From Diplonema papillatum (Eukaryota; Euglenozoa; Diplonemea; Diplonemida; Diplonemidae), in the NCBI GenBank assembly GCA_030068145.1, contig JAPJBO010000106.1, positions 310,001 to 374,000 on the forward strand: a DNA stretch of 64,000 bases, given 5' to 3'. Under the pieces are notes generated by a model. It worked only from the letters and a program-made list of their open reading frames with translations, searched no databases and was not told where the DNA came from. A program made the position numbers and the translations under genes. This document shows, piece by piece, positions 1 through 64,000 of this stretch (its first letter is position 1; each line of letters starts with the position of its first letter).

Positions 1-1
1 A

Positions 2-3000
2 CGCGAAGACCGGGAGGCTACCGTACGCCAGCAGACCTTCAGTGATGTTGACGACACTGGTAAGAGCCCAAAACGTCAGCCGAACGTTGTTGAAGAAGTT
101 GCTGCAACCGACGGCGAATCGCCTCCGGCTGAAGACTCACAGTCACAACCTCAGACCGAGTCACAGCTACAACCACAGTCACAGCCAGCAGAAGTAGCGG
201 GGGCACCTAGCTCGGAACGAAAAGATGTCACTGAAGTGACAGCTACGGAGGTTCCGACCAAGTATGAAGCTTCAGTGAGCTGGAGCAAGCCGTCGTTCGA
301 TTCATCTCTGGTGCTTCACCTTCAAATCCACTCGTTGCACACGCCGCCAGCCTGCCAAGGTCGCGCTGTAGTCATGCGGGTATGCTTCGTTTGTTATGCC
401 GCAATCCCATTGTGTTCCTCTTAGTCAGCGAGACACCAGAACACTGCTGCACAGTTTCCATGTGCAGGTGGCCTCCGGTTGCTCATCGATTGGTGCGAAC
501 CGACTTCTGTTATTCTTTGCTCATTCTTGGCACTGACGTCTCGCCGCAACGGACGCTGAGGCTTCGGGTCGATCTTGCTAGTCGACCTCAATACACAAGC
601 GATACATCCAACACGTTATAGTCTAACTTTCACTCTAAAAAAACAGGTTTGGTTCGGCGAGCAATCGTCGTTTACAGAAGACAACTTCCAAGAAACAAGC
701 CCGAAGGCAGCCGAAGATGGCGTCGTTGCCTTTGACGCGACCGTGACACTTCCAAACGACAGCATCGACGAAGACCTTCGCATCGAGGCCTGCGTCGACG
801 GCACCGCGGTGGCCCGAGGCCACGTACTGGGCCTCGAGGACTACCCGGAAAAAGTCGGCGAGAAAACAGTACCGCTCGAAACGCTCGCGGACCCGCCGAC
901 CCGGGCAGTCCAAACCAAAGAACAGCTCGAGCCGGAGCAGAGCACGTCGCCGCCGCTGCCTCCCGCAAAAGCGCCGAGTGGCGGCGCCGGCGGCGTGTCG
1001 CCGCGCAGTAGCTGGTTGGTGGGCGCCAGCACAGGAAGAGAACCAGCAATCTTGGAAGAAGGCCTCGGCGCCCAGCCACAGCCTCCTCGCGACGGCGAAA
1101 CGAGGGCGAGCCAGCACGTGCCGGTGCCTCCGTCTCCTGACTTGGCGGGAGTCGGGCAAAACGATCACTTTTCACTGCCAGAGACACCGGGCAATGTCCT
1201 CCAACGCTCTGTCACCCCCTCCAAATCAGCTTCCTCCCTCTCTTCCACGGACGAGAGAAAACCGCTCAACCCGCAACCTCCGAAAGAGCAGCCGGCTACA
1301 CGACCGTATCCGAATTTTACCAAACCCTCGACGATGCAAAGCACTCCGACGGAAGAAGAGATAGCAATACGCCGTGTCACACCATCGCAAGCATCGAGCC
1401 ACCAGAGCGCTGCTGCTGAGCAACAGGAGCCACCGGAACAGCGCACATCGGGGACAGGGCGGTACCTGATGGCATCGGCACCCAACACCCCGCGCGAACC
1501 GCGGTCGGCTCAACATGAAGCGGACGGAGTCTCCATTGTGCTGCACCAAGCGGAACTTCTCATCCCACTGAGCAAGATGGGCACCGCCGCGTCTGCCGAA
1601 GGCCTGATGACGCAGATGTACTACCGCATTGCCGACTCAGCGCATGTTCAATTCCTCCCGGGCACCCGAAGGGCCGCCCGGAAAAAGCTGCTGTTCCGGC
1701 AAAGCATCGGTCTCGGCCACCTCGATGCCACAACCGACATCACGGTCGGCATGACCATCATGTCCAGCACCCAAGGTGCTCACCGAATGGCCGCTGAGGG
1801 GCATGTTACAGCAGATGCAGTGAGCAGCGCAGTTGAGAGCGGACTGGACGGCATTTGGGTCGAACTGGTGCCGTCTGTCCCCCCCGATGAGCAGAGAGGC
1901 AGCCAGAAAGTTGTACGTGACCTGCGAAGCTCGAAACAAGGACTCAACGCAGCAATACCAGTCAGCGAACCGATAGCAAAGGTGCTATTTCAGTTGCCGG
2001 AACTGTCGGTCAGCGACCAAGTTGGTCTTGCTGAAGAATTGCCAGAAGAAGAAGTCGTTGAGTTGACCATCACACGATGTCGGAACCTATTCTGCCCAGG
2101 TGACCATGCGAAGCGAGGGATCAAGCATCCACGAACAGGGGACGCCGCTCAAGCGCAAGTCCCGAACCCGTATGTTCTGGTTAAACCCCTTGCACCGAAT
2201 GGCACACCTCGGTCTATCCACGCTCTGCCCATTATCAAATCCACGCGAAATCCCGTATGGAACGCAAAGGTTGCCGTACGAAAATCGACGAAGGTCGCTG
2301 AAGTGGTCGTCGAGTGCTTCTCCAACAACACCTCTCTCGGCGAGGCGCGCATATTTCTCAAGCAACGTGACGGGGGCCGAACGGCGAAGCTGTACCCGTC
2401 TCTCGATGATTCGGAACTCGAGCCGCATCTTCACAACAACGGCACAAGTAGCAACAACAGTATGAGCAGCGCCGCCAACCGCGCGAGAAACGTCGCGACA
2501 GAGTCGTTGCGGCAGAGTGCCGGTGTGTACCTGGCGGATTCAAGGAGCGGGTACGCCAGACCAAACTCAGCGAAAGGAGGGTCCCATGCGAGAGGAAACA
2601 CCGCCAGCAGCACCGTTTTCTGGTCGGAGTCCGAAGGAGATTTGGGTGAGATCGAGGTGCAGTGGACGACGCTACACAACGATGAAAAAGAAGACAACGA
2701 AAAGGAAGCGTTGAGAAAGAAGCTGATCTGCTCGGACGACGATGATAATAACCAGTCGAAGAGCTTCGTCTTGTGTCTCAACGTGGACCGGGCCCGTAAT
2801 TTAGTACCGCTAAATGTCGACGGGCGGAGTTGCAATTCGCACGTTCGTGTGCTCGTCAACAACGTGGAAGTAGGCCGTTCGAAGCACATCAGCTCTCTGT
2901 CCCCTCAGTGGCGGTTCGATCACGATTTCCCTTTGCACTATCGCTTGTCAGAGGTTAAAGTCCAGGTATTCAACGACCTGCTATTGACCCCCATGGAGTC

Positions 3001-6000
3001 TGATGGGTTCTTAGGTGAAGTCTCGTTCGAAGTCGATCCAGGTTCTCGCAGCAGTGACAGCCTCGAGGTTTTAACCAGCGCTCCTTTGCAGCCTCGTGCT
3101 GCCAGCGATTTACCCATTCAAGTATTCCCTGCTGAGGGATTGCCGGAAAGCCTCCCTCCTGCAAGTGCCGGGCCGCGTCCGCTCGGTGCGGGTTGTGCGC
3201 CCAACTCGCGCGGAGGGCAAGCTGCCACTGCCGGGACAACGATCCCGTTTGCCTCTGCCGACCTGCAGTTGTTGAACAAGTTTGGATCTCTCGGCGAACT
3301 TTTTTTCAGCTACTCTGCCGAGCCAGCGTCGACGCCCGCCTCGCACTGCTCCCCATCCCCCGTCGCCGCAACGCCCGAGCGTCCCCAACACGAAGTATTG
3401 CCGGCTGACGACACCAGCCGATCACTCGCGTACAAAACCCCTGATCACCGCCCCACGAGTACCGAAACATCCGCCAGTAGCACGCCGGCGCAAAGTCAGA
3501 AGGACGTGGCACGCCCGCTTCAAATTGACGTCAACATCTCGCACATCGAAGGCATCAAAGACCTCGCAACGTACCAACCTGTCTGGGCCAGTCTCGAAGT
3601 TGCTGGGCAACGCTTCGAGACGAAGCCGATTTGTTTATCACAAGCCGCAAATGCAACGCTAGCAGGCACCTTCAAGCAGACCACAGCACAAATGCTGGTA
3701 GACGGGCGCAGTGCGCGAAACTTGCGAGCGACTTGTTCCGTGATGACTTCAGCCGGGAAGCATTCGTGGTGCACGGTGCCTTTGGGGGCGGGTGCCGACT
3801 ATCGCGTCACGCCGCTTTTCAGAAGAATCTCGGGCATGCAGGTAGCAGAGGGGTCTTTGGCTATCAAGTTTGACTGCCCGTACTCCAACAGACCACCCGA
3901 GGCTTGCTCACCTGTGAAACGGGTGTACCTGAAAATATGCAAAGCAGCTCAGCTAAGCTCCGGAGACTTCACAGAAACTTGTCAATCGAACATCATAGTG
4001 CACCAAGTCGCCACTCCAAGTGGTTACCCAGCGTCAAATGACGGCGCTGAGTATCCGGCTATTGAAGGGGTACTGCCAGACGGCGTTCAGATCCCGGCCG
4101 GCCCGGCTTCAGCTCAAGGGGACCAGGGGGACGCGGGCTTCCCGTCCAGCGGCACCACGCACATCACCACTAAAACTGCGCCCGGGAAGTTCCCGGTGTG
4201 GAATGACGTGTCTGAAATTGTAACTGCCGCAAAAGCGCGCGAGGCTCATTACCTTATTGTCGCCATGGACCGAGGTGAATTTCTCGGGCAGTGCACCATC
4301 TCGCTGCCAAATTCCGTGGGCGAATACGCTGGCTGGCACAACTTGATGCCGCGCCAAGGGTATCCGGCAGACGAGAGAAGGCGTCGTTTCAACAACGACA
4401 CTCTCGGTAGAATATACTTAGAGTACACTGTCACAGAAACAGCACCCTTAGGCGTGATGGTCAGTCCGACGAACTGGGACGTAACTGCTGCGATGGCTGC
4501 ATTTGCGAGGCGCAATGCGTCTCTGGAAGACACCGCAAAGAAGTTGCAGCAAAAGTCGATGGTTGTCAAGTACGCCGTGTCTGGCAAGGGGGCACCGCCA
4601 CCTTTTGTGATGAAGCCCCAGACGGGTGTCGCGCAAGGGCCAGATGGAGGCGACTTGTTGCATCAAGGCGGTGGTGGCTTGGGCTCGACCTCCCCGCGTC
4701 AAGCGCGCGCAGCCTTTTTGAACGAAGGCCGGCCCATCTTTGTAGGAACACCCTCGCAGCCAGGCATTGCGGACAGCTTCAGCTCCAAACGCCTGGGAGG
4801 TACCGTTGGAGCACTGCGGGGATATTCGGCGGCGTCTAATGCGCACGATAGAACGTACCCACCGCCGGGCAATCCAAAGGGTATTAGAGGACCTGACGAC
4901 CCTGCCAATGGTTGGGAAACACTGCAGAACACATCGTGCCAAGTCGGGGCGCTTGACCATAAGCCCGTCGATTTTACTACCTTTTACGGAACTGACGCGA
5001 CGCTGTACACCACGGTGTGGGACGGTCCCCTACTCGTTTGTCACGGCAGAGTCGCGTTGGCGACACGCGAAAACGGACGTAGAGACATGATTCTCTACCA
5101 AGATTACAAGCACGCTGACAACGGACAGCCGACAGAAATTGGCAGATCAAGGGAAGCCGTGGGAAAAGTGACGATTCGATGGAAGTGGCAAGCGGGAAAG
5201 GCCCCGCGGTGCGTTGTGTCACCGTTCGCACTTGTGGAAAACCGTCGCGATGCTGACGACCTCGGCTCTTCCGGATCGCCACGCTCCGGCTTAAATTCAC
5301 CATCCCGGCGCAACCCGTCGCTGCCCCCATACGAGTTCCTCTGCCCGACTGTTGTCTTAGGGCTGGACCCTGATAGCACGCCGGTGAAGCACGTTCCGCA
5401 AAGACCGAGTCTCGCGTTGCGTCAATCGCTCGCTCCCATCTCCGACTTTGACGACGTTAAGCCTGGGGATCGGCTGTACTCGTCCAAACCATGCTGCGCA
5501 CTGCTGCTTGACCGCGAAGGCGCCCTCCGCTCCAAAGCAGATGCTGGCAACCAGTTGGTTGTGTACAGAGCGAAAAATGTAGCCGACGGTGTCCGGCGCT
5601 GTGCAGTCATCTTGAAGAGCTCAGCCACAGGCATGCGCTGCTTTTTTTTGTAGAAGCAGACTTTTGTGTCACTTCCCCTCTCGTCATGTGGTGCATTTTG
5701 ATGTCAGCTGAAACGACTATCTTCATGAGCATTAGCAAACAGAAGTAGTCATGAACAACCGATGCAAGATGAGACTGCTGATGGCAGCTTTGTCAAAGAT
5801 CAAAGACAACTGTCAATTCCACACACGCCCTCTCGGCCACGTCGCCAAGACCCTTGTCTGCACGGGTGACGTGAAAGAGTGTGCCGATGGCACTCGCATT
5901 TAGTATTGACTGGAGACTGAAGTGCGGCTCGCGTTCGGATGGGTGGATACCAATTATCCATCAGCTCATCAACCAACCAGAACCATACCAGATGCAGCCC

Positions 6001-9000
6001 CACGAACATACACATAGATTCCTCTTCTAGTTTGCTTTGTTCTCGAGAAGTTGATTTGCTCATATTACCGTATTTCCAAAAATGTTGCCCCCCCTAGAAA
6101 ATTGGCCAGGAAAAAAAAGCTGGCGGTTTAGGGGGGGCGCCAGGGTTATTTCCGGCCAACATTTTTTTCCGACCCGCCAGCGACCGCACCCCCGCGAGTG
6201 ATTAGGTTGGTCCCCAATCAGGGCTTACGCTCCACGTGTGGAACGTGTGGATTTCCACACGTTAATTCTTTTCGGATTTTGTTCCCCCACGTGTGGATCC
6301 ACACGTACCACATGTGGATTTTGATTTATTGGTCCACATGCAGGGGAGTCTAGGCCCACTAGCGGTCAAGGCCGCACAGGTGTAGTAGCGACACTATTTT
6401 TTTTGCCGTCGCACATGAGGGGAAAGGTTTTTTTCCCCTCGAACCTTAAGCGCCCACACGTGGACCACACGTATTTTCTCTGAGCGAAAACGGAGCGTAA
6501 GCCCTGTCCCCAATACTCTCCAGGGAAAATACTTTCGGAACGGGGACTATGGACCTACGGAAGTGGTTGAAACAACGTGAGTTGTGCCGCCTCCGGTCAA
6601 AGAAGTTGTGGACTCGGCTTGCAACAACAATCGTACACCATTCCCCACTGTGTTCTTCGCGACTCCCCGTTACCATCATGCTACTAGTGGTTGCTGCGTT
6701 ATGCGCCAAGACAGCAGCGAACAGACAAGAATGCACAAACCGGGACACGTCCGACAGTCATCAACTACACACAAGCCGTTGTCTGAGAACCCATATTTCC
6801 ATTTATGGTATACCGTAGTCGACATGGTTTGAACTGATATGCAGCAACAATCTGTGACGATAGACTGCACATGGTAAGTCACCAAGAGAAGGGGAAGATG
6901 ATTTGACGTTCACTTCACCAACAGGCGCCTTGTCGTGCACCCGCATATCGCCAGACGCATCATGGTGCGACTGCTTCGTGCTTCCTGACGTTTTCTCGAT
7001 TGATAACCCGTTGGTCCTGCAACTTATTGGGGCCCGAGGCAACTTTCTTGGTGAAGCGGCGGTACCATTCGGCTCAGGAGAAGAATGGCTCCCTCTGCAG
7101 TCGCGGGTAGGTGGCGATGAGCATGAGCACTCTTTGATGGAGCGCAACAGAGGTCTGCTTGGCTCCATAAGCGTGTCTTATCGTCTCTCTGCGAGCGGCG
7201 CGGCTCCTGACTTGAATCAGGCACAGGCAAGCGTTTCCGCAAGCCCGACCCGCTCTGCAGCATCACAACGGCATCGACAAGCTATCGTGGATGAACTGAC
7301 TGGTACCGACGAAGACGCGTCTCCAGATGCGCAGAAGTACTGCATCTCGTACATGGTTTCGGGTTCCACGCAGAATGCTCTGTCATCAGCTTCGTCGTCT
7401 CACCCAGAGAATGCGCGCATTGCGCGGTGCAAAGGGAAGCTGTATTCTGTCGGCGGGATTCTGGAAGCTGGTACCTACCAGAAAACGGTGCTGCAATACG
7501 AAACAACCTCCCGCTCGTGGAAAGCTATTGGCGGTCCGGGGGTAGAAGGCTCGATGCCGCACAGGCACGGGCATTCCTTGGTAACATACAAGCAGAAGCT
7601 TTACGTCTACGGCGGCTTCGGTCCTGGAGGATTCGACAGGCGCCTTAGCGGCCTGCGGGAGGCAAACACGCAAGTCATAACTGATGGTGACACATTCGGA
7701 GTACCACACGAAGCACAGAAGAAGCAGGTATTCCACATTGCATCTGTCGCACTTTTCCGGTCACCGCAAAGCCTACCTCAGACGGGGTGACATGGACACC
7801 GCATCGTAACTGGCTATGTGCCATTTGTTTTTAGTTGACCAGGACACGCCTAGTTTTCCGCCATCTCGGACCAAATCAACACTCGAATCACAGGGTTATC
7901 ATATGAGCACTTGGCAGTTTGACCCCACTACGCTGGCATGGAACGAATTCGTGACACATGGCAGTGCCATGGACTACCGTTGCGGTCACGCGGCGGTTGT
8001 GGTCAACAACAAGATGATAGTTTGGGGCGGCTGGAAGATACTTGTGCAAGAGATGGCGAGGCCCGAAGGGAAGATTTACAAGGTCATCGAGCATAGACGA
8101 AGCGACATGGCATACCTTCAACTTGACAATGCGGCCTGGAAGCGAGTGAAGCAACAAGGCAGTGTACCGAGCCCGCGCGATGGGCATACTCTCACTCGAT
8201 ACCAGTTACTCCTTGTTCTGTTGGGCGGGTGTATGGAGAAAACATACCCAAACGGTGCTAGTTCTGGAGAGCCAACACAGCCTCAAGCATCTCCGCGAGT
8301 GCACATAGAAGCCGGTGCGGAGTCCCCTCGCGACGCACGACCAAATGAAGAAGCCGGGAGCGACGAGGACGAGGATCTCCTCGAGAGTCCTGGCTGCCGG
8401 CAGCAACTCTCTAGGTCACAAAAGTCGCCGCCCCGCGAACCATCTCGTCGGATGCCCACCGATCCTTCCGTGACTGCCCTCGGCGACTTGTATACCTTCG
8501 ACTTGGCAGCGAAAACATGGAAAATCGTGCATGCTGCCGGCTCGGTCCCGTCACCACGATATGGACATTCTGCTGTACTGGACCCTGCCGGCAAGTCTCT
8601 CCTCGTCGTGGGAGGCTGGGGGAACAGCGGCACTGTGCTGCACTCCGTGTTCCAGTTACATCTTGATACATGGTTTTGGAGGAAAATAAGCTGCCAACGC
8701 GGCCGACCGCCCGTTTCTCGGTATGTTTAGTTCTCTTTTCTTTTAGTCACGTTAGAGAAGCCCCAGATGCGTCCCGCAAGGTTGCCAAAAACGGTGCTGA
8801 CCATCACGTGACCAAGTTTCAAGCGGGTTTCTGAAAGCCTATACATCCCGATCACCATTGTCATTTGTCATCAATATCATATCAGCAAACAGAAAAGGAA
8901 AAGGGAACGGAGTGATAGCAGAAGCACGGTTGATGGTCGGCAACACACAACCAGGCTAAGGGTTTGTTCGGTGTTTTTCTCGTATTTACGTGGGCGGCTA

Positions 9001-12000
9001 GATCTACATCTGGCGCCTCAAATACAATAACGAGAATGATAATATAGAGCACATGTCACAGCAAACCCTTCCAGCCACGTTCCCGTAAATAAGGCCACAT
9101 GAAGCGGCGAAGGACTGTCAGCGCTGCTGTGCCTCAAAGGGTCGTAAGATCAGCTTCGGTAATAGCTATTTATGTACAGCAGTAATGAGCCATTACGCAC
9201 AACGAGTTTCCCGAATTTTGCACGAGTGCCCCGGAGTCGCTTGTGCATAGGTCGTGTTATGTGCAAAAACCTCATTTGAGTCACTCCCAGGACATAAGCA
9301 ATTGTTGTGCAGTGTCAAAAACGAGTGTGCAGTGATTTTATGCCGTGTATTTCTCTTTATGGCAAACTTATGGACGTAGGTGAGGGGTACTGGGGAGAAA
9401 TGCGAAAGAAGATGCCCAGGATGCGGACGAGGCCCAACGAGCAGTTTTTCGAGTGAGTTTTCAGCTTGTCGGCAGGCATCACCCTCGTCCAACAAATTGT
9501 TCTCGGTTCACCCAGTCCCACTGCAACACAGCCTCCGGCTGCCCGGTCCAGCCCCTGCACCGCACACTCCGGCTTCTCAAGTGTATTCCTACAACATCTC
9601 CCAGAGTGCAGAAGAGGTACCTGTCATCATTGGTCAGTGTCCTCCAAGCCTTGTCCCAAACCTTCCCTAGAGTCTGCACAGAAGCAGAAGTGAAGTGCTG
9701 ACCTGACGGTCACTGATCTGCTTCCTATTTTCCATCACCGTTGCAGGCACGTTGACATCGAAAGTGCTGCTTTGATGTCAATTTGATGATATTCGACGCT
9801 AACTAGCGCCGAATAAATTGTTTCCACGGGGGTTCAAATGTTTTTCTTTGTATAAGCACCTGCTTTGTAGGAAATGCTTGAGGAGACTGCCAGTTGCGAT
9901 AGAGAATGAGGTCTGGGAATGGCATAATGGGAGTGACGAAAATGAGGTGCTATGCACATAAAAATTGTTAAGCGCACTTAAGTCTTATTCAGCTCTTGCG
10001 AATGACAGAGAGTGGCCGCCATCTTCGTCGTGCAAATGACGAAGGGGTTACGCAGCATGATTGAACTGTACGACTAAGTTGCTCGTTGGTTCAACACCCT
10101 GCGCGGTTTAGCGAATTGACACTAAAACACAGACTCGGCCACACTGTTGCCCTACTTCATTCGGACACTTCAGCCCCATCGCAGCATCACAAGACGGAAA
10201 GCCGCGACGATTTAGCGACTTCAGACAAGCAGGGCACTCTTCATCGCAGCACATCATCAGTGGCAGCCCCCCTCTTCCAACTGCTTGTTTCAGGAGGCCT
10301 GTCACCCATCGTGTCCGACAACTATCCTGCACAGCACGGAAGCCAGTACAAATTCCGAAGTGGCAATGCGCAAGGTACAGCATTACTTCTTTCGTGCCAA
10401 ACAGCGGCTTTTTCTTTGTGTTACTGGGGGGGGGGGGGGTCGAATACAAGAGGTACCTCTTCTATTCGGCGTGCCGATCCTGCAATTTTCCCGAAAAAGA
10501 AATTCTAATCCACAAATAACGCTAGAAATGGGAAAAAGTACCGCAAACCCGGAAACCGCGGGAACTCCCTTCTTCTTGAAAGACGCACGTAATTTGTGGT
10601 CCCCGGGTCTATTTTTCACGGTTCTCTTCATCGGAGCTGAACGCGAGCACAAATTCGCCGAAAAAGGTCTGCTACACGGGCCAGCAAAGAAATGTTGCCA
10701 ACCAGTGGGTCGATTCCCGTCCTTTCCATTGAAAACCTGTGGGTTCCACGCCCGGTGCCCCGCATCTGGCAAAGACCCATGAACCACGCACATAAATCTT
10801 GGTCCCCGGGTCTATTTTTCACGGTTCTCTTCATCGGAGCTCATCGCGATCAGAAACCCGTCGAAAAAGGTCTGTTATGCGGGCCAAGGAAAAATCCAAC
10901 TTTTTTCCAGATTTCCAAAATGCCTCTTGTATTCAAGGTACCTCTTCTATTCAAGGTACCTCCTGTATTCGACCCCCCCCAGTAACAATGCATTGTTGGT
11001 ACTAAAAATTAGTAGTTGGCAGCGTACTAAAAGCAACTCACCAAAGCAGGTGAACAGCCGCTAGTGCGCACAAACAAAAAATATAGCGTTCCCGAACCGC
11101 GTTTTCGGTTGCTTCCGCGGGCAGTTCTGCGATCCAGCCCTCAGAGAAAAACCTGTCGATGCTGGCTGCGCTAGATAAAACAGAAAGTGTGGCTACTTGT
11201 GGCCTGTCAGAGACAGTCTGTCGAACTGCAAAAACTATCACTGCACACAAAACAGGGACAATGCTGGTAAGCATGTCGAGTCTTGCAAGCGCTCAAGGCC
11301 CCAGACCTCCTGAAGAAGGCGTTGCGAAGAAGAAGAAAGCCGCTTTTTTTGAGGAGCCTACGCCACGCGTCGCGAAGAAGACGAACGAAGAAATCAAAAC
11401 GGTATGTGTCTGCGCATCGTTAAACACCCCGAGACCTACCCATATCAATGGTTCTGCTTATTGCTCAGCTCGGTGCGTATTTCTCAGTGGATAGTCGAGC
11501 CGCGTCCAAATTCTTCCGTCAGGTCATGGGTTGAACGTGTCGGAAGAAAGCATTCGCAGGAGGAATCCTGTGGGTGTGTTTTGAGAGGTTAAAGTGGGGT
11601 GATCCACCTATTTTTTAGCACAAAAAATCACAACTTTTCGTCGTCTTGTTGCGTTAGTGGGGAGTCATTTGCAAGCAAATGAGTACCACACTATGCCAGC
11701 TTTTCGCTACGTGACTCCAGAAGGGTCACTTTTTCCGCGCTTTCGGCGCGGCGCAACTCTAGTCGGTTGCAACTGTTCTTGGAAACTACTGACGATTTCA
11801 TAATCCGAAAAGGAATCGGCATCTTCGCTTTCTCGTTTGCGCCGATAGGCACGCCGCGATGCGGAGGACGCGAGTAGCCGGGAAGAGCCGGCGGGAGGGC
11901 GCGATCGTTGTGTGACCCGTGGAGGGTCGGAACCAGAATCAGTAAAAGGGCCCGAGTCAGGGCCTGCCATCGAAGAGGGCCGGGCGGGGCCGGGTGGGCG

Positions 12001-15000
12001 CGGTGTGTTCGGGCCGGCGAGGCCAGTGCCGTCGTCGCCGAGATCGGCGCGTCGTCGTCGTCGTGCGCGCAGCGCGGCTGCGGGAGAGGCCGTGGGGGTG
12101 CATGGCGCGGGTCGCTTCCTGCCTGCTGGCGGGGGGGCGCGCTTCGGGGGCGACTTCGTCGTCCGCCTCCTCCGGCCACGGCTGGTAGGTGTTCCAGGTG
12201 GGGACGGCGCGCGCCGCTTCCGGCCTGTGAGGCCGTCGCTCTCGCCGCGACCGCCACCGCCGCCGCCGCCGCGACCGCCACCGCGTGCGCCGCCGTTGTG
12301 AAAACAGCGTCTGAAGGAGCCGGTCGAGGGTGAGAAGGCCGGTCACCGGCACGAGCTGTTCGATGGGGTGCGGGCTCCAGCGGAGTTTGAGTGCGGCGAT
12401 TGTCAGAAGACGATCCAGAAGGGCCGCATGCAGAGGAGGTGCGAAGAGTGCGGCGCCAGCGTGTGTGTCACGTGCTCGCGCGCCTGACTGCCGTCAAGCC
12501 ACGACGCCCGCGCGGACGGCGATGCTGCGGGAGCCCGCTTGATGCGATGTGGGGATGTGCATCCCAACCCTGGCCCCGGGCGCCGAACGCTCGCCTCGGC
12601 CGCCGCGGCGGCTTCCCCCCGCGGACGTCGCCGTCGTCTCGATGAGGACGCTGGGGGCGCCGATGCTGTGGGGTGGTCTGACACCGCGGCCACATTTCGC
12701 TGGGGGGGAGGAGACGTTCGAAGTCTTGGAGATGAACTTCCCGCGTGCGGCGCTCGGGGACGGGAAGAACTGGGGCGGGGACGTGTTCCCGCTCTATGAC
12801 GCGACGAGGCGAGCGCAGCGTTCGGCGCGCTGGGTCGAGCCCACACCAATGCCGCAGCGACCACGCCTCCCGGTGCTCGTCCCGGAGTCGCAGGCAGACC
12901 CCCTGCTCCGCTCACAGTCCGTCTGTCACGCGTGCGCGAAGCAGAAGTGCGCAATGTGCTCGGGCATGCGGAGAAACTACAGCCTTGTAGTGGACCAGTG
13001 CTGCCAGGTGCACCACCAACCGGACGACGGCCTGCGCATTCAGTGCTGCCGGGCGCATCGGCTGACGCGATGCGGGACCTGCCCGAACGCTGACGCGTGC
13101 TGCGGACGGGGGCATCACAGGGGTGGTGCTGGCCGCGACAGCAGCAGTGGCGACGGGGGTGGCGGTGGTCGTGGCGGCCGCGGCCGCGGCGGCCGGGGCG
13201 GCGGAGACGACAGTGACGGCACTGGTCGCGGCCGCGCACGCGGCGGCGGTCGCGGCAGCGGACGCGGCGGGGATCGCGGCGGCGGCGGCGGTGGCGGTCG
13301 CAGCCTAGGCGAGAGCGACGGCCTCACAGGCCGGAAGCGGCGCGCGCCGTCCCCACCTGGAACACCTACCAGCCGTGGCCGGAGGAGGCGGACGACGAAG
13401 TCGCCCCCGAAGCGCGCCCCCCCGCCAGCAGGCAGGAAGCGACCCGCGCCGTGCACCCCCACGGCCTCTCCCGCAGCCGCGCTGCGCGCACGACGACGAC
13501 GACGCGCCGATCTCGGCGACGACGGCACTGGCCTCGCCGGCCCGAACACACCGCGCCCACCCGGCCCCGCCCGGCCCTCTTCGATGGCAGGCCCTGACTC
13601 GGGCCCTTTTACTGATTCTGGTTCCGACCCTCCACGGGTCACACAACGATCGCGCCCTCCCGCCGGCTCTTCCCGGCTACTCGCGTCCTCCGCATCGCGG
13701 CGTGCCTATCGGCGCAAGCGAGAAAGCGAAGACTCCGATTCCTTTTCGGATTATGAGATCGTGAGCAACTGCCAACAACAGTTGCAGCCGACTAGAGTTG
13801 CGCCGCGCCGAAAGCGCGGAAAAAGTGACCCTTCTGGAGTCACGTAGCGAAAAGCTGGCATAGTGTGGTACTCATTTGCATGCAAATGACTCCCCACTAA
13901 CGCAACAAGACGACGAAAAGTTGTGCGGAGCGACGCCGCCTCTCCGCGGTGCAACCGATGCACCCCTGGCACGCAGCTGCGCCGCTGCCGGCGGTGCAAC
14001 ACGTGTTCAACTTCGACCGCCTTCCGGATGAGCCGCCGAGATGGCCGTACGGCGGGCGCTCAAGGGCTGGCTGTCGGCACTGAGGTGGACCAACGCAGGC
14101 GAGGTGTCGTGCGTTGAGCTGGCAGTGGACTTCGAGGTCCACACCGGGGTCGACGTCCGGGAATACGAAGGCTCGCCGCCAACCAGAGGGGGAAGACCCT
14201 CTGGACGATGCTGTCGACATTGTGCCGCCTGTGCCGAGACCTGCAGCTGCCGTCGCCGTTGCCTGCCGAGCGGAAGGTCCGGGTGGGCTCGATGAGGACC
14301 CTGGGGGCGCCGATGCTGTGGGGGGGATTGACACCTCGCCCACGCTTCGCCGGGGGCGAGGAGACGCACGGGGTGCTGGAGGCGAGCTTTCCGCGGGCAG
14401 CTGCCGGGGACGGGAAGAACTGGGGCGGGGACGTGTTCCCGCAGTACGACGCGGCGCGGCGGGCACAGCGTTCGCTGCGCTGGGACGTGCCCACCCCTCT
14501 GCCGCAACGCCCGCGCCTTCCCGTGCTTGTACCGGCTGCGCAGGCGGACCCTCTGCTCCGCACGCAGTCGGTCTGCGATGCCTGCGCAAAGCAGAAGTGC
14601 GCGGTGTGCACTGGCATGCGAAGAAACTACAGCCTTGTAGTTGACCAGTGCTGCCAGGTGCACCACCGCCCGGACGACGGCCTGCGCATTCAATGCTGCC
14701 GGGCGCATCGGCTGACGCGATGCGGGACCTGCCCGAACGCCGACGCGTGCTGCGGACGGGGGCATCACAGGGGTGGTGCTGGCCGCGACAGCAGCAGTGG
14801 CGACGGGGGTGGCGGTGGTCATGGCGGCCGCGGCCGTGGCCGCGGCCGCGGCGGCCGGGGCGGCGGAGACGACAGTGGCGGAGACGGTGGCGGCGGCCGC
14901 GGCACTGGTCGCGGCCGCGCACGCGGCGGCGCACGCGGTGGCGGTCGCGGCGGCGGCGGCGGTGGCGGTCGCGGCGAGAGCGACGGCCTCACAGGCCGGA

Positions 15001-18000
15001 AGCGGCGCGCGCCGTCCCCACCGGGGACACCTACCAGCCGTGGCCGGAGAAGGCGGACGACGAAGTCGCCCCCGAAGCGCGCCCCCCCGCCAGCAGGCAG
15101 GAAGCGACCCGCGCCTTGCACCCCCACGACCTCTCCCGCAGCCGCGCTGCGCGCACGACGACGACGCGCCGATCTCGGCGACGACGGCACTGGCCTCGCC
15201 GGCCCGAACACACCGCGCCCACCCGGCCCCGCCCGGCCCTCTTCGATGGCAGGCCCTGACTCGGGCTCTTTTTCTGATTCTGGTTCCGACCCTCCACGGG
15301 TCTCACAACGATCGCGCCCTCCCGCCGGCTCTTCCCGGCTACTCACGTCCTCCGCATCGCGGCGTGCCTATCGGCGCAAACGAGAAAGCGAAGACTCCGA
15401 TTCCTTTTCGGATTATGAGATCGTGAGCAACTGCCAACAACAGTTGCAACCGGCTAGAGTTGCGCCGCGCCGAAAGCGCGGAAAAAGTGACCCTTCTGGA
15501 GTCACGTAGCGAAAAGCTGGCATAGTGTGGTACTCATTTGCTTGCAAATGACTCCCCACTAACACAACAAGACGACGAAAAGTTGTCACAGGACAAGTTG
15601 TGACAGGATCCTGTGCTCGCTTTTCGACACGTGCGAGAGGCTCCCCCGCGTACACGCCCGCATGCTGAACATCGCCCGGCTTTACAGCCGGCACGGTGTG
15701 TTGTTGCCGAAGGCGCGCCTGGGACCTGTCGGGATCGCCATCTCTGACGGTTTCACGGTCGCGGGCATCGATTTCGAAGGCCACGACTTTGCGACCGCGG
15801 CGCTCGAGGGCCGCCGGCTTCTCGACATGGAGAGGGGCGAGAGGCACCACGCCATCCGGGCACGGCTACGGCAGACGACCTGGACGCAGCTTGCGAGGCA
15901 ACGGCCGTCTTACGACGGCGTGCAGGCAGGGGTGGACTGCAGGCGTACGAACGAGCTGCGCCTAGCGACGGCTGACGCTGGCGAGAAACGTGCGCTGGCG
16001 GTGATTCTGTCCGGGGGTGTGTTCCTCGCTGCGCGGTGGGGACGGAATGCGCGTGCGAACGGAGGGGCGGCCGGGACAGACGGGTCGCCGAGCTCCTCGG
16101 CGTCCGTGTCGTCGACCGCCTCTGATACGACCGGCAGCTTTGACGAGCACGTCTCCGAATCCTCCTCTTCGGAACCTCAGCGTCCGCCGCTGGACCGCGG
16201 CTGCAGGGACTGCGACCTGGGCGTCCAGGACACAGCGGATCACCTGTGGTGGGAGTGCCCCGCCTACGACGAGATTCGCGGCCGTCCTTGCTTCGCCGAA
16301 CTCCTGCGGGCGGACCGGGCGAGGTGGCCGTCTTGCACGCGTGTGCATGGGGTTATTGTCGAAGGAATGCGGGTGGAGGTCGCGGCCCTTCACCGCCTCA
16401 TGGCGGCGGTGTACACTGCACGCGTGGAGGCGGAGCGACGCCGCCTCTCCGCAGTGCAACCGATGCACCCCTGGCACGCAGCTGCGCCGCTGCCGGCGGT
16501 GCAACACCTGTTCGACTTCGACCGCCTTCCGGATGAGCCGCCGAGATGGCCGTACGGCGGCCGTGCGATGCGGGCGCTCAAGGGCTGGCTGTCGGCACTG
16601 AGGTGGACCAACGCAGGCGAGGTGTCGTGCGTTGAGCTGGCAGTGGACTTCGAGGTCCACACCGGGGTCGACGTCCCTGCCCCCCCGGGAATACGAAGGC
16701 TCGCCGCCAACCAGAGGGGGAAGACCCTCTGGACGATGCTGTCGACATTGTGCCGCCTGTGCCAGGACCTGCAGCTGCCGTCGCCGTTGCCTGCCGAGCG
16801 GAAGGTCCGGGTGGGCTCGATGAGGACCCTGGGGGCGCCGATGCTGTGGGGGGGATTGACACCTCGCCCACGCTTCGCCGGGGGCGAGGAGACGCACGGG
16901 GTGCTGGGGACGAGCTTTCCGCGGGCAGCTGCCGGGGACGGGAAGAACTGGGGCGGGGACGTGTTCCCGCAGTACGACGCGGCGCGGCGGGCACAGCGTT
17001 CGCTGCGCTGGGACGTGCCCACCCCTCTGCCGCAACGCCCGCGCCTTCCCGTGCTTGTACCGGCTGCGCAGGCGGACCCTCTGCTCCGCACGCAGTCGGT
17101 CTGCGATGCCTGCGCGAAGCAGAAGTGCGCGGTGTGCACTGGCATGCGAAGAAACTACAGCCTTGTAGTTGACCAGTGCTGCCAGGTGCACCACCGCCCT
17201 GACGACGGCCTGCGCATTCAGTGCTGCCGGGCGCATCGGCTGACGCGATGCGGGACCTGCCCGAACGCCGACGCGTGCTGCGGACGGGGGCATCACAGGG
17301 GTGGTGCTGGCCGCGACGGCAGCAGTGGCGACGGGGGTGGCGGTGGTCATGGCGGCCGCGGCCGCGGCGGCGGCGAGGCGGCGGAGACGACAGTGACGGC
17401 ACTGGTCGCGGCCGCGCACGCGGCGGCGGTCGCGGCAGCGGACGCGGCGGGGATCGCGGCGGCGGCGGCGGTGGCGGTCGCAGCCTAGGCGAGAGCGACG
17501 GCCTCACAGGCCGGAAGCGGCGCGCGCCGTCCCCACCTGGAACACCTACCAGCCGTGGCCGGAGGAGGCGGACGACGAAGTCGCCCCCGAAGCGCGCCCC
17601 CCCGCCAGCAGGCAGGAAGCGACCCGCGCCATGCACCCCCACGGCCTCTCCCGCAGCCGCGCTGCGCGCACGACGACGACGACGCGCCGATCTCGGCGAC
17701 GACGGCACTGGCCTCGCCGGCCCGAACACACCGCGCCCACCCGGCCCCGCCCGGCCCTCTTCGATGGCAGGCCCTGACTCGGGCCCTTTTACTGATTCTG
17801 GTTCCGACCCTCCACGGGTCACACAACGATCGCGCCCTCCCGCCGGCTCTTCCCGGCTACTCGCGTCCTCCGCATCGCGGCGCGCCTATCGGCGCAAGCG
17901 AGAAAGCGAAGACTCCGATTCCTTTTCGGATTATGAAATCGTCAGTAGTTTCCAACAACAGTTGCAGCCGACTAGAGTTGCGCCGCGCCGAAAGCGCGGA

Positions 18001-21000
18001 AAAAGTGACCCTTCTGGAGTCACGTAGCGAAAAGCTGGCATAGTGTGGTACTCATTTGCTTGCAAATGACTCCCCACTAACGCAACAAGACGACGAAAAG
18101 TTGTGCAAAGTTGTGAAATGATTTGGAATTCTGTGATTTTTTCTGCTAGAACATAGATGGCCGTTATATAACGTTATATAACGTTATATAACGTTATTCC
18201 CGGAGTTATTTGTTACCCCCCCCCTAAATCCAGAAAAACCGTTATTGACCGTTATAAAACCGTTATTTGCCATTTTTGGTCGAAAAATAACGTTATTTGA
18301 CCGTTAAAACGTTATAAAACGTTATATAACGTTATAATAACGGTATAATAACGTTATATAACGTTATAATAACGTTATATAACGTTATAATAACGTTATA
18401 TAACGTTATATAACGTTATATAACGGTTTTTTACCAATCCATGGGAGGTCACACTGTCCTCCAGATTTTGGTCATTTTTGGCCATTTTTGCCACATTTTC
18501 CAGATTTTGGCCAATTTTGGTTATTTTTGCCAATTTTTCCAGATTTTGGTCAATGTTGACCAGTTTTGCCGTGTTTTCCAGATTTTGGCCCATTTTGGCC
18601 GTTTTTACCGATTTGGCCAGGATTGGCCATTTTTGCCATGTTTTTCAAAAATTTGGCTATTTTTGCCGATTTTTCCAGGTTTTGGTCATTTTTGGCCAGT
18701 TTTGCCATGTTTTCCAGACTTTGCCCATTTTGGCCGTTTTTGCCGATTTTTCCAGGGTTTTGGTCATTTATGCCCTGCCCCTCACCAGAGCTATTCTTGT
18801 CTGAGTTTCTTAAACCCGCACAAGCTCGAACAGGCAGTCCGTGCGCGGAAAAAAAAAAAGGTCGAAAGACACCAATCTGTACACCCATTCGGGATCGTCG
18901 GAAACACAAAAACACGTGTACCGCCCCACCCGCTTCGATTTCAGCCACACTAGTCTTTCCAAAGGGAATATCGACTATGCCTGCGAAAAGCTCCCCGAAG
19001 GTCCAGCCGAAGCCGAAGGTTCAACCTAAAGCTCAGCCGAAAGCTCAGCCGAAGACCCCAGGTACACAGCGCAAACGGCCTCGCGCCGAAAGTACGGATA
19101 GCAACAGCAGCAGCAGCAGCGCCTCGGTTGCAAAGGCGCGACGCGGAAGGAAGAAGGTGGCGGAAACGCTGCGCGTCGAGGCCTTGTCCCGCGACCTGGC
19201 ATTGACTGGCCCCAGCGTTCTCCCTGTCACGAAACCACCAAGTAAGAGCCCGGAACAACGATTCATCGACCGGATCAAGAAAACCGACCCCGGGCTGGCT
19301 GGGTTCTACGGGAAGCGCCAGCTGTGACTGCTCGACTTTGCATGTCTCGTGCTCATCATGCCCATATTTGGTACTGGGACATTGTCTGACTGGCGTAGTA
19401 CGCAACGGTCTGCCGAGTGGACAAGCTTGGACAAGTTGGACTCCAGTGGCGGATCGTGCTCGTGACACACGCTACCGAACACTGTGCGGTTGCCACGACC
19501 GTTACGGGCCACCGACTGGGACGCGCGCCGGAAACCCAAAACTGCAGACATCCACGTCCCAAGAACAACACCGCACAGTGAAAGAGTCATGTGAATCCGG
19601 AAGGATCGCGTTTGTCGCGCTTGGGTGGAAGTCCGCAAGGAAATATGCAAGAGAAAAAGCTCTGGGGAGGGGCTATACAGACCCCTGAGGACCGGTTAAT
19701 ACGAATTATTTTCGGACCAGGTTTTGTTTCCGAACAGTTTCTGTGACCGGGATCCAAAAATCGACAAGAGTCTGGAAATATTGGCAAAAATGGCCAAAAT
19801 CTGGAAATAATGGCAAAAATGGCCGAAATTGACCAAAAACTGGAAAAATCGGAAAATCGGAAAATTTGAAAAATCGGAAAAAATGGCCGAAATTGACTGA
19901 TCTGGATAAATCGGCCAGAGTGGCCAAAATCTCAAAATTGTCCAAAATCTTGAAAAATCGCCAAAAATGGCCGAAATCTGGAAAAATCGGCAAAGATTGC
20001 CGAAATCTGGAAAAATCGGCAAAATGGCCAAAACCTGAAAAAATCGGCAAAATCGGAAAAAATTGGCTAAGATTGACCAAAATCTGGCAAAAATGGCCAA
20101 AATCGGAAAAAATGGCCGAAATGGACCAAAATGAGGAAAAAATGACAAAAATCTGGAAATATGGCCAAAATCGGAAAAATTCCAAAAACCGTTATTTGCG
20201 TTATTTTTTCCGTTATTTTGCGTTTTCGACCGTTATATAACGTTATATAACGTTATATAACGTTATCACCGTTATAACGTTATATAACGTTATATAACGT
20301 TATCAACCGGCCATCTATGCTAGAAAATAGGTGGATCGCCCCAGGGTCGTTGGACGCACAGTGCGCCCAGGCGACGTCGATTTGCTGACACATACCAGGC
20401 ATCATGCATACAGAGCTGCTTGAGGCAAGGCCCAGCCGTATTCGTGCGCTGGACTGGTTAAACTTCGTTGAAGGGGCTCAAATCATACAGATTGTCAATC
20501 GTCTAAACAAAAACTTGTCGAAGCGGCGGGCATACACGGTGCCCAGGCGTGATGCGAAGCAAGAAACCCGCAAACTTACGACTGCTGAGATGGAGGAGGC
20601 CGCAGATAGGCTGTATTACCGCCCCCTGCAGCATCAGAAGAAACGTGAGGAGGTCGCTCGTCACAATGCGCAGCCCGAAACTAAAAAGCTAACCGACGAT
20701 GAGCAGCAAGCTGCTATCGAGCGGCTTTACTACAAGGCCAAGGAAGAAGCTGACATCACCAACCACCTCGCGCAAGAGAAACAAGAGCACGAATTCGCGT
20801 CGCAGTCCATGCACGACGGCAAAGTTACTATCCAGCAGCAGCTTGACATGAATGAACGGCTTTACTACAACGCAGTTAATCAGCAGTACCACAGGACACT
20901 CAGCGACGAAACTCGCAAACCGAAGGCAACGTTGTCTCAGCAGGATTGGAAGAATACTATCGATCGACTGTACAAGCCCCAGCCTGTGGTGAAAAGTGTT

Positions 21001-21015
21001 TTCGAAACTGAGTAG
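2..21015 (+). CDS. Giant C2-Kelch-RLY protein, 5' end outside window
   Basis: Model: join 2-379, 647-5630, 6925-7727, 7843-8720, 10133-10374, 20399-21015. Every junction keeps phase, giving about 2,633 residues with the start upstream of the window. C2-like beta-sandwich segments lie at about 270-840 (split by intron 1), 2047-2400, 2757-3030, 3514-3800, 3916-4440 and 5550-7100. The sixth is reassembled across intron 2: its first strands are at 5550-5630 and the rest (DASWCDCFVL, GNFLGEAAV) follows 6925. Kelch blades with a GG signature lie near 7440, 7600, 8015, 8215, 8600 and 10,285. The last exon has four spaced RLY motifs (near 20,608, 20,722, 20,860 and 20,967). C2 domains usually bind membrane lipid or Ca2+ and Kelch propellers bind proteins, so a membrane-linked scaffold is inferred. 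Long Pro/Ser-rich linkers separate the domains. Less certain are the GC donor of intron 2, the acceptor at 7842 and the last splice across 10 kb. Confidence 0.72.
380..646 (+). other. Intron 1 of the C2-Kelch gene
   Basis: The donor GTATGC is at 380 and the acceptor AACAG ends at 646. Both flanking exons end or start in phase 0. Splicing restores a continuous C2 strand (VVMR joined to VWFGEQ) and removes the stop at 422-424. Confidence 0.8.
5631..6924 (+). other. Intron 2 of the C2-Kelch gene, apparent GC-AG intron
   Basis: The exon frame hits a stop at 5651. A GC donor at CAG|GCATGC (5631) and an acceptor CAACAG ending at 6924 give matching phase 1 and rebuild one C2 domain. GCATGC differs by one base from the GTATGC donor common in this window. 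Between 6077 and 6171 is a short imperfect inverted repeat (AAAAATGTTG...CCAACATTTTT) with C7/G7 tracts. A hAT-like MITE follows at 6219-6506. No other feature is visible. Confidence 0.6.
6219..6506. mobile_element. hAT-like MITE, 288 bp
   Basis: The terminal inverted repeat CAGGGCTTACGCTCC starts at 6219 and its reverse complement ends at 6506. The flanks are a perfect 8-bp target duplication, TCCCCAAT, at 6211-6218 and 6507-6514. CAGGG termini and 8-bp duplications are typical of hAT transposons. The interior has palindromic ACGTGTGG motifs and no coding potential, so it is non-autonomous. Confidence 0.88.
8721..10132 (+). other. Intron 4 of the C2-Kelch gene
   Basis: The donor GTATGT is at 8721 and the acceptor AACACAG ends at 10,132. 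The split codon CG|A restores the Kelch junction PVSR-LGHTVALL. The 1.4-kb interior shows no transposon ends, RNA gene or convincing ORF. Confidence 0.75.
10424..10982. mobile_element. Tc1/mariner-like MITE, 559 bp
   Basis: The terminal inverted repeat begins CTGGGGGGGG and, after the G run, continues TCGAATACA. The matching end is TGTATTCGACCCCCCCCAG. Both ends are flanked by TA (10,422-10,423 and 10,983-10,984), the Tc1/mariner target. Inside, about 42 bp starting TGGTCCCCGGGTC occur twice (near 10,600 and 10,800). There is no transposase ORF. Confidence 0.75.
11629..12294 (-). mobile_element. Non-LTR copy 0, inverted, 5'-truncated
   Basis: This is the reverse complement of the 3' ends of the copies ending at 13,925, about 15,586 and 18,105. 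It covers the Arg/Gly/Pro-rich C-terminal coding part and the 3' UTR ending GACGAAAAGTTGTG (read on the minus strand). Its truncated 5' end falls at about 12,294 inside the Gly-rich region, next to GTTGTG. It retains no RT or endonuclease region. Confidence 0.8.
12301..13925 (+). mobile_element. Non-LTR copy 1, internally deleted, with 2A-like motif
   Basis: The 5' part (12,302-12,487) ends an ORF in a Cys-rich zinc motif: CGDC-x16-CEEC-x5-C-x2-C, then TGA. An ATG at 12,542 then gives a peptide with GDVHPNPGP at 12,551-12,577, close to the DxExNPGP 2A consensus found near the start of ORFs in many non-LTR elements. At about 12,640 the sequence jumps to the C-terminal region shared with copies 2 and 3, so the endonuclease and RT are deleted. 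The remaining ORF (to 13,847) has a Cys/His-rich domain, an RGG-rich stretch and a basic end, SDPSGVT. The copy ends in AAAAGTTGTG. Confidence 0.75.
13926..15586 (+). mobile_element. Non-LTR copy 2, 5'-truncated
   Basis: It starts at CGGAGCGACG, the position equal to 16,431 in copy 3, directly after the 3' end of copy 1. It encodes only the C-terminal part of the polyprotein. Relative to copy 3 (about 16,675) a roughly 10-base gap near 14,157 shifts the frame. From 14,208 the frame is open to 15,509: Cys-rich domain, RGG stretch, basic C-terminus ending SDPSGVT. The 3' UTR matches copies 1 and 3. Confidence 0.8.
15587..18105 (+). mobile_element. Non-LTR copy 3, longest, carries the RT C-terminal region
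   Basis: The open frame at 15,662-17,488 contains a zinc motif, CRDC-x8-DHLWWECP (near 16,200-16,260), like the CCHC or CCHH tail that follows RT in many non-LTR elements. A segment after it (GWLSALRW, CVELAVDFEVHTGV) resembles my memory of C-termini of dinoflagellate-type retrotransposons. The Cys-rich domain (HACAKQKCA-type) and an RGG region follow. A length difference near 17,370 shifts the frame, and the C-terminus continues in another frame to 18,027. The catalytic RT and endonuclease are absent (5' truncation). It ends AAAAGTTGTG. Confidence 0.78.
18161..18426. repeat. TTATATAACG array, left arm of foldback element
   Basis: Near-perfect units of TTATATAACG, with variants ATAATAACG and ATAAAACG, are broken once by a non-repeat patch near 18,196-18,300. 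The unit is itself palindromic (CGTTATATAACG). Confidence 0.85.
18977..19327 (+). CDS. Small Lys/Pro-rich basic protein in the foldback element
   Basis: This is a 116-residue ORF from the ATG at 18,977. The N-terminus is a PKVQPKPK-type repeat followed by a basic patch (RKRPR), a Ser run and a second basic patch (ARRGRKK). The C-terminal half is more ordinary and ends GFYGKRQL. It has no transposase or nuclease motif. It is the only reasonable ORF between the two repeat arms. A DNA-binding or architectural role is inferred from charge alone. About 55 bp of its 5' flank (from 18,857) resemble the 5' flank of the gene at 25,342. Confidence 0.5.
   Translation: MPAKSSPKVQPKPKVQPKAQPKAQPKTPGTQRKRPRAESTDSNSSSSSASVAKARRGRKKVAETLRVEALSRDLALTGPSVLPVTKPPSKSPEQRFIDRIKKTDPGLAGFYGKRQL
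20226..20305. repeat. TTATATAACG array, right arm of foldback element
   Basis: This array of the same unit as at 18,161-18,426 is shorter. It lies just inside the right terminus GGCCATCTATG. The A-rich GGCCAAAA/GGAAAAAT array at 19,766-20,190 sits on its inner side and is the inverted match of the T-rich array at 18,462-18,775. Confidence 0.85.
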
Positions 21016-22138
21016 TTCGACTCACACACTCATGCGAAACACCAACCAACGTATTTCTGATTTCTCGTTTTTCCTCATGCCTTTCCATCTCTAGCTTGAG
21101 CAGCAACCAAAAGGGGCAACATACTACATCGACAGCGTTGGCATTTCTGTGTGCGTTTCTTATGCGTGCAAAAACGACGTTTCTGCTTGTATGTTACGTG
21201 ATACGTCAGAATCAGCTGTACCGGACAAAAGCAGGGTACAGAAGCCTTCGTAGACCGAAAGCCTGGCCTGCACGAGTCGTGCAAGTTCCCCTTCTCAATA
21301 TGACCCTGCGACGGGTCACTGCATACTGTTCTATTTTTGTTTGTTTATTATTTTGAATACAATGCTTTTGTTGTACATGATTCACCGTTCCTCTGTGCGT
21401 TTTCACTTGGACTTCGACGAGTGAGGAATCACAACGGTTATCAGCATTGCGAAGAAGAAAGCAAGGGAAAAAGCGAACGCATGTGAAAATGCAGCAAACA
21501 AGAAAGTACAAACGAAAGACAGCTACCTTTTCTCCATTCATATCTTCCAAGCGTGCAGGCGATGAACGTTCGAGCCGCTAAGAAAAGGGATTAAGCTTAT
21601 TCCCTTACAGATGGAAGGGGGTACCGAGAGACTGCAGAGAGATTTCTGGGGAATCACTTAAACATTACATGACCAAGGCATCATGGCACATTTATTCATA
21701 GCAGCGAACATTGATCCTTTTTGACGGTCTTTCACCCTCGGGGCAGAGTCCGAAATCCGACTCGGTTTTACGTTGCTGACGCGGTTACCGTATATCAAAA
21801 CGGCAGCGTCGATTCCCGCCCAAGGGCCCGCGTTGGGGAGTTGACTGTGGTGTGACGTCTTCCGCCGCCGTCTTACCCTGTTAGGCGTCGGCCACTTTAT
21901 GCAGTGTCGTTACCTTTCAGAGACTGCATTTAAAAGATTTTGTGACATTTCTTGCAACTGCGCTTTCACCAGGCAGAAACACATCGCAGCAGAAGCCACC
22001 GCAAAACTCGGGAGCCAGTCACGACCCAGACATCGTCGTCTCTTCTGAAACTCTTTCAGGAAAACCGTTACACCAAATCAGGTAAAAAAAGAAAACGAAG
22101 GGTTACACGAGTACTAGAGAACTCGTGTGGGCGAAGCA
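21016..22138. other. Intergenic, no feature seen
   Basis: This lies between the stop of the C2-Kelch gene and the start of the MGCC gene. No terminal repeats, RNA gene or ORF with recognisable content was found. The promoter of the next gene should lie at its right end, but no clear core element is visible. Confidence 0.5.
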
Positions 22139-22975
22139 ATGGGCTGCTGCTTCTCCCCCGGACTGACGGAGGGGGGGGAAAACCCTGATGACAAAGTCAG
22201 GTGTAGATACATGAAGAATGGCAGCGAGTTCTACGCCCCCAGCAACAACAACAGCAACAACAGCATCAACAACGACAACAACGACAACAACAACAACAAC
22301 AACAACAGCACCACCAACAACAACAGCAGCAATAATAACAAAAACAACAGCAAGAAAGACCAGCTCACTGGGCGTGTGGTGAAGCCGCTGCAATACAACC
22401 TTTACTCCTCCGATGCCGACAAGTACCGGTCACAAACAAAGAGATTAGTAAAGGCTGACAACTGCGACCTTGAACCAGTTCACGATGGGTATGGCCTGGG
22501 CCGAAGCAACCTCCTTGTAGACTCGAGTCAATGTACTCTGCCCTGTGAAACGCGGACCTTGCGGAGCAGCACATGCCCTCCTAGCCTCCAATGCAGCTCC
22601 CTCAGCATGCCCCTACTCTCTGCCGAAAGAGACAAACCACCAGGTGTTCGCAAAAAAAGCGTCGCCCATCGATCATCGACCGGGTACGACGAGTTTGGTA
22701 GGTCGCACTCGGCTGCAACGCAGATGAGCGAAGTCTTGAACTCTACCAACTCGACACCTCACCTCAATTGTATTAGACGGGATTCTGGCACTTCCAGCAC
22801 CGAATCCCCGGGCGCGGGTATTCGGAAAATGGCGTCGTCATTCCGTGACCGAAAGCCGATGGGCCTTACGGAAATTGACCCATTGCTCGTGCGACTGAAT
22901 CGGACGCCTCAAGAAGCTGCACATCTGGGAAAAGCTAGCTTCAAGAAAGAAGCAAGAGTATACCGGGCCAGGTGA
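22139..22975 (+). CDS. Predicted N-acylated, Asn-rich protein of unknown function
   Basis: I chose the ATG at 22,139 because it gives the N-terminus MGCCFS, a typical signal for N-myristoylation at Gly2 and palmitoylation at Cys3/Cys4. An in-frame start four codons earlier would bury it. The protein is 278 residues. Residues about 35-75 are mostly Asn, from an AAC-type microsatellite (about 22,240-22,340). The rest is polar and Ser-rich, with RRDSGTSST and RSSTGYDEF as possible phosphorylation sites, and ends basic. No catalytic domain is recognisable. The acylation motif suggests a peripheral membrane protein, perhaps of the plasma membrane or cilium (inference). Confidence 0.6.
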   Translation: MGCCFSPGLTEGGENPDDKVRCRYMKNGSEFYAPSNNNSNNSINNDNNDNNNNNNNSTTNNNSSNNNKNNSKKDQLTGRVVKPLQYNLYSSDADKYRSQTKRLVKADNCDLEPVHDGYGLGRSNLLVDSSQCTLPCETRTLRSSTCPPSLQCSSLSMPLLSAERDKPPGVRKKSVAHRSSTGYDEFGRSHSAATQMSEVLNSTNSTPHLNCIRRDSGTSSTESPGAGIRKMASSFRDRKPMGLTEIDPLLVRLNRTPQEAAHLGKASFKKEARVYRAR

Positions 22976-23119
22976 TGTTGCGGCAGGAGCCGTAGTTGTC
23001 GATTTTCGACTTCGATTGTGATTCAATGTAGCTTCGGCAGGACGGCGAGTCGTCTCGGGATCGTCGCCACTCTGCCAGAACCGCGACCCGCAGCGTGCCT
23101 CAAGCGAAATGACTTCCTG

Positions 23120-23250
23120 TTAGTCCAACATTAGACAATTCTGCTTGTCTAGGTTAGGAAGAGCCGACGTCGAAGGATCAAAAAGCAACGTCACTATGAC
23201 AACGCTTGGCTGCCAAGCCAGTTATCCCTGTGGTAATTTTTCTGTCACCT
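23120..23250 (-). pseudogene. Fragment of nuclear 28S rRNA
   Basis: Read on the minus strand, this matches the conserved late domain of eukaryotic LSU rRNA. The + strand shows GGAAGAGCCGAC, GAAGGATCAAAAAGC and GCCAGTTATCCCTGTGGTAA, complements of the GATCCTTCGATGTCGGCTC and TTACCACAGGGATAACTGGC regions. Several substitutions (for example TTTTTCTGTC where TTTTCTGAC is expected) and a lack of recognisable continuation on either side mark it as a diverged fragment, not a working rDNA unit. Confidence 0.75.
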
Positions 23251-25341
23251 CCGGCTTCATCCCTTGAACATGAAGCGAGACCGAATGATCCCACCGTAAA
23301 TCACTCCGCATCTCACTTGGCTCTCTCTCTCTCTCATGCATGGAGTGACACGAATCTCTTTGATCGAGTCCAGACGATACTTGCACGAGCGTCAGCTCCT
23401 GTTTCTGATTACATGATCCATGCCCTACTCTGTATTGGTCTTGTACTTTCATCATTCTGTTGATTATTTCCGTATTATTGGCTCTGTGTGAAAGCGGTTA
23501 AATGCCACTGCCCGCACGTCCTTCAAAACTGCTGCGGACCCGCTTTGTCGCCTATCTTCGAGTTGCTGTCCTTCCTAGTTCAAAGTGCAATGCGCACTGC
23601 GTCCGAGTGGGAACATCAAGGCATCCACGTGCGTGATCGCTACCCTGCTTTCAGGGGTCCAAAGTAGACTACACCTCCGGTGTCCACAGCTAAGTTAGCT
23701 CACATCCTGTATCTGTACACTACCGTGTACAGAGTAGTTTCGTTCTCTTTTAGTCAGTATCGTTCGTGGCCAATTCCCCACCCTGAACTGACAACATAGT
23801 TCCTACCGGCTAGCGTGCCTTTTCCCACTTGGCCAAAAGGGCTCACACGAGTGTCCGATGAAACCCCTTTTCAATACCACCCAACGACTGCGACGCACGT
23901 GCGAAATGTCGCTAGCGTCTGTCAAGAGCATGCGTGACTCAGCCGTGTTTTAAAGGTGAGATGCGAGGCATCGGCTCATTCTGTCAAAGAACCATACCAC
24001 TTGGCCAAAGGGCTCACACGTTCTGGAAATGATATGGCCACTGTGACACCGAGAGAAAGGGGGTAATTGTTCACGAACTACACTGATGCAATCAATGGGA
24101 ATCAGAATGTCACATTGTTTGTCTTTGAGCACGGGCTCTTGGTTCGCTCTCGAGGATGTTTGTAGCCATTGGGCACTGAACTGGGGTGCCTGCGATTAGA
24201 GCAAATGGTTTTCAAACGGTCCATTTATTTTAGCGCACACCTTCTCTAAAATCCGGGCGATCAGCTGAGTTGCCACCGGCACACGACAGGAGTAGTAAAA
24301 GAAGAAGTGTGCGTTTCATTCTTCCACATTACAGGCTACCCAATCCTTCGTCCTGTTCCTTGCCTCACGTGGGAAATTGTTCAATTGTCCCACAAACAAC
24401 AGAAGCCTCTTTAATTGCCAACAGGTAGAACCTTCACGCGTGCTCAGCACCTTTCAAAGCCCCTGCTCCTTTCCAGGAAGGTGCTGCCTCAAAGTTTGCC
24501 CACTTGCATTCCTTTTTCGTGAAATGCGAATCTCGTTCTGACGGCTGTGTGACGTTCGGTACCAAAACGTTGCCTCTTTTTAGCTGACAACACGTCTTCT
24601 GTGTGCCCAAGAAGACGTGGTGACAGTGCAGCCAGCCAAACGCCTGAAAACAATGTCGCGGGCTGATATTGTTCTGTACAACCGAGGCTCTCAAACCTGT
24701 TGTAGTATCGACAATACTGTTTTTGTAGCACCCTTGTTTGAAGACACCCCACGCTTTCAACACTGTCTCCACACCGCAAGTGCCCAGGCCTGCACTGTAG
24801 AACATTTACCTGACGTTCGGGTTGCCAAGCTACTCCCCGACTCAAAGCACCTGAAAAAAAGGCGACTGGCGGATGAACTTATTGTGAGCTGCCGCCACGA
24901 TGCCTCAGATGCAAACCTGCCGGACACTGCGGGGGCTACACATTGCGAACCTGCTCCAGGCGTGGTGTAATGCATCGAACGAGGAAGTGCCAAGCACGTG
25001 CTCACGGCCAACAATGAGCACTGCGTGCGGAGACACGGACAAAGCAGACCCGGCCAGAATCTACGGGTGCAATGTGACGTGCTGGCAATTATGGACGACT
25101 CAGCAGCGCGCAACACCGCCGTCATGAAAGCGTACGCGAGCAGGTCTGCCACCAAGAGCCAGCGGGGAGGCAGCGGAAGTCTAGCCCGATACAACTCAGC
25201 CTACCCCCCGCGACCTTACCGAAGCTGAACCTCACAAAACAAGCAAGGTCGAAAAAAACCAATCTGCACGTCCACGGGATCGTCGGAAAGACAAAATATT
25301 CACCCAAAATAGACGGGGGCTGCAGAACACACAAACAAAAA
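23251..25341. other. Unassigned region between 28S fragment and next gene
   Basis: A 23-24-bp motif, CACTTGGCCAAAGGGCTCAC with a one-base variant, occurs twice (about 23,827 and 23,999). A 117-codon GTG-initiated frame at 24,617-24,970 has no recognisable content and no start context; I do not call it. Part of this stretch may be further diverged rRNA, but I cannot align it by eye. Confidence 0.4.
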
Positions 25342-28300
25342 ATGGTGAAAAAAAAAGCTGTCCAGATTAGCCGAGTGGCACTGAAGCGACGGAAGCAGCA
25401 ACACGAGCTCGTCGTGAGCAAGGCAGACACTCCAGTGCCTTCCAGTGTGATTAATTCAGTGCGAGTGAAAAATGAGGATGCCCAAGTGGTGACGCGTGCA
25501 GTTTCTTTTCGTGGGAGCAGCCCAATCACGCTTCGTCTCGATGGTAGTTACGAATTACTCGCTGCTAGAAAGAAAACAAAGCTGGAGGCGATGAGCAGGC
25601 TTGATGTTGTCAAAGCCACGCACCAAGAATCAATCGCGGCTCTCAGGCTTTTGCTTTGGAAACTAGAATTTGACACATCCGGAAGGGCTGAACAGATGGT
25701 ACAAGGGACCGCGTCTCGGGCAGAACAACTTTTTACTCTCCTAGACGGCGCAGAAATGGATTTAGACAAATTGAAAGAGCTGTCGCCAGAAAAGCTCGTC
25801 AAGTTGTTTTCTCGTCTTCAAATCCGCCCGACAGAACGTATTTGGCTGAGCGCGATCCTCCAAAACAGGCCCTGCGGTGCTATCATTCTCAGTCAAGACG
25901 GAAAGCATGTTTGCCTGCGACAAGCAGCACCTGGTCGTTTGCGTTGCTCGGAGGCCACGCATAGTTTGAAACCTCTTCATGGCGGTGCCAATGAGCCAGT
26001 GTGGTCCAATCAAGGATTAGTTCCTTGGGATGGCTGCCCACGCGACGTCCTTCGCCAGTACTACGGTCGTAGCATTTTTCCAGTGCACGACGTGTACGAT
26101 GAGCACCCGTTGCAGGAGTTTGTCACGGAGAAGATGGGGCCTGGACATGACATTGACTCTTTGGGACCGTCGCTGGAGTACATGGTGTTCATGAAGCACA
26201 TTGAGGACAAGCACAAAAGACTCAACCCAGAGTCGGATGGTGTCGTTGGTACCGAAGAGGACCATCAAACAGCAGTGATGGCTTGGTCCCATGTGCTAGG
26301 CAGTGACAAGAAGGAGTTAATGGCGGAGGCGGAGAGACAAAGGCAGAAGCCGTTGACTTCGGCTGCCCGCGTGTACGATGTGACCTTGATAAGATGCGAA
26401 TTTGACAAAGGTCGCCCAGGTGCGTATCGGAAAAAAGTCGAAAATCGGTATGTCTTCGTTCCTTTTTCTATACGACAAATATTTAAAACGGAGCTTAAAT
26501 GGAAACCCCGGTGCCCCGATGTGTAAAAGCTCCGTAAATGCTGCCGCACAGGCACAAAAAAGGGTTGGGCCAACCGCGAGGCTGCCAGTCCTGTTACGGC
26601 GCATGAACACCTGAGAAGGGGTAAGAGTGAGAACATCTTAGTTTGATTGTTTTGGGCAGAAAACTGCCCTCAAACAATGCACATGTCGGGAGCTTCCAGG
26701 TCGTCGTTGTCGGCGTCGTCGTCGTCGTCGTCTCTCCGTTTTTATTTCACAGCAGAAACAGTCGGTTGATGAATGTCTGCAGATCCATGGTGGCGCAGCG
26801 TTTCTTTCGTCATGAGAAGACGCTGTCGACCCCACACCGCTGAGCGTGACCGGCGGAATTTGGGACAAGGTAACAGAATGCAATAGAGGAATGGAAAAGG
26901 GAGTAGTTGAGACACTTTTGGGGCTGAGGGCGTGAGTGTTGAACCAACCCAAGCTGAGAAGCGTTGTCGGCCTGTTCAGTCTGTTGCCTTACCTACATGT
27001 GAAACTGGCATAGGTTAAAGTCTACCAGAAGCGAAAAAGGATTCCGGGTGCTACGGTGGCCGTGCACGTTCTTGGGCGCGTGCGTTGTGTTGGGCGGGTG
27101 TTTCGTAACCCGTGGAGTTCTTTTCTGGTGCAATCCGACGAGACTGGTGCCGAGTTTTGTCTCACAGCTGGTTTCCTGGGGCTGCAACCTCAAGGGTGAG
27201 GCAACGACAGGCGCAATTCACCTCAAAAAGTACCACACACCCCCACTCACAAGGACAACGCACAGTCACTATTTATTTTTTTACCAAACATGAAATGTTG
27301 GAGGAAATGAGAAGCTCGTCGCCGCAAACCGTGGCGTTTTCACTTGCGTCCTGAATCCAGCTTTACGTAAAAACCCAGTCCGTATTAGCTTTAAAGAACC
27401 CATTCGACGAAGGTCACCCGGAGACTCTAAAATCCCGGATTCTCAAGCGAACTATAACTCTAAAGAACGATCAGGCACTGCGTTCAACGAAATTTCAAGA
27501 TCTTTCTTTTTTCTTTTTTAAACAAAGATCACGGATTGGAAACGATCGTTTACGAGAATTCGTGATTTTGGCCTGAAGAAAAACGATCGTGAAAAAAAAA
27601 AACGATCGTTTTTTTTCCATAGGGGTTGTGTCGAGTGACGAGTAGTTCAAGTAAGGGTTTGTGTATCACGTTATTGCCACGACAGCGCTATGGCACTGGA
27701 ACGAACAGACATTCGAGGGTAGGCATCAGATTCGTCTTTGAAGGAGCCCCTATCTCGCAACTCGTCGGAACGGTTCATCGGAGTTCGCCGGAGTCTAAGC
27801 ATTGCCTTAGGTGAAGGAGTCAAAACTCAAGTTAATGAAGACGTATATCAAAATTGACGAAGAAGAAAGTGCGAGACCAGGGGGGAGGAAGGTGTCAGTC
27901 CTAAAACCTGGACGGACGAGCTGGACAAGAAGCTGGCAATAGCAGAAATTTGTTGGCTTGGTCAAGAGTGCCACAAGCCGCCACAGCACAGGAGCGCGGC
28001 CGAGGGCATCCGGCAGGAGAAGCCCCAGCTGGGAAGCGCAACTGCGGCTAGTGTTCGTGGATGAGTCCACAAGTAAGTAGAAAAGCACATCGATGCTTCA
28101 GTCTACGCCGCCAGCCTCAGAGTTGGAAAGGATACATGTCGATAATCGTTGAGTGGGCATCGAAAGCGCATGATTGCGGAAAAGGACGAGAAAAAGAGCA
28201 TGTGACTCACTATCCCTGCGAACAGCCTTCCTGAGGAGCGCAACACTTGACCTTTTTGCCGTTTCTGAGGATGAGAATTCCGCAGGCGACGTCAACAGCA

Positions 28301-31300
28301 TCGTGCAAAAGAGGGAGGAGGCGTCGGCCGCAGCTGCGGTGGTGACGATCAAGTCAGAGATTAATGACATTGCGGGGCTGCTGGCTTCCCTTTCCGACAT
28401 GAAAGGCCATGTAACAGCTGAATCTGGCCACCGAAGTCAGTTTTACACAAGAAATAGACGCGCCAAACAGGCATCGGTTGGTTCATAATTACAACAGGAA
28501 AATCTGAGAAGAAAAAAACGATCGTTTTTTGAAAACGATAAAAAACGATGATATTTCACTTTCGAAAATGATCGTTTTATATAACTATCGTTTCCAATCC
28601 GTGAAAGATGAGACCTATATAAGGTGGTACGGGGGGGCCTTCACGATGGCGACACTGTTGACCGCGCCCTAATTGCTGCTGCGGTCGCCGTTCCCCCACC
28701 CGCCAGCGACATGTACGTGACGCGACGCGGTAAACGAAGTGCTGACAACACCGCCCGGCGAATTGAAGACCACAGAAGTGGCAATTTGACCGGTCGGGGG
28801 GTGTTTTGCAGCATTCGGGCAGTATCTGGTCTTGGCCGCGCCAGAGAAAAGAAGGAGTCCCCGATGCAGGGTTTGGCAGTTTTTACTGCAAACCGAGTGA
28901 CGATGGTGGCCAGCTGGAACGCGCGTTCCCTTGGCCGAACACAGCAGATCCATCTGGTGCCCCTGTGCATCATGCGCGGTGTGCACGTGCTCATGTTGCA
29001 GGAGCACCAGATCCGGGTGGCAGGCGAGTTTGTGACGAGGAAGGTGGGATGGGGCTGGGAGTTGCACATAGTCTCAGCCCCACCACACCCGTCGAAAGGC
29101 GGGGTGGCAATGCTAGTAGCACCCACAGTAGCCTGGAAAGAAATTGGCTACGAAAACCACCGAGTGATGTGGATGCGGACAGAGTCAGCGGCAGGCGAAG
29201 ATGGCTGGCTCGTAAACGTCTACGCTCCACACTCGGCGGCCAGGGCGACTGAACAACACGCGCATCAGTTGGCCCTCAGTGCTCTGTTAGATCGTGTCCG
29301 CGACAACGAGTACTGTGTAGTTGCGGGCGACTTCAACGCTGCACTACAACCCGGCGAAGGCAACGCGAGACATGAGGCGCCAGAAAGCGCGGGACACCGG
29401 CGCTCGCCTGAAATGGCGGAGGCATCAAGATGCCTAGGCGACCTCATGCACGCTAATGATCTCGTGAGTGCGGCGACCATGAGACAACACAGCGCGCGAC
29501 CAACGTGGAGAAATCGCATGATTGACCACGTATGCCTGAAGCTGCGCTACGGCAGCAGTGTGCAGCAAGTGCGCACTTACGAACCTAGCCGGTGGTTCAA
29601 TACCCTCGTCTCCGATCACAAGATGGTCGAGGTGACCCTTCGGGTCAGATACGCGGACCCGAGGAGGCCCGCACCCCCAAAGCCCGACTTCGCTAGCGTC
29701 GCAAGGAGCGCGCCACTAGAAGCGAAGATAGCAGATACTCTCACCCGTGCAGCCACGTATGAGGAGTTCTGCAGTTTGTCACGGTCCCTTGTTGGTGAGC
29801 TGCCGCGGCTACCGACACCAGAGCTCGAGGAAGCCTTGCTGGGACCGCCGGAAGGAGGCAACGCGGACTACAACGCTGCAGCCGCACGCCCTGTAGCCAC
29901 CTTGCTGCATTTCTTTGAAGAACATCGGGGTGACAGCCCCCACGCAGCCTGGAAAGCCCTTTCCTGCCTATGGAAGAGTCGTGCCTGTCTCCCCCCTCTG
30001 TCAAAGGGGGAGTACGATGAGCACTTCCGAGCTCTCCGCAGACAACACGGTGATTGTGAGGACACATCCGCGATACCACGACTAATAGCCAGAAACCTTG
30101 ACTGGAAGACAGAACCGCCCACGATCTCTGAAGTTGCGGGTGCCTCTCGTAGGCTTAAAATCAGCAGAGATAAGGAAGCGGAGGTCGACCGCGTTTCTTC
30201 TCTCGACGTGTCGTTGCAAGAAGCACTCGATGCTGGCTGGTCCGCCCTCAGGCAGGGCCCAGCGAAGCGGAGCCGCTTTCTCTGCAACTCAACTTCGATC
30301 CTCGGGAACTGATCCGCAAAAAGGTCATTATTGCTACAGCGCGTTTCGCGACTGTAGACCTTAATGCCTCGAACAAACCGAACTAGACAAGTGTATGCTC
30401 CCGTGATCTCAGGAAGCAGGGAAGTGCCAACGATCCAAGTTTCGGCGCCTGACAGAAAGACGGGAACCACGAGCGTCTTGAAAAACAAAACCTTTAGGTC
30501 GAGCCTAATCGTGAACCGCCAAACAGACTTCAGTCTGTGTACTGCTACCCAGGCCAGAGACTTGTTCCGTAGGAAATCCGCTCTGCTGTCTACGAGCATG
30601 GAGCCGAGGTATTTGTAGTCCGGAACCTCACGGAGGGAGGCCCCACCTGGACGCGTTACGGTACGTACAACTGGCGAACCCAGGACGACTACCTCTGTCT
30701 TGCCTACGCCGTAGTTGACCTTCAGGTCATACTTCGCGGCTGCCGCAGTGAGCTTGTGCAGGAGCACTCTGGCTGCTGCTGCGGATCGGGCTATTAGAAC
30801 AATGTCATCGACAAATTCAAGTGGCAGAGAAGCCGCGAGCTTGGTACTCGATGCGACCCAGCCTTTTCTCCACCCACGGTACGAAGGTGGCGCCGTCCCT
30901 GGTCGGAAACTGCCCAGCCCTTGATGCAAACACTGCATTGAAACAGATGCATCAGGCCTATGCGCAATCTTTCGAAAAGGTTGATAGCATTCTGGGCGCT
31001 TCTTGCAAGCTTGGCGTTCTTGTTGAAGCCTTCTCTCACATTGCTGGTGTAGTGGTGGCACCTACACCCCCCCACCAGGTACGCATCCGACATGCAGTCC
31101 CGGAGCTTGTCCAGATAGCAGGCCAGGTCGTCGTTTTCCTTGGAAACGATCGCAAGAATCTTGGCGTAAGATTCATGCGAGCTTGCATGAGCCAGCTTCC
31201 ACACGTGGTGCTGGGTTCCCTTCCCGAAGCTCTTACTCACATTGCGAACAACGTGGTTGACGCAGATGAGGTGGAGGGTGGTGGGCAGCACAGTTTTAAC

Positions 31301-34300
31301 TGCGCTCATGAGCCCCTTGTCCCTGTCAGACATCAGGGTGAACCCCTCGGGCAGGAGCTCCTTCAGCTGCACGAGGAACGAGGTCCACGATGCAGTGTCC
31401 TCGGTCTGGCCCAGAGCATAAGCGATGGGGACGACCTTCTGCATGGGGTCGAGGACCACAGCTACGAACAAAACACCACCGTGTGTCAGGTGGGTTCCGT
31501 CCACCGACACGAACATCGCGGAGCGTGCTGCATGAACACAAGCTCCAAAAGCGAGGAACGCGAATCCGAAGACGTCCCACGGGTTGGCGTCCTCTTCTGT
31601 CGCGACGCCGGGCTTTGTGTCGATGCTTCTGCATCTGCAACACATTTGACGGCTGCAAAGCAAGCTCGGAGCTTCCGAAACCCCGATGCAGCGTCCAGCC
31701 CCGTCTCCTGCAGCGCTTGCGCTTTCGCCAACCGCGCCACCTTGCTTGTGATGGTGACGCCGTTTGTGCGCATCGACGCAACGATGCCTTTCACCGACAG
31801 ATCCGGCTCCGCCTCGACATGGGCCGCTATCCGCCGGGTCACCCACTCCGAGTGCAGGCGGCCCAGCTCGTTGGCCTTCTCATCGCCCGAGCCTGTCGTG
31901 AAAACGCAGGAGTGGGCGTCAGCTCGGGACACGTGATACGTCTCTGTATCGGCGTGGAGCATGGCGGTGCACTTGAACGCGCACGCCCCGCCTTTGGATG
32001 TCGTTCCCGAGCACTCAAAGCGGACGCGTCCCTTCTCCTTCCTCCTCCGCACCAGACACCGACCGGTGGCCACAGCTTCCTCCACGACCGCGTCAGTGAA
32101 GTCAGCGGCAGTTGCGTACTGCCCACCCACAACGGCACATCCGGCAGGATTCACCTCCACAGGCATCGCATCTGTAGCTGTCTGACTCCGAGGGAGTGGG
32201 GCCGAAGGACCAGCAGCAGCAGCAGGAGAGGGCCCAGACAGAGGAACAGCAGGAGCGGCCCCGGACAATGAAGCTGAAGGAACAGCAGCAGCTGCAGGAG
32301 AGGGCCCAGACAGTGAAGCCGAAGGAACAGCGGCAACAGGTGCAGGACTGGGACGACTAAGGCACTGAAGAAGCACACGGTGGAGAATGGCCGGAGGCAA
32401 CCCTGCCCCAACATAAGGAGCGAGATCAGCATCGCCTGCGTAAACGCTGATATCACATATGTCCTGCACTGATGCGATGGGCAGCAGAAGGTTATACAGG
32501 GCCCCGATTGTGGAAACTGCGCAATCGCATACAATTTTTGATCCGAATTCTGGTCCAAATTTTGGTCCCTATTTTTGGTCCAAACTTTGGGTCCGAATTT
32601 TTGGTCCGAATTTTGGTCCGAATTTGGGGTTCGAATTTTGGTCCGAATTTTGGTCCGAATTTTGGTCCGAATTTTGGTCCGAATTTTGGTCCGAATTTTG
32701 GTCCGAATTCTGGTCCGAATTTTGGTCCGAATTTTTGGTCCGAATTTTTTGGTGAAAAATAGCTATTTTTTACCGGTAAATAAGGGGAAGGTGCTTTAGG
32801 CGGATATGCCATCGTCCACACGTAGGACCAAAGCACACGCCCGCGTTCGGAATGTCCACCCCCTCAACTTCTCTCACGATCGCATCGATCACGAGATTGA
32901 ACAGCGTTGGGGCCAATGTGTCCCCTTGGAGGACGCCCGAGCAAAGCTCGATGGCCTCAGTTAGGCCATGTGGTGTGCGAACCTGTGTTGTCGCCCCACG
33001 GTATGTACTACTGATAGCACTCCGGAGCGAATCCGGTACACCGTAGGCTCCGAGAAGCTTTTCCAATGCGGACCAGAAAACGCTGTCGAAAGCGGTCGAA
33101 AAGTCTTCGAACACTAAAAAAGCTTCGCCTTCCTTTTCCATCCTGATCTGCTGTACTACGCTTCTCAGGCAGAGGACGTGTTCAGACGTGCCCCTGCCCG
33201 GCCTTCCCCCATTCTGTGTTGGAAGAAGGACGCTGTCAACTTGCCCAACTTGGTCACGTAGGGCCTGCCGGATCCTCCCTCGCAGTACTGCGTTGTACAG
33301 CTTCCCGCAGCACGATGCGAGGGTGATTTGGCGGTAGTTCCCTAAATCACGCCGGTTGCCTTTCTTGTACCGCGGTTGGGTCTCCGACCGCATCCACTCT
33401 GCAGGCGGTGCCTGCATGTACGCCTCCCGACAAAACTCGGTGAACTTTTCTTGTACGTCAGGGACGCGCAGGAATGCATTCGGAACTCCATCCGGACCGG
33501 CCGCCTTGCTCCAACGCGACCTCGGCATGGCGAACACTGAGGAGATCCGGGAGCTGATGGCAGACAGGGTAGCATGGGACGCGAAGGTCCAGCGGGTGGT
33601 GGAGGCCACCAGGCAGAGAACCGTGCGGCCGCCGCGGAAGACGCGGAAAGGCATGAAGGCACGTGGGACCGGATCCGGACGACCCCGGAAGCGCGTGATC
33701 TCGCAGGCTGCGCGGCGCATGCGCAAGGTGAATGCGCTGAAGTACATCGACCAACTCATTTTTGCGGCACCGACCTGCCACGTTCAAGCTTGCTCCGACC
33801 ACTGCACCCTCTGCCGACACTCGCTAGCCGTCGACGCTCATGACGGCAGCCCCATCCTGAAGTGCAAATACTGCCGACGCGTCACTGCTGCTGTGTGCGC
33901 TCGGATTGGCGCCGCTCAAGCGGCCACCTTATGTCACTCGTTCGTTTGTAAAGATTGCTCCGTTCTTCTCCCTGACTTGTTCCCGGATTAGGATGACACA
34001 TGCTACTTCTACTACACAAAGATGTAAAAAAGAAGGTGTAATGCCCTTATATCCCACTCAAAACAAATTTTGTGCCCTTATATCCCAAACTGGGAAATAT
34101 AGACGATAAAAAGGCTAAAAAAACTCCGGGCGAGGGAATTGAACCCGAGACTGCTCGCCCTGGACCCCACTGCTTGTTGGCTCGACCATGAAGAGTCCTA
34201 CGGTGGCACCCGACAAATCGTCTTCGTGTATCAGGTACACGGTCGATACAGGCTCTTCGACGGGGTGATGCGTGAACATCGTGAGCCTTGGTTGCTCTGC

Positions 34301-37109
34301 TTCTGGGACCTGGAAGACAGAGATGAGGACAATCTTCACCTTGAATACAATTGCCGCCAGGAGAACGGCCTCGGTGCTGGCCCACGCTCGATGTGCAGAT
34401 TGCACCCGAACCGAAAGCGCTCTTGTCTCCGGTTCCAAGTTCTGCACCTCTTGGAAAAGGATAGTGCGCAATGTGCGCGATCCACGGCCGTAAATTGCGG
34501 GTTTGCGGGTTTGCAGAGAAGAACATGTTCTGACTGTTCGGGACGTTAGCCAGACAGCTGTAAAAGCAGTCGCCATCACCAGGGACCAGGACCAGTTCCG
34601 TTCCAGTGGTCTGCACCCAGGTCAGAGCACGGGACTGATACGGCTTTTGTTCGTTGGCCGGGGGTTTGCCAGTGGAGGTTCCCTTGGTGACGTTGGTCCT
34701 TCCAGGTTTGGACGCTGGAGGCTTGGTAGGTTTCTGATCTTTCTGCCCTTTTTTCCATTTGGGCTTTGGCACCGGCGGTGCTTCTTCTCCCGAATCTGCG
34801 GGCTCTTGGCACTTCGAATCTTGCTCCGTGTCTTGGTCCTGTTTGCTGTCTTTTTTTGCAGGCAGAGGCGGATTCGTGCAGGTGACCTTGTAATGTCCCT
34901 CGCCACCGCACCTGACACAGGTAACCTTTCTCTTTTTGGCGCCTTTGAATGGCAAGTCGTCGTCGTCGACGATCTCACCCCGGCTTGGGATGCGCTTCTC
35001 TTTTGGTCGGCCTGAGGGATTCTTGTGACGGGGGGGTGCAAGATTGTCCAGTGCGAGGGTTTTTACGTCCAGCACAGTCGGGACACTGACGTCGTAAAAT
35101 GACCGCAGGGATTCCACGGTGTAGAGGGCGTCGACAAGGGACAAGGGATGCACCTTTCGCTGTCCGCACACACACACAATGTGAACGCACGGAAGCTGCG
35201 ACACGTGTTGCCCAACACAGGTGCACTTGTAGATGGCGCCCTTGTTCAAAACGCGCACCCTTTGCTGCCGTCCGCTTTTCGCTTCCTTTACCTCGTACTC
35301 CCCACGCCTTTTTGTCCCGAGGGCAAGTTTTTTTCACGAGACGAGCCCGAGGGCGAGTCGAGTGAAAAAAACTTGCCCGAGGGACAAAAAGGCCCCTTGA
35401 CCGGTACAACGTAATTTTTTTACCGGCTGGATTTTTTTTGCCTGCCGCTGAACAGCTGCAATGAGGCCCAGGAGCAAAAGGAAACGGAATGAGCATTCCT
35501 CACCACAAGACAACATGCTAAAAGGGTTGTGCTAAGAAATTTCCTCTGCGCTGCGGTCGTCTACCAGGTGCTTGAAGAAGGTTGCGTACTGTGCCTCCGT
35601 CGGCTGCTTCTTGGATGGCTTTCCCGAGAGGGGCTTTGGGTACTTGCAGTGAACTTGAATGTAGTCTATGAAGTCCCTCCACACCAACGTGTAACGTTGT
35701 CTGGACTTCTCCGGCAGAGCGCTGTCGCTTCTTTCGCCTTCAGAGCTTTCGGGACTGGAGTCGCTGACTCCTTCTTTCTTCATCTTCGGCATTTTGTGGT
35801 CTTGTTTCCTTTAATCCTGTAGGTGTTGCTATGAAAATGTCTCCAGGGACAAAAAAAAACTTTTTGTCCCTGGAGGGACAAAAAGCTCCCTTATTGTCCC
35901 TCGGCCTCATTGTAGCTGTTCAGCGGCAGGGACAAAAAAAATCCAGCCGGTAAAAAAAAATATTTCTCACCACAATTTTTTTTCCCGAAAAATGATGAAT
36001 GCTGTAACCGAGTCGAGGAGCCACCGCTTTCGAATCCCGTCAGAGGTTTTTTTTCACACAATCAAACAAATTTTGTGCCCTTATATCCCACTCAAACAAA
36101 TTTTGTGCCCTTATCCCAATCTGGGGTATAAGGGCACAATTTTTTTGAAGTGGGATATAAGGGCACAAAATTTGTTTGAAGTGGGATATAAGGGCACAAA
36201 TTTGTTTGGGGTGGGATATAAGGGAAATTTACCAAAAAAGAAGTAGTTAATTTTGAAAAACATGTGGAAAAATGCAAAGATCTGTAAATCCATGTCAAGC
36301 TGGTGAAGACAGTGTTTCCCTTTACATTAGCTTTGGGTTACAGATTCCGGGAACAGACGGAAGCTCTGTGTACAGAAAATCCGTACTCAACTCAAACATA
36401 AACAAGTCTGCTGCCTTTTCGTGTTAGCACATTTGGCTCATAGGGTGACCCAGGACAAGAGAGACCTTTTGGGGTTAATGTAAATGTAACCTTACACAGC
36501 CACGAAGAGTGGGCTCGTTGGCTGAGCCAACTGCAACGGTCTTTGCACGAGGTGATCGAAAAGTGTGATGCAAATGGAACGATTCAACCTCTGCAACCAC
36601 CTAGTCTTGATGTGCTGCAGGCTGCCGTCGACCGAAGCGAACTGGGATCATCACATCGCCTGACAACTCCGAGGCCCGTCATGGAAAGCGAAAAACCGAA
36701 CAACGAAATTCCTGCGTATTCGCTTTTTCGTGCTGTTGATCCATCACAGGCTGTTTCCGCTGAAGATAGTCTGCCTTGCATGCCGACCATCGTTGTTCAA
36801 GGGCGTATCGTACTCAAGGAACCGAGTGCCGACAACAGTCCCCTCCAGCAAGGGGGTTCATTGGCTCTGGATCTCAACGTTGTGGTGCATTCCGAGCCCT
36901 GCTTTGTTCGCCCCGCAGCCTTTCCAACGTGGGTTTCCCAGCAGCTGGCCCGCTTACCACTTCCTCCAGCCATGATACCTTTCAATGCGATTCTAAGAGC
37001 CGACCCCCTGGACTTCCTTCTTCATAATGCGGCACACCGGTCACACCAGCCGCGGCGGATGTTGATCGACCAGGGCGAGAAATATCAAGTCGCAGCTTCA
37101 CTCGCTTAA
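25342..37109 (+). CDS. Two-exon gene of unknown function split by a 10-kb intron
   Basis: Model: join 25,342-26,447 and 36,500-37,109, about 571 residues. The ATG at 25,342 opens a frame with a basic N-terminus (MVKKKAVQ, LKRRKQQ). The donor ATCG|GTATGT at 26,448 leaves two bases of a codon. The acceptor CTTACACAG ends at 36,499 and the next base completes an Arg codon, giving VENR-HEEWARWLSQL. The middle has a helical stretch and DLDKLKELSPEKLVKLFSRL. A YMVFMKHIEDKHK segment follows. I recognise no family. The intron is packed with transposons. The exon pairing is supported by consensus sites and phase only, so the second exon could belong to another gene. Confidence 0.55.
27529..28604. mobile_element. 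Non-autonomous TIR element, 1,076 bp
   Basis: The termini TCACGGATTGGAAACGATCG and the inverted match CGATAGTT...(minus) are flanked by AAGA at 27,525-27,528 and 28,605-28,608. Subterminal palindromes AAAACGATCGTTTT occur on both sides. The interior (27,620-28,490) has only short ORFs without recognisable content. The superfamily is not assignable from the 4-bp duplication. Confidence 0.65.
28624..30200 (+). mobile_element. Non-LTR retrotransposon: AP-endonuclease domain
   Basis: The open frame runs 28,624-30,312, with an ATG at 28,864. The endonuclease shows the expected order of motifs: VASWNARSL, MLQEHQIR (catalytic Glu), VNVYAPHS, VVAGDFNAAL (GDFN), MIDHVCLK and LVSDHKMVEV (SDH). After it comes a typical pre-RT linker (HFRALRR, then PPTISEVAGASRRLK at about 30,120-30,165). 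The frame then runs into antisense of the inverted RT segment, so its last part is not native. A TATATAAGG sequence at 28,615 lies just upstream. The original ORF was one polyprotein, now broken. Confidence 0.82.
30905..32470 (-). pseudogene. MULE transposase, N-terminal and DDE part, frameshifted
   Basis: Read on the minus strand: an N-terminal zinc motif of MuDR/FAR1 type (VRFECSG, C-AFKC, then HVSRADAHSC, near 32,010-31,910), then the transposase core. The core has FVSVDGTHL (first Asp, near 31,505), LMSDRDKGL (second Asp, near 31,330) and the CVNHVVRNVSK His region. The DNA-binding part and the DDE core are in different frames, shifting near 31,640. The SWIM zinc finger expected after the core is absent. 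The fragment sits inside the RT gene. No terminal inverted repeats or target duplication could be pinned down. Confidence 0.78.
32529..32755. repeat. Minisatellite of 12-bp units
   Basis: About 18 imperfect copies of TTTTGGTCCGAA. It lies between the MULE N-terminus and the RT half, so it may derive from the subterminal region of the MULE. Overlapping ORFs rich in WSEF or GPNF are translations of the repeat. Confidence 0.9.
33510..33991 (+). mobile_element. C-terminal domain of the non-LTR element
   Basis: The ORF after the breakpoint reads MANTEEIRELMADRVAWDAKV, which resembles the DR-x2-W motif that follows the RT thumb in many APE-type elements. A basic linker and a Cys-rich end with four CxxC pairs (CSDHC, CRHS, CKYC, CKDC) follow, with a stop at 33,989-33,991. 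The orientation is + like the endonuclease, opposite to the RT between them. An A-rich stretch near 34,022 may be the 3' end of the element. Confidence 0.65.
34115..35300 (-). pseudogene. MULE C-terminus (SWIM, zinc knuckle) fused to OTU-like domain
   Basis: On the minus strand, from 35,300: a SWIM finger, CTC-x8-PCVH (near 35,220-35,170), a GRPKEKRIPSRGE linker and a zinc knuckle CVRCGGEGHYKVTC (near 34,920), all standard for MULE transposase C-termini. A Lys/Pro-rich linker leads to LVPGDGDCFYSC (near 34,585), the Asp/Cys start of an OTU cysteine protease. The remainder (STEAVLLAAIVFKVKIVLISVF) is in a second frame, so there is a frameshift near 34,455. I see no clear HY-type catalytic His at the end. 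The upstream DDE core is missing: a hairpin sits at the break. Ulp1-type proteases are known in some MULEs. An OTU fusion is not one I recall as standard. Confidence 0.7.
34121..34190 (-). repeat. tRNA-like sequence (possible SINE head)
   Basis: On the minus strand a B-box-like GGGTTCAATTCCC (34,134-34,146) is followed by GGAGTTTTTTT, as in a Pol III unit. An A-box-like stretch lies about 40 nt before it. The T arm pairs imperfectly and no acceptor stem forms, so this is not a functional tRNA gene. Confidence 0.35.
35307..35394. repeat. Long hairpin, about 33-nt arms
   Basis: CCTTTTTGTCCCGAGGGCAAG and its inverted copy, both continuing into TTTTTTTCAC/GTGAAAAAAA, flank a loop of about 22 nt. 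It lies exactly where the upstream half of the MULE is missing. The TTTTTGTCCC motif recurs as an inverted repeat at about 35,845-35,885. Confidence 0.7.
35414..35957. mobile_element. TIR element of about 545 bp encoding an 86-residue protein
   Basis: Inverted ends TTTTTTTACCGGCTGGATTT and AAATCCAGCCGGTAAAAAAA continue into CCGCTGAACAGCTGCAATGA and its near-exact complement, so the terminal repeats are about 55 bp. The one ORF inside (minus strand, 35,532-35,792) is listed separately. Confidence 0.7.
35532..35792 (-). CDS. 86-residue protein resembling an integrase N-terminal SAM-like domain
   Basis: After an acidic Ser-rich start it reads RQRYTLVWRDFIDYI, then PTEAQYATFFKHLVDD near the end. 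The Y-x3-W-x2-F...F-x2-HL pattern is like the core-binding domain of tyrosine recombinases. No catalytic domain follows. It may be a truncated Crypton-like protein or a small accessory DNA-binding protein. The similarity is by eye and weak. Confidence 0.45.
   Translation of the reverse strand: MPKMKKEGVSDSSPESSEGERSDSALPEKSRQRYTLVWRDFIDYIQVHCKYPKPLSGKPSKKQPTEAQYATFFKHLVDDRSAEEIS
36061..36224. repeat. Palindromic cluster of CCCTTATATCCCA units
   Basis: Two forward units (CAAATTTTGTGCCCTTATA) are followed by three or four inverted ones (TATAAGGGCACAAATTTG). Two more forward units stand at 34,044-34,094. The pair of clusters brackets the MULE-OTU fragment, so they may be terminal repeats of one element of about 2.2 kb (34,044-36,224). 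Confidence 0.7.
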
Positions 37110-37885
37110 TGTCGGGTGAAACCTGGCGCCTGCTTCCCAGTTTCGTTCTTCTTGTTCTTCTGCGAGCTCTTAGGCCCGCACCTTACAAGAAGCAAAAAGC
37201 AACGTTTCATTTTCGTGGATTGGTGCGGTTGCGAGGAACGTGTCACTTAGTTTGGCGAAAGACCGAGTGCCATGCCTGTTTCAGTTACTTGCACAGTAGC
37301 AGCAGCGAAAAAAGTGAGTTGGCAGCCCTGCCGTGCCTATCGTACGTTTCTTCCGAGACGATGTCGCGATCTCGTGTTTGCCGTGGGCCTTCTCTTTGGT
37401 CGTGTGCGACAGGTCCCGACACTGCGTGCACGTGCCACTGGCGCAGCATGCTACTCGTCCGATGCAATTTGTACATTCTGACTTATAATTATTGCATTGC
37501 CATGCGTTACGAAATCCTGGGGTGGACAGGGACGAGTCTACACCTGGCGAGTTCTACACCGGGCGCGAGTGTAGACGCGCCAGGTGTAAATTTTGTCAAG
37601 GGTGATCTTTGAGTTCAGGGCAGATTGCGCCAAGTGTAGACCCTAGGTGAACAGGCGCATCACACTTCGGAGTCCACTTATCCGGTCTTGCGCACACAGT
37701 ACAAGTGCGGGAGAAAGTACCGGAAACTCTCCGGAGAGATGATACACTAAACCATCGGAACACAAATACAGGAACAAATGAACATGATGAACTCAATGTT
37801 GTCTTCTTAGAAGGCGGTGTGTTGCGGCAAAATTTCTTCGCAGTTAGCTCAGTCTGTAGCGTGGTTTGCGGGTAAATCAGAAACA
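37110..37885. other. Intergenic, small inverted repeat only
   Basis: An inverted repeat TACACCTGGCG/CGCCAGGTGTA lies at about 37,540-37,592, with a related partial copy near 37,632. No ORF or transposon ends are recognisable. The right end should hold the promoter of the gene at 37,886. Confidence 0.45.
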
Positions 37886-40800
37886 ATGCAAGCTATCACT
37901 ATAACAGCTGCTGACGGCGAAATTTATTCTTTTACCAAAGACCTACCGGACAAGGCGTTGTGGTTGCATGAGAAGAAGGTAGGTAATGTTGCCTATGAGC
38001 CCGGAATGGCATGTCTGCGGGTGAACATGCTGGATGGCGGAAATGAGGTCCGGATCCCCCTTCGCGAACGAGGGGAAAAGGCGTACACGCTTTTAAAAAT
38101 GGTTGTAGAAGCCTGCTACACCACTGCCACACCAACCACGATTACCTTTCCGCAAACAAGCACTACCGCGTTTGGACCACCGACACCTTCTCTGCTGGCT
38201 GCAGAGGTGCACAATGACCCTGTACGAGCTGAGTTGCCAACCAACGAGAGTGTCTTCAGCACACATCACGATTCTCATCGCACGTTTTCGTTTTCACCGG
38301 CCCCTGCGAAGTTGGATCTGTCAGCCGAAAGTCCTGTAAGCCAGCGGGTCTCTCCCAAACTGCAACCCGCATCTTCATCCCCAAGAAGCCAGACTTACGC
38401 CTCTCATCACATCACACCAGCCAACACGCAGAAATGGACATCCCCGACTCGAATGAGAAGCCAGACTTCCACCGCTCAACAAATCGCGCCTACCAACACC
38501 CAGAAATGTACATCCCCAACTCGAATGCAGCCGGGGCACATGCCGCCACACGATCGCGAGACTGCGTCTTCGACATTCCTTCGACTCGCAAATCTATTTC
38601 GACACCAACCGTCCTGGGCAATGCCATCCGTACGCGTGGAACATGTGCCCCACAGCGAAAACAACGATGTGTTTCAATCTCGGAAACCAGCTTCCCCAGC
38701 ACCAAACACCACTAGCACCAGCGACCTCAAAAATAGGATCAACACAGCGACACTCACCCCGCAGGGTCGCGAACCACCATTTCCTGGTTACTCTTTTCAT
38801 CCGACTGATCCTGTCTTCAGCGCTCCGTTTAAACAGATTTCTTGCCAGCCTCGTAGTGTGTCACCGACACGAACTGTATCTGTTGCGACTTGTGATGACT
38901 ACAATGGAATTTTCCTAAAAAGTGGAGATCTTCGCAGCACTTCGCCCATTCGGGACTCGCCGAGCCGCACGACACGGCGTGAATATTCGAAAGACCGGGA
39001 TCTGTCACCGCAAAAACCTCTGCTCGTGTCCGCATCTGAAACGCCGATATTTACTGCAAAAACAGCACAGAGACGATTGCCGCGGAGCACCCCACCTGTG
39101 CATCGGTTGCCTCCGGCTGCCAGTGCCGCTTATCCTGCAGTCCAGCACAGCACCAGTGTCGAAGCAAAGGCACATGTCTCGCCTACAGGATCCAATATAT
39201 TCACTGGTGGTGCTCTTGGTTCCCCGCTTCATCAGTCTCGCAGCTCATCACCTTTGCGTACGGCGGCAATATGTCCACAAAGTCTTCTCGACGTGCCTTC
39301 AGCTAGTTGTCCGCAGTACACCGACTCTCATGTATCCCCAAGAGATCGAAAAGCGCCGGAGGCAACTCCACCGTTGGATCCGTTGGCAGCAGTGTATGCT
39401 GTCTTGGCGTGGCAGTCAAGAAACACATCGCCCGGCCGTCTTCGCAACCAAGTCGTCCCATGTCTACCAGAGATGGAGCTGGATGATACTAATTTGGTTT
39501 TTGCCGACAATACCAAGAGTACTGACAGGTCGCCCACAAGAGAACACCGACAAGTTGTACACAATCAGAGTCAGCTACGAAACGCGTCACCCATTCGGCA
39601 GAGTCGTTTTCCTGAAACTCAGGTTGTCTCCCATGCGGTGACAACGCCGGATTTGCCAGAATTCCAGATGGGATCTGCGAGAAAGCGAGAATCAGAATGT
39701 AATGGAGCATTCTCTGCAGGCACAGGCGAGTTTGACAACGATTGCACCGTTGAAGCTGCAGTGGCTTACGCAGCAGCCCTTTCGGATGAGGCAAGAGTCG
39801 AGACCGAGCGTGCTGTTGCGGCTACCATGATCGCCCAGCAAACATCTATTTCTGCTGCGATGGTCGGGTCAGCCGCCGAAATGTCTCAACGTTACTTGGA
39901 CTCCTCCCTCCACCACCTTTTGGCAGCAAGCAAGTCACCGCCTCCCCCCAGTACATGCCTTCTTCGTGAAGCAGAACCCCTTCAAATGCTTGCGGACCAT
40001 CCAATGCACGCCCTTCCTGCCTGTGGGCCTTACCCCTGCGAACCGGAGTGTGCAAACCCGTCCTTTCAACCCCGTGAAAACATCTTGCGGTTCACGCAGA
40101 GTGGTGGCACTCAACAGGTGCATCCAGCGGAATACCACTTCGAAGCAGCCCGGCGAAGCCAGTTCCTTGAAAACATCAGAACGTGGAACCTTCAAACTCC
40201 AGAACTGTTGTCAGAGACCTATGCTTATCCACTCGATTTCATGCCACCAAGTCGTTCAGGCTCGCAGCCCGTACCTATTGCATCTAGTCATGTGCCAAAT
40301 GTAAGTGCACGAACGAACTATCTGCACGGTTCATCTGAACATCGCGCACATGGTTCAATACTCTCTTTCGTTGCTGCCTCAGGCTGCAAACGGGAGTCAC
40401 CTGTGAGGCGTGATTGCTCCCTCGGCGCAGTTGGCCGAGACATGCATTGCCGAAGTCGACTCGACGCACAGGCACCTTTGCCGCTGTCGCATTCAAACCG
40501 TCTCAGCAGCAAAGACGATCGCGGCAGCTTTCCCGCATTAACATCATGTGCAGCTGAAGGATGCGATCGGTCGTCTTCTCCACAACGCCTGACAACGCGA
40601 CGCTCGAACAGTGCTCACCATCAAAAGAAATACGAGTCGAATGCAGCATTGGCACGATCTTACCTCGACAATCACAATCGGAATCGAGGACGCAGAGCTC
40701 ACTCAGCCGAGGCTGGCAGACGTGGTCTTCTACCTCAAAGCAAAGGCTTCTCGCCGAGTCTACCTAACCGATCTTGTGGACCTAAGGAACAGCGAAACGT

Positions 40801-41554
40801 TGCCATAGCGGACACCAGGACAGCAACAGAACATAGCGGGACTGATGCATACGCAGATTTTGTAAGTTACTACAATTTAGACGGAGCCTCAGAGTCAAAT
40901 GACAAGCTCTGTCGTGCACCTTCCGAAGAGGCAAGGTCTCTGACACCCTTGAGATTGAGCCACAAGTCTGTCTTTGTTTCTGAGCAACGGAGGGCACCCG
41001 AAACGCGAAACACCAGGTGCTCTTTTCAGAAACGCGACAGGTCACCCTTCCGCGATGCTTCCAACCTTACAAATGCCCCCCAAGGGCGCAAAATTCACAG
41101 TGAACTCAAAACCTTTGCTGCTTCGACTGCACAATCGAAGGCGTGCAGAGGGGAAGCATGGAAACCGAGGGACGGAATGCTCCTCAGTACAGAAGCATTT
41201 CAAGCTGCAGCTCACTATGAAACATCCTCTCCGTCTCGCTCGAATAGTACAAGAAGTTTGTCACCCCAACGGCAACCATCCACACGGTTGCAGCGTAATG
41301 TGAAACGACCTCTCCTCTCACCTCCCGTAAAAAAGCCGGACGGTAATCCATTTGCCTTGCCCATCAAAACAATTCGTCGACGAAGTTGTCGGTGGAAAGA
41401 CCACAATTCCGAGGAAATCGTTGAACCTGTTCTAGAGAACAAGCAACGTACAGTCCGTGCAAAAGCCATGGCAAAGGCTGTTGCTCGTCTGCTTCCCCCT
41501 GCTGATATTGAAGCCACGGTCAGAGAACTGCGTCGCGAGGCCCGCGAAAACTGA
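37886..41554 (+). CDS. Large low-complexity SP-rich protein of unknown function
   Basis: This is an intronless ORF of 1,222 residues from the ATG at 37,886; an in-frame ATG at 37,817 would add 23 residues. Residues 1-70 look folded (ITITAADGEIYSF, VRIPLRERGEKAYTLLK MVVEA). The rest is mostly disordered, rich in Ser, Pro, Arg and His, with many proline-directed sites (SPTRM, SPIRDSPSR, SPTREHR, SPIRQSR, SLSPQR). An Ala-rich helical stretch (VAYAAALSDEARVE) lies near residues 625-670. The C-terminus is basic and helical (KAMAKAVARLL). The composition suggests a phosphorylated scaffold or cytoskeleton-associated protein. No family is recognised. The length without a stop in a mixed-composition region supports a real gene. 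Confidence 0.7.
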   Translation: MQAITITAADGEIYSFTKDLPDKALWLHEKKVGNVAYEPGMACLRVNMLDGGNEVRIPLRERGEKAYTLLKMVVEACYTTATPTTITFPQTSTTAFGPPTPSLLAAEVHNDPVRAELPTNESVFSTHHDSHRTFSFSPAPAKLDLSAESPVSQRVSPKLQPASSSPRSQTYASHHITPANTQKWTSPTRMRSQTSTAQQIAPTNTQKCTSPTRMQPGHMPPHDRETASSTFLRLANLFRHQPSWAMPSVRVEHVPHSENNDVFQSRKPASPAPNTTSTSDLKNRINTATLTPQGREPPFPGYSFHPTDPVFSAPFKQISCQPRSVSPTRTVSVATCDDYNGIFLKSGDLRSTSPIRDSPSRTTRREYSKDRDLSPQKPLLVSASETPIFTAKTAQRRLPRSTPPVHRLPPAASAAYPAVQHSTSVEAKAHVSPTGSNIFTGGALGSPLHQSRSSSPLRTAAICPQSLLDVPSASCPQYTDSHVSPRDRKAPEATPPLDPLAAVYAVLAWQSRNTSPGRLRNQVVPCLPEMELDDTNLVFADNTKSTDRSPTREHRQVVHNQSQLRNASPIRQSRFPETQVVSHAVTTPDLPEFQMGSARKRESECNGAFSAGTGEFDNDCTVEAAVAYAAALSDEARVETERAVAATMIAQQTSISAAMVGSAAEMSQRYLDSSLHHLLAASKSPPPPSTCLLREAEPLQMLADHPMHALPACGPYPCEPECANPSFQPRENILRFTQSGGTQQVHPAEYHFEAARRSQFLENIRTWNLQTPELLSETYAYPLDFMPPSRSGSQPVPIASSHVPNVSARTNYLHGSSEHRAHGSILSFVAASGCKRESPVRRDCSLGAVGRDMHCRSRLDAQAPLPLSHSNRLSSKDDRGSFPALTSCAAEGCDRSSSPQRLTTRRSNSAHHQKKYESNAALARSYLDNHNRNRGRRAHSAEAGRRGLLPQSKGFSPSLPNRSCGPKEQRNVAIADTRTATEHSGTDAYADFVSYYNLDGASESNDKLCRAPSEEARSLTPLRLSHKSVFVSEQRRAPETRNTRCSFQKRDRSPFRDASNLTNAPQGRKIHSELKTFAASTAQSKACRGEAWKPRDGMLLSTEAFQAAAHYETSSPSRSNSTRSLSPQRQPSTRLQRNVKRPLLSPPVKKPDGNPFALPIKTIRRRSCRWKDHNSEEIVEPVLENKQRTVRAKAMAKAVARLLPPADIEATVRELRREAREN

Positions 41555-42867
41555 CGATCCAAACACCTCCAACACATCTACGTTTCTATTGTTTCGTTTT
41601 TTCTATTCCTTTCGGTGGGGGCCCACGTACCCCCCTTTTTTTGGAACAAAATTTATAAGAGGTGGATGCTCAAGCTTTTCGTCCTGTGGAAAACTTTGTT
41701 GCCTTTTTACATGTTCCCCGGATGTTGCCCCACATTTTTCTTAGTGGGATAAACACGCAGTCTTTTTCCCTCCTAGGTTTTATTGTCGCAAACGAATCCC
41801 CGTGTGCAGCGACACGGCACCAAAGGAAATGGTCCAAAAAGGTAAAATAAAAAAAAAGCTTTTCCGAGTTTCATGCAGGAGGGGTACGATCTCCAGGGTA
41901 GTCTGGTAGGGAGAGTCTGCCCCAACTAGCCATATGTGGGTCGCCAAGTCCACATCACATTCGCTGTCCTTTGCGGGCTTCGTGGTTTTGTGCGGTGCGG
42001 TTGGCTTGGTGGCACGGGATCTATCGGCTTGTTGCGGACCATCTGCAAGAAGAAGGAAGAAGTGCGTAGTTTTGTTTTAGAAGCAAAGCATACTTGTTTT
42101 CCGGTAAGGAGTGGGCAGGACGTTTTAAGGGGAAAAGAGGAACAAAGCACATTATTGCTTCTTGGAAAACAGTAGGTGAGACGCCCTTGATAAGAGTAAG
42201 TAAGTTAATCACTCTGCTCGATGACATCAACCTGCTTTTCTTCCTTGGCTGTCAGCTGCCGTCAGGCCAATGTGACGGTCGACTTATTAGCCTGTTTACG
42301 CCCTGTGAAGCTCTGTGACGGTCGAGTTTGGCGTGTATTATGTTGGTTTGGCGGGACACAGCTCGTGGTCTACAAGGCGAAATGAGAGCAATATTTCGTA
42401 CAAGAACCTCAAGAACGTCCACTTTTGCTTTTGTGTGTTCCTTTTGTCTTGGCAAATGGTCCACGCAATCAGTCGATTAGTGCCCGACTCGGATGTAGGA
42501 CGGACCCACTCTCCGGACATCCCGTCCAAGGTCTGGACGGAAATCCCGACTGTGACTAGCCAATGATAGGTGGTTGACCTTACACACATGTGAATGCCAA
42601 TTTTGATACTCGCCAAAAAGCACGAGCTGTCCAAAATATGGCATTACACCTAGAAAACATGATGTTTTCGGGAGGAATGTGTGGGTTTTTTAGCACAGAA
42701 CCCGGCCTTGCGTTCCGCGTGCGGGACGTACGGAATTCCGCACGTGAATATAATTGTGGTCTTCCGTACGTGCGGAATTCCGTACGTGTTTTCCGCACGT
42801 GTTTCCGCATGCCAACCAAAAATCCACTTATGGTGGTGCCAATCTATCTCAAGAGTTTGCAAATGAC
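41555..42867. other. Non-coding, palindromic patch only
   Basis: No convincing gene. At about 42,715-42,805 a cluster of TACGGAATTCCGCACGTG-like palindromes resembles the inside of a short MITE, but I could not find its ends. Confidence 0.45.
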
Positions 42868-43155
42868 GCGCTGGAAGGTGGGATAGCTCAGGAAACTTCA
42901 AAAAGTGCGTTGTAGAGGGTGGGATAGGAAACTGTGATAAGAGTGTTGTAGAGGGCGGGATAGCTCGGAAAATCGCAAAAAACGCGTTGTTTAGGGTGGG
43001 ATAGCTCAGGAAACTTCAAAACGCGCGTTCTAGAGGGTGGGATAGCTCGAGAAATCGCAAAAAGCGCGTTGTAGAGGGTGGGATACCTTGGGAAACTGCA
43101 AAAAGCGCCATCTTGAGGGTGGGATAGCTCAGGAAACTGCAAAAAGCGCCACCAC
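42868..43155. repeat. Tandem array, unit about 50 bp
   Basis: Five to six copies of a unit containing GTAGAGGGTGGGATAGCTC and GGAAACTGCAAAAAGCGC, with substitutions and length changes. Confidence 0.85.
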
Positions 43156-44120
43156 TGATATGATTCGTCGGCGTCGCTGGCATTTTTGGAGGAACGGGTG
43201 ATGCACTCCCCGTTCCGCATTGCGCCCCCACAGTTTTCCTGTGTGCAGTACTGCCGCCGAGAGGTGCGAAAGTCGTTTCTTTCACAACACGACTTTGCCG
43301 AAGAGCATGATACAGTGACAAAAGAAGAGTCTCAAATTAATGCGCGCTCAAGTCCTTGTATCTGAGCCAGCTCTTGGAGTCAGCCAAAGCGTGTGAAATA
43401 GCTCCGCCAACTCAACGTTCGAAGAAGGATGTCCTGGTCGAGTTGCTGACTCCGCAATTGGGAGAGCTCGAAGAAGAAGTTCGAACCATGATTGCCAAGA
43501 ACGAGCAGTCTCGGGGCGAAGTAAAATAAAAGAAGAAGCGTGCCCGTGCTGCCTCGCAGGGCCCGTTCTTCCCCTCACCGAGGAAGAAGCGAATTACGCC
43601 GGGAATGCCCCCTTGCGTCTGTCCCTTGGCTGTTGGTGGTTTGCGAAAGTGCCGACTCCGTCTTGCACGGCATGGGACTAATCGAGGCATCCGGAAAACG
43701 ATGTGACAGAAACAGCCGGCTTTGTCTTCCTTGTACGGCATGGAAACCATTATTTAGCAGGGGACTTTAAAACCCCGGTGTCCCGGTGTCAGACACCAGG
43801 AAAACCCGGTGTGTCAAAAACAGGGGGTTATGCACTGCAGCGGTTGGGTGAGGTAACTCACCCAAAAAAAAAAATCGAAAATCGAGTGGGAGGTTGGGTT
43901 GATTTACACTACCTCGGATTGGGTTGGGCAGGAGTTTGGTGTCTGTAATCTTGGGTTGGGCAGAGGTTTTGGGTTTCTGTAGTGGGAATTATTCCTCCTA
44001 TTCTGGCTGTGCTACAGAAGAAGGGTGAGACCTTTCATCAGAACAATCATCAGTAGGCTAGGTGTCTTCTGGAGGAGAACACTGGCTGCAGAAGGTCCTG
44101 CCTTAGCCAGGACATCAGAT
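43156..44120. other. Non-coding, degenerate repeat remains
   Basis: At 43,760 CAGGGGACTTTAAAACCC and GGTGTCAGACACC resemble the terminus of the hAT-like element at 47,718, so a related copy may start here. A GGTTGGG-type simple stretch lies at 43,850-43,970. No ORF is supported. Confidence 0.4.
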
Positions 44121-44311
44121 TCTGAGGCACCATGTACCATACCGTCTCCCAGGGGGCGGTGCCCCCTGGACCCCCCATAAACAAGATTTCGAATTTTCGC
44201 TAGAGGCCTGTTACCAGGCATCAGTTTCCTGTTACAGGTTCCGAACAAGACAGAATCTGAAGTGCCATGTACCGTACCGTCTCCCGGGGGCGGTGCCCCC
44301 CGGACCCCCCC
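44121..44311. repeat. Duplicated GGGGGC-GTGCCCCC repeat
   Basis: Two copies of a roughly 45-bp motif (CCATGTACC, ACCGTCTCC, then GGGGGCGGTGCCCCC, then GGACCCCCC) lie about 130 bp apart. A third copy is at about 45,797-45,838. The core is palindromic. Confidence 0.75.
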
Positions 44312-44451
44312 TGCATTAAGACTCACCAGAGAAAATGGGCTTGGTGTCTAGTTTGAAGGAGGAAATGGGCTGCATACCGTCCTGGTCAAAAAAGAGGAAA
44401 AAAAAAAAATTCTGAAAAATTCTGGGAATTTCTTCTTCCAGATTTCTGTTT

Positions 44452-44660
44452 TGTCACTGTGTAGGGTGGAAATTTTCTCGTGGAAACTACCGGCGGAAAT
44501 TTTCTTTCGTGGGAAGGGAAACCTGTGGTGGAAAATTCTCCCACGACAGAAAACTGATGGAAATGTTCTCGTGGAAACTACTGTCGGAAATTTCTTTCGT
44601 GGACACTGTTGGTGGAAAAATTTCTCACGACAGAAAACTGATGGAAATTTCACACCCCCC
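44452..44660. repeat. Tandem duplication, unit about 100 bp
   Basis: Two diverged copies share CTCGTGGAAACTAC, GGAAATTTTCTTTCGTGG and CACGACAGAAAACTGATGG. The array is non-coding. Confidence 0.75.
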
Positions 44661-44739
44661 CCGGACCCCCCCCGACCCACCGAGTGCGGGAAAAGTTTGG
44701 CGCTGGTACCCGGGTGGGCGCCCCCCGGCGAAGCAAAAG

Positions 44740-44990
44740 TTCGGGCGCAGCTATGTTCTGGTGAAGCTCAGTTCGGACGATAATAAGTTCGAGGTGATGC
44801 TAAGTTCGGGCGGAGCTAAGTTCTGGTGAAGCAACGTTCGGGCGGAGCAACGCTCGGGCGAAGCAAAGTTCGGGCGCTGCAAAGTTCGGGCGATGCTAAG
44901 TTCTGGTACGGGCGCAGCTGAGTTCGGACGAAGCAAAAATCGCGCGAAGCTGAGTTCTGGTGAAGCAAAGTTCGGTTCTCGTAGCAAGTT
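44740..44990. repeat. Short-unit array AAGTTCGGGCG-GAGC
   Basis: About a dozen imperfect units of 16-18 bp built on AAGTTCGGGCGGAGC and AAGTTCTGGTGAAGC. The array runs up to the tRNA-like sequence at 45,146, so the two may form one repeat family. Confidence 0.85.
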
Positions 44991-45145
44991 TGGCCTGTGA
45001 TGGCAAGCTCGGCCGCCCGACTCTCCGTTTCCCGGGGTGACCAAATACCGCGAGATACTGAGAAACTCCGCCAAAAACGCAATTTTCGGGCACATTTGAC
45101 CCCGAAACGCAACAAACCTCGAAAACAATCTTCGACCGGAAAAAT

Positions 45146-45216
45146 GTCAAGGGCGGGATTCGAACCCGGGCCTACCGGCCTGAAGGCCAACACCCGCTCA
45201 CTCTGCCACCCGTTTG
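45146..45216 (-). repeat. tRNA-like sequence (probable SINE head)
   Basis: On the minus strand: A box TGGCAGAGTGAGCGG (45,194-45,208), B box GGGTTCGAATCCC (45,155-45,167) and a T run just after. Spacing suits a Pol III promoter. The acceptor stem does not pair and the anticodon arm is irregular, so a tRNA-derived repeat is more likely than a tRNA gene. Confidence 0.5.
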
Positions 45217-46960
45217 CATTTTGGCAGGGGGAAAAAAAGCTTGCGCCGCACTATTATTTAGTCCAAAAACAATACACTTTTTCATAGACAAAAGCCGGGT
45301 TGGCTCGAATAGAGGCTATTCACATTGCATGTTCATAGGACCTCCAGTCTCGAATAAAAAAAGTGCAAAAAACGACCTTCGTAATAGTCGTGGGGGTCCG
45401 GTGGGTTAGGCCAGCTGTGCCAGGAAGCTGGCTGGCGGTCAGGGGCTGGCCATCGGTGGGTCGCTGGGCATGGCTGGCAGAAGTTTGGGGCTGCCGCGAG
45501 TGCTGAGCCGAGTGAGAGAGTCGAGGCTCAGAAGCAGCCCGGAATTCTTGACAGATTCTCTCCGAGTTGACACAAGTGCCTTGTTCCGTGTGATCTCCGG
45601 TCTGCATTTACTCGTGCCAATGATTTACCAGCGCACAGTATCTGAGTGGTGGATGAATTTGAAATGGGGTGTTGGCTTCAGGAGTGTGCACCAGGAGGAG
45701 CGAGGCGAGGGTCACACAGATGGCAAACAATGCCACCAGTACGTTGGTCGTATGTTTAACGCGACAAACGGACTGAGAAGTGCAAACTCTTTCTCCACCG
45801 TACCGTTTGCCGGGGGGCAGTGCCCCCCGGACCCCCCCCTTTTGGAAGGTTCGGGTGGCCTAAATAAACAAACGCTTCTCGATTTCAGAGCGGAAAAAGC
45901 AAATTGGCTATTGAGACGGAATTTGGAAAACTGCGGAAAAATGAAGCTAATAGCCTGCACCTGGTCCGGAAAATAAAAATTTTACCTTTCCTTATTCATC
46001 AGAAAATTGCGCAATCCGTGGATCATGATCGGTCTCCCTCGCACCCGCCCGCAGCTCCGCCATCGCCCTGCTTTGGAACCTGCAGACTATCGCAGCAGAT
46101 CAGCAGCTACTGTAAGTGAACTAATACAAACAGCTCAATAAACGCCGTCATAGGCAACTAACTGAGCGAATATCGCCGGAAACACAATTACGAGAATTTG
46201 GTCTAGCATTTCCATCGAATGCGCGATTAGATCTACTTTCCTGTGAAATTCCCCTTTTTCCATGGTATTTGCCCAGGAGACACTGTGCCGAGCAGCATAA
46301 ATTTGAGAAGATGTTCGATCGAGGGCTGACACTTCTTCTTACCACCCTAACTACTCCACAGTAGTGTTTTTTGGGGGGTTTGCATGAAGCACCTCCCCGC
46401 GATTAGATCTACTTTCCTGTGAAATTTCCCTTTTTCGATGATAATTGTGCCGGCAGGAATTTATTTGAGAAGATGTTCGATCCGAGGGCAACCACCTTCC
46501 GACCACCCTAACTACTCCACATTAGTGTTATCTGGGGGTTTTGCATGTGTTTTCCAGCTGAAACACGGTACAAGAGCCCATAAATTTTGTCCCAAATTGC
46601 TTCATTGTAGCTTGCCTTACGTGGGCCCCCTACCTTTCGTTTCTTTTTCTTTTTCAAAACTGTAGACTGTACATGTCTTTGGCTTAGATAGAACAAAACT
46701 ACTGTGTACGAAAAGTATCCTTCGTCCGTTCTTTCCTGCCTGTGGAAGTTTCTGTGTGCAGAGCGGCGATGTGGCTTGTGTTTGGCCGACAGTCCCGCGT
46801 GAGTGCGTCATCATTCTGTCATGTTGGAAAAGCTAGCGTCGTGTGCTACCCTTGCCTGCAATGAGATCACGAAATTGACCCCAATTCCCGTGGCTTAGTC
46901 CCGCCAGCCTCTTGCGCAGAACTGTAGTAAGAAAGCGGAGGGGGGTGCGGGAAGACAACA
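45217..46960. other. Non-coding, one local duplication
   Basis: A block of about 170 bp (46,212-46,386) is repeated at 46,397-46,548, sharing GATTAGATCTACTTTCCTG, AGAAGATGTTCGAT and ACCACCCTAACTACTCCAC. The rest shows no recognisable gene or transposon end. Confidence 0.6.
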
Positions 46961-49900
46961 ATGCCACGGACAGCATCTTCGACGCGCCGCATTCCCGGAG
47001 GACGAAAGAACGGGGCTGCAGAGAAGCGGCGCAATGGACCAGCAAATGACTTTGGTTCCATTCCTCCTCACCTACTGCCAAACAGAACAGACCCGGTGAT
47101 TCAGAGTCCCAGCAAGCAAGGACTTGCTTATCATCCATCGGCATCGAGTCGGGGTACCCTCAACCCGTACCAGCGAGGCCCTAGCACACCGACCGCCAGA
47201 CTCACAAATCGCTCACGAGCTCGTACGGGAAACCAGAAAAAGACGCGGTCACTCTCCGGCTCACTTTCCCCCGGCAGGGCTGCCAGTTTGAGACGTCGGC
47301 TAGCAGGACAAGGCAGAAGCTCGCCTCATTTTGGAGTTGGCGAAAAGGCGGTGTTTGTGCAAAGCCCAGTCAACACAAATGATCTGACCACGACAAAGAA
47401 ACAGCTTGGTGCAGCGGTTGAAAAGCTTCGGAGAAAACGTGACAAGATCCTTGGTTCTACTCCCCAAAAGAAGGCGCTCAATGAAGCAAACACTATGGAA
47501 GTGACCTCGCCGGGTTCTCCGTCAATGCACAAAGTATGCCGTTTGCGTCCTTTTACGGTCTTGAGCTGGAACCGCATCGAAATAGTTTTTCCGTGTGGGA
47601 TTGACAGCTAAAAAAGATTGACCACACTTAGTTCATGGGCACGTTCAGGCCACCCTCTTTCGGGCTGGAACTGCAACACTGAATTGTCCCCGAAGCCCCA
47701 CTGCAAAGGTGCCCAGTCCGGACTTTAGAAACCCGGTTTCCCGGTTTCAGAAACCGGGGTTTTCCGGTTTCGCTTTTTCGAAAAAATAAAAAGCGCTAAC
47801 CGGGTAGTAACCCAAACAACTTCCGCCGGTAGAGTAAACCTACCTGAAGAAATCAACTGCAGTGGCCCCTGAAGTACTGTACCTGTACTGTACCGTACTG
47901 GAGTTACGTGGTGTGTCACTGCTATTCGAAGCTTTTCACTCACCATCTCCGTAAATTGATAGACGTGCACACCGCCACCGCAAGCCTACATCTCACCACC
48001 CCCCTCCGTTTCCTTGTTTGCGCACCCACAGGCACCGCAGATCCCAGAAACCGGGGTTTTTAGATCGGTCAGACAGAGTGCTAAAGTCCCCTGTGCCCAG
48101 ACCAGTCGACATGAATAATTACTCGCACACATTCGAATCGCAACACCTTGATTTACAAAAGAGCCGCAGGCTTGATCATGACCCCCAACACCACAGCTTT
48201 TCACGAATATCGACGATGTAATTCTGCACCACTCGCGTGTAGTTTGCACGGATGGCTCGCGAATTGAGAGGCTACCGAATGGTGAATTAAGCCTTGAAAC
48301 AGTGTCACCTCCTCGTCAGCAAACTGCGCTGTCTCAAGGTGATGTCGGTACACTAAGGAAACTGCTTGATCAAGCTAACGAGACCGTAGAACAGCATAAA
48401 GCACGTATACATGAGCTAGAGCAGCGACTATCTCAGCGCGAAGAGCACATTGACACTCTCACGCACAGTCTGATTGATCTGGGTCAGCACAGCTCAAAGT
48501 ATGCGCCTTTTTTTGTAGCAAGCCCGGCCGGGGTTTATTTCAGGTGCAATTCCCTTACATACCTACGCCACAATTTTATTTGCTTTCTTATTCGAAGTAC
48601 TGCTATCGTTCACTTGGCATGGACGGCCCGTGTCGCGGCAGTCCGACGAGCAGCAGTGTCCGCACATGGGCCCGGTCGGCATAGCGGCCGAACATAAAAA
48701 CTGGGTATACACTGGATGGAAGACTTCGATGTGAGGACAAGGAAGCGAACGTGCTTGGGATGGTGAGGCAGAGCAAGGACGAGCCGCGACACACAGGAAG
48801 GTGATTCGCCTCCGGCAACTAGGGGCCTGGAAAAGAGGCGACAGATTGTGAAGGGGTTTGAGCAGGAGTTGACGAGGACACGAACGCTAAAACTGAAACA
48901 GCCGAAGAAGCGGACAGCTGGAGAAGTGGATGTCACGCAATGCAAAACCCGGTCCCGAGGCCGGATCGAGGCAAGACAGCAGCGACACGAGCGACGATGA
49001 ACCTCGGCAGTTCTACTGAAGACAACGACCATCGCCCAAGCGGCAAAAAGACGCAACTATCGACGTGCAACTGTGGCTGGTCTTTATATGGGCTGCCTTG
49101 ATGTTACTTTGATCAAGCTCACACTAACCTGAAACGACAACGTCGACAACGCTCGATCAGGCAGGGCGTACTTTGGCTCATATATTGTTTAGCTCCCTTA
49201 GAAAGGAGTGACAGAGGCAGTAACTCATATCCACTTCACAGGTTGCAAGCACAAGTTCGTGAAATCGTGAACAAACCACCTCGCACCCTTCCGCTTTCGA
49301 TTCCTGTCACATCTGCAGGCCTGTCACCGCTGGCTGGAGGTGAAGTCGAGACTGTGGAGCCAAAAAACAGTGAAGCTATCGAAGAAATAGCAGAGGCAAA
49401 AGCAAAAGAGGCGGAGTTTCAAGCAATGCTTGGGGCAATAGAGGAACATCGAGTTCGAGCTGATCAGATTGTAAATCTCAACAAGCAGTCAATGAGCCTC
49501 CTGAAGACGTATTACTCAGAACACAAGGAAGACACCCATCAACAGAGTGGTGCGAAGACTGGAGAATCGGCATATGGCGATTGGATACAAAGACATGATG
49601 CCATACTCGGCCGCACGTATTTTTACAACCCAAAAGAAAATAGAGTGACATGGGACATAGAAAAGGAGTTAGAAATCACACCGATCACTGATCAAGCTTC
49701 CCAAGCGAGAGCAAAAGAGGGACATCATTCCCGGTTTTCAGAAAGTTCTATTGCTCACAACTTCATTGCATCTCCTGCAAGACTTGCTCCTACATCGCTC
49801 TCCAATCAAGCTAGTAGCCGAGGCTTTGAGCAAACCCCGGCTTCTCAATATGCGAAGTTACCCTTGTTTGAAGCTCGCGATGTTGTGAAAAACCCACTGC

Positions 49901-50223
49901 ACTATTCGGCATCACCAGGTGCGTTGAGTCTGCAGTCGCATGTTCACCCGTCGTTCGCGACTGCTCCTGCAACAAGTCATGTAGCGGCTGCGCGTGCAGC
50001 AGCTCTTTCGTTGCTTGGTTCACAAGACTGCCAGCTGTCGCCTGCAGCAGCGTCTGAAACTGTACCTTATGCACGTCAAGCACCGCTGTCTCTTCCTTCG
50101 CCCCTCCCACCGCCAGCAGCCTTTGCACAACTTGATCTTGGTATGCCGCAAGAAAAAGGTTATACACAAAGCCTCCTAGAACGCCTTTCCCTGTCTGGCA
50201 CCCAGAATGTACAATCAGGTTAG
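46961..50223 (+). CDS. WW-domain coiled-coil protein, three exons
   Basis: Model: join 46,961-47,533, 48,197-48,498, 49,242-50,223, about 618 residues. Donors are GTATGC (47,534 and 48,499), acceptors ACCACAG and TTCACAG, and all phases agree (0, then 2). Exon 1 is basic, with SPGRAASLRRR motifs. Exon 2 has HSRVVCTDGSRIERLPNGEL, a DG...PNG pattern that recalls TCP10/CPAP-type beta repeats (weak), then a heptad-like coiled coil (LRKLLDQANETVEQH to IDLGQHSSKL). Exon 3 continues helical and holds one WW domain, WIQRHDAILGRTYFYNP to VTWD (near 49,585-49,665). The C-terminus is Ala/Pro-rich. WW domains bind Pro-rich ligands. A cytoskeletal or centriolar role is only a suggestion. Confidence 0.75.
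47718..48093. mobile_element. hAT-like MITE in intron 1 of the WW gene
   Basis: Imperfect inverted ends CCGGACTTTAG and CTAAAGTCCCCTG are flanked by TGCCCAGT (47,710-47,717) and TGCCCAGA (48,094-48,101), seven of eight matching. Subterminal AAACCCGG/CCGGGGTTT motifs occur at both sides. It is non-coding. Confidence 0.55.
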
Positions 50224-50547
50224 AGTTGGCCTGTAGAAATGTATCGAACAGCCAGCGGCAACCTTTCCCTCCTCACTCATGTTGTACGTTTGTTTGTCTT
50301 GCTGTTATTACCACGTATAGGCTACGGTCTCGCCTTTTGTTTCCAACGGACACGTTTGCACTCGATAGGCTGTTCTGTTGCTCTCCACAAGGAATAGCAG
50401 AGGCGTCGGATTCCAACACGACGGAAGGAACTCAACAGAGTGTTCCTTTACAGCTCCAAGCATACTTTTCAAGAGCATGCGCAAGATCCATCTCGCTACC
50501 AAACGCACTTTAGGGCCCTTTGCCACTCCTTTTAAGAGACAAACAAC

Positions 50548-51294
50548 ATGCCGTTAGTATGTCCGACACATTACGCTGTGCGTGTAGACGATAACAACAG
50601 CAGCCGGTGCTGCGGGACACATCATACTTGTGTCACAGCAAAAGATGTCCGCCTTGTTACCTTCCACGCATGCTGCAGTTTAACAGATGCTGAGTGCAGT
50701 GAGTTGCTCAACCGGTCAGCCGTTTGGTGGGACGGCTGCGTAGATCAGCTGGCAACACGTTCTCCAGCTGCTGAGCTCGTGCCTGGCACTGTCACCATGA
50801 AAGCGGAGCAACTTGGGGTTCTCATTATTGTTGCTGTAGTAACAGTTTTGTTGCTTTCACGAGTTAGAAAGGATAGCCACGTGCTGCTGAAAGTTGTTGC
50901 AGCGCTGTTCGTTTTGCTGCTGATAGCTCACTGCTTTGCATATTTCCTCTTCGACAAGCTACTGGACGCACTGTATCCTTCCTCAGTAGCAATCCTCATC
51001 GGTGTTCCATTAGTTCCGGTGTTGTTCGTTGTTAAGAAACTAGTACAGCGTCAATTGTTGCTGAAAGATATCGAAGACGTGGTTGATAACAAATTTGCAA
51101 GCCGAAAGCACTCTGCAGATGTCGATGTGCAAATCGATGCTATCACAACTGAAGGGGCAGGATGCGGTTCTGAAGAGCATAGCCCGGTCCCACTGGTTGT
51201 CGTTGAGAGCGCTTCGAATCAACAGCATCCGTCCAAAAATCCGCTTGCTGCGTATCCTGCTCCAGATATTTTCAAAGGAAAGCAGAGCTCATGA
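50548..51294 (+). CDS. Small membrane protein with Cys-rich N-terminus
   Basis: This is a 248-residue ORF from the ATG at 50,548. Residues 1-60 contain about nine Cys (CPTHY, RCCGTHHTC, HACC), suggesting disulfides or metal binding. Three hydrophobic segments follow: LGVLIIVAVVTVLLL (about 90-105), VVAALFVLLLIAHCFAYFLF (about 116-135) and VAILIGVPLVPVLFVV (about 147-162). The C-terminal 85 residues are polar and acidic, probably cytosolic. No signal peptide is obvious and no family is recognised. Confidence 0.65.
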   Translation: MPLVCPTHYAVRVDDNNSSRCCGTHHTCVTAKDVRLVTFHACCSLTDAECSELLNRSAVWWDGCVDQLATRSPAAELVPGTVTMKAEQLGVLIIVAVVTVLLLSRVRKDSHVLLKVVAALFVLLLIAHCFAYFLFDKLLDALYPSSVAILIGVPLVPVLFVVKKLVQRQLLLKDIEDVVDNKFASRKHSADVDVQIDAITTEGAGCGSEEHSPVPLVVVESASNQQHPSKNPLAAYPAPDIFKGKQSS

Positions 51295-51692
51295 AGATTT
51301 ATACCGCCAGATTGCACCGGCCCCTCAAACTTGACCAATACCTCCCTGCATTCAATGTGCTTTCTTCTCCCCAATTTCATGAAACAAGCATGAATGGTTA
51401 TCGTGTGAGTCCACACTGCTTCTTCATGGATGCTCTTCTACATTTTACTTTTCGATGTTCTCTCCATTCTTTTTCACGAGGCAATCTTCGTGCAAAACAG
51501 TGCAGCAGGGCAGTATTTGTATGCTAACATACAAACTCGGACTTCTTGAATAGCCTGAAGTTGAAGCCTGAGGTGCAACTTCTACACTGGTGGTAGGACA
51601 AACAGCCACTACCGGGGGGGTTCGCTTTAACTTGTACAGATCTTGACAGGACACACCTGTCATGTAGAACCGAATGCAGGCGAAGGTTTCAC

Positions 51693-53465
<1,773 letters not shown>

Positions 53466-53917
53466 GCCCCCGATCTCAGCGGGTAAGATACACCGGTGTT
53501 TTGTTCGCAGGCTCAGCATTTCTGTCCCCTTGCTGATCCGACTGCCTATGCTCCCTCATCAGAACACGTTCCGCCTCGGGTCAACAGTCTTGGCGAGCGA
53601 TCAACAGTTATGCTATGGCATGCTTATCCGCACTAGTCACAAACATACAAAGAGACAATTTGTCCTTCCCAGTGAATCTTGCTTTGTGCACAACAGTTAA
53701 TGGCACATCAAAGACTGAGTGAGCCAAACCGGCGCATTGAATTTGGCTACAGCCGATCTGCCAACGCACTGAGTATTTTGACAGCTCTATCCGGGGCCCC
53801 TAGTATCCCCGATATGCAGTTCTGTGTGCCAACCACATCCAAGCTACCACCGACAAAAAACGTTCATCACATCACACCAGGCAGTTTTACTTTGTCAAAG
53901 CAAATCTCTGATATAAA

Positions 53918-55141
53918 ATGTCGACAGGCAGCAAACCGTTGGCACCAAATGGCAAAAAGAGCAAAGTGCAGAAGAGCGCCACACAAGCATCAGCAGGAAA
54001 AAAGTGCGGGAAGTCTTCTTCAGCAAAGCAGCCGCGAGAGCCGGCTACCCGGGTAGAGATTGCAGTGCGTATTCGTTGCCCAACAGCTGCAGAGCGTTCT
54101 GCCTCAGGCAACATTAGTGTTGTTAGTACTTCAGAAGATCAAAGCAGTTCCTGCATTTTGGTCCGGAACCCCCAGACAGGAAAAGAGGTTTCTTTTGATG
54201 CAGACCGTGTCTTCTCTAGTGCCAAAGACAATCATATGACCGAAGCGTCTGAATTGCACTTCAAGAAAGCTGTCACTAACTTGCAAAACGTGTGCGTGTT
54301 CTCGTATGGCGATGCTCTAGTCAACGGAAAAGTTGATGAGGATCATTTAGTAGCACGGGCAGCATCGTATATCTTCCGTGACATTCAACAGCGAAGAGAA
54401 GCAGATGATCTGGCAGTCCTTTCCGTCTGGTTTCAAGCAGCAGAAGTTTGCTGCGAAGTAATCAACGATCTCCTGCTTCCTCGTGACTCGTGGCCGCACC
54501 AGGGCGTTGTCCCACGGCATGAAGCTCACAATTTGTATGCTATCGATACCACCATGGAACACTGTAAGAAAGTGGATGACCTGTCTCAGCTCGTGTCACT
54601 TGCCTTCAGCAATAGGACGGAGGGATCGCGCTCACATGTGGTGTACACGATTTGGTACGAACGTTCTGGAGTTGACAAAAAAGAAAAGTCGCTATTTCAG
54701 TTCGTTGATCTGGCAACCTCTGATAAAACTGTTGGCGGCTGGACTGGTGATGCAAGCCGTGAGATCGCTTCGGCGAATACAGCACTCAGTGCGGTAAAAG
54801 TTTGCATAAAAGTGCTATCAGAAGGAAAAACACCTACTTTTACATCCTCGAAGCTCATGTTGTTGCTTCAGCAGGCTTTGGTTGATGCCTCTGGACCTGT
54901 ACCAACCACTGTATTGGCTTTAGGTACCATCTCCCCCTTGTCGTCCGCTCACGAGACAACCCTGTCAACTCTGCGATTTTTGTCAGGTTTCAGAGATGTG
55001 AAATCAGTTCTGCGGCGTAATGTGACTGAGAGCAAGGACTTGAAGGTGCGAGTCCCCCCTAGGTGCAGTACAAGTACACAGTGCTCTCCCAAGAAGACGA
55101 AGAAGGTGAAGACTAGTCCAAAGCCATTGATCGTACCATAG
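53918..55141 (+). CDS. Kinesin-like protein with degenerate motor domain
   Basis: This is a 407-residue ORF from the ATG at 53,918. After a basic N-terminus (about 45 residues), VEIAVRIRCP matches the first strand of a kinesin motor and FDADRVFS the next. The P-loop position reads FSYGDALVNGKV (near 54,300) instead of the usual GQTGSGKT. Switch I is NRTEGSRSHVV (near 54,611), switch II FVDLATSD (near 54,701) instead of DLAGSE, and the late helix ISPLSSAHETTLSTLRF is conserved. The protein ends soon after the motor with a basic tail, without stalk or coiled coil. ATP hydrolysis is probably lost. It may act as a microtubule-binding or regulatory pseudo-motor (inference). Confidence 0.72.
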   Translation: MSTGSKPLAPNGKKSKVQKSATQASAGKKCGKSSSAKQPREPATRVEIAVRIRCPTAAERSASGNISVVSTSEDQSSSCILVRNPQTGKEVSFDADRVFSSAKDNHMTEASELHFKKAVTNLQNVCVFSYGDALVNGKVDEDHLVARAASYIFRDIQQRREADDLAVLSVWFQAAEVCCEVINDLLLPRDSWPHQGVVPRHEAHNLYAIDTTMEHCKKVDDLSQLVSLAFSNRTEGSRSHVVYTIWYERSGVDKKEKSLFQFVDLATSDKTVGGWTGDASREIASANTALSAVKVCIKVLSEGKTPTFTSSKLMLLLQQALVDASGPVPTTVLALGTISPLSSAHETTLSTLRFLSGFRDVKSVLRRNVTESKDLKVRVPPRCSTSTQCSPKKTKKVKTSPKPLIVP

Positions 55142-55994
55142 AGTTTCTGCTTGATGTCGTGCTGTTCCAAGCAAACCACGTACTGGAATTGCTTGTGGGT
55201 GTTCCCTACCCTGGACCTTACCATACACAGTCCTTGGGTCAGTGGGCATCCCGGCTTCCCCGTTCTCATAGAGACCTTGTGGATTTCGCTTTTCTCTAAG
55301 TGCTTGCTGTGTCCTTGTCCAAATTGTGTATGTCATCTGTAGCCAAGGAAATGTACTTGCTGGTTCTTATTTACTTGCGATGTCAGTCTTGCTTCTTCCA
55401 ACCTGGTGAAATGAAAGAAAAAAATGATCGACCAAGAGACATTACTGTCTCCAACACTTCCACTGAATCTGTAGTTACTTACGACCTACACTTACGACCT
55501 GTGCAAGGGTCTACTGGTTGCCTATCCACCATACGAGATAGCTGACAGCATGGAACAGCATCATGCCCGAAGTAGGGTTTCGGGTTTGTAGCCCCGGAAA
55601 GAGGTTATTTGATGACGACCGGAGTTATGGATCTTGGATGAGGAATTGCAGATTTCTCACTACCAGCGCACACCTTTCCAGCTGACTCTCCTAGACCGCA
55701 ATTCGTGACTTCCTGAAAGCTATGCAGCGACTGTTTTTCTACTTTGAATGAGGTGCAAGGGTGCAGTGGTTCGTCACTCGACAATCTTTTGTCTAGCAAC
55801 GGGTTTACTGGGGCTGTTCCCCATACATTCTGGACCAGGCTTCCAAACCCTCAGGCCCCTGCGAAGTCAAGCATTAAGGATGAAGAAAGTCGCGGAAATG
55901 GCTTTCAAAAGAGTAGCAGTGAGTGCACGGTGCTAATCCAGACGAAGGGAGTTGAGCTGATTCCATCAGGTGAATTGCTGTTCATTCAAAAGAA
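55142..55994. other. Intergenic, no feature seen
   Basis: This lies between the kinesin-like and flavoprotein genes. A frame at 55,744-56,013 has no recognisable content and overlaps the next start in another frame. No transposon ends are visible. Confidence 0.45.
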
Positions 55995-58900
55995 ATGTTC
56001 CACAACAAAGTAATCATCCCATTTCATAAGGAGAACGAGGCAGCACAACTACGTGCCAATGGTCGTTCCACAAACCACTACGGCTTCCGGACAGTTCTGC
56101 CAGAACAGCACTCGGAGTTCTACAACTCGCTCCCCTTTGTGGTGCTGGGTGTATCAGATAACAATGGCGACATGTGGTCAACTGTTGTGACCGCAATACC
56201 AGGGGAGCAGCTGATGTCTGCAACATCCACCAGTGTGGTGATTGAGGGAAACGACAAGCTTGCAGCAGCCGGGGATCCTGTTTTAGAAGGGACCAAAGAA
56301 GGCCAAGCAATTGGCTTACTAGGTCTTGAAATGCACACACGACGCCGGAACCGCTTAAATGGAGTGGCACATTTAACCACACAGGGAAATATTCAGATAA
56401 GTGCACCGCTTTTGTCGTTCGGGAACTGTCCACAGTACATCACCGAGCGGACATGGCGGTTTTTCGAGCCCTCTCAGAGACACCCACCAGTCATCACATC
56501 TGGTACTCAGCTAAGCAACACACAGATACAGTTGATTTCATCTGCTACAACATTTTTTGTCTCGTCTGGCCACCCCGAGACAGGTGTTGATGCGAGCCAC
56601 CGTGGCGGCCCTCCGGGTTTCGTTCACGTAACAGACCGGCAGACACTCCTGTTTCCTGACTTTCCTGGAAACCGACAGCTCAAAACCATTGGAAACATCC
56701 TGGCCACCAGTAAGCTTGGTCTCTGCTTCTGTGACTTCAGCAATGGCACTGTCCTGCATATTACTGGAAATGCTGAGATTCTCTGGTGTGACAGTCCTAG
56801 TGGGCAGGACAAGCGAGATGTGCTGCTTGTAACCGCAACCCCAGATTCCCCCTCGTTTCCTGCAGAAATGAATTGGGTTGCAGTCAGGCTGAAGAAGGTT
56901 ATATTACGTGAGCACGCTCTGTCTGTGCAATGGACACCGAAGATATTCCGCAACCACCTTACTATCGTTCAGGTATGTTTTAGCCCTTGCACTACAAACC
57001 AAAAATGACTTTAGGGACTCCGTGCGGTCTCAAAAAGTCTCATCACATGGCATTGTCCAGGCAGTTCAGACACCTGTCATCTGGTGGCACATGAGGGCAC
57101 TTGCTTTGGGCCCAAGCCACACAGCCTGTGAACACTCATCGACTGAACATGAAGCTTCCTCTCAAACTGTGCTTTGTCATATAATTGAGCCAATTCACCT
57201 ACCCCCCCTGAAAGCGACTTGAGCTCGATTACACTCGATTACGCGTCGATTACACTCGATTACACTCGATTACGATCGATTACAATATCAGCTTTTGGTG
57301 AATTGGGGGGGTACTGTAACAATTGATTAAACACACAGCACTCAGCCAATCCTAATTAGCTGATGCAACGTGTCTATTATCGAGCCTTCTTCTGGGGCTA
57401 AAGATGCTGATAGCACGATCATCGAATATCGAACAAAAAGAAGCATATTCGTCTGAAAAAGGATGTAGCCAGGCAGTGCAGCAGGGGACGAGGAAGTTCG
57501 GACTGACTTGTGGAAGCAGGTTGTCGAGTGCATAGGGGCTCGGGTACCCGTTTTCCCGTATTAGCAACCTTTGCAATTTAGCGCAGCTAATACTCGAGCC
57601 TTTTGGCATTCCCTGCGGGGCAGTTCCAGGCGATAGGGCAAGCGCTTGGCAGACACCCTGTCCTCGAAGATGTCAAGTTTCTGTTTGTGGGTTCGATCTC
57701 CCTGGCGACAACAAGGCGGTTGAAAACGGAGGCTAATCTCACCTTTAGGCACTGCAATGTCACGCATGCCATTGTCAGACGCTACCGTCTGGCATTGCGC
57801 AATTCGTGCCATAGTCGTTGGGGGTATTGGCAAGGGGGTTCAGTGGACACTCATCTGTTGGCTCCTCGTTACTGCCCACGTAGGTTCCGGGAGGTCTGCT
57901 TGGCTGCACGCGGCTTGTGGTGTTGCTTCGTTCTTGAACTTTTTCTTCGGCTTCATGCGGTTCATCGTCCCGGCCTGCCCCTGGTACACGACTCGTCTCG
58001 TCTCCGTAGCTCGTCTATCCTGCTTCACTTCGTGCTTCCATCGAGCCTACTTGCGCTGTCACATTCCGATGGGTAGTGCGTCTGCGGGAGGAACCTGCCG
58101 TTATTGTGGCTGACACACCCTGTCCCTGCGGCCTTCATCGCTGTCTGCTCTCGTGCGGCCACTGTGGGGCATGATTCCGCCTCGGATCCTCGGTTGTGCT
58201 CCTTAGCTGGATCGCTAGCTCGATAAGAAGAGCTGGTGGTGGGCACAAGCGAATGTGGTTGCGGTTGCGGGCCGGCCGGCGTGACTGCGAGCAGACAGGC
58301 TGCATGCGCGTGGGCCCAATCGCGCCATTCACGCGGTACTCCAAAGGCCTAATCGGGCCGGGCCGGCACATACAGATTGCGACCGGGGCCAGCGTCGCAC
58401 CTCGGTCTCGTCCCTTACAGCCGGAGCTCGTGGCTCTCCCCAAGCCTCTGGGAAGGTGGCGGAGCTGGGAAGACGCGAGAGAAAACCAAAGTAGCGGCGG
58501 CCGACCTCTGTCTGCAAGCACGTCTCTGGCAGGGCAGTCGGCACCAAACGGAGCACAGTACCTCTTCCAAAGCAGTCGGCTGAAGCGGAGCACAGTCAAT
58601 GGGCATTCAGAGAGTGCAAAGCATGTCTCTTGTAGGGCAGTGGGCAGCGGGCTTTGAGGGAAAGGTCAGCGCGGTAGCGATGACCAGGAGAACACATACA
58701 GATGGGTGGGGAGAGGCCCTGGGACTAAGGCGTGACTACCCCCGTCCCTGTCCCTCCCAGGGCGCCACCCCGAATCTAGCCTGGCTCCACCACGGTGAAG
58801 GCCCACACCTGCGGTTTCCGTCCCTCGTATGCTTGTGCTTGGCACTTCTTGGGCCAGACAGTGGTCAACATGGTCGCTCATGGGTCAGCACCAGTGGTCG

Positions 58901-61088
58901 AACCCAAAATACTAGTGTCAATTTCGATCACACTCTACAACGCTCGACTACACTCTACTCCACTCTACTACACTCGATTACACTCTACTACACTCGATTA
59001 CACTATATTACACTCGATTACGCTCGATCAGGGGGTGGGTGAATTGGCTCAATAATACAGGTAGATCTGTAAATCCGGGCTGTATACTGTACCTTCCCCT
59101 CAGAAAGACTTATTGGAAACGATGTTTCTCGGATTGTGCTATTGGCCTAAAATGATCATGGCAATCGTTTTACGATCAGAGAGAAGTGCTAACTACGTTT
59201 TGTGTTTCACATCACTGCCACTGCGGCGCTATGGTGCTGTGATTGAATAGACAACAGAAGTTTCCCTCAGGATAGCTGAGAACCCAAACAGGATGCTATG
59301 TAACGCAAATGATTGGAGCATTGGGAAAATCGCATCCTCGACCTATTCTCAAACTTTAAATGGGTCACTTCTGGTAAGCAGGAAGGTGTCCGAATAATTG
59401 CTCATCAGATCCCAGAAAAGGTGTCGGCTCATCTTGACAGCAGGACGTGGGCCATGGAAGTCGGCATCCGATAATTAGTGTGTAACAACTCACCTGCCAA
59501 GTACACCTGTCCCAATAATGGATGATTCTCAAGTATCACAAAGCCAGGCGTGTGTAGGAGTGTGCGAAGTCGTTGGCATGAGCCTCGATGAAATGTGGAT
59601 GAGTGCAGATCTTGATTGTAGTAGCGAATATTCAATGGAAATCATTGGAGGCCGAAGTGGAGAAGGTTTCCGTGTCAACAGCAAATGGACTTGGGCCAGT
59701 CGGTATTAAGGCAAGGTGCAATTGCTCGTTAAAGCTGATGACTGACAAGCTTGCTCAGACGTGCAGGATTGCCAAAAGGGTGCGTGAACATTCCACAACC
59801 CAGATAGAGAAGTGGTGACACATTGAACCTGTCCATGTCCACAGGCCCTGGATGATGCAGTCGTCACTTTTTCAGGCATCAGAAATGTTGCCTGTATCAT
59901 GCAAGAGCAGTTCAATGTTGTCAGACTATTCATGAACAGTTCATCAGAGGAGCGGGTTTGCGGGGAGTCATTGTGTGAGGTGGTGGAGGACAAGAACTAC
60001 ACAACGAAGAAAAAAGTGCGAGAACAGGGAAGCATTACAAAACTCTGGAGGGCTCAACGGTCAAGAGCTGGGAATAGCAGAGATTCGTTGCGGGCTACAT
60101 GTGTCTTGCAGGAGAAGCCAGGGCAAGAAGAAAAAGCACCCTGGTGAGCTCTCAGGAAGGCTACACCACCAGTGCAGGAAACGGCTGATTGGGGGTGACA
60201 CTTTGCCAGTCCTTGAGTGAGGGAACAAATTCGGTATCCCATTGGGATACCGTGTCTTAGACAACACAAATATTTATTGTTCATCCGAAAGTGCGCAAAC
60301 CTCAAAAGCCTCTTTAAAACTACAACCAACAGGTGGATTTAGAAGCCGACAGCATAAAGTCGTTCTACTTGAAAGGTAGTGCTGCATTGCAGCAACCCTT
60401 GCCTGGGCAATACCTTCCACTTGCCATACCAGATCTAAAGCATGATAGCAGCCACACTCCCCCACTGGAGCGGACATATTCCATATCGGGCTTTTCCACA
60501 GAACAGAACACATATCGGATTAGCATAAAACTGCAAGAGAGAGGGGTAGTGTCTTCATGGTTTCATTATACAGCACAGCCAGGGGTGACACTGTGCTGTG
60601 GCGAGCCTCAAGGGAACTTTGTTCTGGGACACAGCTCCGGAGTGAAGGTGCTTGTTTCAGGAGGTATTGGCATCACCCCACTGCTTCCAATGCTGAAGGC
60701 TGCAGTATTACAGCATGTTGGTGTTGTCTGGATACATTCCTCCCCGACTATTGTCGCACTTCCGAGGTGCCTGCACAAAGAAGCTTGCGAAGTGCTCTCT
60801 GCATATGCCACCCAGGCCAGTACATCGGGTTTGGGTTTGATAGTGCACCAACTCACAAACTTTAGCCGAGAAGAGCAAACCGATGCATACACGCATTGTC
60901 CTGGTGAGGATGTTGGAATAGGAAGGCTCACACCTGAGCGCGTTAATCAATACCTGGAACCACTTGGGTTGGACACCCAAACAGCAGATGTATACTTGTG
61001 TGGTCCTTCTGGCTTCATGAGTACCATGAAAACAGCTTTCGAAAATTTTGCCTCAGTTCACTCCGAGGCATTTGGTCCATCTGCTTGA
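55995..61088 (+). CDS. PNPOx-like split-barrel / FNR-like fusion flavoprotein
   Basis: Model: join 55,995-56,972 and 60,333-61,088, 577 residues, both boundaries in phase 0 (donor GTATGT, acceptor CCAACAG). The N-terminal 320 residues match the FMN-binding split-barrel family of pyridoxamine-phosphate-oxidase type (FHKENEAAQLRA, FVVLGVSDNNGDMWSTVV, and a later GGPPGFVHV region). The C-terminal 250 residues are a ferredoxin-reductase-like module: PGQYLPL, FAD site ERTYSISG, GGIGITPLLPML for NAD(P)H, and YLCGPSGFM. Bacterial proteins of this order often end in a 2Fe-2S ferredoxin domain; here the protein stops after the reductase. It probably passes electrons from NAD(P)H through FAD to an FMN or substrate in the barrel. 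The substrate is unknown. Confidence 0.82.
57185..59052. mobile_element. PIF/Harbinger-like TIR element in the flavoprotein intron
   Basis: The ends TTGAGCCAATTCACC and GGTGAATTGGCTCAA are exact inverses and flanked by TAA (57,182-57,184 and 59,053-59,055), the PIF/Harbinger-type duplication. CTCGATTACACT arrays lie inside both ends (57,224-57,290 and 58,914-59,030) in the same, not inverted, orientation. A second copy of the terminal motif (GGTGAATTGGGGGG) lies at 57,296. Internal ORFs do not show a DDE transposase I can recognise, so it is decayed or non-autonomous. Confidence 0.75.
59053..60332. other. Rest of the flavoprotein intron
   Basis: No further transposon ends or ORFs of note between the Harbinger-like element and the acceptor at 60,332. 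A short palindrome CGGTATCCCATTGGGATACCG lies at about 60,231-60,251. Confidence 0.5.
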
Positions 61089-61111
61089 TTATTACCCCTC
61101 CACAGAGTGAC

Positions 61112-61430
61112 CTTCTCCAGCCTTGATGTGGACCAAATTTTTCTGAAGGGACTGGCCTTCAGGAGCCTTGATGTGGGCCAACTTTCCTGAAAGGACTGGC
61201 CTTCAGGAGCCTTGATGTGGGCCAACTTACCTGAAAGGACTGGCCTTGATGTGGGCCAACTTTTCTGGAGGGAATGGCCTGTAGATGTGGGCCAACTTAT
61301 CTGAAGGGACTGGCCTTGATGTGGGCCAACTTTTCTGGAGGGAATGGCCTTCAGAAGCCTTGATGTGGGCCAACTTTTCTGAAGGGACTGGCCTTTAGAA
61401 CGGGCCAACTTTTCTGGAGGGACTGCCATT
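61112..61430. repeat. Tandem array, unit about 45 bp, 3' of the flavoprotein gene
   Basis: About seven units of CTTGATGTGGGCCAACTTTT plus TCTGAAGGGACTGGCCTTC, with partial units. It starts only about 25 bp after the stop codon, so it may lie in the 3' UTR. Confidence 0.85.
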
Positions 61431-61585
61431 GCGGACAAAATCTGACTTGCCACCTCCTCGCGGTGTCCCCTGGAAACGTGTTTTTCGAAACGCAAAGGAA
61501 TCAGAGGTGGACAATGCTCGACGGGATGAACATTAGCTTTTCAACCGCGCCGAGGTATGAAGACACAGACACCTTTCTCTTTGCA

Positions 61586-61664
61586 TTCTCGTGGGATACG
61601 AGAAGAACCCTCTTCCCCGCGGGTGGACGCGGAGGAAGAGGGTTCTTCTCGTATCCCACGAGAA
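61586..61664. repeat. Perfect hairpin, 31-bp arms
   Basis: Arms 61,586-61,616 and 61,634-61,664 are exact inverse complements (starting TTCTCGTGGGATACGAGAAG) around a 17-nt loop. The right arm and loop belong to the 130-bp direct repeat; the left arm does not occur at the second copy. Confidence 0.9.
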
Positions 61665-61741
61665 AATTGAAAAGGAACTAGCCCAACACACCCCTAGCCC
61701 CATTTGTTTCCCGTACGATGCTCCCAGTTGAAAAAAAAAAA
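61612..61741. repeat. 130-bp direct repeat, copy 1 of 2
   Basis: Identical to 62,272-62,401, ending in CCCAGTTG followed by an A run. Each copy contains an ATG (MLPVEKK) that opens the ORF downstream. Promoter-bearing monomers at the 5' end of a retrotransposon would look like this (inference). Confidence 0.85.
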
Positions 61742-61979
61742 AAAGAGAACAAAAGGAAGTTGGAACAAAGGAAGCGAGCTAGAGAGGCGCACAGTGCAGG
61801 ACGCAAGCCCCGCACTTTGTGTTCACCCCTAGCTCGCACACGCGCGCTAACAACTCACACACCACCTACCCCCACCACCCACTACCCCGCACACACGCAC
61901 GAAGAAGAAAGAACACACGCACACACCCGCACGCACACACAAAGAACCACGCACACACACACAACGCGCGCCCCCCAGG

Positions 61980-62246
61980 ATGACCCGATCCGGCTGGAAA
62001 ACAGTCGGATCGCCTGGCCGCAAGCCCCCGCATGTCAGCGAGGGGCGGAAGGCGGAAGCCGTGCAGCCGACGGCCTCGAAGCCGACGTCGAAGGCGGTGA
62101 CGACCGCAAAGCAACGACAGGGGCCCGGAGAGGCCGCATCGAGAAGGGCAGCGCCCCCGCCGCAGGAGGACCGCAGGAGACTTGCTCCCAAGAGACTTTC
62201 CTTCACTCCAAGCGCCGATTCGCAAAATGACATGGCCGCTTGGTGA
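61980..62246 (+). CDS. Small basic Ala/Pro-rich ORF
   Basis: This is an 88-residue ORF from the ATG at 61,980, between the two 130-bp repeats. It is rich in Lys, Arg, Ala and Pro (PTASKPTSKAVTTAKQRQ) without a recognisable domain. The preceding 150 bp is an ACAC-rich stretch. It is probably part of the repeat-derived region, not a host gene. Confidence 0.3.
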   Translation: MTRSGWKTVGSPGRKPPHVSEGRKAEAVQPTASKPTSKAVTTAKQRQGPGEAASRRAAPPPQEDRRRLAPKRLSFTPSADSQNDMAAW

Positions 62247-62271
62247 AGGAACTTCTCTTCGGGTGTAAGAT

Positions 62272-62401
62272 CTTCCCCGCGGGTGGACGCGGAGGAAGAG
62301 GGTTCTTCTCGTATCCCACGAGAAAATTGAAAAGGAACTAGCCCAACACACCCCTAGCCCCATTTGTTTCCCGTACGATGCTCCCAGTTGAAAAAAAAAA
62401 C
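62272..62401. repeat. 130-bp direct repeat, copy 2 of 2
   Basis: Identical to 61,612-61,741. The left hairpin arm is missing here, which suggests that this copy arose by duplication that broke the palindrome, or that the palindrome at copy 1 is secondary. Confidence 0.85.
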
Positions 62402-62818
62402 CCGCAGGCACCCCCCCAAAAACGAGAGCTCCCCCCCCCGAAAAACGCCCAAGCATCCGAAACAAACCCACAGGCACCCCCCCAAAAACGAGAGCTCCCC
62501 CCCCCGAAAAACGCCTCAGCACCCGAAACAAACCCGCAGGCACCTCCCCCAAAACGAGAGCCACTCCCCCCGAAAAACGCACCAGCACCAGAAACAAACC
62601 CGCAGGCACTCAAGAGAAAAGACCCCCCGGTGGGACTGAGCAACCCACAACTCTTGAAAAAACCGCGCCCCCCGGGGGACGACCAGCCACCACCGCCCTC
62701 AGGACCCCAGCCTGAACAAGAGCGCCCAAAACACCCAGGTGCAGCAGCAACCTCACCCGAGGCACCCTCCCAGACCGTTCGCAAGCCGGTCGCTAGTGGA
62801 GGGTGTCTCCCCGAGTGA
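62378..62818 (+). CDS. Pro-rich protein with 22-residue repeats, gag-like
   Basis: This is a 146-residue ORF starting MLPVEKK inside the second 130-bp repeat. Four tandem copies of a 22-residue unit (NPQAPPQKRELPPPKN then A-S-ET) fill residues 8-85. A Pro/Gln-rich tail follows. A second overlapping frame (62,739-63,068) continues with similar composition, so a frameshift may have split one ORF. It could be the ORF1 of a retrotransposon (inference from context). Confidence 0.4.
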   Translation: MLPVEKKNPQAPPQKRELPPPKNAQASETNPQAPPQKRELPPPKNASAPETNPQAPPPKREPLPPKNAPAPETNPQALKRKDPPVGLSNPQLLKKPRPPGDDQPPPPSGPQPEQERPKHPGAAATSPEAPSQTVRKPVASGGCLPE

Positions 62819-63068
62819 GTTGAGCGGCGTGATCGTACCCTTGCCACAGTCTGCCGGTGCAACCGGACTCGCCCAGACTGGACGATCACCAGGTACCCCA
62901 ACGACCGTAGGCAAACGGAATTGGGGACCTCCAAGCCGCGCCACAGCGAGCGCAGGGGTTCCGACGCAAGATCCGGCTAGCCACCGGGCACCCCTGCGGC
63001 AGACAGCGCAAGGACTGGCCAAGTCCCGCGTGGAGGGTGGCCCCTCCATCGCGCCGCGTACACGGTGA

Positions 63069-64000
63069 GAACCGTGGGTAGCACCCTCTGCATCTCTCGA
63101 ATCTCTGAGTTTTGAGTTTTAGTGGGTAAGTCCCGACGGAAAAACGGACAGTCCCACACTCACAAGTTTGGTCCGGCTTGTGGTCGTGCGTCACGCATTT
63201 CTCCCCTCAGTTACCAAAAAAAAAAAAAAAAAAAACCCGACGAGGTTGGGGGGACTAGGGCTGCACTCTTGCAGCAGCACGGCTGCAATAGCGGGAGTCG
63301 CAGCGGCACTGAGCGGATGGGAGGCAGGGCAGGATCTGATGAGCACAGAGACAAGGGCAAGGGTCAGCCAGGCCGCAGATCCCCTTTGCCAAGCGGCAGT
63401 GAACTGCCCCCATCTCGCACAGCACCCTACCGTCCTGACGAAAGTGCAGGACGCACATGGGGGACAAAATCTGACTTGCCACCTCCTCGCGGTGTCCCCT
63501 GGAAACGTGTTTTTCGAAACGCGGCCAAGGCAAGCAGTACCTTTGCTGTGGGTGAAAGCCCCTTACTTCGTATCTGGCGTCCGAGCTGCGCACCTACCCT
63601 TCCCGGGCGTAAAAGATCCTGCCCCAAGCTGCCCAGCAGGAACGGGGGGGGCGGTGCAAAGAGGCACCTTCCAGGTGAGCCTTGCCAAGTTTGACTCCCT
63701 TGTGGCCCTCTCATCGTGAAGGCGGGGTAAAATCGGGATGGTTACCAATGTGCCCCCGGTTTTTTGAATTAGTTGGCCCCAGTCTGAGTGACAGGTGGCG
63801 GCTTGTGGCTGAGCCGCGGCCTTTCCAGGCCCTTAGCCGACTCTCCTTTCGTTTTTCTGAGTCCCCAGTGCCGTGGGGCAGGCGCCGGTTGCAGTGTGCA
63901 ACTGGTGCGGGTTCAAACCGCGCCTGTCTGTGTTCGTGGTTGTGCCGTTTTTCGTTGTGAAGAAGTGAACCCGGAGAACCCACCAGGTCAGGCACCAGGT
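63069..64000. other. Repeat-derived right edge
   Basis: An A run of about 20 lies at 63,216-63,236. Bases 63,462-63,522 repeat 61,433-61,493 exactly (61 bp, starting GGACAAAATCTGACTTGCC). Near 63,907 a GCGGGTTCAAACCGC motif looks like a T arm, but no tRNA fold is apparent. No gene is supported. Confidence 0.5.

Follow-up and report, generated by a model that had tools for sequence, protein, structure and literature searches.

Here we show that an element at positions 18152-20319 of a 64-kb stretch of Diplonema papillatum DNA is a non-autonomous internal-deletion derivative, collinear with a longer coding element around one deletion. On the evidence of sequence comparison, we are highly confident that it is a non-autonomous cut-and-paste DNA transposon of the hAT superfamily, derived by internal deletion. 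Its family belongs to hAT by virtue of its transposase domain, but departs from both the 8-bp target-duplication rule and the D-D-E catalytic triad. Such a family, recently active and with an unusual residue at its active site, would test how far the hAT mechanism varies and might serve as a genetic tool in a group of marine protists.

The genome searched was an assembly of 271,365,524 bases in 2,910 contigs, in which the whole 64-kb stretch, hereafter the window, corresponds to G000:C106:310001-374000. Both element boundaries lie where the original prediction had placed them, and its coordinates for the ends, the duplication and the open reading frame (ORF) were confirmed, as was its description of a mobile inverted-repeat element with layered arrays. 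Short terminal inverted repeats are present, in the form of an 11-bp perfect repeat with arrays inward of each copy. The features of the window copy are as follows:

18146..18151 (no strand): left copy of the target-site duplication, CTAGAA
18152..18162 (+): left terminal inverted repeat CATAGATGGCC, 11 bp
18162..18197 (no strand): outer array on the left, with three CGTTATATAACG palindromes spaced 10 bp apart
18286..18425: second left palindrome array, with steps of 10, 21 and 32 bp in the window copy
18455..18775: inner left array of T-tracts, 9.70-bp period by spectral test
18780..19690 (+): unique core, in which the transposase leader and 5' coding sequence are joined to 3' noncoding sequence of the element
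18977..19327 (+): 116-codon ORF, 111 N-terminal residues of the hAT transposase plus GKRQL
19307..19309: deletion junction at a shared TAC, from alignment against full-length relative L062
19310..19360 (about): interval of the switch from short-family to full-length-family sequence, from alignments read by eye
19750..20185: inner right array of A-tracts with a period of 9.75 bp, an imperfect inverted counterpart to the T array on the left
20231..20299: right outer array, five CGTTATATAACG palindromes at steps of 10, 10, 27 and 10 bp
20309..20319 (-): right terminal inverted repeat GGCCATCTATG
20320..20325: right copy of the target-site duplication, CTAGAA

The building block of the outer arrays, CGTTATATAACG, is a perfect 12-bp palindrome that occurs 14 times in the 64-kb window, each time within the element (14/14), and 0 times in 100 shuffles. 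In the window copy these palindromes form runs of two or three at 10 bp, the other steps being 21, 32, 27 and 138 bp. Repetition of the outer arrays is judged from this palindrome count because the spectral test is weak there: the base-composition periodicity of the left outer array is slight (10.20 bp, power 11.2 vs a shuffle maximum of 10.1), and the right outer array shows no periodicity above chance (9.35 bp, power 5.6 vs 6.9). Inner arrays, by the same control of 100 dinucleotide shuffles each, are strongly periodic, with a period of 9.70 bp and spectral power of 86.6 for the left T array (shuffle maximum 19.7) and a period of 9.75 bp and power of 47.6 for the right A array (shuffle maximum 17.3). 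The two are imperfect inverted partners (70-83% over listed pairs of 83-132 nt). Periods read without a shuffle control in the full-length relatives L062 and L063 are 9.65 bp for the left array, and 9.4 and 9.55 bp, respectively, for the right array. Among the nine copies compared, palindromes near both ends are common to all; the three-palindrome left outer array is also found in 8 other copies, with two palindromes in the 447-bp one. The second left palindrome array differs in length among copies and is missing from some short ones. One 667-bp copy (L035) has no left T array, yet carries a 6-bp duplication, so this array is dispensable in some mobile forms.

Exact left ends matching CATAGATGGCCGTTATATAACG number 247 in the genome and exact right ends 279, each with 0 matches for the reversed control. 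In the core search, among the best 40 of 946 candidates scored, the other 39 are 96% identical to the window copy over 918-bp matches of equal score; the genome search with core and terminus that the original prediction proposed thus uncovers many copies of a large family. When ends were paired by distance and strand only, 66 of 84 left ends had a right end within 12 kb, and the 66 end-to-end lengths comprise 32 at 1.9-2.3 kb, 14 at 200-1,100 bp, one of 99 bp, and 19 others, a length ladder with identical ends from 99 bp upward. Among the longest pairs, some probably contain nested insertions or span two separate elements. Amplification is recent, since six copies, all 2,140 bp long, show 1-5 base differences in each pairwise comparison (mean 0.13%). 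A second short family (L026, L035 and L036, of 447, 667 and 798 bp) has the same ends and a different core, with neither the left T array nor the 116-aa ORF.

At the lower limit of the length ladder, two 99-bp elements (L020, at G000:C15:406164-406262, and G000:C61:15547-15645) contain little beyond two ends; in the latter, both are of the right type and face outward. The copy on C15 has no clear duplication, and may therefore have shrunk by deletion where it stood instead of having moved there. At another locus (L006/L043, G000:C781), the left end of the element is preceded, 407 bp upstream, by another left end, perhaps that of a tandem or nested partial copy.

Target-site duplications were read in 28 distinct insertions legible at both ends, which were taken from the best core matches and first-listed ends and are not a random sample. 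An exact, unambiguous duplication of 6 bp is present in 21 of them; duplications of 5, 7, 8 and 3 bp occur once each, two insertions have none, and one, sitting in an AT run, is ambiguous between 6 and 8 bp. The clean 6-bp duplication claimed for the window copy (CTAGAA on both flanks) is therefore seen again across the family, and the duplication length is shared among copies, as the original prediction had asked.

At four places (L061-L064), an 832-aa open frame lies in line with the 116-aa ORF, and the 793-aa protein encoded is identical in all four. These full-length relatives have the left end in 4/4 cases, and both ends were read in two, at about 5.2 kb: L062 spans 5,203 bp and is flanked by the 6-bp duplication AAATGA, while L063 spans 5,194 bp, with one changed base in its left tip and no exact duplication. 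The right end was not found in the stretches read of L061 and L064. In L061 (G000:C203) the right array is interrupted, and the distance of 7,176 bp between its left end and a right-type end makes a nested insertion of about 2 kb likely.

The 793-aa protein matches the Pfam domain Dimer_Tnp_hAT (PF05699) with an E-value of 7.1e-10 and 39 bits, against a cut-off of 21.4, and the same domain is matched in 3/3 of the hAT families aligned. Searched against the PDB, a three-family profile returned only Hermes chains at E<=1 (4 sequences, best 2.3e-8); the single protein gave an E-value of 0.077 against Hermes. The significant match is restricted to the C-terminal region of the transposase. The CC..H..H spacing of a putative N-terminal BED-type zinc finger (CCHH or CCHC) is visible by eye, and the Pfam zf-BED match is weak (E 0.13, in 1/3 families). 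Four loci encoding a hAT transposase thus supply the larger relative that the original prediction suggested seeking. Its statement that the element lacks a transposase holds for the window copy, which has none because it is an internal-deletion derivative, and fails for the family, whose longer relatives encode one.

Relative to L062, the window element lacks 3,119 bp, the flanking sequences being joined at a TAC that is present at both breakpoints. The junction sequence has 148 exact copies in the genome (control 0), indicating that a single deletion product was amplified. A captured host fragment as the origin of the core is rejected, as the core consists of transposase 5' coding sequence and the element's own 3' noncoding sequence; the original prediction had allowed for such a fragment with no other copies, and many other copies of the core exist.

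The 116-aa ORF comprises transposase residues 1-111, a stretch that ends short of the putative zinc finger, followed by GKRQL, five accidental residues contributed by downstream 3' noncoding DNA. It contains none of the zinc finger, catalytic and dimerisation parts, and is most likely a leftover without a job. We consider it very improbable that the element is instead a distinct type whose short basic protein is functional and kept by selection, for example as an end-binding adaptor or a transposition repressor. Truncated transposases do act as repressors in some other transposons, and among the 150 ORF matches listed of 235 candidates none has a stop inside the match and 53 are identical over 116 aa. 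The absence of stops says little, however, because the copies are too young: there are 4 ORF haplotypes among the 53 locus rows (some copies being present twice), and 3 amino-acid substitutions, 2 silent ones and whole-codon repeat changes separate a short-family haplotype (L027) from the full-length one (hand count), differences compatible with no selection. A functional protein is also at odds with an ORF that ends before the zinc finger and dimerisation domain and draws its last five residues from noncoding DNA, and with the second short family, in which L035 and L036 have no such ORF and yet show exact 6- and 7-bp duplications, although L026, likewise without it, has a duplication of only 3 bp. 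Foldback ends are inverted and built of short tandem repeats, as are those of the window element, and a MULE or classical Foldback with long repetitive inverted ends and a Mutator-type transposase would account for this likeness. The family transposase, however, passes the hAT cut-off, and its profile aligns only with Hermes in the PDB. MULE target duplications are 8-11 bp, whereas those found here are mostly 6 bp (21/28), with 8 bp in one insertion and possibly a second. In favour of a MULE are a weak, sub-threshold Transposase_mut match (E 0.16, 11.2 bits vs a cut-off of 21) and the MULE-like ORFs reported in D. papillatum (PMC10161547), but the hAT domain, the profile match to Hermes and the 6-bp duplications largely refute this assignment, to which we attach a very low probability.

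Both parts of the window copy were typed in a set of 39 copies (35 short, the window copy among them, and 4 full-length), with duplicate loci and copies without the junction excluded. The window copy is of the short type at 61/61 informative 5' columns, which include gap columns and the junction itself, and of the full-length type at 44/44 columns on the 3' side. Against L061, its bases 1-1159 show 25 mismatches plus gaps, and its 3' part is identical at 652/652 positions. None of the 34 other short copies has a full-length 3' part, 11 being unreadable at the last few columns; in 5 of those 11, between one and five columns of the 5' part are also of the full-length type. From these alignments the window copy looks like a recombinant of a short-family 5' part and a full-length-family 3' part, the latter probably replaced from a full-length copy, with gene conversion or repair from a full-length template as the likely cause. 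An artefact of assembly or polishing is a less likely explanation, though one to be taken seriously. The switch is a clean one, mixed columns being absent to either side of it, and typical long reads exceed the element in length; neither point is decisive against an artefact. In its favour, the mixed state occurs in only 1 of the 35 short copies examined, namely the window copy, and the assembly merged short-read and long-read contigs, according to the genome paper's account of it (PMC10161547). If real, the recombinant copy records sequence exchange between short and full-length copies.

With the 675-aa transposase part as query, 72 matches were obtained (104 candidates, 66 scored), further transposase matches falling at about nine places with 24-26% identity and 30 with 23%. 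Two more hAT families were inferred from these groups by one example each, and families 1, 2 and 3 were aligned through L061, L069 and L070, respectively; the group of 30 matches at the level of family 3. In 3/3 of these divergent families an Asp (Asp736 in the window element's family) occupies the position aligned with Hermes Glu572, numbered from the 612-residue chain 8edg_A, which we take to be the catalytic residue. The surrounding motifs are ATAADSVFS, ATECDSFFS and SVTRVDAVFS in families 1 to 3, vs SAASERTFS in Hermes. The first Asp (D279) is invariant in 3/3 families, while the second lines up in only 2/3. The D-D-E triad was accordingly not found in any of the three, Asp replacing the aligned Glu throughout. 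Because D-D-D is used by other transposase groups, filing the family as a hAT variant is based on the domain and not on the triad. The family 3 element (L072, L070 and L073; G000:C41:71500-77200) is 3,870 bp long with a 20-bp terminal repeat starting CATA, and lies between 6-bp copies of AATAAT inside a GTACAATAAT tandem array, an observation from one copy only. To judge from these few families, a 6-bp stagger, CATA ends and the Asp may be features of a diplonemid hAT group.

Assignment to hAT does not sustain the original claim of an undescribed element type at the superfamily level, since the family transposase is a hAT transposase. The accompanying caution that the ends might match a known family such as a MULE was apt in that the transposase points to a known group, which is hAT and not MULE. 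A new superfamily was likewise dropped, given the above-cut-off PF05699 match and the profile match to Hermes. What is unusual for hAT is the combination of 6-bp duplications, 10-bp-step palindrome runs, 9.7-bp A/T-tract arrays and Asp at the Glu572 position. The 8-bp duplication usual for hAT elements (PMC12730594) is not the rule here, with exactly 6 bp in 21/28 insertions, and the same source describes hAT groups with 5-, 6- and 7-bp duplications. Among these, the hAT6 group has 6-bp target duplications (Kapitonov and Jurka 2007, as cited in PMC12730594), and is reported in a lineage with Blackjack and other animal hATs (PMC12730594). We set the diplonemid family beside hAT6 by description, on the strength of superfamily and duplication length; it differs in having Asp aligned with the Hermes Glu and ends with palindrome arrays.

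Likeness to Hermes, a hAT element of Musca domestica, lies in the C-terminal region, which aligns ungapped, in a putative N-terminal zinc finger discerned by eye, and in multiple short subterminal sites, of which the first pair in Hermes forms a quasi-palindrome bound by two BED fingers (PMC10368747). Hermes differs in its 8-bp duplications, in sites that are scattered and not in tandem runs, and in having Glu572 in place of Asp736. Internal-deletion derivatives are familiar among hAT elements, Ac/Ds being an example. Another is hAT-NA5, described as a deletion derivative of hAT-5 (PMC6004678). Like such derivatives and MITEs, the window element combines the ends of an autonomous element with an internal deletion, and would be mobilised in trans; it differs in its two array layers and its 111-residue piece of transposase. 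Foldback elements share the inverted ends of short tandem repeats, and are set apart by the hAT transposase of the window family.

Mechanistically, alignment shows that an element of roughly 5.2 kb lost 3,119 internal bp at a 3-bp repeat, a deletion such as would be expected from interrupted gap repair after excision. Shared ends, a shared duplication length and near-identical copies suggest that the short element moves with transposase supplied in trans by full-length copies. The transposase would probably bind the CGTTATATAACG palindromes near the ends, which are putative finger sites, through its N-terminal CCHH finger, would probably cut at CATAG/CTATG, and would probably insert with a 6-bp stagger, in keeping with the observed 6-bp duplications. 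In Hermes, BED fingers bind subterminal repeats, with exact phasing of the first two thought crucial, and sites beyond the first 50 bp are not needed as finger sites, though the DNA is needed (PMC10368747); by analogy, not every distant palindrome would have to be occupied. The T- and A-tract arrays have a period close to the helical repeat; they probably curve the DNA beside the core and may help to bring the ends together, a role guessed from that period and the weakest step of the model. Taken further, and quite tentatively, a diplonemid hAT lineage might combine an all-aspartate site, a 6-bp stagger, CATA termini, many transposase fingers aligned on one DNA face along the 10-bp-step palindrome runs, and long, helically phased curved arrays that join the ends, in a transpososome unlike that of Hermes.

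A literature search returned no report of hAT for Euglenozoa, Diplonema or diplonemids (the last judged by title), nothing joining hAT with a 6-bp target-site duplication, and nothing on A-tracts, curved DNA and transposon ends. Among DNA-transposon ORFs, the D. papillatum genome paper includes TATE, MULE and Helitron, and the word hAT is absent from its main text (PMC10161547). Within the wider phylum, Merlin is reported in kinetoplastids (PMC8101967), and class II elements are said to be missing from trypanosomatids (PMC12278014).

Just downstream of the element, at 20404-21015, a 203-aa ORF contains RLYY-type motifs in repeated form and matches Tri-helical weakly (PF24465, E 0.015, under cut-off). 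Just upstream of the element, window positions 16578-18027 are very G+C-rich, with GGC-type tandem repeats and long overlapping ORFs on both strands.
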